From NCBI GenBank assembly GCA_903911145.1, contig CAIWCD010000039.1:62001-126000 (forward strand): a DNA stretch of 64,000 bases, in the 5' to 3' direction. Positions within the stretch are counted from its first letter, which is position 1, and each line of letters begins with the position of its first letter. Origin of the DNA: an uncultured delta proteobacterium (lineage in GTDB: Bacteria > Myxococcota > Myxococcia > Myxococcales > 40CM-4-68-19). Below the pieces are notes generated by a model that searched no databases, was not told where the DNA came from, and worked only from the letters and a program-made list of their open reading frames with translations. Positions 1 to 64,000 of the stretch are shown in pieces. The translations under genes were made by a program, and so were the position numbers.

Positions 1-856
1 TCGAGTCGACGCCGCCCGAGAGGAAGACGCCGACGGGAACATCGGCCGCGAGTCGGCGCGCGACTGCGCCATCAAGAAGCTTGAGCAGCTCGGCTGCGGC
101 GTCGCGAAGATTGATCTTCGCGGTCGACGGCGCGGGCAGCTCCCAGAATCGCCGCACGCGAAATCCCTCGGCGTCGAAGATCGCGGTGCATCCCGGCGGC
201 AGTTTGCGCGCGGCGCGGAAGATCGTGCGGGGCGCTGCGATCGCTTCATTCGCGAGGTACTGCACGACCGCAGTCTGATCAACGTCGCGAGGCAGCGCGC
301 CATGCGCGAGCAGCGCCTTGAGCTCCGAGCCGAACAGCAGCCTCTTCGCGGGAACGCGCTCGCCGATTTGCGGCGGCTCACCCGAGAGCCAGTGCGTGCC
401 TCCCGCGTCGTCAGAGAGTGCGTAGTGCAGCGGCTTCTTGCCGAGGCGATCGCGCGCGAGCACCAGACGCCGCGTGCGCGAATCCCAGAGCGCGATGGCG
501 AACATCCCCTGCACCCGCTCTGCGAACTCCTCGCCCCACTCGAAGTAGGCGCGCAGCACCACCTCGGTGTCCGAGCGCGTGTGGAAAGTGTGCCCGCGTG
601 CGCGCAGCTCTTCGCGCAGCGCATCGTGCTCGTAGGCCTGCCCGTTGAAGACGAGCGCGACGCCGTCCTGCACCATCGGCTGCACGCCGCCTGCGAGATC
701 AAGGATCGAAAGTCGGCGATGGCCGAGCGCGGCCGGTCCGGAGGTGAAGAATCCCTCGGCGTCTGGCCCGCGGTGCGCGAGCGCGCGCGTTGCCCGCTGC
801 ACGCCCGCCTCGTCTGGCGGCGCGCCGAATCGAATCTCGCCTGCGATGCCGCACAC
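1..856 (-). CDS. asnB: asparagine synthetase (glutamine-hydrolysing), N-terminal part, cut by window edge
   Basis: Would transfer the amide of glutamine to aspartate (ATP-dependent) in the cytoplasm. The visible 285 residues hold the whole class II glutaminase domain: Cys2 nucleophile in CGIAGEIRF, AHRGPDAEGF, LSILD, FNGQAYEH and RSDTEV. The frame leaves the window just after the synthetase PP-loop SGGVDS, so the C-terminal half is missing only because the window ends. The start is GTG at 856, placing Cys at position 2, with AAGGAG eight bases upstream. It lies 24 bases behind the glycosyltransferase on the same strand, so probably one operon. AsnB-type proteins beside glycosyltransferases often amidate sugar or peptide parts of surface polymers; plain asparagine synthesis is equally possible. 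Confidence 0.93.
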   Translation of the reverse strand, partial: MCGIAGEIRFGAPPDEAGVQRATRALAHRGPDAEGFFTSGPAALGHRRLSILDLAGGVQPMVQDGVALVFNGQAYEHDALREELRARGHTFHTRSDTEVVLRAYFEWGEEFAERVQGMFAIALWDSRTRRLVLARDRLGKKPLHYALSDDAGGTHWLSGEPPQIGERVPAKRLLFGSELKALLAHGALPRDVDQTAVVQYLANEAIAAPRTIFRAARKLPPGCTAIFDAEGFRVRRFWELPAPSTAKINLRDAAAELLKLLDGAVARRLAADVPVGVFLSGGVDS

Positions 857-880
857 GAATGGCGCTCCTTGATCGTTTGC

Positions 881-1864
881 CTACTTCGCCGCGAGCCGCT
901 TCGCCGCACCCGCGCCGAGCTCCTCGGCGACGAGGTACGGGCGTTTGCCCTGCGACTCGTAATAGGTGCGGATGACGAGCTCCGCGAGCAGGCCCATCAG
1001 GAGACTGAGCGCGCCGACGAGCGAGAACATCACCACCACCAGCGGCAGCGGCGTCTGGACGAAATCCTTCTGGCCGCTGAGCTTGTAGAAGAGCATCAGC
1101 GCGAACGCGCCGAACGCGGCGACCCAGCTCGCGACGCCGAAGCCGCCGAAGACGTAGATCGGCTTGGTCGAGTAGCTCGCGAGGAACTTCACGACCATCA
1201 GATCGAGCACGACCTTCACTGTGCGCGAGAAGCCGTACTTGCTCTTTCCTGCGTGGCGCGCGCGGTGATTGACGACCATCTCCGTCACGTTCGCGCCCTG
1301 CCAGCTCGCGTAGATCGGGATGAAGCGGTGCATCTCGCCGTAGAGCTTCACGTCCTGCAGCACGTCGCGTTTGTAGGCCTTGAGCGAGCAGCCGTAGTCG
1401 TGCAGGCGCACGCCGCTGATGGCGGAGATGAGCCGGTTGGCGACGCGCGAGGGGAACTTGCGGCCGAACTCGGTGTCCATCCGGTTCTTGCGCCAGCCGG
1501 AGACGACGTCAAACCCGACCTTTTCGAGCTTCTCGACCAGCGCGCCAATGTCGCGCGGATCGTTCTGCATGTCGCCGTCCATCGGGACGATGATCTTGCC
1601 CTGCGCGGCCTCGATGCCGGCGCTCATTGCGGCGGTCTGGCCGAAGTTGAGGCGGAAGCGGATCACGCGCAGGCTGGGCTCGCTCGCGCTGATGCGTGCG
1701 AGCTCCTTGAAGGTGCCGTCGCGGCTGCCGTCGTCGACGCAGATCACCTCGTGCGTGCGCCCGAGTCTGCGAAGCGCATCGAACAGCTCAGCGAGCATGG
1801 GGGCGACGTTCGGCTCTTCATTGAAGAGCGGAATGACCACGGAGATGTCAGGGGCGTCTGTCAT
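881..1864 (-). CDS. GtrB/DPM1-like family 2 glycosyltransferase, membrane anchored
   Basis: Likely moves a sugar from a nucleotide donor to a polyprenyl phosphate on the inner face of the membrane. The 327 residues open with the GT-A fold: VVIPLFNEEPNV, CVDDGSRDGT, then NFGQTAAMSAGI and the metal-binding MDGDMQNDP near residue 95. Two hydrophobic segments at about 235-262 and 273-298 form the C-terminal anchor typical of GtrB, ArnC and YfdH relatives. ATG at 1864 is the first start and has no strong Shine-Dalgarno sequence. The gene is followed closely by asnB and is divergent from serB. The sugar and the final polymer cannot be told from sequence. Confidence 0.9.
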   Translation of the reverse strand: MTDAPDISVVIPLFNEEPNVAPMLAELFDALRRLGRTHEVICVDDGSRDGTFKELARISASEPSLRVIRFRLNFGQTAAMSAGIEAAQGKIIVPMDGDMQNDPRDIGALVEKLEKVGFDVVSGWRKNRMDTEFGRKFPSRVANRLISAISGVRLHDYGCSLKAYKRDVLQDVKLYGEMHRFIPIYASWQGANVTEMVVNHRARHAGKSKYGFSRTVKVVLDLMVVKFLASYSTKPIYVFGGFGVASWVAAFGAFALMLFYKLSGQKDFVQTPLPLVVVMFSLVGALSLLMGLLAELVIRTYYESQGKRPYLVAEELGAGAAKRLAAK

Positions 1865-1943
1865 ATGCGCAGACGGTGGAATAGCACACCCGCGGCGGCG
1901 AACGCCCTCTCACCGTCACGCGCGAATCAACTATGCTCCGCCA

Positions 1944-3143
1944 ATGATCGACAGCGAAGTTCTGCTCACCTTCTCGGGACGCGACGCGCCCGGCATCACG
2001 GCGGCGCTGACGTCGTCGCTCGCCGCCCACGATGCGCAGCTGCGCGACCTTGAGCAGGTGGTGGTGCATGGGCAGCTGTTGCTCGGCTTCGTGGTCGCCT
2101 TTCGCGGTGTCGCTGAGCAGGATGCAGCTCTCGTCGAGTTGTGCGCGCAGGCCGCGAAGCTGGGTCTCGCGCTGGCTCACGCGCCGCTGCCTGCGACGGT
2201 TTTGCCCGCGCCTGGAGCGGCCGAGCGCACACGCTATGCGCTGACCTTGATTGCGAGGAGCCTCTCGCCGCAGCAACTTCACACGGTCTCGCAACTGCTC
2301 GCCGATCACGGTGCGAACATCGAGCGCATCCATCGCTTGAGCGAGCGGGGCCTTGCCTGCGTAGAGATCGCCGCGTCGCTGCCGCTCTCTTCGGAAGGGC
2401 CGCTCAAGCGCGCGCTGCTCGCGGCGGCCTCGGCCGATGGCTTCGACGTCGCGCTGCAGAAGGAGGATCTGCTCCGTCGTAGCAAGCGGCTCGTCGCGAT
2501 GGACATGGATTCGACGCTCATCCGCATCGAGGTGATCGACGAACTCGCGCGCGCGCACGGTGTCGGCGATGCGGTCTCGGCGATCACGCGGCGGGCGATG
2601 CTCGGCGAGATGGATTACGACCAGTCGCTCCGCGAACGCGTCGCGCTGCTTGCAGGTCTCGACGCGCGCGTGCTCGACCAGATCGCGAGCACGCTGCCGC
2701 TCACCGAAGGCGCGGAGAGGATGGTGCGCGTGCTCAAGCGTCTGGGCTATCGCACGGCGATCATCTCGGGAGGATTCTCCGTCGCCGCGCGTGCGCTCCA
2801 GGCGCGGCTGGGAATCGATCGCGCCTGGAGCAATGAGCTGGAGATCGAGAATGGAAAGCTGACCGGACGCGTGGTGGGCGCGATCGTGAACGCTGCGCGC
2901 AAGGAGGAGCTGCTCGTCGAGTTCGCCCGCGACGAGGGCGTGCCGCTCGACCAGGTGATCGCGATCGGCGACGGCGCGAATGATCTCCTGATGCTCCAGC
3001 GCGCGGGGCATGGCATCGCCTTTCACGCCAAGCCCAAGCTGCGCGAAGCGGCGCACACGGCCATCAGCGCGGGCGGGCTCGATTCGATGCTCTATCTGCT
3101 CGGCATTCCCGAGCGCGACATCGAGGCGCTTTCGCGCGAGTAG
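1944..3143 (+). CDS. serB: phosphoserine phosphatase with N-terminal ACT region
   Basis: Last step of serine synthesis: hydrolyses O-phosphoserine. The 399 residues start with an ACT-like part (LLTFSGRDAPGITAALT) and a second ACT-like part around 95-165, then a HAD core with the nucleophile motif MDMDSTLI near residue 193, the SGGF motif II, and GDGANDLLML as motif IV. This layout matches the long, ACT-containing SerB proteins. The ATG at 1944 is chosen because the ACT homology begins at once; upstream codons are antisense to the glycosyltransferase. There is no Shine-Dalgarno sequence, but TATGCT lies six bases before the ATG. The gene ends 13 bases from the convergent histidine phosphatase. 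Confidence 0.95.
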   Translation: MIDSEVLLTFSGRDAPGITAALTSSLAAHDAQLRDLEQVVVHGQLLLGFVVAFRGVAEQDAALVELCAQAAKLGLALAHAPLPATVLPAPGAAERTRYALTLIARSLSPQQLHTVSQLLADHGANIERIHRLSERGLACVEIAASLPLSSEGPLKRALLAAASADGFDVALQKEDLLRRSKRLVAMDMDSTLIRIEVIDELARAHGVGDAVSAITRRAMLGEMDYDQSLRERVALLAGLDARVLDQIASTLPLTEGAERMVRVLKRLGYRTAIISGGFSVAARALQARLGIDRAWSNELEIENGKLTGRVVGAIVNAARKEELLVEFARDEGVPLDQVIAIGDGANDLLMLQRAGHGIAFHAKPKLREAAHTAISAGGLDSMLYLLGIPERDIEALSRE

Positions 3144-3156
3144 AGCTGTCGCGTGT

Positions 3157-3834
3157 TCAGTGGCCTGCGCGCGTCGTCGCGGCCGGATCGCTGCCGAGAT
3201 GAGCCGTGTCGTTCCAGAGGCGGATGAACGGAGGCTTGCCCGCGCGCAACTCGACGAGATTGAGCGCGCACTCGTCCTGCGCAATCTGCTTTCGGTAGTT
3301 CGCGAGCCGCGCACCGAGCAACGCGCAGGCGAGAATGCGCAGCGTCGCCTTGTGCGAGACGACGAGGACCGGATCGTTGGTATGCAAACGATCGGCGTCG
3401 CTGCGCTGTGCGTCTTCGTGTCTCGCGCGAATGGTCTCCAGCGCCGCGAGTGCGCGCGTCGCCACATCTTGCGCGGTCTCGCCATTGGGCGGCGCGTTCG
3501 CGACAGGATCGTCGTGCCAGGCCTTGAACAGCACAGGCGAGCGCGCTTCGGCCTCCGCGGGCGAGTGGCCCTCCCAGTCGCCGTAGTTGATCTCGATGAG
3601 GCCCGGCAGCGTGATGAGCTGCGAGGCAAACGAAGGCGCGACGAGCGCGGCTGTCTCGCGCGTGCGGTCGAGCGGCGAGCGATAGACCGCTGCGAATTTC
3701 ACATCCGCGAGTCGCTTGCCCAGCGCCGCCGCCTGCGCGCGCCCGGTTTCGGTGAGCGGCAATTCGCGCTGGCCGTTGAACGAATCGATCGCGGACGAGG
3801 CCGTCTGCGCATGGCGGATCAGATAGAGCAGCAC
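3157..3834 (-). CDS. histidine phosphatase family protein (phosphoglycerate-mutase fold)
   Basis: A 225-residue acid phosphatase or mutase of the RHG superfamily. The phospho-accepting His sits in LIRHAQTAS at residues 5-13, the second catalytic Arg in YRSPLDRTRETA, and the second His in VVSHKATLR. It starts with GTG (3834) behind AGGA. Family members include cobalamin phosphatase CobC, GpmB and metal-independent phosphoserine phosphatases; the substrate here is not fixed by motifs. It faces serB with a 13-base gap, which raises but does not prove a link to phosphoserine. Confidence 0.88.
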   Translation of the reverse strand: MLLYLIRHAQTASSAIDSFNGQRELPLTETGRAQAAALGKRLADVKFAAVYRSPLDRTRETAALVAPSFASQLITLPGLIEINYGDWEGHSPAEAEARSPVLFKAWHDDPVANAPPNGETAQDVATRALAALETIRARHEDAQRSDADRLHTNDPVLVVSHKATLRILACALLGARLANYRKQIAQDECALNLVELRAGKPPFIRLWNDTAHLGSDPAATTRAGH

Positions 3835-3891
3835 GTAGATCCTCTTTCTCTTCGATCGCGCAAGGCCGCGCCCAGAGCGGACGAGCGACGA

Positions 3892-4884
3892 CTAGCGGTT
3901 GGGCAGAAAATGTTCGCGCACGTACTGCACGGTCTCAGACAGCGTCTCGAACGGATCGCGCGCGCGAAAGCCGAGGACGCGTTCCGCCTTCGAGGCATCG
4001 ACGAAAAACCAGCACTCGCCCATCTCGACATCGGACGCCGGGATGTCCGGCTCGCCGCCGCGCGCGTGGGCCCACTTCTCGAGCAGATGGGCCGCGCCGA
4101 TCTTGAGCACGCTCGGCAGCTGCAGCCGCGGCGGAGGCACGTCGGCGATGCGGGAGAGGCGCGCGAAGAACTCCGAGAACTCCCAGTTGACCGCGCCGAG
4201 CAGATGCCTCTCGCCCACGCTGCCCATCGTCAGCGCATTCGCGAACGCGTGCGCCGCATCGCGGACATCGACGAAGGAGATCCCACCGCGCGGCATTGCG
4301 GGGATGCGCTGCTGGAGAAAACGGAAGATGTCCTGCGTGCTCGACAGACGCGCATCGCCCGGACCGAGAAGCAGCGAAGGATTGAGCACGACGACGGGCA
4401 GCCCGCGCTTCACAAACTCGAGCGCGAGTTTCTCCTCGTAGATCTTCGAGAGGTAGTAGGGCCAGTGGCCCACGGTCTCGATCGGATAGTCGTCGGCCTC
4501 GGTCGCGACGCGGCGCGTGCGGGAGACGCCGATGGTTCCCGACGACGAGGCGAGCACGATGCGCGTCACCTTCGCTTGCAGCGCGGCTTCGAAGAGCAGG
4601 CGCGTGCCCTCGACGTGCAGATCGTACATGAGGCGCGCGTCGGCGGGATCGCGCGAGACGCGCCCGGCGAGGTGGTAGAGCGCGTCGATTCCAGAGAGAG
4701 CGCGCGCAGCGAGTGCGGGATCGCGCAGATCGCCGCGGACGATTTCGCAGCCGAGCGCCTCGGCCTCCGGTGCGGCTCCGCGCGCGACGATGCGCACGCG
4801 GTGTCCGCGCTCGATCAGCAGCGGGACGAGCGCGGTGCCGAGGAATCCGGTGGCGCCGGTGACGAGGATCTTCTGCCCGCTCAC
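3892..4884 (-). CDS. extended SDR (NAD-dependent epimerase/dehydratase, 3-beta-HSD/OleD-like)
   Basis: A 330-residue oxidoreductase with the N-terminal Rossmann motif TGATGFLGTAL (residues 9-19), the DLRD and LAGRVS core motifs, Ser in ASSSGTIGVS, and the catalytic YYLSK (Tyr...Lys). The family reduces or epimerises sugars, sterols and beta-keto acyl groups. GTG at 4884 overlaps the stop of the upstream fusion gene as GTGA, with GGAG seven bases before it, so translation is coupled. Context points to reduction of a lipid intermediate made by the upstream fusion enzyme rather than to sugar chemistry. Substrate unknown. Confidence 0.85.
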   Translation of the reverse strand: MSGQKILVTGATGFLGTALVPLLIERGHRVRIVARGAAPEAEALGCEIVRGDLRDPALAARALSGIDALYHLAGRVSRDPADARLMYDLHVEGTRLLFEAALQAKVTRIVLASSSGTIGVSRTRRVATEADDYPIETVGHWPYYLSKIYEEKLALEFVKRGLPVVVLNPSLLLGPGDARLSSTQDIFRFLQQRIPAMPRGGISFVDVRDAAHAFANALTMGSVGERHLLGAVNWEFSEFFARLSRIADVPPPRLQLPSVLKIGAAHLLEKWAHARGGEPDIPASDVEMGECWFFVDASKAERVLGFRARDPFETLSETVQYVREHFLPNR

Positions 4885-7800
4885 GACTCATCTCCCGTCG
4901 CGTGCTCTGCGTGCGCGAGCGCTTTCACCTCGAGCGCGCGCGGCTCGATCTTCGGCGGCGGCGTTCCATCGCGCAGCGCCTCGACCGCCTTCTGCACCAG
5001 CCGCGTGATCTCCCGGTGCGCCGCCGAGCGCGACATCCCTTGCGTGGCCAAACGCAGCGCGGCCACGCCCAGCGCGGGTCCGACGCGCACGATGAGCTTC
5101 TTGCGCTTGCGCGGATCGGGCGCGAACGCACCCTTGGGCATCGCTTCGTGCGCGCCGTCGATGAAGACCGGCAGGATGTCCGCGCCGGCCGTCAGCGAGA
5201 GATAGCCAATCGCCGGCTTGAACTCGTGCAGCTTCCCGTCGGGCGAGCGTGTCCCCTCGGGAAAGATGAGCAGGTGATGGCCGAGCTCGAGCGTGCGCGC
5301 GGCCGCTCGCAGCGACTCCTTGAGCGAGCCCTTGCGATCGAGCGGCACGAGGTTGGTGAAGTTTCCAAACCAGGCCCGCTTCCACGGGTTGTCGAAGAAG
5401 TAGTCGCGCGCTGCGAGCGAGGCGAGCTTCTCCCCTTCGTCGCCGAGCGCCAACTTCACGAGGCCAACATCGAGATGGCTGTTGTGATTGGCCGCGACGA
5501 GGAACGCAGCGTGCGAGGGCACCAATCCCTTGCCGGTGATCTCGATGTCGAAGAGGCCGTTGAAGAGTGCGCTCTGCGCCAGATCGATTGCAGCCCGACC
5601 CGCAGCGGCGATGCTCGAGGGAATGCCGATCTCCTCGCTCTTCGTCGCGGCCTGGGTCGATTCCTCGTCGCGCCCGCGGGTGATCTTCGCGTCGCCCTTT
5701 CGCTCGCCAAGCGCCTGCAGGAGATCGCGCGCCGTGCCGATCGACGAGAGGCGCGCCTCGTCCGGCGGCTTGTAGCCGGCCTTCTCCAGCGCGACCGCCA
5801 GCTCGGCGACGAGCAGAGAATCGAAGCCAAGATCCGCGACCAGACGCGTCTCGGCGTGCACGGATGCGAGGGGCTTCTGCGACAACTCGGCCAGCAACTC
5901 GAACAGCCAGCCGTCTCCCGAGCGCGCCTCCGCGCTCTTGAGCTTCAGCCCTGCACTCGACGCGCGCTCGAGCCGCAACAGCTCCTCAAGAACCTGCGGC
6001 CGCTTGATCTTGCGCGTCGCAGTCTTTGGCAGCGGGCCGTCCCAGAAGTGGAGAATCTTGACCCGCTTCCAAAAAGGAAGTGCCGCCGAAATCTCCGCAA
6101 AGTGGCGCTCAGCCTGGGCGCGCAGCGATTCGCGCGTTTCGCCGTCCGCCTGAGTGGATCCTGAAATGCTTTGAGTGCCAACCATCTGCTTCGGATCGCG
6201 CACGACACACAGACAGGCGATCCGCTCGTGACCTTTTCCGTCGGGAAGCCCGACGATGCAGAGCTCGCTGATGAGTCCCGCGTCATCGCGGCAGGCGCCG
6301 TAGAGCTCCTCGAGTTCGTCGGGATAGACGTTCTTTCCCGAGGCATCGAGGATGACGTCCTTCTTGCGCCCGACCAGCGTGAGCGCGCCGTCGGGTGAGA
6401 GCTTTCCGAGATCACCGGTATGCAGCCAGCCGTCGATCAGCGTGCGCGCGGTTGCCTCGGCGTCATTGAGATATCCGGCCATCACATTGGGGCCGCGCGC
6501 GATCACTTCGCCAACGCCCTCTGCGTTCGCGCCGTCGATCCGCAGTTCCACGCCAGGCAAGGCCGGGCCGACCGTGCCGGGCCTGCGCGCGTTCTCTGGA
6601 ATCGTCACAGCGAGCACGGGAGCGGCTTCGGTGAGTCCATAGCCCTCGGTGAGATCGAAGCCGAGCTGGTGGAACGCCTCGTGGATGTCGTCGGGCAGCG
6701 CGCTGCCACCGGAGACGAGCAGCCGCAAGCTGCCGCCGAACTTGCGGTGGATCGGCCAGAAGAGAAGCTTGCCGAGATTGAACCGCGTGCGGTTGCGCAG
6801 CTCTCCATGCAGCGCCATTGCCGCCTGCACGGCAGCCTCGACGAGGCGCGGCTGCGCGGCGAGCTCCTGCGTGAGGCGCCGGTGCAGGAGCTGCCAGAGC
6901 GCGGGAACACCGACGAGCGCGTGGACGCGGCCATTCTCGAGCGCGTCTCCGAGGCGCTCCGCCGTCAGCTCGTCGAGATAGGTGATCTCCGCGCCGAGCG
7001 AGAGCGGCACGAGCAGGCCGCACGTGAACTCAAACGTGTGGTGCAGCGGCAGCACCGAGAGCACGCCCTCGCCGACGTTGAGATCGAAGAGGTTGGCGAG
7101 CTTGCCCGCGAGCGATGCGAAATTCCGGTGCGTCAGCAGCACGCCCTTGGGCGTCCCCGTCGTGCCCGAGGTGAAGAGCAGCGAGGCGAGATCGTCGGCG
7201 GCGGCACTGGTGCGCAGCGGCGGCATCTTCGCGCCGTTGATATCAAGCCCAGCCTTCGGCGCGTCCGCCGGGATACCGCGCAGCAGCTCCCCGAGCGGGA
7301 TTGCGGTGATTCCTGCTTCCAATGGCCCGAGCCGTTCCAATACCCGCGGGCTTGCAAGCAGCAGCTTCGCGCCGGCGGCCTTCGCGCAGTTCATGACCTC
7401 GGCGAGCGAGAGATTGGCGTCGAGTGGCGCAACCGCGAGGCCGGCTTTGAGCGCGCCGAAATAGGCCATTGGCCATTCCGGGCGATTCTCGCTCATTAAA
7501 AGAACCCGCTCGCCCGCGCGTGCGCCCGCATAGAGAAGCCGCTGGCCGGCGCGATCGGAGAAGAGGGCCAGCTCCGCATAGGTCACGCGATCATCGCGCG
7601 TGCGCGAGAGCTCCTGCTGTTCGTCTTCGCCCGCATAGAAACGCAAGGCCGTGCGGCTCGCATTCGCCTCGACCGAGGCTGCGAGCAGCTGGAGGAGATC
7701 CTTGCTCTGCGGCGCATCCCGCTTGAGTTTGCTGCGCTCCTCCTCGAGGCCGGGGAATACCCATTCCTCGAGACCGGCCATATGCACGTCGAGCCAATAG

Positions 7801-9404
7801 ACGCGCCAATCAATCGACTCTGGCGCCCAGTTCAACTTCTCGCGATCCGCCGCTGAGAGCTCGCTCCAGAGTTCGCGCGTATGCGTGCTCTGGAAGACGA
7901 ATCGCTCGCCCGCGACGAAGGGCATGAAGAGTTCCCAGCCGCCTTCCAACTGCGCGAGTTGTCGATCAATCCCATCAATCGCCTGGTCCGCGCGCGAGGC
8001 CAGCGCGGAGAGAACCGGCATTCCCCAGAGGCCGCCGTCGGCGCCCTGCGCGAGAAGTGTCCGCGCTCCTGCCGCGAGCTTGCGAAAGAGCGGCGCTGAG
8101 GTCGCGCGATAGACCGCGGGAGGAATCGAATAGGGCTCAAGCCATTCGTCGAACCACTTCTCCATCACGCTGCGGCTTGGCGCGCCGCTGCGCTTGAAAT
8201 ATCGCCGCTTATAAAGCGCCATCAATTCCACGGCACGGCGAACATAGAGCGGATTCACGTCGCCGGAGCAGAGTTGATAGACGCTTTTGGCGCGCCCGAC
8301 GCAGGCAGCACCGGCGATTCCGATCATCGCCGCCGCGACCATATCAACGGGGATCAAGTCGAGGATTAACTGGTGGCCTGCGGGATAAGCGCGGTGGCCT
8401 TTTAATGCCATGAAGACCAGCGGCGCGCTGGTGGTAAATCCCTCATTCCAACCGGGGAACGGATAGGAGAGCGCGCTCTCGACAATTGCCGGGCGCACGA
8501 GCGAATAGTTGCAGCCGCTCTCGGCGATCGCCTGCTCGCCCATTGCCTTTGTATAGGTATAGGTATTCGGCCAACCCCACGTCTGGGCGCGGGCCATCCC
8601 GGCGTCAATCAACTGCTTCGATAACCAGAACTTCCGTTCTCTTCCGACCGCGAGGCGCAGCGCCTTTTCATCCTCGGGATTGCGCCCTTCTCCCTCGAGC
8701 CTGCGCACGGCTGCGGCGCGGAATCCAGCCGCGAGCGCCGCATCGTCGGCCTGTGCGCGCAGTCGGGCGACGAGCGCATCGACATCTTTTAATTCAGCGT
8801 CGACCGAGAACCGCGCGCCCTCCATCTTCGCGCTCTCGTCGTGGCGCTTGGGAAAACTGCCCACGACCGGCTCATCCTCGAAGACCGGCCCGCGCCGCGC
8901 GCCCGCGACAAAGCAGGTCGAGATATGCACCAGCGTCGCGCCAGTCTGCTTGCAGAGCGCGGCCGCGTGCTTGGCGCCTTCGGTATTGACCGAAACTGCC
9001 AATTCAAGGGAGGGGTCGAAGGTCACCAGCCCCGCGGAGTTGATGACGCACGAGAGTTTTCCGGTCAGCGATTGAACCGTCTGTTCGTCCAATCCCAACA
9101 TCGGATCGGTCACGTCTCCGGCAAGCGCATTACACTTCGAGCGGATATAGGCGTCGAACTGATCGCCATACTTCGCGCGCAGAGGGCGAAAAGGCTCCGC
9201 GGTCACGACCTTGTTATAGAATCGCTCGTCCGCCGTACCCCCCGAGCGCGGGCGCACCAGCACATGCACGCGGCCGATCTCGGGGTATCGATCGAGCAGC
9301 ATGACCAGCGCGACCTTGCCGAGAAAGCCTGTGACGCCGGTGATTAAAACCTCGCGCCCGCGAAAGGCCTCGGTCAGGTCGATTTGCGGCAACGTCTCGC
9401 TCAC
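4881..9404 (-). CDS. four-domain fusion: fatty acyl reductase / AMP-ligase / acyl carrier / PlsC acyltransferase
   Basis: One 1507-residue chain. Residues 18-440 form an NAD(P)-binding reductase of the fatty acyl-CoA or thioester reductase type: TGVTGFLGK at 23-31 and YTYTK at 282-286. Residues 600-1140 form an AMP-forming acyl ligase with LLFTSGTTGTPKG near 742, EGYGLTE and GWLHTGD. A carrier domain follows with DLGFDSL, where Ser1196 would hold phosphopantetheine. Residues 1280-1460 form a PlsC-like acyltransferase with NHNSHLD at 1306-1312 and FPEGTRS at 1381. The set could activate, tether, reduce and esterify one fatty acid. A multifunctional enzyme with related activities, ElbD of myxobacterial ether-lipid synthesis, is known to me, but identity with it is not established. 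The GTG start overlaps the stop of the LarA-like gene. Confidence 0.93.
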   Translation of the reverse strand: MSETLPQIDLTEAFRGREVLITGVTGFLGKVALVMLLDRYPEIGRVHVLVRPRSGGTADERFYNKVVTAEPFRPLRAKYGDQFDAYIRSKCNALAGDVTDPMLGLDEQTVQSLTGKLSCVINSAGLVTFDPSLELAVSVNTEGAKHAAALCKQTGATLVHISTCFVAGARRGPVFEDEPVVGSFPKRHDESAKMEGARFSVDAELKDVDALVARLRAQADDAALAAGFRAAAVRRLEGEGRNPEDEKALRLAVGRERKFWLSKQLIDAGMARAQTWGWPNTYTYTKAMGEQAIAESGCNYSLVRPAIVESALSYPFPGWNEGFTTSAPLVFMALKGHRAYPAGHQLILDLIPVDMVAAAMIGIAGAACVGRAKSVYQLCSGDVNPLYVRRAVELMALYKRRYFKRSGAPSRSVMEKWFDEWLEPYSIPPAVYRATSAPLFRKLAAGARTLLAQGADGGLWGMPVLSALASRADQAIDGIDRQLAQLEGGWELFMPFVAGERFVFQSTHTRELWSELSAADREKLNWAPESIDWRVYWLDVHMAGLEEWVFPGLEEERSKLKRDAPQSKDLLQLLAASVEANASRTALRFYAGEDEQQELSRTRDDRVTYAELALFSDRAGQRLLYAGARAGERVLLMSENRPEWPMAYFGALKAGLAVAPLDANLSLAEVMNCAKAAGAKLLLASPRVLERLGPLEAGITAIPLGELLRGIPADAPKAGLDINGAKMPPLRTSAAADDLASLLFTSGTTGTPKGVLLTHRNFASLAGKLANLFDLNVGEGVLSVLPLHHTFEFTCGLLVPLSLGAEITYLDELTAERLGDALENGRVHALVGVPALWQLLHRRLTQELAAQPRLVEAAVQAAMALHGELRNRTRFNLGKLLFWPIHRKFGGSLRLLVSGGSALPDDIHEAFHQLGFDLTEGYGLTEAAPVLAVTIPENARRPGTVGPALPGVELRIDGANAEGVGEVIARGPNVMAGYLNDAEATARTLIDGWLHTGDLGKLSPDGALTLVGRKKDVILDASGKNVYPDELEELYGACRDDAGLISELCIVGLPDGKGHERIACLCVVRDPKQMVGTQSISGSTQADGETRESLRAQAERHFAEISAALPFWKRVKILHFWDGPLPKTATRKIKRPQVLEELLRLERASSAGLKLKSAEARSGDGWLFELLAELSQKPLASVHAETRLVADLGFDSLLVAELAVALEKAGYKPPDEARLSSIGTARDLLQALGERKGDAKITRGRDEESTQAATKSEEIGIPSSIAAAGRAAIDLAQSALFNGLFDIEITGKGLVPSHAAFLVAANHNSHLDVGLVKLALGDEGEKLASLAARDYFFDNPWKRAWFGNFTNLVPLDRKGSLKESLRAAARTLELGHHLLIFPEGTRSPDGKLHEFKPAIGYLSLTAGADILPVFIDGAHEAMPKGAFAPDPRKRKKLIVRVGPALGVAALRLATQGMSRSAAHREITRLVQKAVEALRDGTPPPKIEPRALEVKALAHAEHATGDES

Positions 9405-11080
9405 GGCTTGGCCTGCGCCGGGGTCGCGGATGCGCTCTGCGCGAGCTGCTTCTTTTCCTCTTCCGCCGTCAGCGTCACGTCGGTCATGACCATCGGCGGA
9501 TGGTGCATGAGAGAGATCTCCGCGCTGCGTCCCTGCTTGCCGCGCGCCATATCAATCGCTTCCGCGAGCGTATCCGCGCGCTCCCAGCCGAGCAGCGCCG
9601 GTACGTGGGTATTCTCGGTGCCGACGGCAATCACCTGGCCGATATGCTGCCGACCATTCTCGCCCCAGTACCACATATAGAACGGGTGGGCGCCGTGATA
9701 GGCGTTCCCCTTTCGATATAAGTGCACATAGCTGGGGTTCTGCGCGAACTCCTTCTCATACTTGCGGTGCAGCTCCATCGCGTCGCGCGTCTCGGGCAAT
9801 AAACGATGGAAGAATTCGATATAGCTCGGGTGCTGCACCGGATCGAACTCGTCCATGCAGGGATGGGTGATAATCAGCGTCCCGCCCTTCTTCACCAGCG
9901 GGATCCCGCGCGTCATATTGAAGAAGTATCCCTGCGCCATCACCTGCACGAGCAGCGGATTGAGCACCGCGCCGACGTTATAGGGCGAGATATAGGGAAT
10001 TCCGCAGATGAGGATATCGGCCTGGCCCTTGACGGAGATGAACGACTGGCGACGGCAGGCCTCAAGGATCTTCTCATGCGTCGGCTCGGTGCGGCCGGCG
10101 TGCACGGCGATTAATCCATAGGCCGCCGGGACGCGATTGAAGATCTGCTGGCGCAGCGCGCGCGGGGTCTTCTTCAAGGTCCAGCGCAGCGCCTCGAGGC
10201 CGACGCGATCGAGGTCGGAGAAATCCTCCTCGCGCTTGCCGAGGAAGCCGAGCGGCCCATCGAACATCTGGTTGTTGAGCGCCGTCTCGATATGAAAGAC
10301 GTTGCAATGCTCGTCGATCATCTTCCCGATGCGATCGACCGACTCGTGCAGCTTGGAGTGGCGCGGCTCCATATAGCTCTTGCTGCCGCGGATGGCGCCC
10401 GGGTTGTGATGCGCGCGCAGGCCGAGATAGTCGGTTAATCCCGTTCCGACGCTCTTATGCCCGCCGTCCATCGGGACGAAATTCACATTGAGATAGATGA
10501 CGAGATCGGCCTCGACCGCGCGGCGATTGACCCGCACGCGCTCGCCCTTCTCGGTGACGCCGAGTTCGGTAATGCCGCCCGGCTCCTCTGCGTCGTGATT
10601 AAAATAGTTGTCCGGATAGTAGGCATTAAAAATCTTCTCGCCCACCATCCGCTTCATTTCCGCTTCGGTCATGCGCCGGTGGAGCGCATTGGCGATGCAG
10701 AGTTGGATATCGTCGACGCCACTGTCGGCGCAGAGCTGGAGAATGATCTCGAGCATCAGCTGCCGCACGTCGGGCGTGCGCATCGGAGGCAGGGGCAGCG
10801 AGATATCGTCGATGGCGATGAGCAGCTTCATCCCGGGCTTGAGCTGCGCGTGGAGCGGGTCGCAGCCTTCGGGGTGATTGATTGCCCAGCGGATGGCCGC
10901 GCGATAGTTCGTCAGCGGCGCGATTGGTGGGTTGGGAAAGATGACGCGGGTGCCGACCGGGATCTCTTCGAGGAGAACCTCAGAGTCGGAGAAGAGCATG
11001 CGCGGCGGCGAGCGCTTGTCCTGGATGACGACTTGCGAATCATCGTCGTAGCTCTGGCGGAGACGGTCGAGCGAGCGCAT
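9401..11080 (-). CDS. LarA-like protein (DUF2088, lactate-racemase family)
   Basis: A 559-residue member of the LarA superfamily, whose founding enzyme racemises lactate with a nickel-pincer cofactor. The expected landmarks are present in order: IDDISLPLPP near 90 (place of the family DxTRPTP motif), ALHRRMTEAE (His134), NHDAEEPGGITELG (162), and GGHKSVG with Lys209 in the position that carries the cofactor in LarA, followed by a HH pair. It is longer than LarA (about 420), with extra C-terminal sequence. Start ATG 11080 has GAAGGA upstream; longer N-terminal extensions look non-coding. It is the first gene of a set of three with GTGA overlaps. The true substrate is unknown; no larB, larC or larE lies in the window. 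Confidence 0.82.
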   Translation of the reverse strand: MRSLDRLRQSYDDDSQVVIQDKRSPPRMLFSDSEVLLEEIPVGTRVIFPNPPIAPLTNYRAAIRWAINHPEGCDPLHAQLKPGMKLLIAIDDISLPLPPMRTPDVRQLMLEIILQLCADSGVDDIQLCIANALHRRMTEAEMKRMVGEKIFNAYYPDNYFNHDAEEPGGITELGVTEKGERVRVNRRAVEADLVIYLNVNFVPMDGGHKSVGTGLTDYLGLRAHHNPGAIRGSKSYMEPRHSKLHESVDRIGKMIDEHCNVFHIETALNNQMFDGPLGFLGKREEDFSDLDRVGLEALRWTLKKTPRALRQQIFNRVPAAYGLIAVHAGRTEPTHEKILEACRRQSFISVKGQADILICGIPYISPYNVGAVLNPLLVQVMAQGYFFNMTRGIPLVKKGGTLIITHPCMDEFDPVQHPSYIEFFHRLLPETRDAMELHRKYEKEFAQNPSYVHLYRKGNAYHGAHPFYMWYWGENGRQHIGQVIAVGTENTHVPALLGWERADTLAEAIDMARGKQGRSAEISLMHHPPMVMTDVTLTAEEEKKQLAQSASATPAQAKP

Positions 11081-11165
11081 GCGGTGTCCTTCGGGGAGGT
11101 TCAACACCCTGCTGACAAATGGCGGCTCGTTGTACCTCAAACGATGCGCGCGGCGAGCAGGTCGA

Positions 11166-13088
11166 TTACAGCGCCCACGTGCGCAAGCAGCAGAGGCCGT
11201 GCAGCGCGAGCGCAAGCGAAAGCGAGGCAGCGCAGAGGCTGCAGAGAAGCGCGTGTGCGCGGACGGCGCGGGGAGCGGCGTTGGCTGCGTGCATGACCGA
11301 GAGGGCGCGCAGCGACTCGAGCAGCGCCGCGAGCGAGAGCGCCGGGAAGAGCGTGGAGAGCCCGCAGAGCAAATAGGTCGTGAGGTTCGGCGAGCCGAGC
11401 GGCGCGTGCGACAGGCCCAGCAGCACCGCCTGATCGACCAGCACCAGAGCAGCGAGCGCGGGCAGGGCGCGCAGCCGTAGAGTGGGCGAGTTCTTCAGCG
11501 CGCCGAAGAGGGCGCTTGGCAGCCAGAGCAGGGCGAAAAGCAGAGACGAGAGCAGCGAGAGCAGCGCGAAGAGCACCAGCGCGAGCCGGCCGTACGCGAC
11601 GAACGCGGAGCTGCGCAGATAGGTGGCATCGGGAGTGACGAACTCGTCTCGGCCATTGCGGGAGACGAGCTGGAAGGTCGCCGGTCCCATGGCGCCGGTT
11701 GCGAACGTGCCATTGCCCGTCGGTGTGAGGGTCTGTGCCGGGCCGAAAGAGGCGCTGAAGGTGAAGCTCTCGGGCCCGCCGCGCACGACGGCGAAGCCGA
11801 GCAGCTCCTCGAAGAAGCGCATCGCCTCGAGACGGGGCGAGGCCTTGCGCCAGACTCCCGCGAGTGACGCGCTGCTCGTGGCCGCGCTCGTCGGCGGGGC
11901 GGCTCGCGGTGAGAGCCGCGCGAACGGCCGCAGAAGCACACTCGCCGCCGCTGAGGAGATCTCGGCGAGCGCGTCGCGATTCTCCGCGTTGAGCAGCACC
12001 GCGTAGCCGAGTTTCTCCTCTGGATAGAAGGCCAGCTCCGCCGCGTTGCCCGAGAAGACTCCGCTTGCGCCGACCCGGCGGCGGCCCTCGACAACGTCGA
12101 CGCGCGTGCCGAGTCCCGCGGCCGCGATCGCAAGGCCGCGCGTCGTGCCTCGTTCGATGCGCGACATTCCCGACGGCGCCAGGAGCGGCTTTCCGCGCGC
12201 GGGACCACTTCTGGCCACTCCGTCGTGCGTCAGCATTTCGAGCAGCGACGCGAGGTCCTGCGCAGACGAGATGAAGCCGAGCGCGGGCCAGTGCGGCACC
12301 GGCCGCCAGGGAAGCGACTGTCCGCCGCGATGGCCGAGCGCGAGCGCCTCCTGCTGCGCGAGGTCGGGGCGGAACGTGGACGCGGACATTCCCAGCGGCC
12401 GGAAGATCTCGCCGTCGGCGATGGTGAAGAACGGTCGACGCGTCCAGCGCTCGAGCTGCAGCGCGGCCGCGGTGACGCCCACCCGCGAGGGCGAGAAGAG
12501 CTCCCCCGGCGCATTGCGCGTTTCGTGTGCGCGCAGATGCATCACGTCGGGCAGGAGCGGCGTCTGCTCATTCGAGTAGAGCAGCTCCACCGGCGCGAGA
12601 TCCTCGAGCCCCGCGGTCTGCTCGAGCAGCGCGGAGAGCGTGATCGGATGGATCGCGTGAAACGGATTCGACAGCCCGAGGCTTGCAGCATCGAGCGGTT
12701 CATCGAGTGCCGCGCGCGGCTTGTCTCCCGCCTTCTCGGGCTCCTCGACCATGCCGGCGTATCGCGCAGCGAGCAGCCCGACGATCAGCGGAGAGATCGC
12801 TGCGGCCGCGAACGGCGTGTTCTGCGTCGTCTGCGTGCCGCGCGAGCGATCGGAGAAACCAAACCCGCCGAGCCAGACGACGCCGTCTTCATTGACGAGC
12901 GCGATGGCAGCGCCTTGCACGTTCTCGCGCAACATCGTCGCCGCGACAGCCTTCTGCATCAGCGCGATCTGATCGTCCGGCGCACCGTGCGCGACGGTCG
13001 GCGCATCCGGCGCCGCCGGTGCTGCGACATCGGCGTGTGCAGGAAACGCAAGCAGGGTGCAGGCGAGAGCTGCTCGGGCGAGGCGCAC
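11166..13088 (-). CDS. membrane-anchored beta-lactamase-fold protein with degenerate active site
   Basis: The 640-residue chain has a signal peptide (VRLARAALACTLLAFPAHA), a serine beta-lactamase/PBP4*-like domain to about residue 390, and four hydrophobic helices at the C-terminus. The fold is recognisable from GVVWLGGFGFSDR, ALLEQTAGLEDL and GYAVLLNAEN. The catalytic motifs are changed: S-x-x-K is SPLI (99-102), Y-x-N is PSR in the PGELFSPSR segment, HTSG is QTAG, and the C-terminal H-x-G is ASG. It is therefore probably a binding or scaffolding pseudoenzyme in the periplasm. GTG at 13088 follows GAGG and lies just behind the stop of the HAD gene; an ATG at 13115 would overlap that gene. 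Substrate or partner unknown. Confidence 0.75.
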   Translation of the reverse strand: MRLARAALACTLLAFPAHADVAAPAAPDAPTVAHGAPDDQIALMQKAVAATMLRENVQGAAIALVNEDGVVWLGGFGFSDRSRGTQTTQNTPFAAAAISPLIVGLLAARYAGMVEEPEKAGDKPRAALDEPLDAASLGLSNPFHAIHPITLSALLEQTAGLEDLAPVELLYSNEQTPLLPDVMHLRAHETRNAPGELFSPSRVGVTAAALQLERWTRRPFFTIADGEIFRPLGMSASTFRPDLAQQEALALGHRGGQSLPWRPVPHWPALGFISSAQDLASLLEMLTHDGVARSGPARGKPLLAPSGMSRIERGTTRGLAIAAAGLGTRVDVVEGRRRVGASGVFSGNAAELAFYPEEKLGYAVLLNAENRDALAEISSAAASVLLRPFARLSPRAAPPTSAATSSASLAGVWRKASPRLEAMRFFEELLGFAVVRGGPESFTFSASFGPAQTLTPTGNGTFATGAMGPATFQLVSRNGRDEFVTPDATYLRSSAFVAYGRLALVLFALLSLLSSLLFALLWLPSALFGALKNSPTLRLRALPALAALVLVDQAVLLGLSHAPLGSPNLTTYLLCGLSTLFPALSLAALLESLRALSVMHAANAAPRAVRAHALLCSLCAASLSLALALHGLCCLRTWAL

Positions 13089-13090
13089 GG

Positions 13091-13807
13091 TCACCTCAGA
13101 TCGAGAATCGGCCACTCGTACGCGAGCGCATGCGAGCGCAGCGCTCGATCGGGGTTGACCGCGCAGGGCCGCCCGACGACCGCGAGCATCGGATAGTCAG
13201 AGAGGCTGTCGGAGTAGGCGTGCGAGAGATCGAGGCGCAGCTTGTTCTCGATGCAGTAGTCGCGGATGCGCCGCGCCTTGTGCGCGCCCTCGACAATCGG
13301 CGGCACCACTTTTCCCGTCGCGAACCCCTCGACGAACTGCAGGCTGTTGGCGATCAGATCGTCCGCGCCGAGATGTTTCGCGAGCGGCCGCATGGTGATG
13401 TCGATGGCGCCGGTGCAGAGGATGATCTTGCAGCCGGCCCGCCGCGCCTCGCTGATGATGTCGAGAGCGCCCGGATAGACCGCAGGGATGAAGACCTTCT
13501 CGCTGAGCTCGTCGGCGAGTTCGATCAGCCGGTCCTGCGAGAGGCCCGCGTACGAGCGGTAGAACAGCTCGTTGAACAGCTTGCGGTTGAGCGCGTTCGT
13601 CGCTGCCCACGCAGGCGCCATCGCGAGGCCCTGCATCACGCGCAGCGCGGTTCCGAAGATCGTCCCGCGGTTGAAGACGTAGTGCGCGTAGGCGTGGACG
13701 ACGTTTGTGCTGACGAGCGTGCCGTCGACATCGAAGAACGCCGCGCGCTCCCACTGCTGGAGCGCGGGCGGCGTCGTCGCTGCTGCGTGGGTCGTTGGCT
13801 GGGTCAA
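13091..13807 (-). CDS. HAD-IB family hydrolase (SerB-like phosphatase)
   Basis: A 238-residue cytoplasmic phosphatase of the HAD subfamily IB. The nucleophile motif FFDVDGTLV is at 24-32, motif II is in CTGAIDITM, Lys in KVVPPIVEGAHKARR, and motif IV is the acidic YSDSLSDYPML. Related enzymes act on phosphoserine-like or lysophosphatidate-like substrates. The only start ahead of the fold is TTG at 13807, 12 bases after the preceding stop, so the N-terminus is uncertain. It lies between the Bax-inhibitor-like gene and the degenerate hydrolase in one transcription direction. Confidence 0.87.
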   Translation of the reverse strand: MTQPTTHAAATTPPALQQWERAAFFDVDGTLVSTNVVHAYAHYVFNRGTIFGTALRVMQGLAMAPAWAATNALNRKLFNELFYRSYAGLSQDRLIELADELSEKVFIPAVYPGALDIISEARRAGCKIILCTGAIDITMRPLAKHLGADDLIANSLQFVEGFATGKVVPPIVEGAHKARRIRDYCIENKLRLDLSHAYSDSLSDYPMLAVVGRPCAVNPDRALRSHALAYEWPILDLR

Positions 13808-13819
13808 AGGGCGCGCAGC

Positions 13820-14506
13820 CTACCGGCGGCGACCGAAGAAGCGCAACAGCATGAGGAAGAGGTTGACGAAGTCGAGGTAGAGCGAAAGCGCGCCGTTGAG
13901 CGCGAGCCGCTCGTCGCCTGCGTGGGCCATCGCGCGGATCTTCTGCGTGTCGTAGGCGGTGAGGCCGGCGAAGACGATCACGCCCGCGAACGAGATCATG
14001 AAGCTCATCGCGCTCGAGTGCATGAAGATGTTGACGAGCGACGCGATGAGCACGCCGACGAGGCCCATCATGAGGAACTGGCGCGCCACCGAGAGATCGC
14101 GCTTGGTCAACGTGCCGTATGCCGAGAGCGCGAAGAAGCTGCCGCCGGTGATGAAGAACGTCGTCGCGATCGACTCGCGTGTGTAGAGGTAGATGATCGA
14201 TGCGAACGTCACGCCGCTCAACGCGCAGTAGGCGAGGAACATGGCGGCCGCGACCGGGAACGTGGCGGTGCGCGAGACGCGCGTGAAGGCCATCACGAGG
14301 ACGAGCTGGCCGATGATGAGTCCCCACATCAGGGGCGTGCTGAAGATGGTGTGCATCATCGACGGGCTGCTCGCGACGCCGTAGGCGACGAGGCCCGTGA
14401 GCGCGAGACCTGCGGCCATCCAGCGATAGACCGCGGCCATGAACGTGGCGGTGGTGCTTTCGGCGGCGCCCAATGCGCCTTGCGTGGTCCAGGGATCGGC
14501 GGGCAT
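13820..14506 (-). CDS. Bax inhibitor-1 / YccA family membrane protein
   Basis: A 228-residue inner-membrane protein with about seven hydrophobic helices. The family signature is seen in the N-terminal FMAAVYRWMAAGLALTG, the middle TRESIATTFFITGG and the late GLTAYDTQKIR with its conserved acidic residue. Bacterial members are proposed Ca2+ leak channels or modulators of membrane proteases. ATG at 14506 is preferred because AAGGAG lies six bases before it; an in-frame ATG 57 bases upstream lacks this. The gene is divergent from the TPR/zincin lipoprotein. Confidence 0.9.
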   Translation of the reverse strand: MPADPWTTQGALGAAESTTATFMAAVYRWMAAGLALTGLVAYGVASSPSMMHTIFSTPLMWGLIIGQLVLVMAFTRVSRTATFPVAAAMFLAYCALSGVTFASIIYLYTRESIATTFFITGGSFFALSAYGTLTKRDLSVARQFLMMGLVGVLIASLVNIFMHSSAMSFMISFAGVIVFAGLTAYDTQKIRAMAHAGDERLALNGALSLYLDFVNLFLMLLRFFGRRR

Positions 14507-14632
14507 GAACGGCTCCTTCGGGGGCGCGCAGGGAATTTGCGCGTGCGGGCGGAACATAGTCATCCCGCGGGCGGGCGCAACCTATCTCTCTCTGTGCGGC
14601 CGCTGTGGTAGCTCTACAAATTCGATCACCGC

Positions 14633-15973
14633 ATGGATCCCCTCGCGCCGTCTGCCGCCCGTTTACGCGCCTCCGCATCGATTCGCGGTGCGACCCCCTA
14701 TGCGCTCGCGTTCGCGCTGCTGGCCTGCCATCGCAAGCAGGAAGCCGCGCCTCCCGCGACCAGCGCAGCCCAGCCGGTGACTCCTCCGGTCGTGCACGAG
14801 ACGTCGGCGGTTGCTCCGCTTCCGGTCAAGAACATCGACGGCCTGCACGAGGCGGTACGTCCGCCGCCAAAGGAGCCGCGCCCGCCTGCGCCGCCGTGCC
14901 TCAGGCTGCCCGGGACCGACCTCCAGACTCTGCCGGACTTGAAGTCCGGGGACGCGGCGCCGGACGTGTCGCTCTTGCTCGACGAGTCCTCGCGCCAATA
15001 CGAGGCGGGTCACTACGACGCGGCGCTCGAGTGCGCGCGCGAGGCGTCGCGGATCGATCCAGCGAGTGTCGCGGCCCACCACTTCCGCGCCGCTGCGTTC
15101 GCCGAGTTGGGCCAGCTCGATGAGGCGCGCACTGCCTTTGCCCGCGCGCTCGCGCTCGATCCCGACGATCCCGAGACGCTGCGCTCGGTGGCCGATCTCT
15201 ACGTGCGCCGGATGGGCGGGCGGGATGATCTCGAGCTCGCTCTCGACTACGTCCACCGCGCAATTCCGCGTGCGCAGAAGACGAAGGACAAGGAGCTGCA
15301 GAAAGAGCTGTATCTCCTGCAGTCGATGGCGCTCGACGATCTCGGCAAGCCAGCGCAAGCGCTCGCGTCGGCCACCAGAGCGGCCGAGCTCGATCCGAAG
15401 GATCGCGAAGCGCGGCGTGAGAAGGGGGTCGCGCTCTTCGAACTCTCCCGCTTCGATCAGTCGCGCGTCGAGCTGGCGAAGCTTGCTGCCGAGGAGCCGG
15501 ACGCGTGGGCCGAGCAGTATCTGGGTCTCATCGCCGAGCGGGCGCACGACGATGCTGGCTCGCGCGCCCACTTCGCGAAGGCCGCGCAGCTTGAGCCCGA
15601 CGCGTTCCGTTCGCTCGCCGGCGTGACGCGCGAGCAGTTCGACGCGGTGGTCAAGGCGGAGATCGAGAAGCTTCCCGCTGGCGTGCGCGAAGGGCTTTCG
15701 CAGAGTGAATTTTCCGTCGAGGATTTCCCCGACATCTCCGATTTGATCGCGACCGATCCGCCGCTCTCGCCCGGCATCCTCGGCCTCTTCCGTCCTCCGC
15801 CGGAGACTGCGCCCGACGACGCGAAGCCGGCGATCCTCATCTTCCGCCAGAACCTCGCCCGCGCTGTTCGCTCCGACGAGGAGCTGCATCGCGAAGTGCG
15901 CGACACGCTCCTGCACGAGGTCGGTCATCTCAACGGCGAAGACGATGAGCAGCTGCGCGATCGCGGCCTGTAG
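14633..15973 (+). CDS. lipoprotein with TPR repeats and C-terminal minimal zincin domain
   Basis: The 446 residues begin with a signal ending in ALLAC, a lipobox, so the protein is probably anchored to a membrane facing the periplasm. Residues 115-330 hold TPR units (ALECAREASRIDPASVAAHH, AFARALALDPDDPETLRS). The last 110 residues match the small MMP-like zincin family: ILIFRQNLAR and then TLLHEVGHLNGED with HEVGH at 428-432. Most members of that family are short cytoplasmic proteins, so the link to a lipoprotein TPR body is unusual. It precedes moaC by 15 bases, but no functional tie is evident. Protease activity is inferred only from the zinc motif. Confidence 0.8.
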   Translation: MDPLAPSAARLRASASIRGATPYALAFALLACHRKQEAAPPATSAAQPVTPPVVHETSAVAPLPVKNIDGLHEAVRPPPKEPRPPAPPCLRLPGTDLQTLPDLKSGDAAPDVSLLLDESSRQYEAGHYDAALECAREASRIDPASVAAHHFRAAAFAELGQLDEARTAFARALALDPDDPETLRSVADLYVRRMGGRDDLELALDYVHRAIPRAQKTKDKELQKELYLLQSMALDDLGKPAQALASATRAAELDPKDREARREKGVALFELSRFDQSRVELAKLAAEEPDAWAEQYLGLIAERAHDDAGSRAHFAKAAQLEPDAFRSLAGVTREQFDAVVKAEIEKLPAGVREGLSQSEFSVEDFPDISDLIATDPPLSPGILGLFRPPPETAPDDAKPAILIFRQNLARAVRSDEELHREVRDTLLHEVGHLNGEDDEQLRDRGL

Positions 15974-15988
15974 AGAAAAGGAACGCCC

Positions 15989-16522
15989 GTGAAGATGATC
16001 GACGTCTCTGAAAAAGAGCGCACGCTGCGCGTCGCGATTGCGCGCGCCGAGTTGCGCGTGAGCGACGAGGTGATGGCGCTGCTCTCCGAGGGGCGCCTCG
16101 AAAAAGGAGACGCGCTCTCTGCGGCCCGCCTCGCCGGGATCACCGGCGCGAAGCTGACGCCGATGCTTCTGCCGCTCTGTCACCCGATCGCGCTGCAGGG
16201 AATTGAAGTCGCGATCGCCTGCGATGCGAAGGCGGGAGTTGTGCGCATTGAGACGTGTGTGCGCGCGCTCGATCGCACGGGCGTTGAGATGGAGGCGCTC
16301 ACGGCCGCTACTGCTGCGGCGCTGACGATCTACGACATGTGCAAGCGGCACGATCGCGCGATGGAGATCTGCAGCGTGCGGCTTGTGCAGAAGAGCGGGG
16401 GACGCTCGGGCGACTGGAATCGTCCCGGTGAATCGCGCGCCAGCAACAGCGGAAAGTCGACCGCGAAAATTTCTACGAAGCGCCGCTCGCCAGCGCCCAG
16501 CAAGGGTTTGCGCACACCATGA
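15989..16522 (+). CDS. moaC: cyclic pyranopterin monophosphate synthase
   Basis: Second step of molybdenum cofactor synthesis in the cytoplasm. The 177 residues carry the family signatures: MKMIDVSEKE at the start, LLPLCHPIALQG with the active-site His, TGVEMEALTA, and AALTIYDMCK with the catalytic Asp and Lys, then KSGGRSG. A basic tail of about 25 residues follows the usual end. The start is GTG behind AAAGGA. Its stop overlaps the ATG of the potassium-channel gene as ATGA. No other moa or moe gene is in the window. Confidence 0.95.
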   Translation: MKMIDVSEKERTLRVAIARAELRVSDEVMALLSEGRLEKGDALSAARLAGITGAKLTPMLLPLCHPIALQGIEVAIACDAKAGVVRIETCVRALDRTGVEMEALTAATAAALTIYDMCKRHDRAMEICSVRLVQKSGGRSGDWNRPGESRASNSGKSTAKISTKRRSPAPSKGLRTP

Positions 16523-17457
16523 CCAAGCACGACAAGAGCCGCGCCTCGTCTCTTCGCCCGCGCTGGTTCGATGCGCGCGGCCGCAGCACCATCACGCGCA
16601 TCGGCGCGCCCAGACGCATCGGGCAGGACCTCTACCATCGCTGGCTGACCGCCTCGTGGCTCCAGGTCGCGCTGCTGGTGATCGCGCTCTACCTCGGCAT
16701 CAACACGCTGTTTGCCTCGGCCTACTGGCTCTGCGGCGACGGCATCGAGAACGTGCACCCGCACAGCTTCATCGATGTCTTCTTCTTCTCGGTGCAGACC
16801 TTCTCGACCATCGGCTACGGGAAGATGGTGCCGATCTCTCTGGCGGCGAATCTCATCGTCACAGCCGAAGTGCTCTGCGGCGTCGTCGGCGTGGCGCTGA
16901 TCACGGGCCTGATGTTCGCGAAGTTCTCGCGCCCCACCGCGCGCGTGATCTGGAGCCGCGTGCTGCCAGTCGCGATGCACGACGGTGTGCCGTGTCTGAT
17001 GTTCCGCGTCGCCAACGAGCGGGAGAACCAGATCGTCGAGGCAAACCTGCGCTTCCTGATGATTCGCGAGGAGACGACGAAAGAGGGGATGCGCGTGCGG
17101 CGCGTGGTCGATCTGCCTCTGCAGCGCAGCCAGTCGGGAGTGTTTGCGCTCTCGTGGCTGGCGATCCATCGCATCAACAAGGAGAGTCCGCTCTACGGCG
17201 CGAGCCTCGCGCAGCTCACGCTCGCGAGCGTCCAGTTCGCGGCGCAGCTCGGCGGCATCGACGATACGTTCGCGCAGAACGTCAACGCCCGCGCGGCCTG
17301 GAGTGTCGCCGACCTGCGCATCGGCGAGCAGTTCGAGGACATCATGCTCACCGACGAAGAGGGTCGCTGGACGATGGACTACACGCGCTTCCACGAGACG
17401 CGCGCGGTGAGCGCCGAGGAGCTCGCTGCGACGCACGAGGCGCTGCGGCCTGCATAA
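16519..17457 (+). CDS. inward-rectifier (KirBac-type) potassium channel
   Basis: A 312-residue inner-membrane channel. After a basic slide-helix region come TM1 (LQVALLVIALYLGINTLF), a pore loop with the selectivity filter TIGYG near residue 98, TM2 (IVTAEVLCGVVGVALITGL), and a cytoplasmic immunoglobulin-like domain with the family motif CLMFRVANER and later AQLTLASVQ. The length fits KirBac proteins (about 300). Its ATG overlaps the moaC stop by four bases, giving translational coupling of two functionally unrelated genes. Confidence 0.94.
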   Translation: MTKHDKSRASSLRPRWFDARGRSTITRIGAPRRIGQDLYHRWLTASWLQVALLVIALYLGINTLFASAYWLCGDGIENVHPHSFIDVFFFSVQTFSTIGYGKMVPISLAANLIVTAEVLCGVVGVALITGLMFAKFSRPTARVIWSRVLPVAMHDGVPCLMFRVANERENQIVEANLRFLMIREETTKEGMRVRRVVDLPLQRSQSGVFALSWLAIHRINKESPLYGASLAQLTLASVQFAAQLGGIDDTFAQNVNARAAWSVADLRIGEQFEDIMLTDEEGRWTMDYTRFHETRAVSAEELAATHEALRPA

Positions 17458-17485
17458 GCCCGTTCGTGGATGCGCGCATCGGGTT

Positions 17486-17512
17486 TGTGACATCTAGACA
17501 GTAGCTGTCACA
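17486..17512. promoter_or_regulatory. inverted repeat TGTGACA-N13-TGTCACA between kir and tonB ends
   Basis: Perfect seven-base arms (17486-17492 and 17506-17512) separated by 13 bases, in the 99-base gap between two convergent genes. The same arms and spacing occur upstream of exbB. The stem is not GC-rich and has no T-run, so it looks more like a dimeric protein-binding site than a terminator. Confidence 0.4.
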
Positions 17513-17556
17513 GTGAAACACGGCCGCCTGTTGAGTCGGAGCGGCGATGTCGAGCG

Positions 17557-18342
17557 CTAGTTGTTCATCGTGAAGTGCACGGTGAACACGACAGTGGTCG
17601 CCACCGCGACGCCATCCACGCTGCCGGCCGCGAAGTGAAACTCGTGCACCGCGCGCGTCGCAGCCTCGCCGAGGCCCTCGCCCGGATCGGTCACGATCGT
17701 CACCTTCGCGATGCTCCCGTCCGAGTCGATCAGCAGCTTCAAGACGACGTCGCCCTCGAACTCCTTCTTCTTCGCGCCGTCGGGATAGTACTTGCGGATG
17801 TCGACTGAATCGCCATTCAGAACGTGCGGCATCTCGGTCACGCGCGCGGCGGCGACGTAGCGCTCGGCCTTGTAGGGCTTGACCGTGGCGGCGTCGCGGC
17901 CCTTCGTGCCCGGATCGCCGTAGAGCGTATTTCCCGTGTTCACCGCGAACCCGCCGCTCGCGCTCGTGCTCTCGAGGGTGATGCCAGGCAGCACGATCGG
18001 CGTGGTGTTCGTCTTCGCCTCCACGCTCGGCGGCGGCGGCGCATCTGGCGGCGGAACCGGTGCTGGCGGCGGAGGCACCGCGGGCGGCGGCGTCTTGACG
18101 CGCACGATCTTCGGCTGAGGCTTCGGTGTTTCCGGCTTCGGCTCAGGCGGCTTGGGTGGCGGCGGCGGAGGCGGTTTCGGCTTCTGCACCTCGACAACCG
18201 AGACGGTCAACGGCGGCGCCGGCTTCTCGTGCGGCACACGCGCGGCCCGCTCGAGCACGAGCGCGGCGCCCACGTGCAGCGCGAGCGAGCCCGCGATCGC
18301 GAGCACCGCTTTGCGCAAGCCGCTGGCGCGCGACGTCGCCAT
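17557..18342 (-). CDS. tonB: energy transducer TonB
   Basis: Couples the proton-motive force to outer-membrane receptors. The 261 residues show one N-terminal membrane anchor (AVLAIAGSLALHVGAALVL), a periplasm-spanning proline-rich stretch of PKPPPPPPPKP and EPKP repeats at about 50-100, and a C-terminal TonB-like domain with GDVVLKLLIDSDGSI and AVHEFHFAAG. ATG 18342 lies four bases after the exbD stop, completing an exbB-exbD-tonB operon. No TonB-dependent receptor is present in the window, so the imported ligand is unknown. Confidence 0.92.
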   Translation of the reverse strand: MATSRASGLRKAVLAIAGSLALHVGAALVLERAARVPHEKPAPPLTVSVVEVQKPKPPPPPPPKPPEPKPETPKPQPKIVRVKTPPPAVPPPPAPVPPPDAPPPPSVEAKTNTTPIVLPGITLESTSASGGFAVNTGNTLYGDPGTKGRDAATVKPYKAERYVAAARVTEMPHVLNGDSVDIRKYYPDGAKKKEFEGDVVLKLLIDSDGSIAKVTIVTDPGEGLGEAATRAVHEFHFAAGSVDGVAVATTVVFTVHFTMNN

Positions 18343-18346
18343 TGCC

Positions 18347-18754
<408 letters not shown>

Positions 18755-18757
18755 CGC

Positions 18758-19411
18758 CTACTCCTTCGCTTTCGCAGCCCGCGCGTGCAGACCCGCGGCC
18801 ACGGCGTTCGCGAGCGCGTTCGAGCGGCCGATGACGCGCTTGAGGAGGCGCAAGAAGATGTTGTAGGTGAGCACCGCCGGGATGGCGACGAAGAGGCCGA
18901 CGGCCGTCGCGGTGAGCGCCTCGGAGACGCCCGTCATCACGCTCGCTGCGGCCGCTCCTCCTGCCGCTGCCGCGCCGCCGCGCTGGGCGAGCGCGAGATC
19001 GGCGAAGGCCTTGATGATGCCGAGCACGGTTCCGAAGAGACCGATGAAGGGTGCGTTGTTGCCGAGCGTGCCGAGCACGAAGAGCCACTGCTCGTACTGC
19101 AGCCGCCGCCGATCAATGGTCGAGGCGATCGCCTTCTCCACGGCCTCGAGTCCGCCGCCAGAGGTCTCGGCCGCGACGCGCACCACCTCGGCCTCCATCG
19201 CGTCGCTCGTCGCAAGCTTCGCCGCCTCGGGCAGCGAACCGGCCAGGCAGAGCTTGAGCAGCGCGTCGAACTGTCCGCCCATCTGCCGCCGCAGAAAATA
19301 GACCGCACGCTCGAGCATCACCGTCACCGAGATCACCGAGAGACCGATGAGCAGATAGAGCACCCAGGTCGAGCCCACCAGCGTCAGCGCGAGGATTTTC
19401 TCTTGCAGCAT
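18758..19411 (-). CDS. exbB: MotA/TolQ/ExbB proton channel family protein
   Basis: A 217-residue inner-membrane motor subunit. Three hydrophobic helices: VLYLLIGLSVISVTVMLERA near 15-37, PFIGLFGTVLGIIKAF near 127-145 with the GLFGTVLGI hallmark, and ALTATAVGLFVAIPAVLTYN near 168-190. ATG 19411 has GAGG upstream. A nine-base-arm inverted repeat lies 13-43 bases before the start, the likely control point of the exbB-exbD-tonB operon. Confidence 0.93.
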   Translation of the reverse strand: MLQEKILALTLVGSTWVLYLLIGLSVISVTVMLERAVYFLRRQMGGQFDALLKLCLAGSLPEAAKLATSDAMEAEVVRVAAETSGGGLEAVEKAIASTIDRRRLQYEQWLFVLGTLGNNAPFIGLFGTVLGIIKAFADLALAQRGGAAAAGGAAAASVMTGVSEALTATAVGLFVAIPAVLTYNIFLRLLKRVIGRSNALANAVAAGLHARAAKAKE

Positions 19412-19423
19412 GAGACCTCCATG

Positions 19424-19454
19424 AATGTTACAGAGTGACGATTGGTGTCACATT
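19424..19454. promoter_or_regulatory. operator-like inverted repeat upstream of exbB
   Basis: AATGTTACA (19424-19432), 13 bases, TGTCACATT (19446-19454): nine-base arms with one mismatch, in the 55-base gap between tolC and exbB. The arms are AT-rich relative to the surroundings. The arm sequence and spacing repeat at 17486-17512. It resembles the long-spaced palindromes bound by NikR-like metal regulators, but the regulator is not in the window. Confidence 0.5.
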
Positions 19455-19466
19455 GTATTCTGCGAA

Positions 19467-20819
19467 CTATTTCGGATCGAACGCTCCCACCGCGCGGGCG
19501 AGCTGCAGCGACGAGAGCTGGACGTTGAGTTTCTGCTGTAGCAACTGGGCTTCCGACAAGAAGAGATTCGCCTCGGCGTCGGAGACTTCGATCTGCGTCG
19601 CGGTGCCGGCCTCGAACTGCGCGCGCGTGAGTTGCGCGTTCTCCTGCGCGACCGCGAGGCTCTGCTGGGACTCCGCGCGCAGGGCCCGCGCCGACTCGAG
19701 ATCGAGCAGCGCCCGCCGCAGCTCGTCCTCGATTTTCAGCTTCTCCGCGCGCGACTGCGCAGCAACCTGACGCTCCTGGCTTGCGGCGTCCTTGAGCTGC
19801 ACGTAGCGAAAGCCGCCGTCGTAGAGCGGAATCGAGATGGCGAGCGAGACGGCCCACGAGGCGACGCTGTTGCCCGGATAGGCGTCTGCGTTGCTCGTGC
19901 GTGCAGAGGCATCGAGCGCGAGTGACGGGAAGAACTGGGCCCACGCATCGGTCCGCACGCGGGAGGTGATCTTCTCCTGGAGAAGCTGCGCGGCCATCTC
20001 GGGACGGGACGCGAGTGCGCGCTGCAACAGCTCCTGCGCCTCGCCCTTCACTTCGGGAGCGGGGTCCGCTGCCAGGGTCAGCTCGAAGGCCGTGTCGTGG
20101 CGGGCGAGCAGCGTCGCGAGCGAACTCTTGGTCGAGCGCAGAGCGAAGAGATCGCGGTGCGCCTCCTCGTCCGCGTTGACGACATCGAGCTTGGCTTTCA
20201 TCACCGAGGCCCGCTGCAGAAGCCCCGCCTGGTAGCGCGCGATCGCTTGCTGTGCCTGCTCGCGCGCCGCTGCCGCTCTGCGGAACGCCGCGCGGATGAG
20301 CTCCTTCTGCTGCACGCCCGCGAGATAGGTCTGGCAGACCGCGAGCAGCAGATCGCGCTGGGTCTGCGCGCGAGACAGCTCGCTGATTGCCTGCTGATCC
20401 TGTGTATTGGCGAGCGCGGGAAAGGCGCGGGCGTTGAAGAGCGACCAGCTGGCGGTGATGGAGGCCGCGAGCGCGTTCGACTTCTGCGTGGCGACAAAAC
20501 CGGCGTGGCCCGACGCATCGGTGATGGCGACGCCCTGCTCCTGCGAGTTGCGCGTGTAGCTCGCGCCCGCACTGAGCGTGGGCTGGAATGCACGATAGGC
20601 GCGGGCGACGGCGTTCTCGGCCTGCGCGATCCGCTCGGCGGCGACGGCCAGATCGGGCGAGGCCTCGCGCGCAGCCGAGAGCGCATCCGCGAGCGTCAAC
20701 TGCGGACCCTCGCTGGTTGGCAGCACGGGCGCTTCAGGCAGCTCAAGCGAGCCCTGCGCGCGAGCTGCGGTCGCGGCAAGCAGAGCCAATGCGAGATGCG
20801 CGAGCGCGCGGGCAGTCAA
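19467..20819 (-). CDS. TolC-family outer membrane efflux protein
   Basis: A 450-residue outer-membrane channel subunit. The signal peptide is LAHLALALLAATAARAQ; the body has the two-fold repeat of long coiled-coil helices expected for TolC/OprM, with ASYTRNSQEQ and DASARTSNADAYPGNSVASWAVSLAISIPLYDGG as the strand regions. The start is TTG with AGGAG seven bases before it. It lies upstream of exbB in the same direction (55-base gap). A paired inner-membrane pump and adaptor are absent here. Confidence 0.9.
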   Translation of the reverse strand: MTARALAHLALALLAATAARAQGSLELPEAPVLPTSEGPQLTLADALSAAREASPDLAVAAERIAQAENAVARAYRAFQPTLSAGASYTRNSQEQGVAITDASGHAGFVATQKSNALAASITASWSLFNARAFPALANTQDQQAISELSRAQTQRDLLLAVCQTYLAGVQQKELIRAAFRRAAAAREQAQQAIARYQAGLLQRASVMKAKLDVVNADEEAHRDLFALRSTKSSLATLLARHDTAFELTLAADPAPEVKGEAQELLQRALASRPEMAAQLLQEKITSRVRTDAWAQFFPSLALDASARTSNADAYPGNSVASWAVSLAISIPLYDGGFRYVQLKDAASQERQVAAQSRAEKLKIEDELRRALLDLESARALRAESQQSLAVAQENAQLTRAQFEAGTATQIEVSDAEANLFLSEAQLLQQKLNVQLSSLQLARAVGAFDPK

Positions 20820-20909
20820 GTCGTTTCTCCTCTGTGGCGGGGCGCGAGAGAATTCAGGGACCGACCCGCTGAAGTCAAGGGAGAGATCCCGCGGCAGCTG
20901 TCGCCTTGC

Positions 20910-20939
20910 TTGTCAGCTCGTGCCGCCGCGCACTAGTTT
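20910..20939 (+). promoter_or_regulatory. candidate promoter for the TPR protein, leaderless start
   Basis: TTGTCA at 20910-20915, an 18-base spacer and TAGTTT at 20934-20939. The ATG follows only six bases later and no Shine-Dalgarno sequence is visible, so transcription would begin at or next to the start codon. Confidence 0.4.
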
Positions 20940-20945
20940 CTTCGC

Positions 20946-21731
20946 ATGCTCTACCCCGCTCGAGCGCTTGCCATCGCGGTTCTTCTCCTCGGAGCCGGAA
21001 GCTCCGCGCGCGCCGCCCCGGTCGCCGAGGAGGCCAGGGCGAAGGAGGCGAAAGAGGCGAAGGAGCACTTCGCAAGCGGCCAGACCCACTACTCGCTCGG
21101 CGAGTTCACCGAGGCGGCGGCCGAGTTTCGCGAGGCCTATCGGCTGCTGCCGGAGCCGGCGATCCTCTTCAACATCGCGCAGGCGATGCGCCAGATGAAC
21201 GACTTCCGGCACGCCTATTTCTACTACTCGCAATATCTCTCGCGCAGGCCAGACGCGGCCAATCGCACCGACGTCGAGGGCTTCATCAGCGCGATGAAGC
21301 TGCGGATGGACGAGGAGGATGCGCAGAAGTCGGTCGCGCCTGTGCCGTTGGTGCGCACGCCGATTGAGCATGCGGGCAGCGCGCAGAGTGTGGTTCCTGC
21401 GAGCCCGGCAGCGGCGCCCAGCGTGGCCACTGCAGCCAAGAGCGGTTCCGCGCAAACTCCGCCAGCGCATGGATTCTGGAGCGGGCTGCACATCGCGGGG
21501 GTCGCGGCGGGCGGCGCGGCGCTGGCTGCGGGCGGGCTTGCGCTCGCATTCCATTCGAGTGCGGCCTCCTCGGCAGATACGCTCAACCAGAAGTACCAGG
21601 CGGGCACGCTGACGCCCCAGGACGCGGGCTTGAAGAGCGATGTCGCGTCGAAAGGAACCGCAGCGACGGCCTGCGTGATTGGCGCTGCAGTGCTGGTCGC
21701 GGCCGGTTCCGTGCTGGTCTTCGCGTTCTAG
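20946..21731 (+). CDS. exported TPR-containing protein with C-terminal membrane helices
   Basis: The 261 residues start with a signal peptide (ARALAIAVLLLGAGSSARA), then an Ala/Glu/Lys helix and a TPR-like region (HFASGQTHYSLGEFTEAAAEF, EPAILFNIAQAMRQ). An Ala/Pro/Ser linker leads to two hydrophobic segments near 178-198 and 237-259 that flank a small polar loop. This pattern is common in myxobacterial proteins of unknown role. The stop codon overlaps that of the convergent mutY by three bases. Confidence 0.72.
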   Translation: MLYPARALAIAVLLLGAGSSARAAPVAEEARAKEAKEAKEHFASGQTHYSLGEFTEAAAEFREAYRLLPEPAILFNIAQAMRQMNDFRHAYFYYSQYLSRRPDAANRTDVEGFISAMKLRMDEEDAQKSVAPVPLVRTPIEHAGSAQSVVPASPAAAPSVATAAKSGSAQTPPAHGFWSGLHIAGVAAGGAALAAGGLALAFHSSAASSADTLNQKYQAGTLTPQDAGLKSDVASKGTAATACVIGAAVLVAAGSVLVFAF

Positions 21732-22900
21732 CTGTCGTCTGCGTCCTGGGCACGCGCGCTCGCGAGGAGAGACTTTCGCGCGAGCGATGACAACCCGATC
21801 GAAGCGAGCGCGGCCTTGCCCTGCGCGGTCCAGCGCAGATCGTCGCGCTTGCGCGCAGGATCGATTCGCGGAGCGCTCGCCGCGAAGATCTCCACGCGCA
21901 TCTCTCGGTGGGTGAGCGTCTGCTCGACACGCGCGAGGTGCGTGAGCTTGCGGCCCGCGCCCAGCCTTCGCGCGAGCGATTTTGCGACGGCCTGCACGGC
22001 TTCCGGTTCGCGGGCGCTGGAGAGGTTCACCGGCTCGACCACGAGCGCGGGAAGGTCCCACAGTCCCTCGAAGAGAGCGCCCTGCGGCTGGCGCTCAAGC
22101 AGCACGCTGCCATCGCTCGCCGTCAAGCGCAGCGCGGCCCGGAGCACCGTGGGGCGGAACTTGCGAGGGCGCGCCGCGGGGATCGATTCGGGATCGCCCT
22201 TCGCGAACGCTGCGCACCCGTTCGCGAGCGGACAGAGATTGCAGCGCGGAGAGCGCGGCGTGCAGACCAGCGCGCCAAGCTCCATCAGCGCTTCGTTGAA
22301 CTGCCCGGCCCGCCCTTTCGGCAGGAGCGACGGCGCGATCTCCCACGCGCGCAGCTTCACGCGGTCGACGTCGCCGACCAGGCCCAGCGCGCGCGCGAGC
22401 ACGCGGGCGACGTTTCCATCGACGAGCGCGACGTCCTCGTTGAACGCGAGGCTCGCGACCGCGGCCGAGGTGTACGGACCGAATCCGGGGAGCGCGCGCA
22501 GCTCGCTGCTGGTGCGGGGCAGCTCGCCGTGAAGTGAAATCGCCTCGCGGGCAGCGCGGTGCAGATTGCGCGCGCGCGCGTAGTAGCCAAGTCCGCTCCA
22601 GAGCGCGAGCACGTCATCGAGCGGGGCGCGCGCGAGCGAATCGAGAGAGGGGAAGCGGGCGAGGAAGCGCGTGAAGTAGGGCACCATCACGTCAACGCGC
22701 GTCTGTTGCAGCATGACCTCCGACAGCCACGTCCGGTAGGGATCGCGCGGCTCTTCTCTCCAGGGCAGATCTCGGCGAGCGCGGGAAAACCAGGCCAGGA
22801 GCGGATTCGCGAGATCGGACGAAGATCGTTTGAGTGCCAATGATTGGTGTTCAAACGATTTCGCCGGTGCCCGCTTTGCCGCCTTCTTCACCGCGCGCAC
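21728..22900 (-). CDS. mutY: A/G-specific adenine DNA glycosylase
   Basis: Removes adenine mispaired with 8-oxoguanine. The 390 residues contain the helix-hairpin-helix LPGFGPYTSAAVASLAF, catalytic Asp in VDGNVARVLAR, the 4Fe-4S loop Cys-x6-Cys-x2-Cys-x5-Cys starting at CTPRSPRCNLC, and a C-terminal NUDIX-like domain. The N-terminus is a basic extension. GTG at 22900 has GGAAG upstream and overlaps the pepP stop by 13 bases; a GTG at 22891 giving a GTGA overlap is also possible. Confidence 0.94.
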   Translation of the reverse strand: MRAVKKAAKRAPAKSFEHQSLALKRSSSDLANPLLAWFSRARRDLPWREEPRDPYRTWLSEVMLQQTRVDVMVPYFTRFLARFPSLDSLARAPLDDVLALWSGLGYYARARNLHRAAREAISLHGELPRTSSELRALPGFGPYTSAAVASLAFNEDVALVDGNVARVLARALGLVGDVDRVKLRAWEIAPSLLPKGRAGQFNEALMELGALVCTPRSPRCNLCPLANGCAAFAKGDPESIPAARPRKFRPTVLRAALRLTASDGSVLLERQPQGALFEGLWDLPALVVEPVNLSSAREPEAVQAVAKSLARRLGAGRKLTHLARVEQTLTHREMRVEIFAASAPRIDPARKRDDLRWTAQGKAALASIGLSSLARKSLLASARAQDADDS

Positions 22901-24243
22901 GCCGCTTCCACCTCGGCCACGGTGCGCGGGATGTTTGCGGTGAGCACCTCGGCGCCACTTTCGGTGACGAGCAGATCGTCCTCGATGCGGATGCCCAGCC
23001 CGCGCAACTCCGCGGGCGCGCTCTCGTCGTCGGGCGCGATGTAGAGGCCGGGCTCGATGGTGAAGAGCATGCCCGGTTCGAGCGCGCGTGCGCAGCCGTC
23101 GGGAGCGCGATAGCTGCCGCAGTCGTGAACGTCCAGCCCAAGCCAGTGGCTGGTCCGGTGCATGTAGTATCCGCGGAACTTGTTCTCCTTGATCAGTTCA
23201 TCGAGGTCGCCGGAGAGCAGGCCCAACTCGATCATTCCCTCGGTGAGCGCGCGCACCGCGATCGCGTGGAGACCATCGAGCGTCGCGCCTGGCTTCGCCG
23301 CCGCGATCGCGCGATCGGCAGCGGCGAGCACGATCTCGTAGGCGCGGCGTTGCACCGGCGTGAAGCGGCCCGAGGCGGGGAACGTGCGCGTGACATCGGC
23401 CGTATAGAAATCCACCTCGGCGCCGGCGTCGACGAGCAGCAGATCGTTCGCACCGATGGGCGACTCGTTCTCGACGTAGTGGAGCACGGTCGCGTTCGCA
23501 CCCGCCGCCACGATCGAAGGGTAGCCCCAGCCGCGCCCGCCGCCGCCGCGAAATGCGCCCTCGAGAACGGCCTGCGCGGAATATTCGTGAGCACCGGCGC
23601 GGCCCGCCTGCATCGCGGCGAGAAATCCGCGGCGCGTCAGTTCGATGGCCCGCCGCATCGCCGCGAGCTCCTCGGGCTGCTTGAAGAGGCGCATTTCATG
23701 GAGCACTTGCGAGGGCTCCTCGATGCGCGAAGGAGCACCCGGACCAAGCCTGGCGCGGGCGCGCAGCGATGAGAGCGTGCGGGCGATGCGCGCGTCGAAC
23801 TCGGGAGCTGTGCCGCCGAGCCGGTAGAAGAGCGTCTTCGCGCCGCCGAGAAGTTTCGGCAACTCCGCGTCGAGCGCTTCGATGGGAAAGGCCGCGTCTG
23901 CGCCGAACTGTTCCTTCGCTCCGTCGACGCCCGAGCGGCGGCCGTTCCAGACCTCCTTCTCGGCATCGCGCGGACGAACGAAGAGCACGAACGATGCGCC
24001 ATCTGCGGACGGCTCGGCGCGCAGGACCAGCACCGCCTCAGGCTCCTCAAAGCCAGACAGCCAATAGAGATCGGAGTCGGCGCGATAGGGATGATCGACG
24101 TCGTGATTGCGCACCGCCACGGGAGTCGCGGGGATCACCAGGACCGCACCAGGAGCCATCGCGCGCATGCGGGCCTGCACCTCGGCGCGGCGTGACTGGA
24201 AGACTGCGAGCGGGAGTCGGGGCACGGGCGGAGGCAAGGACAT
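22888..24243 (-). CDS. pepP: Xaa-Pro aminopeptidase
   Basis: A 451-residue M24 metallopeptidase that would release N-terminal residues before proline. The N-terminal creatinase-like domain contains NHDVDHPYRADSDLYWLSGF; the C-terminal pita-bread fold carries all five metal ligands: Asp in LVDAGAEVDFYTADVTRTF (two), His in HWLGLDVHD, Glu in FTIEPGLY and Glu in GIRIEDDLLVT. ATG 24243 is chosen by the family N-terminus; longer frames upstream are antisense to the HEAT-repeat lipoprotein. It forms an operon with mutY. Confidence 0.94.
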   Translation of the reverse strand: MSLPPPVPRLPLAVFQSRRAEVQARMRAMAPGAVLVIPATPVAVRNHDVDHPYRADSDLYWLSGFEEPEAVLVLRAEPSADGASFVLFVRPRDAEKEVWNGRRSGVDGAKEQFGADAAFPIEALDAELPKLLGGAKTLFYRLGGTAPEFDARIARTLSSLRARARLGPGAPSRIEEPSQVLHEMRLFKQPEELAAMRRAIELTRRGFLAAMQAGRAGAHEYSAQAVLEGAFRGGGGRGWGYPSIVAAGANATVLHYVENESPIGANDLLLVDAGAEVDFYTADVTRTFPASGRFTPVQRRAYEIVLAAADRAIAAAKPGATLDGLHAIAVRALTEGMIELGLLSGDLDELIKENKFRGYYMHRTSHWLGLDVHDCGSYRAPDGCARALEPGMLFTIEPGLYIAPDDESAPAELRGLGIRIEDDLLVTESGAEVLTANIPRTVAEVEAACAR

Positions 24244-24292
24244 ATCGGGCGCGCAGATTGAGGCGAACGAGGCGCTCGATGCAACGGCGCAC

Positions 24293-24321
24293 TTGACAGC
24301 ATGGCGTGGGTTCGCTTCTTT
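24293..24321 (+). promoter_or_regulatory. candidate promoter of the HEAT-repeat lipoprotein
   Basis: A perfect TTGACA at 24293-24298 is followed after 17 bases by TTCTTT, 37 bases before the ATG at 24358. The -10 box is weak. Confidence 0.35.
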
Positions 24322-24357
24322 CGCGCCCGTTTTCCCGCCTTGACCTCGAGGGCCACC

Positions 24358-26031
24358 ATGGCCGCAACGCACCGCTCGCTCGCCTGCCTCGCCACGCTCA
24401 CCGCGTGCGCGCTCCTCCTCCCTGCGCTCGGCTGCACGCCGACCGATCCGAAGGATCCGAAGACCTGGATCGCGCGCCTCAACGAAGGGGAGGTTCGCAA
24501 GCGCGCTGCTGCAATCCAGGAGTTGCGCAAGATGAAGGCGAAGGAGGCCGCGGAGCCCGTGGCCGCGCTGCTCAAGGAGCCGCAGCTGCGTGAAGATGCG
24601 GCGCTCGCGCTCGGCGACATCGGCGGGCCGGAGCAGGCCGCAGCGCTCCTCGACGCGCTCGACACGACGGTGGGCGCGGGCAGCGATCAGGTCACGCGCA
24701 CGGCCAATCGGACGAACCAGAAGATCGCGGACGCGCTCGGCCTCATCGCGCCGCCAAACGACGCGAAAGTCTGTGCAGCGGTCTTGCGGCTCGCGCGGGC
24801 AAAGGACGATCTGGTGCGGCTGTCTGCGGTGCAGTCGTTGGGTCTGCTGCACTGCAAGGAGTCGGTGGGCGAGCTTGCGCGCATGGTCGACGACGCGTCG
24901 GTGCCGCCGCTCATCATCAAGAAGGCGGTCATTTCGCTCGGGCAGATCGGCGACGCCGCGGCCATCCCGGCTCTCGAGCACGCGATGGTGATCGAGAAGC
25001 AGGGCGTGAGCTTCCTCTCAGAGAGCTCGTTCGCTCTCTTCCTTCTTGGCGCGCCGTCAGTGCAGCCGATGCTGCAACTGCTCACCGATGGCGATGCGGC
25101 GTGGGTCAAGTGGGCCAAGGAGAACAACCGCGCGGCCTCGGGCACATATGCGAAGGCGGAGATCGTCCTCGGCGACATCGGCGACAAGAGCGCGATCCCT
25201 GCGCTGACGGCGAAGCTGAGCTACACCGATCCCGATCCGCTTCCCGACACCTCGCGCCTGCTGACGGGCGTCGTGCGGCAGTTTGCGGCCGATGCGCTTG
25301 GGCGCCTGCGGGTGAAGGAGGCCGCCGCGAAGATCGCTGCGCTGCCCAAGGCGGAGGAGCCGGCCGACGAGGATCTCGCGAGCTTCGCGGCCAACGCGCT
25401 CGTCTGGATCGGCGATCGCACGCAGGCGAAGGAGCTGATCAAGAAGGCGCAGAAGGGTGCGATTCGTCCGCGCCTCGCGCTTGTGCAGGGCGCAGCACTG
25501 CTCGGCGATGCGTCGCTGATCAAGGACGTCGAGGCGCTCGCGGCAGCAGAGCGCAAGGGCGCGGTTGCCGACTGCGTGAAGAGCGCGATGGCCGTGACGG
25601 GCGCGCCGAACGTCGACGAGAAGGTCGCGTGCGGAAAAGTCGCGGATGCCTTCGTCGCGCTCGAGGCGCCTCTCGCCGCAGCGCAGGCCTGCTCTGCGGG
25701 AGATGCCTCTGCGCAGGGCACCTGCTGGTCGGGAAAGATGACCGATTCGTCAGGTCTCGTGCGCGCGCGTGCGGCCTATGAGCTCGGACGTTTCGCGCAG
25801 CCGTCGTCGGTCGCGGCGCTGATCAAGGGCTGCAGCGATGACGATCTCAATGCGCGTCTCGCGGCCATCCGCTCGCTCGAGTGGTTCCTCGGCGCTGCTC
25901 CCGCGCAGGCGCAGCTCAAGGAGGCCGCGGGCAAGTTGGCCGCGCAGCTCGCGACCGAGGCGGGCAAGGTCCAGTTCATCAAGGTCGATGAGGAGCTCAA
26001 GCGGCTGCAGGTCAAGCTGGCCCGGCTGTAG
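24358..26031 (+). CDS. HEAT-repeat lipoprotein
   Basis: The 557 residues start with a signal peptide ending in the lipobox LPALGC and continue with PBS/HEAT-like repeats: LREDAALALGDIGGPEQAAALLDAL, AAAIPALEHAM, IVLGDIGDKSAIPALTAKL and further copies to the C-terminus, which ends in an amphipathic helix. It is probably a scaffold on the periplasmic side of a membrane. ATG 24358 is preferred to one at 24301 because it begins a proper signal peptide and follows GAGG. No enzyme motif is visible and the partners are unknown. Confidence 0.78.
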   Translation: MAATHRSLACLATLTACALLLPALGCTPTDPKDPKTWIARLNEGEVRKRAAAIQELRKMKAKEAAEPVAALLKEPQLREDAALALGDIGGPEQAAALLDALDTTVGAGSDQVTRTANRTNQKIADALGLIAPPNDAKVCAAVLRLARAKDDLVRLSAVQSLGLLHCKESVGELARMVDDASVPPLIIKKAVISLGQIGDAAAIPALEHAMVIEKQGVSFLSESSFALFLLGAPSVQPMLQLLTDGDAAWVKWAKENNRAASGTYAKAEIVLGDIGDKSAIPALTAKLSYTDPDPLPDTSRLLTGVVRQFAADALGRLRVKEAAAKIAALPKAEEPADEDLASFAANALVWIGDRTQAKELIKKAQKGAIRPRLALVQGAALLGDASLIKDVEALAAAERKGAVADCVKSAMAVTGAPNVDEKVACGKVADAFVALEAPLAAAQACSAGDASAQGTCWSGKMTDSSGLVRARAAYELGRFAQPSSVAALIKGCSDDDLNARLAAIRSLEWFLGAAPAQAQLKEAAGKLAAQLATEAGKVQFIKVDEELKRLQVKLARL

Positions 26032-26044
26032 ACCATCGCCTCGA

Positions 26045-26112
26045 GCAGAACGTCGCAACCCAAGCGCCCCTCGTTCGCATCAACCGCGAGCGAGGGGCGT
26101 GCTACGTTCTGC
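26045..26112. promoter_or_regulatory. nested hairpin between lipoprotein gene and ptsI
   Basis: Inner stem of 14 pairs (CGCCCCTCGTTCGC at 26065-26078 with 26086-26099, one G-T pair, seven-base loop) inside an outer nine-base repeat GCAGAACGT (26045-26053) and ACGTTCTGC (26104-26112). The outer arm ends four bases before the ptsI GTG. It could end the upstream transcript or mask ptsI initiation; it has no T-run. Confidence 0.55.
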
Positions 26113-26116
26113 GGCT

Positions 26117-27871
26117 GTGATCCGTCTTGCAGGCATCCCCGCGTCGCCCGGAGTCGCACTCGGGCAGGCGTTCGTCGTCGATCGCCGACGCGCGCGCGTG
26201 CCGCGCTATCACCTCGAGCCCGAGGGGATTGCGCGCGAGCTTGCACGGCTGAACGCCGCAACGCGACTGGCGGCGGACCAGCTCACCGCCATCCGCGAGA
26301 GCCTCGGCGAAGGCGAGCAGGGGTTGATTCTCGACGCGCAGAAGATGATGGCGATGGACCCGACGCTGCAAGCGGGTGCGGCTGCGCTCGTCGAGGAAGA
26401 GCTGCTCAACGCGGAATGGGCCGTGCGCAGGACGTTCCGCGACATCTCCGAAAAACTGGGAGGTTCAAGCAAGGGTGACGCCGGCGAGGACGCCTTCTTC
26501 GCCGAGCGGCGCAACGACTTCGAAGAGGTCTGCGATCGCATCGTGCACAACCTTGCAGGCGAGGCGCAGAGCCTGCTCGCGGGACCGGTTCCCGACGGCT
26601 CGATCGTCGTCGCCTACGATCTGCCGACTGCGGATGCTGCGGTGCTCCTTGCGTCCGGCCGCGTGCGGGGCCTGGTGATCGAGTTCGGCTCGAAGACGAG
26701 CCACACGTCGATCCTCGCACGCGCGCTCGAGGTGCCGTGCGTGGTGGGCACAGAGCAGGCGGTCGAGAAGTGCAAGACCGGTGTGGTGGTCGCGCTCGAT
26801 GGCGACACGGGCGAGGTCGTGATCTCTCCCGAGCAGAACGAGCTGCAGCGCGTGGAGGCCGCACGGTTGCGGGCTGAGAGCCGCGGCGCGCTGCTGCTCG
26901 AGCAGCGCGATCTCCCCGCCTGCACGCAGGACGGACGCACCGTCTCTCTCTGCGCCAACATTGAATTCCCCGAAGAGGTTCCGTCGGTGCTCTCGCACGG
27001 CGGCGAAGGGATCGGCCTCTACCGCACCGAGTTCCTCTACCTGAACCGCGAAGAGCTGCCCTCGGAGGACGAGCACTTCCGCGCCTACTCGAGCATCCTC
27101 ACCGCGATGGGCAACAGGCCCGTCACCATCCGCACGCTCGATCTCGGTGGCGACAAGCTGCCCATCGGCCACCGCTCGCACGAGGCGAATCCGGCGCTGG
27201 GGCTGCGCGCGATTCGCCTGACGCAGAAGCACCCGGCGCTCTTCCGCACGCAGGCGCGCGCTCTCTGGCGGGCATCCAGGATCGGCAATCTGCGCATCCT
27301 CCTGCCGATGATCACGTTCATCGCCGAGCTGCGCGAAGCGAAGGCGCAGCTGGCGGCGGCGCGCGCGGAGCTTGTTGCGGAAGGCGTCGCGGTCGCCGAC
27401 GAGATCCCACTCGGCGTGATGATCGAGACGCCCGCCGCGGCGATGTGCGCCGATCGCCTGGGCCTTGAGTGCGACTTCTTCTCCATCGGCACCAACGATC
27501 TCATCCAGTACACGCTCGCGATCGATCGGCAGAATCGCGATGTCGCGCACCTCTATCGGCCGCTGCATCTGGCGGTCTTGCGGCTGTTGCATCACTGCCT
27601 TGGCGGCGCGAGAGCCGCGGGCATCGAAGTCTCGATGTGCGGCGAGATGGCGGGCGATCCGGCCTACGCGCTCGTGCTGCTTGGCCTGGGCATCGACACG
27701 CTCTCGATGAGTCCGGCGGACATCCCGAAGGTGAAGCGCGTGCTGCGCGGCGCGACGCTCTCTGACGCGAAGGCGATGCTCGACGCGGCGATGAGCTTCG
27801 GCAGCACCGAGGAGATCGAGAAGTTCGTCCACGCCGAGATGGCGCGTCGCTTCCCCGAGCTGGCGAGCTGA
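26117..27871 (+). CDS. ptsI: phosphoenolpyruvate-protein phosphotransferase (PTS enzyme I)
   Basis: Takes phosphate from PEP and passes it to HPr. The 584 residues carry the phosphorylated His196 in GSKTSHTSILARALEV, the PEP-binding GLYRTEFLYL and FFSIGTNDLIQYTLA motifs, and the C-terminal SMCGEMAGD with its catalytic Cys. GTG 26117 begins the standard N-terminus IRLAGIPASPG. There is no Shine-Dalgarno sequence; TACGTT lies eight bases upstream and the region is part of a large hairpin. No HPr or enzyme II is nearby, so it may serve a regulatory PTS encoded elsewhere. Confidence 0.95.
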   Translation: MIRLAGIPASPGVALGQAFVVDRRRARVPRYHLEPEGIARELARLNAATRLAADQLTAIRESLGEGEQGLILDAQKMMAMDPTLQAGAAALVEEELLNAEWAVRRTFRDISEKLGGSSKGDAGEDAFFAERRNDFEEVCDRIVHNLAGEAQSLLAGPVPDGSIVVAYDLPTADAAVLLASGRVRGLVIEFGSKTSHTSILARALEVPCVVGTEQAVEKCKTGVVVALDGDTGEVVISPEQNELQRVEAARLRAESRGALLLEQRDLPACTQDGRTVSLCANIEFPEEVPSVLSHGGEGIGLYRTEFLYLNREELPSEDEHFRAYSSILTAMGNRPVTIRTLDLGGDKLPIGHRSHEANPALGLRAIRLTQKHPALFRTQARALWRASRIGNLRILLPMITFIAELREAKAQLAAARAELVAEGVAVADEIPLGVMIETPAAAMCADRLGLECDFFSIGTNDLIQYTLAIDRQNRDVAHLYRPLHLAVLRLLHHCLGGARAAGIEVSMCGEMAGDPAYALVLLGLGIDTLSMSPADIPKVKRVLRGATLSDAKAMLDAAMSFGSTEEIEKFVHAEMARRFPELAS

Positions 27872-27899
27872 AGCCGCTGCGCCGACGGGATCTGTGCAG

Positions 27900-28979
27900 A
27901 TGAAGCCTCTACGCATCGGAGTGGTCGGGCCGATCGTGGGCGGGTCGCGCTCGATCGCGCAGAGCGCAGTCGTGGCGCTCGAGCGGCTCGGTCACGAGGT
28001 GCGCTTTCTCGACAACGCCTCGTTCGCACCGCACCTCGATTCCATCCGGCGCGCGCCGGACAGCGAAGCGATGAAAAACGCGATGGCGCAGGAGCTGTTC
28101 AAGCTCGCTGCGCGAGAAACCCGGACACAGCTCGCGTCGTTTCATCCGGATGTCGCGCTCTATCTCGCGCAGGCGCCCGTGCTCTCTGACGACGACACCG
28201 CGCCCTTGCGCGAGGCAGGCATCCTCACCATCTTCTGGCTCGTCGAAGATCGTCGCGTCTTCACCTACTGGCAGCGCACCGCTTCTCGCTTCGACGTGCT
28301 CTGGGGAATCCAGGACGGCACGTTCGCGGATGAGCTCGCGAGCATCTCCGACACGCAGTTCGCGCATGTCCCGCTCGCCTGCGATTCGGTGCCGCCGACG
28401 AGCTTGCCCGCGCCCAATCCGCTCTGGAGCGATCGGGTCACCTTCGCGGGCTCGCCCTATCCGAATCGCCTCGCGCTGCTGCGTGAACTCGCGCTCCCGG
28501 ATCTGCGCATCTTCGGTCCTGGCTTTTCGGCCGAGCCGTCGCTGCGGGCGAACATCGCGATCGATCGCACGGTCGAGCACGAGCTCTTTCCGCAGATCTT
28601 CAGTGGCTCGCGCATCAACCTGAATCTCTCCTCCTCGACGGTGAACGGTGACTGGAACGCGCGCAAGAATCTGCTCAATCCGCGCGCGTTCGAGATCGCC
28701 GGTGCCGGCGGATTCCAGCTCGCCGAGTCGCTTCTGCCGATCGAAAAATTCTTCGAACCGGGCGCGGAGATCGTCACGTTCTCCTCTGTGGAGGAGGCGC
28801 GCGAACTGATCGCGAGATACTCGGCGGATGCGACGGCACGAGCGGCGGTTGCATCCCGGGCGCAGGCGCGCGCGCTCGCCGAGCACACCTACGAGCGTCG
28901 ACTCTCCGCAGCACTCGCGCAGCTTCCCGAGTGGCTCGCGCGTGCGTCGCGGCGTCGCGCGTCCCTCGTGCACGATTGA
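27900..28979 (+). CDS. CgeB-like glycosyltransferase (DUF3880 plus GT4-like C-terminus)
   Basis: The 359 residues resemble the spore-maturation CgeB family: N-terminal [18 protein letters not shown], then [12 protein letters not shown], a [12 protein letters not shown] segment, [10 protein letters not shown] and [11 protein letters not shown], and a C-terminal half with [29 protein letters not shown] and [11 protein letters not shown] typical of retaining glycosyltransferases. The ATG at 27900 follows GGGA; a GTG two codons earlier is possible. It sits 28 bases after ptsI. Donor and acceptor are unknown. Confidence 0.8.
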
Positions 28980-29022
28980 CAAAATCGCCGCTCGAGTCGA
29001 TGGTCCCGCGCTTCTTTTGCCA

Positions 29023-29038
29023 CGCCGTCAAAACGGCG
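29023..29038 (+). promoter_or_regulatory. GC hairpin in the metK leader
   Basis: CGCCGT, loop CAAA, ACGGCG, 21 bases before the metK ATG. A similar stem with loop CAAAA precedes ahcY. It matches no SAM riboswitch class I can recall. Confidence 0.3.
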
Positions 29039-29059
29039 CCACAGACCCCGGGATCCCCA

Positions 29060-30232
29060 ATGCAGCTGCGCGACTCGCTCTTCACGTCTGAATCCGTCAC
29101 TGAAGGTCATCCCGACAAGGTCTGCGATCAAGTCTCCGACGCGATCCTCGACGAGTGCCTCAAGCAGGACCCGAAGTCGCGCGTTGCGCTTGAGACGGGC
29201 GTCAAGACAGGCCTCGTCGTGCTGCTCGGCGAGATCACCACCAAGGCGCACGTGAACTACCCGTCGATCGTGCGCAAGACGATCGAGCGCATCGGTTTCA
29301 ACGACGGCAAGATGGGCTTCGACGCCCGCTCATGCGGTGTGATGGTCGCGGTCGAGGAGCAGTCGCCCGAGATCTCGATGGGCGTGAACACCAATCACGA
29401 GGGCAAGGAGAAGGAGCAGGGCGCGGGCGATCAAGGAATGATGTTCGGCTACGCCTGCGACGAGACGCCCGAGCTGATGCCGCTGCCGATTGCGCTCGCG
29501 CACAAGCTGACCAAGCGGCTCGCGGACGTGCGCCGCGGCGACTTGAAGTGGCTGCGTCCGGACGGCAAGAGCCAGGTCACGGTTGAGTACAAGAATGGCC
29601 GACCCTATCGCGTGAACGCGGTGGTGCTCGCGGCGCAGCACGACGACGCCATCGAGACCGAAGCACTGCGCAAGCTGCTCAACGAGGCGGTTATCGACCA
29701 GGTCGTGCCGGCCGAGTTGCGCGCGCCCGACATGAAGCGCTGGATCAATGCGACAGGCCGCTTCGTCATCGGCGGACCGCAGGGCGACTCGGGCGTGACG
29801 GGCCGCAAGATCATCGTCGACACCTACGGCGGCATGGGCCGTCACGGCGGCGGCGCGTTCAGCGGCAAGGATCCGAGCAAGGTCGATCGCTCGGCGGCCT
29901 ATGCGGCGCGCTGGGTTGCGAAGACTGTGGTCGCGGCTGGCCTCGCCAAGCGCTGCGAAGTGCAGGTCGCGTATGCGATCGGTGTCGCGGAGCCGGTGAG
30001 CGTGCTCGTCGAGACGTTCGGGACGAGCACGGTCGACGAGGCGCGCATCGAGGCGGCAGTGCGCCGCACGTTCGATCTGCGTCCGGCGGCGATCATCGAG
30101 GAGCTCAAGCTGCTCCGGCCCATCTACGAGCAGACGGCCGCGTATGGCCACTTCGGCCGCTCCGAGGCGGAGTTCACCTGGGAGAAGACCGACCGCGCGG
30201 GCGCGCTTCGCGAGGCGGCTGGCGCGAAGTAG
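29060..30232 (+). CDS. metK: S-adenosylmethionine synthetase
   Basis: Makes SAM from methionine and ATP. The 390 residues contain the opening [30 protein letters not shown] (the methionine/ATP loop), and the P-loop-like [19 protein letters not shown]. The length fits the family (about 384). ATG 29060 is fixed by the conserved N-terminus. TTGACA at 28976-28981 is a possible -35 box. A strong hairpin follows the stop. Confidence 0.97.
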
Positions 30233-30256
30233 CGGTCGTAGCTGCGGCGATTTTCG

Positions 30257-30296
30257 GAGCGCACCGGTGCGGACTGTTCCGCGGGCCGGTGCGCTC
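30257..30296 (+). terminator. strong hairpin after metK
   Basis: GAGCGCACCGG (30257-30267) pairs perfectly with CCGGTGCGCTC (30286-30296), and an inner GCGGA/TCCGC extends the stem, closed by CTGT. The stretch TGTTCATTT follows. It lies between metK and the convergent hipA-like gene and could serve both. Confidence 0.7.
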
Positions 30297-30327
30297 TGTT
30301 CATTTCAGCGACGGGGACAGAGCTGAT

Positions 30328-31593
30328 TCATCGAGCTCGTGCCTCGCGCCGGAACGCACGCGAAATGCGCTCGTCCGCGCCCACAGCCCGCCAGAAGCGA
30401 TCCGCGAGCTGCGCGGCCTCGTCCCAGACATCGAGCAGCCGCGCCTGAGGCAGGATTTCTCCACGCTCGAGCGCGGGGACGAATCCCGCGCGTGGAGCGG
30501 CGTCTGTGGGGAAGAGGTTGTACGCGGGCGCGAGTGTGAGTGCTGGAGTCGGCGTGAGGCCATCACCGAAGAAAGCCAGGTTGCCGAACTGGCGATCGCC
30601 GTTGCCGATGCAGATCGCGTAGGCCTCGAGCAGCCGGACGCGCCGTGCGTCGTTCGCCGAGAGCAGTCCCGCGCCTTGCAGACGGCCCGCCGCCGCACTC
30701 CAGCTGTCGCGGCGCCCGAGGAGCGCGTCGTCGAGTGGCCCGAGCGTGCAGAGGCCGCGCCGACCCTTGCTGCCGACGCGATCGCTGCGCTCCACCTCGA
30801 GAAAGCGCCGCTTGCCGACGTCGTACGCGCGCGCGTGGGCGGCCGCAATGCCGCTCTCGGCGAGCAGTGAGAGAGACAGCTCCTCGCAGACGAGCAGGTC
30901 GCGCCAGCGGGCGTCCGAGGGAGAGCCATCGCCCGGCGAGAACTTGACCCAGAAGTGACGTCCATCGCGATGCACCGCGAAGTTCGGCTGTTCGCCAGCC
31001 GTCGAGGGTCCCGCGCCGCCCACGGCTGAAAACTCCGCGAGCCGAGGCGAATCGCTGCGCCTCGAATTGCGCACGGGCGCGGCGAAAAAGCGGTCGAGCG
31101 ACTCTTCGCCGAGGATCAGGTTCCCCGTCAGGTCCTCTCCGCGCCGCGCCAGCGCGATCAGCTGGTGATCGTCGCTCCAGTCGGTCAATCCCGCCGGCAA
31201 TCCGAGCTCTCGGTGCTGTCCGGCAAAGCGCCTTCCCTGGTATCCGGCCGGCGAGAGGTCGACCAGGGCTGGCGGCAGGCCTGCGTAGAGCTGCTCTTCG
31301 CCTTCACTGGTTTCTACCCAGCTTCCCGGCACCACCGGCGTGAGCTCTCCGGCCTTTTTCGCGGCCCCGTTTTCGTCGATTTTGTAGATCGGCAGGCTCG
31401 CGGGCAGCCCTGGGCACTTTCTGCGCAGTGCATATCGGGTCGCCCGCGCCCTGCCCAGGCGCAGGATCGCTCCCTCCTCTTTTTTGACCATCCGCGAGAG
31501 GGTCGCCCCGCTCACTCCGAGCGCTTTTCGCAGCGCTGCAGCCCCCTGCGGGCCGTGGGTTCCGAGCTGCTGGACGAGATTCGAGATTGGCAT
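30328..31593 (-). CDS. HipA-family protein with its own N-terminal HTH (YjjJ/HipH-like)
   Basis: The 421 residues combine a winged-helix-like N-terminus (ALRKALGVSGATLSRMVKKE, 20-39) with a HipA kinase fold: GEQPNFAV near 200, the ATP-binding Lys217 in FWVKFSP, the catalytic loop GNGDRQFGN with Asp333 and Asn338. The segment LAPAYNL has Asn359 where HipA and YjjJ relatives normally carry the metal-binding Asp. Stand-alone HTH-HipA proteins act without a separate HipB antitoxin and probably repress themselves. Repeats of TGAAACGAT lie just upstream. The kinase may be weakened or inactive; toxicity is inferred only from the family. Confidence 0.82.
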   Translation of the reverse strand: MPISNLVQQLGTHGPQGAAALRKALGVSGATLSRMVKKEEGAILRLGRARATRYALRRKCPGLPASLPIYKIDENGAAKKAGELTPVVPGSWVETSEGEEQLYAGLPPALVDLSPAGYQGRRFAGQHRELGLPAGLTDWSDDHQLIALARRGEDLTGNLILGEESLDRFFAAPVRNSRRSDSPRLAEFSAVGGAGPSTAGEQPNFAVHRDGRHFWVKFSPGDGSPSDARWRDLLVCEELSLSLLAESGIAAAHARAYDVGKRRFLEVERSDRVGSKGRRGLCTLGPLDDALLGRRDSWSAAAGRLQGAGLLSANDARRVRLLEAYAICIGNGDRQFGNLAFFGDGLTPTPALTLAPAYNLFPTDAAPRAGFVPALERGEILPQARLLDVWDEAAQLADRFWRAVGADERISRAFRREARAR

Positions 31594-31600
31594 AGTGGAC

Positions 31601-31615
31601 GATTCTTGAAACGAT
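31601..31615. repeat. operator-like repeat, hipA-proximal copy
   Basis: GATTCTTGAAACGAT, eight bases upstream of the hipA-like ATG. Its 3' part TGAAACGAT is identical in two more copies near the ahcY end of the gap. Confidence 0.45.
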
Positions 31616-31627
31616 AAGTGTGAATAA

Positions 31628-33142
<1,515 letters not shown>

Positions 33143-33149
33143 GGCTGCC

Positions 33150-34016
33150 GTGCCGATCACTCTTCTCCAGGCGCTCGTCTACGGGATCGTGCAGGGACTC
33201 GCAGAGTTCCTGCCGATCTCGTCGAGCGCGCACCTGACGCTATTGCCCTGGGTTCTCGACTGGCAGGACCCCGGGCTTGCGTTCGATGTCGCTCTGCACT
33301 GGGGCACGCTGATTGCCGTGCTGGTGATCTTCTGGCGCGACTGGCTTGAGCTGGTGAACGCAGGCCTTGCGAGCGTGCGCGAGAGATCGATCGCGGGCGA
33401 TCCGAAGCGGCATCTGTTCTGGGCGCTCTGCGTCGCCACTGTGCCGGGAGCAATCGTCGGGAAACTCCTGCAGCACAAGGCCGAGGACACGTTTCGCTCT
33501 CCGCTGCTGATCGCCGGGACACTCGCGGCGATGGGCATCGTGCTCGCGATTGCGGATCGGGTCGGCAAGCGCACGGTCGACATGCGGGAGATGAAGTTCG
33601 GCCAGGCGCTCGCGATTGGACTCGCGCAGGCCTGCGCGCTGATCCCGGGCGTCTCGCGCAGCGGCGCAACCATCTCACTCGGCCTCTTCTTTGGATATAC
33701 GCGGGAGAGCATCGCGCGCTTCAGCTTCATGATGAGCGCGCCGATCATCTTCGGTGCGGGCCTCGTCAAGCTGCCAGCGCTCGTGCATGCGCTGCGCGGG
33801 CAGGGCGAGGAGGCCGCGCTGGTTACGCCTGCGGCGCTCTGCGTGGCAATGCTCGCGTCGGCCATCGTCGGGACGGTGATCATTCGCTGGGTGCTCGATT
33901 TTCTGCGCACGCGCGGATACCTGCTATTCGGAATCTATCGGGTCGCGTTCGCCTGCTTCATTGCGGCGCTCTGGCTGATTCGCGCCAGCGCTGTCGCGCA
34001 CACGGTCGCGCATTAA
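33150..34016 (+). CDS. uppP: undecaprenyl-diphosphatase
   Basis: Recycles undecaprenyl diphosphate, the carrier for peptidoglycan and polysaccharide export. The 288-residue membrane protein has both family signatures: GLAEFLPISSSAHL near 16-29 and the phosphatase loop PGVSRSGATISLG near 167-179, with about eight hydrophobic helices. GTG start behind AAGG. It is seven bases after ahcY and 12 before the NUDIX gene, so all may be co-transcribed. Confidence 0.95.
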   Translation: MPITLLQALVYGIVQGLAEFLPISSSAHLTLLPWVLDWQDPGLAFDVALHWGTLIAVLVIFWRDWLELVNAGLASVRERSIAGDPKRHLFWALCVATVPGAIVGKLLQHKAEDTFRSPLLIAGTLAAMGIVLAIADRVGKRTVDMREMKFGQALAIGLAQACALIPGVSRSGATISLGLFFGYTRESIARFSFMMSAPIIFGAGLVKLPALVHALRGQGEEAALVTPAALCVAMLASAIVGTVIIRWVLDFLRTRGYLLFGIYRVAFACFIAALWLIRASAVAHTVAH

Positions 34017-34028
34017 AAAGGCGGCTCG

Positions 34029-34682
34029 ATGAGTACCGCCTCCATCGCATCGATCGACCTCGCGCTCCTCGCCGAGAGGATCGGCAGATTTGTTCCACGG
34101 CGCGCGCCGGCGCTCGGAAGACCCGCGGCCGTGCTGGTGCCGCTGCTCGCGCGACCGGATGGGCTGCATCTGCTCTTCACCGAGCGCTCTCCCGCGCTCA
34201 GAGCGCATGCGGGGCAGATCAGCTTTCCCGGTGGCGCGATCGATCCCGGAGATCGCGACACGCACTCTGCCGCTCTGCGTGAGGCGCACGAAGAGGTCGG
34301 GCTCGATACCAGCCACGCGAAGATCCTCGGCGAGCTCGATGATTGCCCGACCTTCGTCACCAACTTCGTCATCTCGCCGGTGGTGGCGCTGATTGAGCGC
34401 GTCTCTGCAGCGGCAGACCAGCACTATCCCTGGCGCGCGAGTGAGGGTGAAGTGGTGCGGCTCCACGAGCTGCCGCTCTCTGGATTTCTCGCCGACGGGG
34501 CCCTGCGCATCGAGGAGCGGGAGCACGAGGGCGTGCGATTCGAGCTCTATTGGTACACGGTGGCGGGCACGGTCGTCTGGGGCGCGACCGCGCGCATCGT
34601 GCACCAGTTGCTCGACGTCGCATTGGGCCGGCCCATCGACGCAGCGCCGTGGGAGCTGGCGAAATCAAGGAGCGCAACATGA
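34029..34682 (+). CDS. NUDIX hydrolase, CoA-pyrophosphatase type
   Basis: A 217-residue hydrolase of nucleoside diphosphate derivatives. The Nudix box GGAIDPGDRDTHSAALREAHEEVGL is spread over residues 68-92, preceded by HAGQISFPG, the pattern of CoA diphosphatases (NudL/YeaB). AAGG precedes the ATG. Its stop overlaps the manC start as ATGA. Coenzyme A as substrate is a family inference. Confidence 0.88.
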   Translation: MSTASIASIDLALLAERIGRFVPRRAPALGRPAAVLVPLLARPDGLHLLFTERSPALRAHAGQISFPGGAIDPGDRDTHSAALREAHEEVGLDTSHAKILGELDDCPTFVTNFVISPVVALIERVSAAADQHYPWRASEGEVVRLHELPLSGFLADGALRIEEREHEGVRFELYWYTVAGTVVWGATARIVHQLLDVALGRPIDAAPWELAKSRSAT

Positions 34683-35752
34683 GCTTGCACGCAGTGATTC
34701 TCGCCGGCGGCAGCGGCACCCGTTTCTGGCCGCTATCGCGCGCCAAGCGCCCCAAGCAATTTCTCGCGCTTGCCACCGATCGCTCTCTCATCGTCGAGAC
34801 GCTCGCGCGCGTAGCGGCTCTGGCGCCGCCCGAGCGCGCCTGGGTGATCTGCGGGAAGGATCACGCAGACCTGGTCCGCAGCGAGCTGCCGACGATGCTT
34901 GCAGGACGGGTCCTCGTCGAGCCGGCCGCGCGCAACACCGCGCCTGCGATTGGCCTCGCTGCCATCTATGCACTGCATGAGGATCAGCAGGCGACGCTGT
35001 GCGTGCTGCCGAGCGATCACCACATCGCCAATCCGGAGGCGTTTCGCACCGCGGTCGCGCGCGCTGCGGCCGCGGCGCAGGATGGCACGTTAATCACTCT
35101 GGGGATTAAACCGACTCGGGCCGAGACCGGTTATGGATATCTGCGCCGGGGCTCGGAGCGAGGCGCCGATCTCTATGCCGTCGATGCCTTTGTCGAGAAG
35201 CCAGACGCAAAGACGGCCGAGCGGTACTTCAGCGACCCGGCCTACTCCTGGAACGCAGGCATATTCATCTTCCGCGCCGACGCGATCCTCAAGGCCATCG
35301 AGCGCAATCTCCCGGTTCTGCATCACGGATTAATGACCATGGCCGCGTCGATCGGTAAGCCCGATGAAGCCGCGACGCTGGCCGAAGCCTTTCCCCGCCT
35401 GCCCGCGATCAGCATTGATTACGGCGTCATGGAGCCCGAAGGGAAATTGGGACATCTCGCGCAGGTGCCCGGCGATTTCGGCTGGAGCGATGTCGGCTCA
35501 TTTGATGCGCTCAGCGACGTCAAGGCGCTCGATGCCCGCGGCAACCTCCTCGCGGGCGATGCCTTCGCGATCGATTGCGACAACACGATTCTCCTCGGCG
35601 AAAATGGCCGCACGCTGGCCGGCGTTGGCTTGCGCGATCTGATCGTCGTCGACGCTGGAGACGCGCTGCTCGTGCTTCCGCGCGACCGGGCCCAGGATGT
35701 TCGGGCGATTGTCGAGGCATTAAAAGCCGCCGGCCGTCACGACAAGCTTTAA
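34679..35752 (+). CDS. manC: mannose-1-phosphate guanylyltransferase
   Basis: Makes GDP-mannose from GTP and mannose-1-phosphate. The 357 residues open with VILAGGSGTRFWPLSR and KRPKQFL, followed by LPSDHHI, EKPDAKTAERY and YSWNAGIFIFR. It is the single-domain form without the C-terminal isomerase part. ATG 34679 overlaps the NUDIX stop. Together with the next gene it supplies GDP-mannose. Three Leu codons are TTA, otherwise very rare in this window. Confidence 0.94.
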   Translation: MSLHAVILAGGSGTRFWPLSRAKRPKQFLALATDRSLIVETLARVAALAPPERAWVICGKDHADLVRSELPTMLAGRVLVEPAARNTAPAIGLAAIYALHEDQQATLCVLPSDHHIANPEAFRTAVARAAAAAQDGTLITLGIKPTRAETGYGYLRRGSERGADLYAVDAFVEKPDAKTAERYFSDPAYSWNAGIFIFRADAILKAIERNLPVLHHGLMTMAASIGKPDEAATLAEAFPRLPAISIDYGVMEPEGKLGHLAQVPGDFGWSDVGSFDALSDVKALDARGNLLAGDAFAIDCDNTILLGENGRTLAGVGLRDLIVVDAGDALLVLPRDRAQDVRAIVEALKAAGRHDKL

Positions 35753-35801
35753 TCAATTCCATCTCGTAGCGATCACGGTGCTTAATCTTCCGGAGCCATC
35801 G

Positions 35802-37202
35802 ATGAGCGACATCTTTCCCGGTCATGTGTTTCGCGAATACGACGTGCGCGGCCTCGTCGCGACCGAGTTGACACCCGCCTTTGCGGAGACGCTCGGCCGC
35901 GCTTATGGTGCCTATCTGTTGGAGCGGAATTCGGGCGCACGAGGATTCGCGCTGGGCCGCGACCACAGATTAAGCTCGACTGCTCTGGCCGAGGCCTTCT
36001 CGCGCGGCGCGCGCACGTTTGGTCTCGAAGCGTTCGACATCGGCGTGGTCCCGACGCCATTAACCTATTTTGCCGCCCAGGTGCTGCCCGTCGATGGGCT
36101 TTGCATGATTACCGGGTCGCACAATCCGCCCGAATATAATGGCTTCAAGATCGGCGTCGGCAAGAGCACGCTCGCCGGTCCCGAAGTGCAGGAACTCAAA
36201 CAGCGCGCGCTGTCCGTGCACGCCGGGCAACTCAAGGCTCCCTCTTCCGCGAAAGAGGGTCGGGAGACGAAGTTCTCGGTCAATGACTTCTATGTGTCGC
36301 TGATCACCCAGACGCTCGGCGTTGCGAAACGCAAACTCAAGATCGTGTGCGACGCGGGGAATGGAACGGGCGGCTTGATCGGGCCCACGCTCCTTCGCGC
36401 GCTCGGACACGAGGTCATTGAACTGTTCTGCGAACTCGACGGAACATTTCCCAATCACCATCCTGATCCGACCGTCGAAAAAAATCTAATCGACCTGCAG
36501 GCGGCGGTCAGGCAGCACAAAGCAGATCTCGGGATCGCCTGGGATGGCGACTCGGATCGCATCGGCGCCGTCGACGAGAACGGCACGATTCTCTGGGGCG
36601 ACCAGTTGCTCATCCTCTTTGCACGCGACTTATTAAAAGAGGTTCCCGGCGCGGCGATCGTTGGCGAGGTCAAATGCTCGCAGACACTCTATGACGATGT
36701 CGCCGCACGCGGCGGTCGGCCGATCATGTGGAAGGCCGGTCACTCATTAATCAAGTCGAAGATGAAGGAGGAGCACGCGCTGCTCGCGGGCGAGATGAGC
36801 GGGCATATGTTCTTCGGGCACCGCTGGTATGGATTCGACGACGGGATCTACTCGGCCGCGCGCTTGAGCGAGCTGATCGCGCGCGATGGCCGGAGGATGT
36901 CGGCGATGCTGGACGGCATCCCGAAGACCTATGCTTCTCCAGAGATTAGATTCGATTTCGCCGAGGATAAGAAATTCGCTGCGGTGAAGCTGGCAACCGA
37001 GCGGTTGCGCAAGACGGGCAAGACGATCGAGGTCGATGGTGTGCGCGTGATCATCGACGGCGCCTGGGGTCTTGTTCGCGCCAGCAATACCCAACCGCTG
37101 CTCGTCCTGCGCTGGGAAGCGACGAGCGAAGAGGGATTAAAGCGGATCCAGGACTTAATCGAAGGGACGGTCAAGACGATCCGCGAGGAACTGGGCGGGT
37201 GA
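35802..37202 (+). CDS. manB: phosphomannomutase / phosphoglucomutase
   Basis: Interconverts hexose 6- and 1-phosphates for GDP-mannose. The 466 residues carry FREYDVRG, the phosphoserine loop MITGSHNPPEYNGFK, the metal loop WDGDSDRIG, GEMSGHMFF for sugar binding and the C-terminal phosphate loop RASNTQPLL. ATG 35802 follows GGAG at seven bases; an upstream GTG lacks such a site. It contains about seven TTA codons (for example two in a row at GACTTATTAAAAGAG). Confidence 0.95.
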   Translation: MSDIFPGHVFREYDVRGLVATELTPAFAETLGRAYGAYLLERNSGARGFALGRDHRLSSTALAEAFSRGARTFGLEAFDIGVVPTPLTYFAAQVLPVDGLCMITGSHNPPEYNGFKIGVGKSTLAGPEVQELKQRALSVHAGQLKAPSSAKEGRETKFSVNDFYVSLITQTLGVAKRKLKIVCDAGNGTGGLIGPTLLRALGHEVIELFCELDGTFPNHHPDPTVEKNLIDLQAAVRQHKADLGIAWDGDSDRIGAVDENGTILWGDQLLILFARDLLKEVPGAAIVGEVKCSQTLYDDVAARGGRPIMWKAGHSLIKSKMKEEHALLAGEMSGHMFFGHRWYGFDDGIYSAARLSELIARDGRRMSAMLDGIPKTYASPEIRFDFAEDKKFAAVKLATERLRKTGKTIEVDGVRVIIDGAWGLVRASNTQPLLVLRWEATSEEGLKRIQDLIEGTVKTIREELGG

Positions 37203-37305
37203 CCGCGGTAGCGGAAAAGGAGAATGCTGTTGCAACGTTTCTTCGGAAGGTCCCGGCCATTGCCAACGGAATTGGTTCCGGGACCGACAAAGCGGCTGCT
37301 GGTAT

Positions 37306-37602
37306 GTGAAATTCCAGATCGAGATCAAACACCCGCTCGCATGGCGCGTGGTTCAAGAGCTCGGGCATATCCTCAACTACCTTTCTCTCTCGGAGCGACG
37401 GCCGACGATCTTCATGCCAGTATCGCCGACGCCCTATATGAACGGTGGTCCTGAGGAGTTTCTCTCGTGGGTCATCGAGACGAGCGAGCCCGCGTTTACG
37501 CCGGACATCTGCGCCGAATGGTTGCTCGGACGCATGCCGCAGCCGGTCGATAGTCCCGAGGGCTGGGACGCTGAAACGGAGCCGGATGATGCCAATGAAT
37601 AG
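37306..37602 (+). CDS. small protein of unknown function
   Basis: A 98-residue frame with coding-like third positions: KFQIEIKHPLAWRVV, LSLSERRPTIFMPV, EEFLSWVIETSEPAFTPDICAEWLLGRM and an acidic tail. No family recognised. The start is a GTG without a good ribosome site; an AAGGAG lies 80 bases upstream in another frame, so either the start is misjudged or a frameshift has removed the N-terminus. It overlaps the next gene by 14 bases. Confidence 0.5.
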   Translation: MKFQIEIKHPLAWRVVQELGHILNYLSLSERRPTIFMPVSPTPYMNGGPEEFLSWVIETSEPAFTPDICAEWLLGRMPQPVDSPEGWDAETEPDDANE

Positions 37603-38047
37603 GAACCCCGAGGTCCGGTTCTCTGCAGAGTTGTCCGACCACGCGCTCGGCATGCTGGAATATATCGAGGAACAAGATGGATATGTCGGCGAGTTTGAGC
37701 TCGACGGTCTGTCGGTTGAGTTGTTTCTCTTCGCGACAGCCGATTATCCGAAGATTGCCGATCGAATTGCGGTCGCGCATCGCTTGCTCGCGATGCTCAA
37801 GGAGCGGGATATCCGCCGCGACATCGCTCCGCGTGTCCGCAAGCTCTACGAGGATGGATGGCGCGAAACGCGAGAAGCCGTCGCGGACGAGGGGATCGCG
37901 GAGCGATTGTCGTTGGAATCGATCCATATCGATGGCGAGGGCGGTGTCGGCCTCTCGTTTGATGATGGTGATCTCTTCTTCGGCCATTTCGTCGACGTTC
38001 AACTCACGCCGAAATTCAAGATCGAGCACGTCGGGATTTCGGGCTGA
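37589..38047 (+). CDS. DUF2262-like protein
   Basis: A 152-residue, acidic, soluble protein. Features matching DUF2262 as I know it are GEFELDGLSVELFLF, a helical middle (AHRLLAMLKERDIRRDIAPRV) and the C-terminal DDGDLFFGHFVDVQL ending in a Gly-rich strand. GGAG lies seven bases before ATG 37589; an ATG one codon earlier is also possible. Function unknown. With the overlapping upstream gene it forms a small accessory unit after manB. Confidence 0.6.
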   Translation: MPMNRNPEVRFSAELSDHALGMLEYIEEQDGYVGEFELDGLSVELFLFATADYPKIADRIAVAHRLLAMLKERDIRRDIAPRVRKLYEDGWRETREAVADEGIAERLSLESIHIDGEGGVGLSFDDGDLFFGHFVDVQLTPKFKIEHVGISG

Positions 38048-38050
38048 TTC

Positions 38051-38491
38051 ATGACCCGCGCTCGCGTGCTCCATCGCGGATCGCCGCCCAGTCGGGAGTC
38101 GCTGCTCTTGAACTCCGTGCTCTGTCGGTGCGCCCGCCGCGAGCTCGTCATTGATTGGACGTTGAGTGGAGGCAAGAGCTGCGCGGACGTCGGCGTCGCC
38201 AATATCGAAATCGATATCGGCGGCGAGAGTTGTGCTGCGGCTGGTGTCTCGACGGTGAATATCCTCCTCGACGGCGCGCCGATCACCGACGCGGCGGGCG
38301 ATTCTCTCGAGCCGGCGACGCTCCTCTGCGGCGGTCCTGGCAGCAGCGCAAGCGCGACCATTACGATCTGCGATCCCGGCGCGCTCGGATGCGGCGCCTC
38401 GAGCGCCGGATTGGCCGCCGGTGTCTGGTGGGTCAGTGCTACGGTGGATGGATATATCGCGCCGGTAACGAGGCTCGCGGTCCCCAATTGA
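38051..38491 (+). pseudogene. remnant of a secreted Cys-containing repeat protein
   Basis: The frame gives 146 residues, but only the part after about residue 32 looks like protein: LVIDWTLSGGKSCADVGVANIEIDI and GESCAAAGVSTVNILLDGAP are two related strands, followed by TLLCGGPGSSASATITICD and GVWWVSATVDGY. This pattern belongs to exported lipoproteins of myxobacteria, yet no signal peptide is present and the first 30 residues look random. It is probably a 5'-truncated gene fused by chance to a nearby ATG. Confidence 0.45.
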
Positions 38492-38550
38492 TGCGCTCGG
38501 AGCGGCGACGATCGTCTTTACGGCCCATGAACAAGCGGAGTGCGCTTCAT

Positions 38551-39420
38551 ATGACCAACGCGAATCTCCATTCGCCTCTTTCCGACGCCGTTTCTCGTCT
38601 GGCACAGAATGAGTCGCGCGCGAATCGGCAGGCCGTCATTCAGGCATTGGCGAGCTCGGTCGCATTTGTCTGCGTACCGTCGCGGCCGGAGATCGTGCAG
38701 ACCGGCAAGGAGCCGCATTTCCAGATCCGCGAAGTGCTCGGTCGTCGCATCACCTTCAACGACACGCCAGAGTTCGGCCTGCAGCTGTTCCTCTTTTCCA
38801 CTCGCGCGAGCGCCGATTCATTCTGCACGAAGGTTCCCGGATTCGCCGCCGAACCAATCGCCTGCGCTGTTGCTGCGGAGGCCGCCGTGCGCGCGGATGC
38901 GACGCTCGCGATCGATCCGCTCGGTGCCACCGTGCTGCTCAGCCATGCGGAGATTGAATGGGGCCCGCGCCGCCCGCCGACGAGCCAATCATTTCCCGAT
39001 GCGCTCGAGGCGTGGATTCTCGAGAGATCGGTCGAGCGCATGGAGGCGATGCGGAAAGCGTTTCGCGACACCGTCTTCTATCTCCACGTCGCTCGCCCCG
39101 AACTCCTGCAGGCGATACCCGAACTCACGCAGCAGAAGGACATTGCATGCGTCGTGATTCACAGCCGCCTGCTCGAGCTCATCCTGATCGACGGTGTCTG
39201 GCTCCTGCATGCCGATACCGATCGCGCAGCGAAAGAGCGGCTGACTGGCCAATCGGGATTCTTCACGCTGGCGGTCGATGGGCCTGCCTTGGCCGAGGCC
39301 GCGATACTGGCGAATGCCGAGCTTGGCATTGCAGTCCGCGGTCAGAATCGGCTGGCGCTTAACCTCGGCGAGCTGCGCGACGAATGGCCCCGACGGACGA
39401 TGACAGCGGACGATTTCTAA
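38551..39420 (+). CDS. SseB-like protein
   Basis: A 289-residue soluble protein. The N-terminal 130 residues follow the SseB N-domain pattern: NRQAVIQALASSVAFVCVPS, QLFLFSTRASADSFC, then ATLAIDPLGATVLLSHAEIEWG. The C-terminal half (YLHVARPELLQAIPELTQQKDIACVVIH) is helical and unassigned. ATG 38551 has GGAG ten bases upstream; an earlier ATG at 38527 lacks one. Proteins with this domain occur as enhancer or immunity-like partners in several systems. The stop abuts the stop of the convergent dioxygenase. Confidence 0.6.
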   Translation: MTNANLHSPLSDAVSRLAQNESRANRQAVIQALASSVAFVCVPSRPEIVQTGKEPHFQIREVLGRRITFNDTPEFGLQLFLFSTRASADSFCTKVPGFAAEPIACAVAAEAAVRADATLAIDPLGATVLLSHAEIEWGPRRPPTSQSFPDALEAWILERSVERMEAMRKAFRDTVFYLHVARPELLQAIPELTQQKDIACVVIHSRLLELILIDGVWLLHADTDRAAKERLTGQSGFFTLAVDGPALAEAAILANAELGIAVRGQNRLALNLGELRDEWPRRTMTADDF

Positions 39421-40215
39421 TCAGCGCGTCTCGTCATTAAACAGCCTTAGAAATTGCCGCGGACCCTTCTTGCGCCGGCACTTCGTCTCTCCATCCATCA
39501 AGCAGATCGTCAGCGCCCGGCGCGGCTTTCCGGTCGTGTTGATGCGCGAGCGATGCCAGACGTAATTATGGATTAACAACGACTCGCCCGCGCGCGCCGG
39601 GATTTTAATCGCACGCGATTCGGCATTCGCCGGCCCAGCGACGTAATCGGGGATGACGCCTCCAAGAGGCGTGGCAATTCCACCGAGATGCGTGCGGGGA
39701 ATCACCTCGACGCAACCGGCCTCCTCGGGCGCATCGTCGAGCGCGGTCCAGATCTGCAATTGCGGATCTTTGGTAATGCCCCAGAACGTCCCGCAGTCCT
39801 GGTGCCACGGCAGATAAGTCCCGCCCGCGGCCGACTTGCTGAAGAGCACGGCGCGATAGAGTTGGATGGTCGGTCCCAGTACCGCGTGCGCGATATCTCC
39901 AAATCGCGGGGTCTCAATCAGTTCCCGGAAGAGCGGATCGTGCTCGAGTTTCTCAATCTTCCGATAGTTCAGCGACGCCCCTTGATATCCCTTGCCGCGC
40001 GATAGTTCGTCATAGTTCCCTGACTCTGCGTCGAGCTGGAAGAAGAGCGCCGGATAGCTCACCTTGCCGAGCATGATCTCGTCTGCACGCGTGCGCAGTG
40101 CGGCCAGTTTATCCTCGGAGATCGTCGTTCCCAGGCGCGCCCAACCCTCGGCGCGATAGTGCGCGATCGCCTCTTCGTCCACCTCCAGCAGGGAACTATC
40201 GGGCATAGCAGGCAT
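39421..40215 (-). CDS. phytanoyl-CoA dioxygenase (PhyH) family protein
   Basis: A 264-residue Fe(II)/2-oxoglutarate oxygenase. The metal triad is visible as His and Asp in LPWHQDCGTFWG and the distal His in NYVWHRSRIN, followed by the 2-oxoglutarate Arg. VIPRTHLGG and LYRAVLFSK are also typical. ATG 40215 or 40206 both overlap the aldo/keto reductase stop, so the two are coupled. Substrate unknown; small-molecule hydroxylation is likely. Confidence 0.87.
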   Translation of the reverse strand: MPAMPDSSLLEVDEEAIAHYRAEGWARLGTTISEDKLAALRTRADEIMLGKVSYPALFFQLDAESGNYDELSRGKGYQGASLNYRKIEKLEHDPLFRELIETPRFGDIAHAVLGPTIQLYRAVLFSKSAAGGTYLPWHQDCGTFWGITKDPQLQIWTALDDAPEEAGCVEVIPRTHLGGIATPLGGVIPDYVAGPANAESRAIKIPARAGESLLIHNYVWHRSRINTTGKPRRALTICLMDGETKCRRKKGPRQFLRLFNDETR

Positions 40216-41164
40216 CGGTTCCGAGATATGCGCGGTGGATGTCGTCAATCTTTGCGAGGAGCGCGGCATCAATGCTCTGCGCGCACCCGTCAATGCCCGC
40301 GTCGAGCTGCCCGACCGTTGCCGGCCCGAGGAGAATGGAATCGACGCCTGGCTGCTGCGCAATCCATCCATAGGCGAGCTGCACGCGATCGATTCCCGCA
40401 TCCTGCGCGAGCTGCGCATAGGCGACAGAGAGCTCCTGCATTCGATTGGTCAGATATCGCTTCTGATATCTCGGATTCTTGTCGAATCGACTCCCGGACT
40501 CGATCGCGCCGATTCCTTTCCCGGCGAGCAGTCCTCCCGCGAGCGGATTGTAGACGGTCGTATGCAGGCCGGCCTGCTGCGCATAGGAGAAGTATTCGAG
40601 GTCGAGTTGGCGAACGAGCAGGTTGTAGAGCACCTGCGATACGCGCGGCCGCGCAGTGCCTCGTTCAGCGCACAGATGCACGATCTCTCCGATGCGCCAG
40701 GCCGCGTGATTGGAGACGCCCCAGGCGGCAATCTTTCCGGCGCGCATCGCCTCGTCGAGCACCGCGATCGTGTCGGCAATCGGCGTCTTCGCATCGGGCG
40801 TATGCAGGTAATAGAGATCGAGTTGTTCGATATTCAAACGCCGCAAAGTCGCGTCCAGAGCGGTCCGGACAGTCTCCGGCCTCAATCCTTCCGCGGGTCC
40901 GCGCAGCGTGCCGATGCCGCACTTGCTGGCGATGCGCGCATTGCCTCTGCGTCCAAGCAGCGCCCGCCCGAGGATGCGCTCCGACTCTCCTTCTCCATAG
41001 GCATTGGCGGTATCGAAGAAGGTCACGCCCCGCTCCAATGCGCGGGAGACGATGCGGGCCGCCTCGGGTTCGGGCGTGCGCTTGCCGAAGTTCATCGTCC
41101 CGACGACAGGCGTGGCGCGTGCGCCCGGATGCTTTGGACTCAAACCATCGATTGCAGCGGGCAC
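40196..41164 (-). CDS. aldo/keto reductase
   Basis: A 322-residue NADPH-dependent carbonyl reductase with the TIM-barrel tetrad: Asp in FFDTANAYGEGESE, Tyr in the same motif, Lys in IASKCG and His in YYLHTPD. LLGPATVGQLD matches the cofactor-binding end. GTG at 41164 is chosen because GGAGG lies six bases before it; an ATG at 41227 would reach into the region before the divergent ROK gene. The strand opening VVGTMNFG is standard. It is coupled to the PhyH gene downstream. Confidence 0.9.
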   Translation of the reverse strand: MPAAIDGLSPKHPGARATPVVGTMNFGKRTPEPEAARIVSRALERGVTFFDTANAYGEGESERILGRALLGRRGNARIASKCGIGTLRGPAEGLRPETVRTALDATLRRLNIEQLDLYYLHTPDAKTPIADTIAVLDEAMRAGKIAAWGVSNHAAWRIGEIVHLCAERGTARPRVSQVLYNLLVRQLDLEYFSYAQQAGLHTTVYNPLAGGLLAGKGIGAIESGSRFDKNPRYQKRYLTNRMQELSVAYAQLAQDAGIDRVQLAYGWIAQQPGVDSILLGPATVGQLDAGIDGCAQSIDAALLAKIDDIHRAYLGTDACYAR

Positions 41165-41270
41165 GCAGCGCCTCCGGGGCAGACGAATCGCACGGTAAAG
41201 CAGGGCGCCGCATATCACGCGCAGCATGGGGTCTGGCGAGCGGAGGCCCGCTCGGTTACGATTGCCCGAT

Positions 41271-42302
41271 ATGCGTCAGGACGGATTCACCATCGGCGTC
41301 GATCTCGGCGGCACCAACGTGCGCGCTGCGGTCGTCGACGAGCAGGGACACATCCTCGGCGCCGACCGGCACCGCCTGCAGAGCCGCGAACCGCCGCAGG
41401 TGGCCGAGGCGATCGTGCGCGCGTCCAAGACGGCCTGTGCCGCGGCCGGCATCCCGTTCGCCGAAGCGCGCGGGATGGGCGTGGGCGTCGCCGGGATGAT
41501 CCAGAAGGGCACCGGGATGGTGCTCAACGGGCCGAACCTCGGCTGGCGCGACGTGCCGATCCTCAAGCTGCTCGCGGCCCGCACGCCGAAGATCCCGCTC
41601 TTCATCGCCAACGATCTATCGGCCGCGGTCTGGGGCGAGCGGATGGTCGGCGCGGGCAAAGGCGTGGACGATCTGCTCGTCGTGCTCGTCGGCACGGGCG
41701 TCGGCTCGGGCATGGTGCAGGGCGGCCGGCTCGTCACGGGCGGCAGCGGCGTCGCGGGCGAGTTCGGGCACATCAAGATCAATCCGGTCGCGTTCGATCC
41801 GAGCAAGCCCTCGCAGGCGGGACGCCTCTGCGGCTGCGGGATGCGCGGCTGCCTCGAGGCCTACGCGGGCGGGCAGAATCTCGCGGCCTGGGCGCGGGAC
41901 GATCTGCGCATCGGCGCGGCGGCCCAGCGCGCGGCGGGCCAGCCCGTCACTGCCGGCAAGCGCCTGCTCGAGCTCGTCAACGGCGATCCGGAGAAGATCA
42001 CAGCGGCGGCGATGGAACGCGCGGCCCACCTGGGCGACGAGCTGTCGCGGAGACTTCTCGACGAGGCTGCGCGCCTGATCGGCTTCTCTCTGGGCAATCT
42101 TCTGACCGTGCTCAACCCGACGAAAGTGCTTCTCGGTGGCGGCGTCTTGGCAAACTCGCCGCGGATGACGCGCCTCGTGATCGAGGCGGTCGACCTCTAC
42201 GCGAGCAAGGTGGCGCGCGCAGCCTGCTCGATCGGCGCGCCCGCGTTGGGCGATGACGCGGGCGTGGTCGGCGCTGCACTGCTCGCGCGTGAAGCGGCAT
42301 AG
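41271..42302 (+). CDS. ROK family sugar kinase (glucokinase-like)
   Basis: The 343 residues contain the phosphate-binding IGVDLGGTNVRAAVVD, FIANDLSAAVWGE with the catalytic Asp, VGTGVGSGMV, and the ROK zinc site CGCGMRGCLE. The length and absence of an HTH domain fit a kinase rather than a repressor; glucose is the likeliest sugar. ATG 41271 lacks a Shine-Dalgarno sequence but has TACGAT eight bases upstream. A perfect 14-base palindrome follows the stop. Confidence 0.92.
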   Translation: MRQDGFTIGVDLGGTNVRAAVVDEQGHILGADRHRLQSREPPQVAEAIVRASKTACAAAGIPFAEARGMGVGVAGMIQKGTGMVLNGPNLGWRDVPILKLLAARTPKIPLFIANDLSAAVWGERMVGAGKGVDDLLVVLVGTGVGSGMVQGGRLVTGGSGVAGEFGHIKINPVAFDPSKPSQAGRLCGCGMRGCLEAYAGGQNLAAWARDDLRIGAAAQRAAGQPVTAGKRLLELVNGDPEKITAAAMERAAHLGDELSRRLLDEAARLIGFSLGNLLTVLNPTKVLLGGGVLANSPRMTRLVIEAVDLYASKVARAACSIGAPALGDDAGVVGAALLAREAA

Positions 42303-42316
42303 CTGCAGCGCTGCAG
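42303..42316. repeat. 14-base palindrome after the ROK gene
   Basis: CTGCAGCGCTGCAG directly follows the stop, in the 33-base gap between convergent genes. It is too short and loop-free for a good terminator. Confidence 0.3.
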
Positions 42317-42335
42317 GCCGGATGCTCTGCGACGC

Positions 42336-43124
42336 TCAGGCCTCGTCGTCCACACCGAGAAACGCAAGCGGCCCATCGTACAGCGCACGGCGCGCGAGCG
42401 ACTTCGAGAGCCCCGCCGAGAGGAGCGCCTCGGCGGCACGCGGAAGCGCGAGCAGATCGCTCGCTCCTTCCCCGATGTCAGAAGTGAGCACGACCCTCTC
42501 TGCACCGTGCGCCTTCACGAGCGCGGCGGCCTCGCGCGCCTCGAGCCCGCCCGGTTGCAGCGTCAGCCCCGCCCAGAAGCCCATCCCGCGCACGAGCGGA
42601 AATGTCTCAGCCGTGACGTGATCGATGAGCGCCCGCTCGGGAGGAATCTTCGCCTCGAGAAGCAGCGCGAGCAGGCGCCGCGTGCGCGCGAGCTTCTCCG
42701 TCGAGGGCGTGTGGATGATGACGGGGCGGCGCAGAGAGAGCGAGAGCGCGAACTGGCGAGTGAGCAACTCCTCTTCGCGCGCAGTCCCTTCCTGCAGGCC
42801 CAGCTCGCCGAGCGCCACGACGCGCGGATCATCGAAGTAGCGCGGCAGCGCGTGCAGAAGCCCATCGACGCCGTGCCAAGGGATGCGCACGGGATGGATC
42901 GCGAGCGCCACGAACGGCCGGATGCCCGCGGAGAGCAGCCGCGCCGTCTGGACCTGCACCAGCTCGTCCCAGTGCGTCTGCACCTCGCCCGCCTGCCCAT
43001 GTGACAGATCGTGTGCACATGTCACAGCGGCGCGAAGACCGAAGAGCGAAAGCGTCGCCAGATCGGCGTCGCGGATCCCCTCGGCGTGCAGATGCAGATC
43101 GATGAACGGCTGCGGCGCGGTCAC
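42336..43124 (-). CDS. TatD-like metal-dependent hydrolase
   Basis: A 262-residue amidohydrolase-fold protein. It opens with FIDLHLHAEG (HxH metal site), then ALAIHPVRIPW, VVALGELGLQEG with the bridging Glu, PVIIHTPS, LIDHVTAETFPLV and VLTSDIGEGASDL with the final Asp. These match TatD and related DNase or lactonase-like proteins. GTG at 43124 overlaps the preceding stop as GTGA, so translation is coupled to the unknown gene upstream. Confidence 0.82.
   Translation of the reverse strand: MTAPQPFIDLHLHAEGIRDADLATLSLFGLRAAVTCAHDLSHGQAGEVQTHWDELVQVQTARLLSAGIRPFVALAIHPVRIPWHGVDGLLHALPRYFDDPRVVALGELGLQEGTAREEELLTRQFALSLSLRRPVIIHTPSTEKLARTRRLLALLLEAKIPPERALIDHVTAETFPLVRGMGFWAGLTLQPGGLEAREAAALVKAHGAERVVLTSDIGEGASDLLALPRAAEALLSAGLSKSLARRALYDGPLAFLGVDDEA
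43000..43026. repeat. TGTGACA-N13-TGTCACA inverted repeat inside the TatD-like gene
   Basis: Arms 43000-43006 and 43020-43026 with the same seven bases and spacing as the element at 17486-17512. It lies within coding sequence for CAHDLSH, so it may be chance. Confidence 0.3.
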
Positions 43125-43531
43125 GTCTGCGAGGCTAACGCCGATCGGCCGCTCGGGCTCGCAGCGATTCCGTGCGCCGCGAAGAACTGCTCGACCGCGG
43201 CGCGTTCGTCCTCGGGCCACTCGGCGAATCGATGCGACTCGAAGAAGATGTCGAGGTCGGCGACGCTCGGTCCTCCGCTGCGTCGGTCGCTCACTGCGAC
43301 CTCGAGAAAGCGCGGGAGGTAGTGCTTGAAGCTGGCCGCATCGGCGCAATAGCCAAAGAGCACCGAGAGGAGTTCCACCGGACTCAGGTCATCGGCCTTC
43401 GTGCTCTGGAGGCGCTTCTTGAACTCGAGGTCCTCATCGGCGCCAACCGTGCCTGCTCTGAGCTTGCGTCGATGGCGCGAGAAGACGCGCACGAGAGCCT
43501 CGCGAGCGGTCTGCGGTTCGAGTGCGGACAT
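43121..43531 (-). CDS. conserved-looking protein of unknown function
   Basis: A 136-residue soluble, charged protein: REALVRVFSRHRRKL, LSPVELLSVLFGYCADAASF, YLPRFLEVAV, ADLDIFFESHRF and WPEDERAAVEQFFAAHG. The last segments read as two amphipathic helices. No family recognised. GGAGG lies close before ATG 43531. It is coupled by GTGA to the TatD-like hydrolase and divergent from the thioesterase. Confidence 0.7.
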   Translation of the reverse strand: MSALEPQTAREALVRVFSRHRRKLRAGTVGADEDLEFKKRLQSTKADDLSPVELLSVLFGYCADAASFKHYLPRFLEVAVSDRRSGGPSVADLDIFFESHRFAEWPEDERAAVEQFFAAHGIAASPSGRSALASQT

Positions 43532-43664
43532 GGTGCCTCCCGCGCGGAACCATAGTCGAAGCGGGGCGAGTCGCGGCGCTCGCGCCTGGACAACCGAATC
43601 GCTCCTCGTGCATCTCTCTTGCGCCGCGCCCCCTGCGCGCCAGGCAACTCTCCTCGGGAACCGC

Positions 43665-44480
43665 ATGCCCTCCGCGTTCGATCGCGCCAGCGCCGTTCAA
43701 CAGCTCGCCGCATCCTCCAACGGGCAGGTGGCCTTCACCGCGCAGGTCCCGATCGGCTGGGATCAGGGGCGCGGCGCGTTCGGCGGACTCGTGCTGGGCC
43801 TGCTCGCGCGTGCGGCAATCGCGGCGGAGATCGACAAGAGTCGCTCGCTGCGCACGCTGCTCGGAGACATCGCAGCGCCCGTGCAGCCGGGCGAGGTGCA
43901 GCTGATTGCGCGCACGCTGCGCCGAGGCAACAGCCAGAGCAATCTCGCGGTCGAGCTGTCGCAGAACGGCGAGGTGCTCTCGCTGGGCTCGGCCGTGCTC
44001 GCCTCTGCGCGCAAGCCCACGATGCCCGAGTTCGCTCTCGATGTGCCCGCTCCCGCGCCCGATTGGCGGACCATCGAAATCGCGCGCGTCCGCCCCCCGC
44101 AAGGGCCCGCGTTCGGTCAGCACATCGAGTTCCGTCCGGTGCTGGGTCTTCCTTTTTCCGGCGCGCCCAATCCCGACGTGCGCGGCTACGTGCGTCTCGT
44201 TGGCCAGGATGGCCCTCTCGATGCACCCGCGCTGATCGCGCTGCTCGACGCCCACTGGCCCGGCGTGCTCTCGATGGCCACCGGCCCCCGCGTTGCCTCG
44301 ACGGTGAGCTTCGCGGGAGAGATCTTCTGCGACCCGGTTTCGCTCGACTGGCAGGAGCCGCTCGACTACCGCTCCCGCATCGTCGCGCAGCACGCGGGCT
44401 ACTTCCTCGAGCTGCGCGAGCTCTGGCAGCGCGGCTCTCCCGTCGCGATGAACCAGCAGACGCTGGCGCTGATTCGCTGA
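43665..44480 (+). CDS. acyl-CoA thioesterase-like protein (double hot-dog)
   Basis: The 271 residues match the TesB-like, thioesterase-superfamily proteins: N-terminal GWDQGRGAFGGLVLGLLARA, then LLGDIAAPVQPGEVQL and NLAVELSQNGEVLSLGSAVL, and a second hot-dog with LIALLDAHWPGVLS, VASTVSFAGEIF and NQQTLALI. It would hydrolyse acyl-CoA; chain length unknown. ATG 43665 is followed at once by the family start. Confidence 0.82.
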   Translation: MPSAFDRASAVQQLAASSNGQVAFTAQVPIGWDQGRGAFGGLVLGLLARAAIAAEIDKSRSLRTLLGDIAAPVQPGEVQLIARTLRRGNSQSNLAVELSQNGEVLSLGSAVLASARKPTMPEFALDVPAPAPDWRTIEIARVRPPQGPAFGQHIEFRPVLGLPFSGAPNPDVRGYVRLVGQDGPLDAPALIALLDAHWPGVLSMATGPRVASTVSFAGEIFCDPVSLDWQEPLDYRSRIVAQHAGYFLELRELWQRGSPVAMNQQTLALIR

Positions 44481-44724
44481 GGCCGTCTGGCTCGCGCGCC
44501 GCGATCTTCCCCGATCGGATTGGCACGAAACCCGCTACTGCTCGTCACAATGCTTCTCGAATGGGCCGCGCCGGTCCAGAATGCGCCGCTTCGCAGCTTG
44601 AGGCGTCGCGATCCGGACCTCACGCGGGTCCAGAACGAGACCGCGCAGGGAAGAACGTCGGGATTTGAATGAATCGTGCAGTCGGGATCACCAAGCATCT
44701 CTGATGGGCAAGAAGGAGCGGGAC
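44481..44724. other. intergenic region before glmU
   Basis: Contains no recognisable gene or strong hairpin. It must hold the promoter of the glmU-glmS-wzc operon; no clear -35/-10 pair could be chosen. Confidence 0.5.
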
Positions 44725-46155
44725 ATGCAGGGCAAGCTGGTCGCGGTCGTGCTCGCCGCAGGCAAGGGCACGCGGATGAAGTCCGAGCTGCCCAAGGTGC
44801 TGCACCCGATCTGCGGGCAGCCCCTGGCCGTGTTCGCGATCCGGGCCGCACTGGGCGCGGGTGCGCGCGAGGTCGTGGTCGTCGTCGGCCACGGCGCCGA
44901 GCAGGTCGAGGCTGAGCTGCGACGGGCCCTCCCCGGCGCGCCACTTTCGTTCGCGCTGCAGACCGAACAGAAAGGGACCGGCCATGCTGTGCTCTGCGCG
45001 AAGGATGCGCTCGCCCGCATCGGCGCGACGGCTCGAACCCGCGTGATGATCCTCGCTGGAGATGTGCCGCTCCTGCGCGCGGAGACGCTCGCCGAGCTCG
45101 TGAAGGCCCAGGACCGCGTCGGCGTCGAGCTCTCCCTCCTCTCGACCGAGTTGCCGAATCCGACCGGTTACGGGCGGATCATCCGCGACGAGTACTCACA
45201 GGTGCTGCGCGTCATCGAGGAGAAGGATGCGACGCCCGAGCAGCGCAAGATTCGAGAAGGGAACGCGTCACTCTATGTCGCCGAGCACAGCTTCCTCTTC
45301 GAGGCGCTCAATCTCCTGACACCGCAGAACGCGCAGGGCGAGTATTACCTCACCGACATCGTCGCGATCGCTGCGAGCCGCGCCCAGAAAGGTGCGGCGA
45401 GTTTTCCGGCCGCGCTCCTGGCCGACGCGCGCGAGGTCTCCGGCGTCAACGATCGCGCGCAGTTGGCGTGGGCTGGTGGTGAGCTCAACGCCCGCAAGCT
45501 CGACGGGCTGATGAAGAGTGGTGTGACGATCGTCGATCCGCGCGCGACGTGGGTCGATGCGGACGTGGAGGTCGAGGTTGACGCGATCCTCGAGCCGTGT
45601 GTTTCGCTGCGCGGCAAGACGCGCATCGGTCGCGGCGCGCTGCTCGGACAAGGCACGATCGCCATCGACAGCAGCGTCGCCGCGGGTGCGCGCGTGTTGC
45701 CCTACAGTCACCTCGAGCAGGCGAGCGTCGGTGCGCGGTGCATCGTCGGGCCCTACGCCCGCCTGCGTCCGGGCGCGCTGCTCGACGAGGAGTCCCACGT
45801 CGGCAATTTCGTCGAGCTCAAGAAGACGCACCTCGGGCGCGGCTCGAAGGCGAACCATCTGGCGTATCTCGGTGACGCTGAGATCGGCGCGGGTGTGAAC
45901 GTCGGCGCGGGCACCATCACCTGCAACTACGACGGCGTGCACAAGCACGTGACGCGCATCGAGGACGGCGCTTTCATCGGCTCGGATACGCAGTTGGTCG
46001 CGCCCGTGACGATCGGGAAAGGCGCCTACGTCGGCACCGGCGCGACGATTCGCGAAGACGTGCCAGCGGGCGCGCTCGCGGTCAGCGCGGGCAAGCAGCG
46101 AAACATCGAGGGCTGGGTCGCGAAGCGCGCGCCCGCCTCCAACAAGGCGAAGTGA
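44725..46155 (+). CDS. glmU: bifunctional UDP-GlcNAc pyrophosphorylase / GlcN-1-P acetyltransferase
   Basis: Makes UDP-GlcNAc. The 476 residues have an N-terminal uridylyltransferase domain (VVLAAGKGTRMKSELPKVLH, LAGDVPLLRAETL) and a C-terminal left-handed beta-helix acetyltransferase with hexapeptide repeats and RLRPGALLDEESHVGNFVE, KTHLGRGSKANHLAYLGDA. ATG 44725 has AAGGAG six bases upstream; an earlier ATG at 44665 is less likely. It lies nine bases before glmS. Confidence 0.96.
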   Translation: MQGKLVAVVLAAGKGTRMKSELPKVLHPICGQPLAVFAIRAALGAGAREVVVVVGHGAEQVEAELRRALPGAPLSFALQTEQKGTGHAVLCAKDALARIGATARTRVMILAGDVPLLRAETLAELVKAQDRVGVELSLLSTELPNPTGYGRIIRDEYSQVLRVIEEKDATPEQRKIREGNASLYVAEHSFLFEALNLLTPQNAQGEYYLTDIVAIAASRAQKGAASFPAALLADAREVSGVNDRAQLAWAGGELNARKLDGLMKSGVTIVDPRATWVDADVEVEVDAILEPCVSLRGKTRIGRGALLGQGTIAIDSSVAAGARVLPYSHLEQASVGARCIVGPYARLRPGALLDEESHVGNFVELKKTHLGRGSKANHLAYLGDAEIGAGVNVGAGTITCNYDGVHKHVTRIEDGAFIGSDTQLVAPVTIGKGAYVGTGATIREDVPAGALAVSAGKQRNIEGWVAKRAPASNKAK

Positions 46156-46164
46156 GGTTCCATC

Positions 46165-48009
<1,845 letters not shown>

Positions 48010-48024
48010 GGCGAAAGGTTCCCC

Positions 48025-50244
48025 ATGGCAACATCGACTCCCCAGCTGCGTCCGCTCGACACCGAGCCGCCCAACTCTCCTGCGACCACGCGCACGGAAG
48101 GGGACGAGCTGCGCGCCGAAGTGCGTCGCTGGCTGGAGATCCTGCTCCACCGTGCCTGGATCATCGCGGCCGTCACGGCGATCGTCTTCGCGGCCGGCGC
48201 GATCCGCACGCTGCGCGAGACCAAGCTCTACACGGCGGTCGTCTCGTTGGTGATCGAGCTGCAAGCCCCGAAGGTGCTCGGCGACCAAGTGCAGGACGTC
48301 AGCGACGGTCAGGCTTCATTCTGGCAGACGAAGGACTTCTTCGAGACGCAGTTCCTCTACTTGAAGTCGAAGGCGGTCGCGGCGCGCGTGGTGCGCAAGC
48401 TCGGCCTCGATCGAGACGAGGATTTTCTCGGGCTCACCAAGATCGCCGATCCGGCGGAGCGGGCGAATGCGCTCAAGACTGCCGACGCGACCGTCGTGCT
48501 GCGCGGCGAGCTTCGCGTCGAGCCGGTGCGCGACAGCCACGTCGTGCGCGTGCTCATCGAGGACCGGGACCCGAAGCGGGCGGCGCTGCTCGCCAACACC
48601 GTCGCCGAGGAGTACATCGCCTACAACCTCGACGAGAAGCTCAGCCTCTCGCATGCGGCCAGCGAGTGGCTGCACGATCGCATTGGCGATCTCGAGAAGA
48701 AGCTCGTCGACAGCGAGGATCGCCTCTACACGTTCAAGCGGGAGAACGAGATCCTCACCGCCACCATCGAGGACAGCCAGTCGATCGTCGCGCGCCGCCT
48801 CGCCGCTGTTTCCGACTCACTCACCGAGGTGCGCAAGAAGCGCGCGGAGCTCGAGGCCAAGGTCAACCAGGTCAAGATCGCGCGTGACATCGACGCGCTT
48901 TCCGCGCTGCCTGAGGTGATCGCCTCGCCCGTCGTGCAGGCCCAGCGGGCCCAGATGCTGACCCTCGCGCAGGAGCTGGCCGACGCCCGTACGCGCTATG
49001 GCGAAGAGCACCCGAAGATCGCCGCGCTACGCGAGCGGCAGGCGCAGGCGCAAGGGACGGTTGTCGCCGAGGAGTCCCGCCTCGCCCGCGCTTCGGAGCT
49101 GGAGCTCGCGCTCGTCAAGGAGACGGAGAAGAACCTCGAGAAGCTCCTCGAGGGGGCCAAGCGCGAGGCCTATCTGCTCAACAGCAAAGAGGTGAAGTAT
49201 GCCCCGCTGCGGCGCGAGCAGGAGACCAACGCCAAGAACATCGAGATGGTGCTGCGCCGTTGGAAGGAAGTCGATCTCTCCTCGATGCTGCGGACCAACA
49301 ACGTCAGCGTGCTCGATCAGGCCGAGGTTCCCGGCTCCGCCAGCTCGCCGAACCTCAAGGTCGCGCTGCTGATCTCGCTGCTCCTGGGATTGGGGCTCGG
49401 CATCGTCGCGGCAGTGATCCTCGAGCAGCTCGACGATGCGATCGAGACGCAAGAGGATGTCGAGCGGGTCACGCGCACGTCGTTTTTGGGAATCATCCCG
49501 GAGGTGCGCGAGCCGGACAACAAGGGGCCGGTCGAGCTCTACGTCCACCGCAAGCCGCACAGTTCGGTCGCTGAGTGTCTGCGCACGGTGCGCACAAACC
49601 TCCTCTTCCTCTCGACGGATCGCCCGCTGCAGAAGTTGATGATCACCTCGAGCGGGCCGCAGGAGGGCAAGACGACGGTGGTCGTCGATCTCGGGATTGC
49701 GTTTGCGCAGGGCGGGCAGAAGACGCTGCTCGTCGACACCGACATGCGCCGCCCGCGTCTGCACAAGGTCTTCGGACTCGGCAGCGATCTGGGGCTCTCC
49801 TCGGTGTTGCTCGACGAGAAGAAGCTCGGCGAGGCGCTGCGGCAGACCGAGGTGCCGAATCTCTGGGTGCTGCCGTGCGGACCGATCCCGCCCAATCCGG
49901 CTGAGTTGCTCCACACTGAGCGGTTCCTCCACGTCACGCAGGAACTCGCGCGGCGTTTCGATCGCGTGCTCTTCGACTCGCCGCCGGTGGCCGCGGTGAC
50001 GGATGCGCAGATCCTCGCGTCGCTCGTCGACGGCGTGGTGCTGCTCGGCAAGGCCGGCAAGACGAGCAAGGAAGCGCTTTCGCGAGCCCGCCGCTCTCTC
50101 ACCGATGTCGGCGCGCGGCTGGTCGGCGCGGTCCTCAACTCGGTGGACCTCTCGCGTCGGCGCGCTGGCTACTACTACGACTACTACGGACGGTACGGCG
50201 CCTATCTGGACCGCGATGGGGATGGGCCGCCGGAGAAGAAGTAG
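48025..50244 (+). CDS. Wzc-like polysaccharide co-polymerase and tyrosine autokinase
   Basis: Controls chain length and export of a surface polysaccharide. The 739 residues contain an N-terminal Wzz domain between two membrane helices (AWIIAAVTAIVFAAGAI near 45; LISLLLGLGLGIVAAVIL near 450), long periplasmic coiled coils, and a cytoplasmic BY-kinase with Walker A SSGPQEGKTT, Walker A' LLVDTDMRRPRLHK and Walker B RVLFDSPPV. The tail GYYYDYYGRYGAY near 713-727 is the Tyr cluster that is autophosphorylated. It lies 15 bases after glmS. Confidence 0.95.
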   Translation: MATSTPQLRPLDTEPPNSPATTRTEGDELRAEVRRWLEILLHRAWIIAAVTAIVFAAGAIRTLRETKLYTAVVSLVIELQAPKVLGDQVQDVSDGQASFWQTKDFFETQFLYLKSKAVAARVVRKLGLDRDEDFLGLTKIADPAERANALKTADATVVLRGELRVEPVRDSHVVRVLIEDRDPKRAALLANTVAEEYIAYNLDEKLSLSHAASEWLHDRIGDLEKKLVDSEDRLYTFKRENEILTATIEDSQSIVARRLAAVSDSLTEVRKKRAELEAKVNQVKIARDIDALSALPEVIASPVVQAQRAQMLTLAQELADARTRYGEEHPKIAALRERQAQAQGTVVAEESRLARASELELALVKETEKNLEKLLEGAKREAYLLNSKEVKYAPLRREQETNAKNIEMVLRRWKEVDLSSMLRTNNVSVLDQAEVPGSASSPNLKVALLISLLLGLGLGIVAAVILEQLDDAIETQEDVERVTRTSFLGIIPEVREPDNKGPVELYVHRKPHSSVAECLRTVRTNLLFLSTDRPLQKLMITSSGPQEGKTTVVVDLGIAFAQGGQKTLLVDTDMRRPRLHKVFGLGSDLGLSSVLLDEKKLGEALRQTEVPNLWVLPCGPIPPNPAELLHTERFLHVTQELARRFDRVLFDSPPVAAVTDAQILASLVDGVVLLGKAGKTSKEALSRARRSLTDVGARLVGAVLNSVDLSRRRAGYYYDYYGRYGAYLDRDGDGPPEKK

Positions 50245-50254
50245 AGCAGTCCCG

Positions 50255-51394
50255 ATGCGCACGCTTCGCTCTGCCGCGCCCTTGGCGAAGACGGCCGCGC
50301 AGGAGTTGCTGCTCGCGCTCGCTTGCGGCGAGTCGCTGCCAGGCGAGGCCGATCCGCGCTGGAGCGAGGCGCTGCTGCTCGCTGAGCGCCACGGGATCGC
50401 GCCGCTGCTTCACGAGCAACTGCAGAAGCAGTCAATTCCCGGGTCTGTTCGTGCGCAGCTGAGAGTCGCTCGCATCGCCGAGTTGGCGCGCGAGGAGCGC
50501 AGGGAGAAATCGCTCGTGCGTGCGCTGCACGCGCTCGAACGAGAGGCGGGCGGGCCGCTCATCCCTGTCCTGCTGCTCAAAGGCGCGTCGAGCGCGCGCA
50601 CGCTCTACGCGTCCGGCGAGCTGCGCCCGAGAGTCGACCTCGATCTGCTGGTGCTTCCGGTGCAGCGCCAGCTGGCGGTCGAGCGGCTGCAGGCGCTCGG
50701 TTACGTCCAGCACGCGGCAACACGCGGCACCGGCGAGGACGACGCCGACTGGCATGAACTGACTCTCGTCGATCCGGTCGATCCAGCGCAGCATCTCGAT
50801 CTGCACTTCGCGCTCTCGCAGCCTGAGCGGCATGGCCTCTGCGGCGAGAGGCTCGTGGCAGCCGGGATGCCCGCGCCCGCACTGGGAGCGGCTGCGCGCA
50901 TCCTTCCCGCCGAGGAGGCCGCTCTGGTCTGTGCCTACTCGATCGCGTTGCATGAGTTGACCTCTCCTCTGGTGGTGCTCTGCGATCTGGCGCGGCTGCT
51001 TGCGCGCTGCGATCTGCACCGGCTGGTGGCGTTCGCGCGCGAGGTCCGGCTCGTGCGCTCGCTGCATGTCTCGGTGTCGCTGCTCGCGCAGCTTGGGAGG
51101 CGTGCCGGCAACGAGGGAAGAGAATCCGGTCTGCCGCGCGCGACGTTTCTCCTCTGTGGCGCTCCTGTTTCGCCGTCGCAGCTTGAGCAACTGCTCGACC
51201 TGTTGGGGCTGGCAAGCGTGACGCGCCTGATCCTGGACGCGGCGGCCGCCGGCTACGATCTCTCCCGCGCGCCGCCGTCGCGCGCCCAGCAGCTTATTCG
51301 CAAGACGCTGTTCATCGATCGACCTGTCGATGCCCTCCGTTTTGCGACCCGCCACCTCAAACGGCGTCTGCGAAGGATGGCCTCTCAGCGGTGA
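50255..51394 (+). CDS. nucleotidyltransferase-fold protein of polysaccharide loci
   Basis: The 379 residues fit the NTP_transf_5 family: LLLAERHGIAPLLHE, PVLLLKGASSARTLY, then the acidic pair in RPRVDLDLLVL, and LHFALSQPERHG, followed by helices with CAYSIALHEL. Such proteins are frequent in exopolysaccharide clusters but their role is unproven. ATG 50255 is ten bases after the kinase stop. Confidence 0.78.
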   Translation: MRTLRSAAPLAKTAAQELLLALACGESLPGEADPRWSEALLLAERHGIAPLLHEQLQKQSIPGSVRAQLRVARIAELAREERREKSLVRALHALEREAGGPLIPVLLLKGASSARTLYASGELRPRVDLDLLVLPVQRQLAVERLQALGYVQHAATRGTGEDDADWHELTLVDPVDPAQHLDLHFALSQPERHGLCGERLVAAGMPAPALGAAARILPAEEAALVCAYSIALHELTSPLVVLCDLARLLARCDLHRLVAFAREVRLVRSLHVSVSLLAQLGRRAGNEGRESGLPRATFLLCGAPVSPSQLEQLLDLLGLASVTRLILDAAAAGYDLSRAPPSRAQQLIRKTLFIDRPVDALRFATRHLKRRLRRMASQR

Positions 51395-51454
51395 CCGGAA
51401 CTCCGGAAAAGGGCTGGAAGGGACAGGCGCGTCAGAGGGGCGCAGAGGACGAAG

Positions 51455-52492
51455 TTGCAATGTCGCTCCGACGACGTCAACACTTGCCCGGGCATGACTC
51501 CAACAGATCCCCCGACCACCACTTCCGCTCCGTCCACGACGACGACGCAGGCGCCGACGACCACGACGACCGCTCCGTCCACGACAACGACGCAGGCGCC
51601 GGCGACCACGACGACCGCTCCGTCCACGACGACGACGCAGGCGCCGACGACCACGACGACCGCTCCGTCCACGACAACGACGCAGGCGCCGGCGACCACG
51701 ACGACCGCTCCGTCCACGACAACGACGCAGGAGCCGTCGACCACCACGTCCGAGTCGCCCACGACGACGACGCAGGAGACAGAGAGTTCGTCGACCGACG
51801 ATGCCGAGCCAAGCATCGATTCATTCACAGGCGCGCTCGCGACGGATGACGGCACCGCGCAGCACGAGGACTCGCTGCAGGTTGTCGTTGGGTCCGCGGT
51901 GGTGCTGAGTTGGAGCGCCAGCAACGCGCCCGACGGAGTCGAACTCTCCGACTCGAGCAGCTCCGATCCACAGTCGTTCGACGCAAGCACGAGCAGCGCG
52001 ACGGTCACGCCCAGGGCCGAGGCGCAGGACTACGAGCTCGTTGCGATCGCCGGCACGGTGCGCTCGGCGGCGAAGCGGATCCACGTGAGCACGCACGGAG
52101 CTGACGAGCTTGTCAGCGCGCCTGCGCTCGTCACCTCACCGAATGCGGGAAAGCTGTCGAACCCGCGCTGGGGGCCGTCGGGCGCTCGTCATGGGAAGGA
52201 TGCGGAGCTTCTCGTCGATGCCGCGGACGCAGACGGTCGGACCGTCTACTTCCTCGTGGAGAGCAAGGAGGACGACGGCGAGTGGACCCCGCTACCGCAG
52301 GCGACAGGGACGGTCAGCGATGGAAAGGCCGTGACCCACGTTCTCCTCGACGATTCTGACGAACAGCCCGATGGCGGCGACGACGACGCAGCGCATACCT
52401 GCTCGTTCCGCTTCCACGCCTCGTTCACCGCGTTCGCCAACGCAGGCGCTGCCCCCGACGATGGTGCGAAGGCCGCGGACAGCGACACCTAG
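51455..52492 (+). CDS. Thr/Pro-rich repeat protein with Ig-like domains, unknown role
   Basis: The 345 residues fall into a short head with two Cys, a Thr/Pro-rich stalk of 15-residue repeats (TAPSTTTTQAPATTT type) to about residue 113, and two beta-rich segments: VVLSWSASNAPDGVEL...VTPRAEAQDYELVAIAG and HGKDAELLVDAADADGRTVYFLVESKEDDGEW...DGKAVTHVLLDD. The latter resembles Ig-like modules seen in spike and toxin-delivery proteins. There is no signal peptide. Start is TTG with GAGGA upstream; ATG 51494 is the alternative. It has no recognised function. Confidence 0.65.
   Translation: MQCRSDDVNTCPGMTPTDPPTTTSAPSTTTTQAPTTTTTAPSTTTTQAPATTTTAPSTTTTQAPTTTTTAPSTTTTQAPATTTTAPSTTTTQEPSTTTSESPTTTTQETESSSTDDAEPSIDSFTGALATDDGTAQHEDSLQVVVGSAVVLSWSASNAPDGVELSDSSSSDPQSFDASTSSATVTPRAEAQDYELVAIAGTVRSAAKRIHVSTHGADELVSAPALVTSPNAGKLSNPRWGPSGARHGKDAELLVDAADADGRTVYFLVESKEDDGEWTPLPQATGTVSDGKAVTHVLLDDSDEQPDGGDDDAAHTCSFRFHASFTAFANAGAAPDDGAKAADSDT
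51524..51793 (+). repeat. 45-base tandem repeats, six units
   Basis: Five close copies of 45 bases (51524-51748) plus a degenerate sixth. Units alternate between GCGCCGACG and GCGCCGGCG variants, giving a 90-base higher-order period. They encode the Thr/Pro stalk, so copy number may vary by slippage. Confidence 0.85.
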
Positions 52493-52582
52493 GTATCCAC
52501 CCGGGCCGCGAAGCCTGGGTCTGACGCCGTTTCGAATCAGCACACTCGCCCGCTCATCCGGGCACGTCTCTCGAGAGGTCAC

Positions 52583-54148
52583 ATGGCTGGGCACAACACA
52601 TCCGCGCTCCATCGGGCGAACAAGAAGAAGCCGCAAGGCGAGGAGAGCGGCGACGCCGAGGTGGTGACCGCCGAAGAGGTCCACTGCGACAAGCACGAAG
52701 AGAAGGGCGAGGAGGCGGAGGGAACGAAGCTCGGCGCCATCAAGCTCGACCTCTTCAGCGACCTCGGGATCAAACATGTTTCGAGGGATTTCCCCGAGGG
52801 CGAGCCGATCAAGCTCTGGGAATACATCGAAGTGAAGATGAAGCTCGAGGTGAAGCTCGAGGCGACAGTCGAGTGCGGCTGGAACACCGAGCCGACCGAA
52901 GAGGAGAAGCAGAAGATCGGCGAGGCGCTGCTGGAGAAGTTCAAGGAGGAGAAGAAATTTGCTCCCGAGAAGGCCGCCTGGTGGGGCGAGTGGAGTTCGC
53001 CATTCCTCGCGGCGCTTCGGGAGAACAAGAACATCAAGGCGGAGAATTTTGGCGAAGGGATCAAGATCGCGCAGGGGCGTTCCGCGGAAGGGGAGAACGA
53101 GTACGAGATCGGCTGCACGCTGCGCAAAGTCGAGAAGCTGGGCTTCGAAGCGGAACTCACGCTGGTGCTGTGCAGCTACAAGGACGGCAAGTTCAAGTGG
53201 CCGAGTCTGGGGCTCGAGGCCTCCACCGCTGCGCTCGTCAAGGCGGAGTGGAAGAAGGCGAAGGTCCCGGGGATGAAGGTGCTCCGCAGCGCAATCGTGG
53301 AGCTGAGCTTCGGTGTCTCGGTCGAGGTCGAGCCGGGCTGGAAGGAGCTGGGCGAGAAGATCGTCGAGCAGCTCGCCGAAAAATGCGGGACCGAGGCGCT
53401 CGGCGAGGCGGCATTTGAGCTCGTCGCGGAGGTCGTGCTGCCGGTTGCGGCGCTCGTTGGATTCGTCGGGATGGTCTACGTGCTCAGCAGGGACATCGGG
53501 GCGCTGAACCGGGCGATCGCGTCCGGTGAGCACATGGAGAAGATTGCCGATGACCCCGAGAAGTATTTCCAGCCGGTGCTCACGACGATGCGGGCTGCGA
53601 CGCTCCGCGGATTCCTCGAAGGGGTCTTTACGGGAAACCCGTGCGAGGTGCGCCCCCAGGAGCAGGACCTCGAGAAGCAGGCGATTCACGCCGGATGGAG
53701 CGTCGGCCAGCAGTTCAGGGACAATCGGCGCGCCGCGCTGAGGAAGTCTCCGGCGGCTTCGAAGTTCTCCTCGGTGGATTTCGAGAACGGGTTCGCCGAT
53801 CACCTCGAGAAGCACCGCGAGGCGATCGTGCGCGAGTTCCAGGAGGCGGAGAAGAAGCACGGCGTTGGCTTCCAGCTTGCGCAGTACTTCACCTGGATGC
53901 GCGCGGTCTGGGTCGACTTCGGGATCATGCCGGGAGAAGTGAGCGGCAGCAGGAACGTGAGGCAGGTCCTCAACGAGGTCTGGCGCTACATCTTCCAGGA
54001 CGCAGGGCTCGAAGCAGCCACCGATACCTGGGTCGAGATCTCGGCGCCCAAGAGTCCGGACGACACGATTGCAGGCATGACGAAGGCGCAGATCTGGGAG
54101 AACAGCAAGGAGATCCTCCTGCGTCGTTTCCCGCCCTACAAGAGGTGA
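52583..54148 (+). CDS. large unrecognised protein, possible secreted or envelope effector
   Basis: A 521-residue protein without signal peptide. It begins MAGHNTSALHRANKKK, then a very charged Glu/Lys stretch, beta-rich segments (IEVKMKLEVKLEATVECGW; EIGCTLRKVEKLGFEAELTLVLCS; VELSFGVSVEVEPGW), one long hydrophobic helix near 280-310 (FELVAEVVLPVAALVGFVGMVYVLS), and an acidic/basic helical C-terminus. GAGAGG precedes the ATG. It follows the Thr/Pro-rich gene by 90 bases in the same direction. No family recognised; a delivered toxin or spike partner is a guess. Confidence 0.7.
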   Translation: MAGHNTSALHRANKKKPQGEESGDAEVVTAEEVHCDKHEEKGEEAEGTKLGAIKLDLFSDLGIKHVSRDFPEGEPIKLWEYIEVKMKLEVKLEATVECGWNTEPTEEEKQKIGEALLEKFKEEKKFAPEKAAWWGEWSSPFLAALRENKNIKAENFGEGIKIAQGRSAEGENEYEIGCTLRKVEKLGFEAELTLVLCSYKDGKFKWPSLGLEASTAALVKAEWKKAKVPGMKVLRSAIVELSFGVSVEVEPGWKELGEKIVEQLAEKCGTEALGEAAFELVAEVVLPVAALVGFVGMVYVLSRDIGALNRAIASGEHMEKIADDPEKYFQPVLTTMRAATLRGFLEGVFTGNPCEVRPQEQDLEKQAIHAGWSVGQQFRDNRRAALRKSPAASKFSSVDFENGFADHLEKHREAIVREFQEAEKKHGVGFQLAQYFTWMRAVWVDFGIMPGEVSGSRNVRQVLNEVWRYIFQDAGLEAATDTWVEISAPKSPDDTIAGMTKAQIWENSKEILLRRFPPYKR

Positions 54149-54281
54149 TCCGCGCTCCGTCGCCAGACCGATGGATGCGGCGAACGCGCGCTTGCGCGTG
54201 ACGCCTCTCGCAGACTAGGTTCCCGCGCCTTTCGCCGGTCCCAGCGGGGCCGCGAAGGTCCCGAAAGGCAAGGAGCCCATC

Positions 54282-55592
54282 GTGCGCATCGCAGTCGTCG
54301 GAACCGGATATGTCGGCCTCGTCGCGGGGACCTGCTTCGCCGAATCGGGCCACAGCGTGACGTGCGTCGACGTCGATGCCGAGAAGGTCGCGATGCTCCG
54401 GCGCGGCGAGACGCCGATCTACGAGCCCGGCCTCGAAGAGCTCCTCGCGCGCAACATCAAGGGCGAGCGCCTCTCCTTCACCAGCGATCTCGTCACGTCC
54501 GTGCGCGCGGCCGAAGTGGTTTTCATCGCCGTCGGCACGCCGCAGGGCGACGACGGGAACGCCGATTTGCGCATCGCCATCCAGGTCGCGCACGCGGTCG
54601 CCGATGCGGCCGAGCGCTATACCGTGGTGGTCAACAAGAGCACCGTGCCCGTCGGCACCGCGAGCCGCATGCAGGCCGAGATCAATGCGCGCACCAAGGT
54701 GACGCTCGACGTCGTCTCGAACCCCGAGTTCCTGAAAGAGGGGGCCGCGATCGACGACTTCCTCCGGCCCGACCGCATCGTCATCGGGACCAACTCGGAG
54801 AAGGCGCGCGCGATCATGGGCGAGCTCTACGCGCCGTTCGTGCGCACCGAGAGCCCGATCTACTTCATGGACCCGCGCTCGGCCGAGCTGACGAAGTACG
54901 CGGCGAACGCGATGCTCGCCACGCGCATCAGCTTCATGAACGACATGGCGAACCTCTGCGAGAAGGTCGGCGCGGATGTCGACCAGGTCCGCAAGGCGAT
55001 GGGCTCGGACAAGCGGATCGGTCACCCGTTCCTCTTCCCCGGCGTCGGCTACGGCGGCAGCTGCTTCCCGAAGGACGTCAAGGCGCTCGTCGCCACTGCG
55101 CGTAATCACGGGCTCGACTTCTCGCTGCTCGCGTCGGTCGATGCGGTGAACGATCGGCAGAAGCGGCTCCTCGCGCAGAAGGCGCGCGCCTACTTCGAGT
55201 CGCTCGGCGGCCTGCGCGGCAAGAAGGTCGGCGTCTGGGGCCTCGCGTTCAAGCCGAAGACGGACGATCTGCGCATGGCTCCCGCGCTGGCGCTCATCGA
55301 GGAGCTGCTCGCCGAGGGCGCGATCATCACCGCGCACGATCCTGTCGCCATCGAGGGCGCGGAGAAGCTCTACAAGGGCCGCGTGATGTTCGCGCAGAAT
55401 CCGTACCAGTGCGCCGAGGGGGCGGAGGCGCTCTTCCTCGTCACCGAATGGAACGAGTTCCGCCAGCCGGACTTTGCGCGGATCAAGAGCGCGATGGCGC
55501 GGCCGGTGATCTTCGATGGGCGCAACATCTGGAACCAGAGCAAGCTGCGCGAGCTCGGGTTCGTGTATCAGGGCGTTGGTCGAGCAGCATAG
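54282..55592 (+). CDS. ugd: UDP-glucose 6-dehydrogenase
   Basis: Oxidises UDP-glucose to UDP-glucuronate for acidic polysaccharides. The 436 residues show the NAD fold MRIAVVGTGYVGLVAGTCFA, TPIYEPGLEELL, NPEFLKEGAAIDDFLRPDRIVIG and the catalytic GVGYGGSCFPKDVKAL with its Cys near 262. GTG start with AAGGAG six bases before it. Confidence 0.97.
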   Translation: MRIAVVGTGYVGLVAGTCFAESGHSVTCVDVDAEKVAMLRRGETPIYEPGLEELLARNIKGERLSFTSDLVTSVRAAEVVFIAVGTPQGDDGNADLRIAIQVAHAVADAAERYTVVVNKSTVPVGTASRMQAEINARTKVTLDVVSNPEFLKEGAAIDDFLRPDRIVIGTNSEKARAIMGELYAPFVRTESPIYFMDPRSAELTKYAANAMLATRISFMNDMANLCEKVGADVDQVRKAMGSDKRIGHPFLFPGVGYGGSCFPKDVKALVATARNHGLDFSLLASVDAVNDRQKRLLAQKARAYFESLGGLRGKKVGVWGLAFKPKTDDLRMAPALALIEELLAEGAIITAHDPVAIEGAEKLYKGRVMFAQNPYQCAEGAEALFLVTEWNEFRQPDFARIKSAMARPVIFDGRNIWNQSKLRELGFVYQGVGRAA

Positions 55593-55594
55593 CC

Positions 55595-55725
55595 GCCGCG
55601 GGGCACCGAGCAGTCTGGCCGTGCTCGGACATGCATCCGCGGCTGACGCAGAATGTGCTCGCTGCGGAGTTGGGTGCGGCCGCTCCTGAACTGCGCGCGG
55701 CAAGACTGCTCGGCTGCCCCGCGGC
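55595..55725. repeat. long inverted repeat between ugd and the esterase
   Basis: Arms of 22 and 23 bases (55595-55616 and 55703-55725, starting GCCGCGGGGCA and AGACTGCTCGG) match except for one extra base, with 86 bases between. It fills the gap of two convergent genes. It could be a bidirectional terminator or a small palindromic element. Confidence 0.6.
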
Positions 55726-55736
55726 TGTGTGGCCGA

Positions 55737-56417
55737 TCAAAAGCAAACAGCTTCGTCGAGGTGCTTCTCGATCTCTGTCCAGAGGCGCGCGAGGTCCTTG
55801 TTGAGTTCGTGGCCGTCGTCGAGTTCGACGAGCTTGATGCGGTTGTGGGCGGTCTGCATGCGCCGTGTGAATTCGCGGGCGAGCTCTGGCGCGACGACCT
55901 CATCGCGGGTTCCCTGGAGCACAAGAGTTGGCGCGCCGGAGAGCGGGAAGGGCGCGTGGGTGCGTGCGTCGTCGAGAAAGCCGATCGAGAGACGCTCCTT
56001 GCGGCCGTGGGCGTAGTGCTCGAGCGGATAGTCGCCGTCGCGGCGCCACTGGGCGAGCGCGTCGGGTTTCATGCTTGCCTCCCAGCGCGCGGCGAGATCG
56101 AAGGCGGGCGCGAGCAGGACGAGCGCGTGCGTGCGGTCCGCGCGCGATGCGGCCCAGGTGGCTGCGGTGAAGCCGCCGAGGGACGAGCCGCAGAGGACGA
56201 GCTTGGGGAGCGAGCCATCAGGAAGAGGCGCGTCGGCGATCGCGTCGAGCTGCTCGAGCATGCGCGTCACGGTGAGCGAGCGAAACTCTGGCTCGTTGAG
56301 ATCGGGGACGAGCAGCTCCGCGCCGCGCTCCCGGAAGCGGCCTTGAGCGAAACGGGCCTTGCTCGACTCGGGCGAGCTGGCGAATCCGTGCAGCCAGACG
56401 TAGCGGTGCGTGGGCAT
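55737..56417 (-). CDS. alpha/beta hydrolase, YqiA/UPF0227-like
   Basis: A 226-residue esterase-like enzyme: oxyanion region YVWLHGFASSPES, nucleophile elbow CGSSLGGFTAA with Ser near 97, acid in GTRDEVVAP and His in LDDGHEL. The small size and the RYVWLHGF start suit the YqiA group. Cytoplasmic, substrate unknown. It converges on ugd. Confidence 0.88.
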   Translation of the reverse strand: MPTHRYVWLHGFASSPESSKARFAQGRFRERGAELLVPDLNEPEFRSLTVTRMLEQLDAIADAPLPDGSLPKLVLCGSSLGGFTAATWAASRADRTHALVLLAPAFDLAARWEASMKPDALAQWRRDGDYPLEHYAHGRKERLSIGFLDDARTHAPFPLSGAPTLVLQGTRDEVVAPELAREFTRRMQTAHNRIKLVELDDGHELNKDLARLWTEIEKHLDEAVCF

Positions 56418-56490
56418 GGGGGCGAGGGAACCGCACGAGGAGGGGCTTCTGCAAGCGCACTCGGACGGCTTGTGGTAGATCGCCCGCCCG

Positions 56491-56799
56491 ATGTTCAACG
56501 TCCGCACCCATGTTCGCCGCGTGCTCTTCGCTGCTGCGGTCGCCTTCTGCGCGCTCACGCTGCACGCCTGCAGCAACGCGTGCGAGAGCCTTGCCGCGCA
56601 GATCTGCTTCTGCCTGCCCGACGACGGCACGCGCGCCGCCTGCAACACCGAGGCGACCACCAATGAGAGCACCTTCCCGGTGAGCGCGAGTGACGCCGCG
56701 TATTGCCAGAAGCTTCTCGACACCAACGCCTGCGACTGCAACCAGCTCAAGACGGCCGCGGGCAAGGCCAGTTGCGGGCTCTCGTACCCGACGCAGTAG
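56491..56799 (+). CDS. small Cys-rich lipoprotein
   Basis: A 102-residue exported protein: signal peptide with lipobox LHAC, then CESLAAQICFCLPDDGTRAACNTE and YCQKLLDTNACDCNQL with eight further Cys likely in disulfides. Such proteins are typical of myxobacterial envelopes; role unknown. TAGATC lies nine bases before the ATG and no ribosome site is evident. Confidence 0.75.
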   Translation: MFNVRTHVRRVLFAAAVAFCALTLHACSNACESLAAQICFCLPDDGTRAACNTEATTNESTFPVSASDAAYCQKLLDTNACDCNQLKTAAGKASCGLSYPTQ

Positions 56800-56829
56800 C
56801 AACCGCGGCGCGCCTTGTGCGATGCCTGA

Positions 56830-59454
56830 GTGCGCGTGACCTTGCATAAGACGATCGCGGCGCGGCTCTCCGCGCTGCTGCTGTTCGGCCTCGCTGCCTG
56901 CGCTGCGCTGGACGCGGGTGGTGTGCCGATCCGCGCCCAGGCTGGGCTCTCGGCCCTCTCGGCGTTCGCGCTCGCACTCGTTCTGCTCGGAGACACGCGG
57001 CGTCGCGCGCCGAGGCTCCCTCTGGTGCTCGCGGCCCCGCTGCTCGTGTTCGCGATCGCCGCGCTGCAGTGCCTGCCGATCCCCGCGGTGTTGCTTTCAC
57101 TCATCGCCCCGGTCAATGCGCTGCTGCGATTCTTCCCGCCGGCGCCGCTCTCTTCCTTCGCGCCGCTGACGCTTGATCTCCCCGCGACGGCCGCCGCGCT
57201 TGCCCCCGCGTTCGCGCTGGTGACGGCCTTCGCGGCCGCTGTGCTTGCGGCCCGCTCGAAGCGGGCGCAACTGCTCCTGCTCGTCGCGCCGATCGCGGGC
57301 GCGCTCGCGCAGCTGGGGATCGCGTTCATCCGCTTCGCCGGAACAGGCGTCTTCGCGGGCACGTTCGTCAATCGCAACCATCTCGCGGCGCTGCTGGTGC
57401 TCGGCGCGCTCTCCTCGATGGGCGCGGCCCTCTCTCCTCCCCGAGACGATGAGCCGGGCGAGTTGCCGTCGTTCGTGACGCTGCGTGCGCCGTGGATCGC
57501 CGGCGCTGCGGCCTGCGCTGCGGGTGCACTCCTGACGCTCTCCCGTGGCGCGGTGGTTTCCCTGGGCGTCGGGATCGTCACGCTGGCGTGGCTTGCGCAA
57601 CGCGCGCAATCACGCAAGCCCGACGATGCTCGCGCGGCGCGGCGCAGTCGCTGGCGTCTCATCTGGCTCGCACTGCCGCTCTCGACCGCACTGGTGGCGG
57701 CTCTTCTGCTCTCGACGAATCCGCTGACCAGCCGCTTCCAGCAGCTCTCGGAGGCCGGCATCAGCAGCGAACTGAAGCTGCGCTCATTCATCGGTGCGGC
57801 GGAGGTGGCGCTCGATCATCCGCTCTTCGGCGTCGGGCGCGGCGCGTGGCGATTCGCAGCCGAGCGGCACCGCAGCGTCCCGGGAGACATGGCGTTCATC
57901 TTCGTCGAGAACGAGCCGCTCCAGCTCGCCGTCGAGGAGGGCCTGCCGGTCGCTCTCTTCGTGCTGGTGCTGACGATCATCGGCTGGTTGCGCGCGGCCC
58001 GCGCGGCGCGGACGGGCCTGACGCGCGGCGTGCTCGCGGGTGCGCTGGCGGTCGCGCTGCAGAATCTCGTCGACTTCAACCTCTCGTTTCTCGGTGTCGG
58101 CCTGCCCTTCGCGATTGCCCTCGGTGCGGCGATGGCGGACGAGCGCACGAACGCCAAGCAGCTTGCGGCGCGCGCGCCCGGAAGCAACCCGCCGCCGGCA
58201 AACTCCTCCGATTCGCGCACGCAGGCTTCCGTCTCTTCTGCGCTGCCGGGTTGGAGAAGTGCACCGCGTTCGGTGCTGGCGTTCGCCGCGCTGCTGGGCC
58301 TGTTGATTGCGCCGCTGCCGCTCCTGCTTGCGCGCTGGAGCGCCGAGGCCGAGGGCGCGCGACTCATGTTCGAAGCGCGCGACGCAAAAACCTCGAGCGA
58401 GATGCTGCTCGCGGATGCCGCGGACACCATCGTGCGCCATCCCGCCGATTGGCAGGTCGCGCTCGCGCCCGCTGTGGGCCTGCACCAGCGCGCGCAGCGT
58501 CGCACAGCCGAGGCGCTCGCCTGGGCGGGTCGGGCCCAGATGCTCGGCCCCAGAGCGTGGAGACCCCATGTGGTCACTTCCGCGATTCTCCTGCGCGCGG
58601 GCCACCTGTCGCAGGCACGCGTCGAGACCCGACTCGCGCTCGAAGCGACGCCGGGCCGCGCCTATGGCGAGCCGACCGAGCTTGCGATCGCGATGGCGCA
58701 GACGCTCGATGATCTGCTCGATGCGACGCCCGACGATCCGCAGCAGCGCGCGCAGGTCTCCTATTTTCTCCGTCTGCACCATCGCGCAGCTCTCGCGCGT
58801 GAACTCGTCGATCATGAGCTCGCGCTGCCGCAGTCCGAGCGGAGCGAAGCGGCCAACACGTCGCTGCTCACCGAGCTTGCGATCCTGCGCGAGGCGGATC
58901 GTGACTTTGCCGGCGTCGAGAGCGTCGTGCTGCGTCTTCCCGAGGAGAGCTGTGAGCGGGCGCTGCTGCTGTCGCGCGCGCGGCAGAATCTCGACCGATC
59001 GACCGAGGAGATCGAACAGCCGCTCCTCGACGCGCGTGTGCACTGCCCGCTCCAGCAGCAGCTCTTCGAGATCCTCGTGCACGGTCGGATTGCGCGGCAC
59101 GACTTCGCGGGCGCGCAGGCGCTGCTCGACGATCCGGCGCTGCGCGAGAGCAAGCTTCCCTTCGCGTCCGATGTTCCGCTCTGGCGCGCTGAGCTGCTCG
59201 AGGCGCAGGGGCAGAGCGCACAGGCGCTGCACGAGCGCTGGCTCTCCGCGCTGCTGGCGCCGGAGAATCCGTACCGCGCCCTCGACTACGTGCAGCGGCT
59301 GCAGAGTGCCAACGATCTTCCCGGTGCGCTCGCGGCGCTGCGAACGCTCTCTCTGCGCGCGCCGCTCGAGGCACGGCCACCGCTCGATGCGAAGATCGCC
59401 GAGATCGAGAAGCTGCGCGAGACGCAGCGTCGTCCGCCGGGCACGCTGCCGTAG
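56830..59454 (+). CDS. O-antigen ligase/polymerase-like membrane protein with TPR-type C-terminus
   Basis: The 874 residues carry about eleven hydrophobic helices up to residue 510, with the Wzy_C/WaaL signature TFVNRNHLAALLVLGAL near 180-196 and a periplasmic loop with HPLFGVGRGAW and FVENEPLQLAVEEGLPV. The remaining 360 residues are helical repeats of TPR type (WAGRAQMLGPRAWRPHV). It would polymerise or ligate the polysaccharide. GTG start. The long soluble tail distinguishes it from standard WaaL. Confidence 0.85.
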   Translation: MRVTLHKTIAARLSALLLFGLAACAALDAGGVPIRAQAGLSALSAFALALVLLGDTRRRAPRLPLVLAAPLLVFAIAALQCLPIPAVLLSLIAPVNALLRFFPPAPLSSFAPLTLDLPATAAALAPAFALVTAFAAAVLAARSKRAQLLLLVAPIAGALAQLGIAFIRFAGTGVFAGTFVNRNHLAALLVLGALSSMGAALSPPRDDEPGELPSFVTLRAPWIAGAAACAAGALLTLSRGAVVSLGVGIVTLAWLAQRAQSRKPDDARAARRSRWRLIWLALPLSTALVAALLLSTNPLTSRFQQLSEAGISSELKLRSFIGAAEVALDHPLFGVGRGAWRFAAERHRSVPGDMAFIFVENEPLQLAVEEGLPVALFVLVLTIIGWLRAARAARTGLTRGVLAGALAVALQNLVDFNLSFLGVGLPFAIALGAAMADERTNAKQLAARAPGSNPPPANSSDSRTQASVSSALPGWRSAPRSVLAFAALLGLLIAPLPLLLARWSAEAEGARLMFEARDAKTSSEMLLADAADTIVRHPADWQVALAPAVGLHQRAQRRTAEALAWAGRAQMLGPRAWRPHVVTSAILLRAGHLSQARVETRLALEATPGRAYGEPTELAIAMAQTLDDLLDATPDDPQQRAQVSYFLRLHHRAALARELVDHELALPQSERSEAANTSLLTELAILREADRDFAGVESVVLRLPEESCERALLLSRARQNLDRSTEEIEQPLLDARVHCPLQQQLFEILVHGRIARHDFAGAQALLDDPALRESKLPFASDVPLWRAELLEAQGQSAQALHERWLSALLAPENPYRALDYVQRLQSANDLPGALAALRTLSLRAPLEARPPLDAKIAEIEKLRETQRRPPGTLP

Positions 59455-59496
59455 AGCGGTGCCGCAAACCCAACGCCCATGCGGCCGCGCGCGCGT

Positions 59497-60561
59497 CTAC
59501 AGTTTTTCGAGCGTCTCGATCAACGCGGCGATGTCGGGCGGCAGCGGCAGCGTGAAGCGCGTCGGCACACGCGTCTGCGGATGGGGCACGGTCAGCTCGC
59601 TCGCATGCAGTGCGTGCCGCCAGAGGCGCAAGTTGGCGCGCTCGTCATCTGTGAGCAGCGGATCGAACGTGAACAGCGGCGCGGGCGTGCCACCGCTCTC
59701 GGCCAGCTTGAGGAAGATGTTCTCATCCGGTCCGTAGAGTTTGTCGCCGACGATCGGGAAGCCGACCGACGCGAGGTGCGCGCGCAGCTGGTGCTGGCGG
59801 CCCGTGCGCGGCTCGCAGCGGATGAGTGCCAGAGGCAGGCCCTGCCGATCGCGATAGCGCGCGAGCACGCGGCAGCTCGTCTGCGAAGGCGCGCCCGCAT
59901 CGTCGACGCGGACCTTCACCTTGATCGTCTCCTCGCCCACCAGGAGCGGCCGATCAATCTCGAACTCGTCCTGCGCGGGACTTCCTTCGCAGAGCGCGAC
60001 GTAGGCCTTCTGCACCGTGCGCGCCGCGAACGAGGCCTTGAGTGCGCGCGCGTCGAGCGAAGTGCGCCCGCACGCGACCAGCCCGCTCGTCTCGCGATCG
60101 AGCCGGTGCGCCGGATCGGGCTTGATGCCCTCTGCATTGCGATGCCGCTCGGCGAGAGCCCACGTCAGCGTCGAGCGGAAATAGCGCGCAGTCGGATGCA
60201 GCGCGAGCCCCGCGGGCTTGTCGACGATCAAGAGCGCACCGTCGTCGTGCACGATCGGGATCGGCGGCGGCTCCCCCTCGTCACCCGGAAAGCGCCGCCG
60301 CAGCGCGAATCGCAAGCCCGGCCAGATGCGCGTTTCAGGAAGCAGCGGCTCCTTCTCTTCGTGCACCAGCGCGCGCCCGCGCAACAGGCGCAGGAGCTTC
60401 TGCCGCTCGGGAGGCCGCTTCATCTTCTCGGCGACATAGTCCGCGAGCGTCCAGCCGCCGTAGTTCTCCTCGACGAGAAACTCGACGCGTGCGGGCCGAT
60501 CCTCGAGCGCAAACGGCTCGCCTGGCGCAGGCGGCGCGGCTGGTTCGTGTACATCTGACAC
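59497..60561 (-). CDS. RluA-family pseudouridine synthase
   Basis: Modifies uridine in rRNA or tRNA. The 354 residues contain the catalytic AHRLDRETSGLVACGR with Asp near 165, LIVDKPAGLALHP, and RTGRQHQLRAHLASVGFPIVGDKLYG. The N-terminal 90 residues are not a clear S4 domain. GTG 60561 is preferred because GGAGA lies just upstream; a GTG at 60579 is possible. Which RNA site is modified cannot be told. Confidence 0.92.
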   Translation of the reverse strand: MSDVHEPAAPPAPGEPFALEDRPARVEFLVEENYGGWTLADYVAEKMKRPPERQKLLRLLRGRALVHEEKEPLLPETRIWPGLRFALRRRFPGDEGEPPPIPIVHDDGALLIVDKPAGLALHPTARYFRSTLTWALAERHRNAEGIKPDPAHRLDRETSGLVACGRTSLDARALKASFAARTVQKAYVALCEGSPAQDEFEIDRPLLVGEETIKVKVRVDDAGAPSQTSCRVLARYRDRQGLPLALIRCEPRTGRQHQLRAHLASVGFPIVGDKLYGPDENIFLKLAESGGTPAPLFTFDPLLTDDERANLRLWRHALHASELTVPHPQTRVPTRFTLPLPPDIAALIETLEKL

Positions 60562-60630
60562 TAAGTCTCCAGGCCGCACTTGCGCACGCGATCACGAGAT
60601 TGGACCGCGTCTGTTCTATGCTCCTTCTCC

Positions 60631-61806
60631 ATGCACGTACTCCACGTCGTCGGCGCCCGTCCGAATTTCATGAAGGTCGCGCCCATTCTCAAGGCGCTTG
60701 CTCTCCGTGCGCGCGAGCGGCGCGAGGCGAACATCCGCCAGACGCTGGTGCACACCGGCCAGCACTACGACGCGAAGATGAGCGACGTCTTCTTTCAGGA
60801 CCTCGGCATGCCCGCGCCCGATGTGCACCTCGGCGTCGGCTCGGGAAGCCACGCGCAGCAGACGGCGCGCGTGATGCTCGCGATCGAGCCGGTGCTCCTC
60901 GAGAAGAAGCCCGATGTGCTGCTGGTCGCGGGAGATGTGAACTCGACGATCGCGTGTGCGCTCGTCGCGGCGAAGCTCGGCATCGCGGTCGCGCACGTCG
61001 AGGCGGGCCTGCGCTCGCGCGACTGGACGATGCCCGAAGAGGTGAACCGCATTCTCACCGATCGGCTGAGCGATCTCTGCTTCACGCCGTCGCGCGATGG
61101 CGACGCGAACCTGCTCGCGGAAGGAATTGAGAAGGAACGGATCCTCTTCGTCGGCAACGCGATGATCGATTCGCTGCGCGCCGCTCTTCCGCGCGCGAGA
61201 GAGCAGGGGACACCGAACGCGCTGGGCCTTGCCCCGCAAGGGTTTGCGCTCGTCACGCTCCACCGTCCGAGCAACGTCGATGAGCCGCGCGCTCTCTCGG
61301 AAATCCTCGCCGCCCTCGAAGAACTCGCGCAGATGCTCCCCGTGATCTGCCCGCTGCATCCGCGCACGCGCGCGCGCATCGAGAGCGATGAAACGATGCG
61401 CGTCCGCTTTGGGAGCGGCCGTGCGGGCGGCGTGCAGCGCTTTCGCTTCATCGAGCCGCTCGGCTATCTCGACTTCCTCGCGCTGATGGACAGCGCGCGT
61501 CTGGTGCTGACCGACTCGGGCGGCATTCAGGAAGAGACGACCGCGCTGGGCGTGCCGTGCCTCACGCTGCGCGACAACACCGAGCGGCCGGTGACGATCA
61601 GCGAAGGGACGAACCAGCTGCTCGGCAGCGATCCGAAGGCGATCGCGCCGGCCGTGCGCAAGCTGCTCGCCGAGGAGAAGACGCCGCGCGATGGATCTGG
61701 GCGCGAGCGGGCGATCCGTGTGCCGGAGCGCTGGGATGGACACGCGGCCGAGCGGATGGCCGACGCGCTGATCGCGTTCTGCGCAGGGCGCGCGTCGCAT
61801 CGCTGA
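60631..61806 (+). CDS. wecB: UDP-N-acetylglucosamine 2-epimerase
   Basis: Converts UDP-GlcNAc to UDP-ManNAc. The 391 residues contain VVGARPNFMKVAPI, VHTGQHYDAKMSD, GDVNSTIACALVAAKLGI, HVEAGLRSRDWTMPEEVNR and TDSGGIQEETTALGVPCLTLR. ATG 60631 begins the conserved start; TATGCT lies eight bases upstream with no Shine-Dalgarno. It uses the product of GlmU and fits the polysaccharide locus. Confidence 0.95.
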   Translation: MHVLHVVGARPNFMKVAPILKALALRARERREANIRQTLVHTGQHYDAKMSDVFFQDLGMPAPDVHLGVGSGSHAQQTARVMLAIEPVLLEKKPDVLLVAGDVNSTIACALVAAKLGIAVAHVEAGLRSRDWTMPEEVNRILTDRLSDLCFTPSRDGDANLLAEGIEKERILFVGNAMIDSLRAALPRAREQGTPNALGLAPQGFALVTLHRPSNVDEPRALSEILAALEELAQMLPVICPLHPRTRARIESDETMRVRFGSGRAGGVQRFRFIEPLGYLDFLALMDSARLVLTDSGGIQEETTALGVPCLTLRDNTERPVTISEGTNQLLGSDPKAIAPAVRKLLAEEKTPRDGSGRERAIRVPERWDGHAAERMADALIAFCAGRASHR

Positions 61807-61837
61807 GCCGCGTCGATCTTTGTTACAAGGCACGCCC

Positions 61838-62263
61838 GTGGATCCCCGACTCGCCACTCTCGCTGCGCTCTCCTGCACGGGCCTCGCTGCCGCGCTCTTC
61901 TGGCTGTGGCTCGGTCGTGCGCGCGGAGCGAGCAAGCGGCTCGCCTACCGCGCACTTCTCTTCGGCGGCGCACTCGTCCTGTGCGCTGCGGGCCGCTCTG
62001 GTGGCCTCTTTGCGCGCGCCACCGTCCCGTTCGATCTGGCGCTGGCGCTCATCCTGATTTTAGTTGTCATCGGCAACTTATACGCAGTGCGCTTCTGCGC
62101 TTCGTGCGGCCGGATGCACCGCAACTTCAAGGCGGGCGTCTGCGTCCGCTGCGGGGCGAAACTCGCGCGCCATGGCTTCACCGATGAGCCGCGACGCACA
62201 CCGCTCAATCCGATCGATCCGCTCGGTCGCAAAAAACTGCGCGGGCCGCGATTGCCGGATTAG
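61838..62263 (+). CDS. small membrane protein with C-terminal zinc ribbon
   Basis: The 141 residues have three hydrophobic stretches (LATLAALSCTGLAAALFWLWL, ALLFGGALVLCAAG, LALALILILVVIGNLYAV) and then FCASCGRMHRNFKAGVCVRCGAKL, two Cys-x2-Cys pairs of a zinc ribbon facing the cytoplasm. GTG 61838 follows AAGG. Two TTA codons occur. No function assigned. Confidence 0.68.
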   Translation: MDPRLATLAALSCTGLAAALFWLWLGRARGASKRLAYRALLFGGALVLCAAGRSGGLFARATVPFDLALALILILVVIGNLYAVRFCASCGRMHRNFKAGVCVRCGAKLARHGFTDEPRRTPLNPIDPLGRKKLRGPRLPD

Positions 62264-62370
62264 TAGTCACTCCGGCTGCAGTCACATCGCGTGCCTGATA
62301 GGTCATTCTCGCGAAGGGCTCCACGCGCAGCAGCTCCCATCCCCTCCGCAGAACCAACCTTGGATTCGCC

Positions 62371-62919
62371 ATGCTCGCCAGCCACCCACGTCTCGGACTG
62401 CACCTCTCCCTCGCGGCGCTGATCGCACTCTGCACCGCCTGTAGCTCGAACGATCCCCTCGCCGCGGAGTGCAAGGCACTCAACTCCCGGAATGCATCGG
62501 TTGAGCTCGAGCTCGTGGGCTATCACCCCGACGGCGGCGCCTGCCCATCGATCGGCCCGTTCGCAATTCCCGAGGATATCGGGTCGATCGACGGCGGCTC
62601 CGTGGCCTGCGGAAACGGCTGCAGTTGCACGCTCGGTGATTACAAAACGGGTGCCAATGCAGAGGTGCACGGCGTCTTCGGAAATCAAGGCACCTACACG
62701 ACATGTGAGGGCAGCTTCACGCGGACCTGCAGCGCAGCCGCCAGCTGCACCATGAGCGCGCCCGTCATCTCCGAGACCGATGGCGGTGGATATGCTGTCG
62801 TATCGGTCGACGGTTGTTACCTCCCCGACCCGAACACGGCCGATCCCGTCGATTCCTACGGTGAGGTGATCGAGACGTACGGCTGCACCTATCTGTTCGG
62901 CGAAGCCAATCTCCCGTAG
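62371..62919 (+). CDS. Cys-rich lipoprotein
   Basis: A 182-residue exported lipoprotein: signal peptide ending LIALCTAC, then AECKALNSRN, CGNGCSCTLGDY, TTCEGSFTRTCSAAASCTM and VSVDGCYLPD. Eleven Cys after the lipid-bearing one suggest disulfide-stabilised strands. It is similar in style to, but not homologous in detail with, the lipoprotein at 56491. Role unknown. Confidence 0.72.
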   Translation: MLASHPRLGLHLSLAALIALCTACSSNDPLAAECKALNSRNASVELELVGYHPDGGACPSIGPFAIPEDIGSIDGGSVACGNGCSCTLGDYKTGANAEVHGVFGNQGTYTTCEGSFTRTCSAAASCTMSAPVISETDGGGYAVVSVDGCYLPDPNTADPVDSYGEVIETYGCTYLFGEANLP

Positions 62920-63057
62920 AGGGAGCCGCGACTCACATGCAGCGGGCACCCAGGTCGCGGTGGTCCCTCTCAGAATCCACCGCGTCTTCGGCGCAAATAA
63001 GTGCGCGGTCCGCGATCGCCGGGGTAGCGTGCGCGAACACCAAAGGGAGCCACGTCC

Positions 63058-63474
63058 TTGAGCAAGATCAAGAAGCCGACAGAGAAGAAGGAATTGAGCT
63101 ACGCGCACGACCGGCGCAACGCGTTTGGCGAGAGCACGCACGCGGCGCGCAAGGCCATCCCGCGCGCGAAGGCCCGCACGCATCGCGCTGAGCGGCACCA
63201 GGTTCACCAGGCGATGCACCTGACCGAGCTCGCGGTGCTGACCGACGGCGAAGTGGCCGAGGACGCGGAGACCGCGCTGGCCGAGGCGAAACTGCAGCGC
63301 CTGCACGGCTTCAAGAAGATTCCCGATGCGCCGCTCGGCGAGATCGTCGCGAAGAAGATCCAGAAGCGCATCTCGCGCGTCGGTCGTCACGTCGCGGCTG
63401 CCAAGATCAAAGCGGTCAAGGCGGCGAAAGCGACGAAGGCAACGAAGGCAAAGCCGGCAACGAAGAAGAAGTAG
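63058..63474 (+). CDS. basic protein with Lys/Ala-rich tail
   Basis: A 138-residue, strongly basic protein: KKPTEKKELSYAHDRRNAFGESTHAARKAIPRAKARTHRA, a less charged middle helix (TELAVLTDGEVAEDAETALAEAK) and a tail of KAVKAAKATKATKAKPATKKK. The N-terminal pattern occurs in unnamed bacterial proteins; the tail resembles histone-H1-like domains and may bind nucleic acid. The start is TTG with GGGAG eight bases upstream. Confidence 0.72.
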   Translation: MSKIKKPTEKKELSYAHDRRNAFGESTHAARKAIPRAKARTHRAERHQVHQAMHLTELAVLTDGEVAEDAETALAEAKLQRLHGFKKIPDAPLGEIVAKKIQKRISRVGRHVAAAKIKAVKAAKATKATKAKPATKKK

Positions 63475-63482
63475 CGAAGGCG

Positions 63483-64000
63483 CTACCCGACCCGGCGGGC
63501 GAGAACGATCTGGACGGGCGCGGCTTCCCAGCCCGCCTCGACCAGCGTCGCCTCGGGATCGCGCGGCGCGAAGATCCCGCGGGTGATCGCGCGCAGGCTT
63601 CGCGGCACCACCCGATGCGCGCCACTGCGCAGCAGAGGCACCAGGCCTTCGCGGCGCGTGCGCAGATCTCCTTGCGAGTGCAGTCCGAACCTCTCTGCGA
63701 TCGAGAAGCGCGGCGAGAAGAGCGCGGCGAGATCGACGCTGTCGTATTCGCGGACGTGGAGCGGATCGCGCGGGTGCAGGCGCGCCTCGCCACGGCCGAG
63801 CGGCGTCGAGAGCAGAAGGAGCCCTCCCGGCGCGAGCACGCGGTGGAGCTCCTCGATGAACGCGGGCGCATCGCGCAGCCGCTCGATCGTCTCGAAGCTC
63901 ACGGCCACGTCGACCTCGCGCGAGCCGAGAGGGAGGAGCCGCCCGTCACCGAGGCGGAACGAAAGTCGCGGCGCGAAGAACTGCTGCTGCGCCCAGTCGA
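63483..64000 (-). CDS. class I SAM-dependent methyltransferase, C-terminal part, cut by window edge
   Basis: The 171 visible residues lack the SAM-binding motif I, which lies outside the window, but contain VDVAVSFETIERL (motif II), VLAPGGLLLLSTP (motif III) and a helical C-terminus. This fits the Methyltransf_11/25 group. Its stop is eight bases from the convergent basic-protein gene. Substrate unknown. Confidence 0.8.
   Translation of the reverse strand, partial: DWAQQQFFAPRLSFRLGDGRLLPLGSREVDVAVSFETIERLRDAPAFIEELHRVLAPGGLLLLSTPLGRGEARLHPRDPLHVREYDSVDLAALFSPRFSIAERFGLHSQGDLRTRREGLVPLLRSGAHRVVPRSLRAITRGIFAPRDPEATLVEAGWEAAPVQIVLARRVG

Follow-up and report, generated by a model that had tools for sequence, protein, structure and literature searches.

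ElbC of the myxobacterial elb ether-lipid operon as a LarA-superfamily member and putative single-histidine nickel-pincer-nucleotide enzyme

Results

Three overlapping genes on the minus strand

The window, by which we mean the whole 64,000-nucleotide stretch of DNA that was analysed, comes from an uncultured member of the Myxococcota (assembly GCA_903911145.1, contig CAIWCD010000039.1) and carries three consecutive genes on its minus strand, named here for the elb genes to which they correspond (see below). The gene elbC (positions 9401–11080) starts with an ATG at 11080 and encodes a LarA-like protein of 559 amino acids with a Pfam Lar_N domain. It is followed by elbD (4881–9404, GTG start), which encodes a fusion protein of 1507 amino acids, and by elbE (3892–4884, GTG start), the 330-residue product of which belongs to the extended SDR or NAD-dependent epimerase-dehydratase family (Pfam Epimerase, 108 bits). 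Stop and start codons of successive genes overlap by 4 bases, GTGA, at 9401–9404 for elbC-elbD and at 4881–4884 for elbD-elbE, both on the minus strand. The first-pass annotation of this DNA, made from its letters alone, had reported three same-strand genes with two such overlaps and had read the middle gene as a fusion of reductase, AMP-ligase, carrier and PlsC domains with intact core motifs, and both descriptions were borne out. The Pfam order in ElbD is NAD_binding_4 (fatty acyl reductase), AMP-binding, PP-binding and Acyltransferase, and the core motifs are complete: reductase Y282/K286, ligase TSGTTGTPKG, carrier Ser1196, the residue given in the first-pass annotation, and PlsC H1307/D1312 with EGTR. 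Across 42 ElbD proteins from two phyla the reductase Y/K pair, the ligase Lys753, the carrier Ser, the PlsC H/D pair and the EG were invariant.

Three further minus-strand genes flank or approach the trio. A gene for a HAD-IB phosphatase (elbB, 13091–13807; Pfam HAD) lies about 2 kb upstream of elbC, and its own upstream neighbour encodes a Bax1-I protein. The gene between elbB and elbC (11166–13115; Pfam Beta-lactamase) had no counterpart in any of 80 orthologous loci and is outside the conserved elb operon. On the other side, a histidine phosphatase gene (3157–3834; Pfam His_Phos_1) lies 57 bp downstream of elbE and is possibly co-transcribed with the operon. A counterpart stood at the matching place in L053 and L054, the two closest loci with enough sequence to reveal it, and no other locus had one.

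The trio corresponds to elbC-elbD-elbE of a known ether-lipid operon

In Myxococcus xanthus the elb operon comprises elbA (NAD epimerase), elbB (HAD phosphohydrolase), elbC (unknown function), elbD and elbE (NAD epimerase), and the published domain order of ElbD is FAR-ACS-ACP-AT (PMC9131029). Judged from the loci of M. xanthus congeners and from the published description of the M. xanthus operon (Lorenzen et al. 2014, reviewed in PMC9131029), the trio is elbC-elbD-elbE of this myxobacterial operon. The two resemble each other in the domain order of ElbD, in ElbE being an SDR protein, in the position of ElbC, in the HAD phosphatase ElbB upstream and in their tight overlaps. They differ in that the window has the beta-lactamase-family gene between elbB and elbC and no elbA SDR gene upstream, and in that ElbC, listed as unknown in the literature, is placed here in the LarA superfamily.

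The layout SDR-HAD-LarA-ElbD-SDR, or as much of it as the contig allowed, was present in Myxococcus vastator, Myxococcus sp. CA023, M. dinghuensis, several Corallococcus, Pyxidicoccus fallax and two Anaeromyxobacter; the locus of M. vastator (L060) reproduced the elb layout with overlapping genes. As these named loci reproduce the layout, the LarA-like gene of the window can be equated with elbC, and since the gene order is conserved across many genomes a chance arrangement is excluded. An elbB orthologue immediately preceded ElbC in Myxococcus, Corallococcus, Anaeromyxobacter and Blastocatellia, and the position of ElbE straight after ElbD was conserved in myxobacteria and Acidobacteriota. 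The elbA SDR gene was neither upstream in the window nor beside the operon in the acidobacterial loci, which argues that ElbA is not a defining part of the operon; insertions in M. xanthus elbA left the ether lipids unaffected.

What is published on the operon bears on what the trio makes. Inactivation of M. xanthus elbD lowered the ether lipids strongly and inactivation of elbE also lowered them, an elbB insertion was partly rescued by elbD alone, and the known elb products are alkyl-ether glycerolipids with no hydroxy-acid head (PMC9131029). ElbD has also been linked to a fatty aldehyde, and not to the alcohol, the i15:0 aldehyde being ElbD-dependent. The first-pass annotation had proposed that the trio builds an unusual lipid, be it an ether lipid, a wax-type lipid or an alkyl ester; the match to elb upholds the ether lipid, and with this match in hand wax and alkyl esters became unnecessary and were dropped as products. 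The same annotation had asked whether the LarA-like gene is adjacent beyond this genome and whether ElbD shares the domain order and set of the fusion; the adjacency is conserved in many named loci, and the order and set are those published. Its remark that a LarA-family member has no evident place in pathways of this kind was wrong in one sense, as published schemes of the operon include the protein, ElbC, with its function listed as unknown.

ElbC and ElbD occur together

In 146 Myxococcota genomes we looked for ElbD (E<=1e-100) and for orthologues of ElbC (53% identity or more). Both were present in 99 and neither in 47, and no genome was discordant. The two genes were adjacent in 75 of the 99 genomes and on different contigs in 19; the Fisher value for the co-occurrence, 2e-39, is overstated since the sampled genomes are related. 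Absences of the pair also fell inside one family (f3), in the genera g9 and g25 and in one g27 genome, and therefore point to repeated joint loss or gain of ElbC and ElbD.

The association extends to a second phylum. A scan of named genomes with ElbC gave 80 loci, 34 of them labelled Acidobacteriota (Blastocatellia, Pyrinomonadaceae, Vicinamibacteraceae and others). Several subdivision-4 Acidobacteria are reported to have the whole elb operon (PMC10087280). Among loci extending at least 6.5 kb past ElbC, a complete ElbD followed on the same strand in all 21 acidobacterial loci and in 24 of the 35 others. Of 24 genomes that had no complete ElbD near ElbC, 23 had one elsewhere, the exception being one genome (G157, locus L083). 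Pairwise distances of ElbC and ElbD across 42 genomes were correlated (r=0.95), and ElbC was the better conserved of the two, with a mean identity of 67% vs 51% for ElbD.

ElbC is related to single-histidine LarA proteins

The ElbC of the window matched the NCBIfam model NF052592 (LarAH14/15/16) over its full length with 810.9 bits, above the curated equivalog cut-off of 740, and the ElbC proteins of Myxococcus, Anaeromyxobacter and Blastocatellia scored 839–852; the Pfam Lar_N score was 118.8 bits. Profile alignment to LarA proteins of solved structure paired H134 of ElbC with H108 of LarA, K209 with K184, H225 with H200, D92 with D72, N200 with H174 and L95 with R75. The predicted NPN-tethering lysine (K209) and Ni-ligand histidine (H225) are 16 residues apart. 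D92, H134, N200, K209 and H225 were invariant in 81 of 81 aligned ElbC orthologues, so that one of the two catalytic histidines of the racemases is kept (H134) and the equivalent of the other, His174, is Asn throughout; position 95, which corresponds to the LarA Arg75, held only Leu, Val or Met in the same 81 proteins. An AlphaFold model of ElbC (pLDDT 87.6) had PDB entry 9q3k as its nearest match (Z 40.2, 2.2 Å over 454 residues), and the next best were LarA and malate racemases with Z 28–31 (LarA 5huq, Z 29.3). These comparisons place ElbC in the LarA superfamily, as a putative single-histidine nickel-pincer-nucleotide (NPN) enzyme. It had no match in the plasmid collection and no family in PHROGs.

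Two sets of described proteins come closest. With LarAH14/15/16 (NF052592; Desguin et al. 2020, PMC7583248) ElbC shares the full-length match above the cut-off and the missing His174 equivalent, which groups 14 and 15 are known to lack (PMC12611868); the difference is that the elb context gives ElbC a pathway setting. The sole group-14 protein assayed, Frankia LarAH14, did not act on lactate, malate, hydroxyglutarate or the other substrates tried (PMC7583248). The best match in both sequence and fold is to the single-histidine LarA proteins of Streptococcus plurextorum (9q2u/9q3k) and Blautia wexlerae (9q3j), which likewise keep the NPN lysine and the Ni histidine and probably have Asn at the second catalytic histidine. 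These relatives show no lactate racemase activity, their genes neighbour triose- and hexose-phosphate genes and a phospho-sugar-like ligand is described for them (PMC12611868). They differ from ElbC in sequence (about 20–23% identity), in their sugar-phosphate gene context and in having Lys at the Arg75 position, where ElbC has Leu, Val or Met.

Cofactor genes in the same genome

ElbC is the only Lar_N protein of this genome, which has LarB (258 bits) and LarC (395 bits) as neighbours on one contig and LarE, above the cut-off, on another; in this assembly larE reads in two frames. LarC was found in 98 of the 99 ElbC genomes, and more than a dozen genomes devoid of Lar_N proteins have it as well. 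We considered whether its conservation proves NPN use by ElbC and rejected this, as LarC occurs without Lar_N proteins; the presence of LarC in ElbC genomes is supporting for NPN and not decisive.

The elb operon and other routes to ether lipids

Disruption of the AGPS gene of M. xanthus caused only a minor drop in ether lipids, and in the AGPS operon of that organism (MXAN_1674-1676) AGPS is accompanied by a FAR-AT fusion and an SDR protein (PMC9131029). The AGPS operon thus resembles elb in its FAR-acyltransferase fusion and SDR partners and yields the same kind of ether-lipid product; the difference is that AGPS is a FAD enzyme unrelated to ElbC and that the elb route runs without it. ElbC itself had no FAD_oxidase_C match, and its fold is that of LarA, not the FAD-linked oxidase fold of AGPS. 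Because the M. xanthus AGPS operon pairs AGPS with the FAR-acyltransferase fusion and an SDR protein, ElbC may be regarded as occupying the place of AGPS in elb. The anaerobic ester-to-ether reduction by PlsAR or Ger also gives bacterial ether lipids, but uses other proteins, none of which was seen in the operon of the window.

At E<=1e-40 AGPS was missing from 22 of 24 elb-bearing Acidobacteriota and from both Anaeromyxobacter tested. Among the 99 elb-bearing Myxococcota genomes 25 had a match at E<=1e-60, a cut-off that lies right at the Myxococcus homologues, so that some may be missed. The genome studied here has an AGPS homologue as a separate gene that is not beside FAR, AT or SDR genes, and the idea that this genome relies on elb alone for ether lipids was rejected on account of it.

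Discussion

The operon identity, the family of ElbC, the conservation of its residues, its fold match and its strict co-occurrence with ElbD are direct observations. The explanation that best unites them, and that we consider probably correct, is that the window carries an elb operon in which ElbC, a protein of LarA fold that probably bears NPN, performs a hydride step needed for the ether-lipid route; that ElbC is functionally tied to ElbD and is a third obligatory component of elb belongs to this explanation and shares its likelihood.

What we infer about ElbC concerns its occupancy by NPN, its substrate and the step that it catalyses. In the proposed route the ligase of ElbD would activate a fatty acid, its carrier domain would hold the acyl group, its reductase would reduce it and its acyltransferase would serve the glycerol backbone, with ElbE acting as a keto/aldehyde-type SDR reductase. 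ElbC would most likely carry NPN as its hydride cofactor, with K209 as the tether, H225 as the nickel ligand and H134 as the single acid/base. The cofactor would take a hydride from C2 of glycerol in the glycerol-phosphate backbone, in a hidden redox step, and the ElbD-derived chain would then join C1 in one of two ways: a fatty alcohol could replace an acyl group, the exchange that AGPS carries out on acyl-DHAP, or a fatty-aldehyde hemiacetal could receive the hydride, a variant that would use the ElbD-dependent aldehyde. The alkyl-DHAP product would then be reduced by ElbE. Transient oxidation at C2 that enables substitution at C1 is established for hidden-redox enzymes such as S-adenosylhomocysteine hydrolase.

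We place the step of ElbC at the glycerol phosphate and the ether bond because ElbC stands where AGPS stands, because most elb-bearing Acidobacteriota and both Anaeromyxobacter have no AGPS, and because the residues for carboxylate binding and for two-sided racemisation are gone. In this detail, a hidden-redox step on the glycerol-phosphate backbone that makes the ether bond without AGPS is a tentative proposal, and that ElbC is an NPN enzyme forming or directly enabling the glycerol ether bond through hidden redox at C2 is possible and, on our own estimate, rather doubtful. Several points run against the explanation as a whole: Frankia LarAH14 is inactive on the substrates assayed, this genome has an AGPS homologue, its larE reads in two frames, elbD alone partly rescues the elbB insertion, and it is the aldehyde, not the alcohol, that is tied to ElbD.

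ElbC might instead be an NPN protein that acts at another point of the pathway and does not itself make the ether bond. It could, for instance, epimerise or isomerise glycerol phosphate or a phosphorylated triose, or transfer hydride between fatty aldehyde and alcohol, and we regard such a task as quite possible, if short of probable. The company that single-histidine LarA relatives keep with sugar-phosphate genes, the conserved elbB-elbC pair, which ties ElbC to the HAD phosphatase also at loci that ElbD has left, and the dependence of the i15:0 aldehyde on ElbD are all consistent with such a task; however, simple redox steps are already possible for ElbE and the ElbD reductase, and the absence of AGPS from most elb-bearing Acidobacteriota would leave the ether-forming activity still unaccounted for. 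The first-pass annotation had suggested that the LarA-like protein supplies or epimerises a hydroxy-acid head. Read more broadly, ElbC would be an NPN 2-hydroxyacid racemase or epimerase acting on glycerate, lactate or a 2-hydroxy fatty acid to supply or adjust the head or the chain of the lipid, as befits a superfamily and fold common to lactate and malate racemases, the NCBIfam name of its family (hydroxyacid isomerase) and the conserved NPN lysine, Ni histidine and one catalytic histidine. Yet the second catalytic histidine is Asn and Arg75 is Leu, Val or Met in 81 of 81 orthologues, so that ElbC should not be a 2-hydroxyacid racemase, and neither the inactivity of Frankia LarAH14 on lactate, malate, hydroxyglutarate and others (PMC7583248) nor the known elb products, which have no hydroxy-acid head (PMC9131029), favours one; the suggestion is not supported and we consider a racemase of this kind distinctly unlikely.

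Strict co-occurrence and overlapping genes would also suit a complex, in which a LarA-fold ElbC that has lost NPN would support or regulate ElbD as its subunit. Some LarA-like paralogues of the same phylum have indeed lost the NPN lysine, and LarC occurs without LarA proteins, but the 81 ElbC orthologues, from two phyla, all have the NPN lysine, the Ni histidine, the ribose-binding Asp and the catalytic His, and this genome has LarB, LarC and LarE homologues though ElbC is its sole LarA protein; a subunit role of this sort seems unlikely to us. That ElbC is a passenger which merely shares the operon is highly improbable, given that none of 146 genomes has one protein but not the other, including the 19 in which the genes are on different contigs, and that ElbC is better conserved than ElbD.

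The operon itself was already known; what is new relative to the literature found is the placing of ElbC among LarA/NPN-type proteins and its strict co-occurrence with ElbD. The link between ElbC and LarA joins two questions, how myxobacteria and some Acidobacteria make ether lipids without AGPS and which reaction LarAH14/15/16 proteins catalyse, and joining them makes both testable. Together, ElbC and ElbD provide a genome marker for AGPS-independent ether lipids, which helps to assign ether-lipid biomarkers of soils and sediments to their producers. If the proposed role of NPN in making the ether bond is true, it would represent a third bacterial route to ether lipids, independent of both AGPS and PlsA/Ger, and ElbC would be the first case of an NPN reaction other than hydroxyacid isomerisation.

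Organisation of the elb operon and its flanks

A beta-lactamase-family gene (window 11166-13115) is inserted in the source genome between elbB, encoding the HAD phosphatase, and elbC, encoding the LarA-like protein, and the gap between the two is likewise widened, to approximately 2-7 kb, in the closest relatives (loci L053 and L054). The genes for the HAD phosphatase and ElbC remain adjacent where that for the fusion protein ElbD has been relocated (L056, L063, L068, L083, L095 and similar loci), and because this adjacency survives the relocation, elbB and elbC appear to be linked more tightly than any other two genes in the operon. At the other end, a histidine phosphatase gene (window 3157-3834) lies 57 bp after the SDR gene elbE, an arrangement matched in only two of the 80 ElbC-orthologue loci, those same two closest relatives.

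Elsewhere in the source genome is a homologue (G000:C13:26983-28641; loci L139 and L141) of the ether-forming enzyme AGPS, with an E value of 5.5e-98 to Dictyostelium AGPS in PDB; no match to a FAR, acyltransferase or SDR was found in the 17 kb surrounding it.

LarA-like and NPN-synthesis proteins

Second LarA-like proteins were present in a few Myxococcota (L045:8116-9645, L046:8191-9702, L047:8465-9964 and L048:8666-10141). In these proteins, which share 25-32% identity with ElbC, the NPN lysine motif has been lost; the two that were scanned scored ~343-347 bits, under the LarAH14/15/16 cut-off. They are probably cofactor-free relatives.

Two reading frames share the LarE homologue of the source genome (G000:C48:107829-108592; loci L136 and L142), an apparent frameshift caused by either assembly error or real damage. 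More than 12 Myxococcota genomes (including G043, G095, G116, G133 and G134) have no detectable Lar_N protein yet retain LarC, a hint that NPN may have additional clients or that LarC may have a different role.
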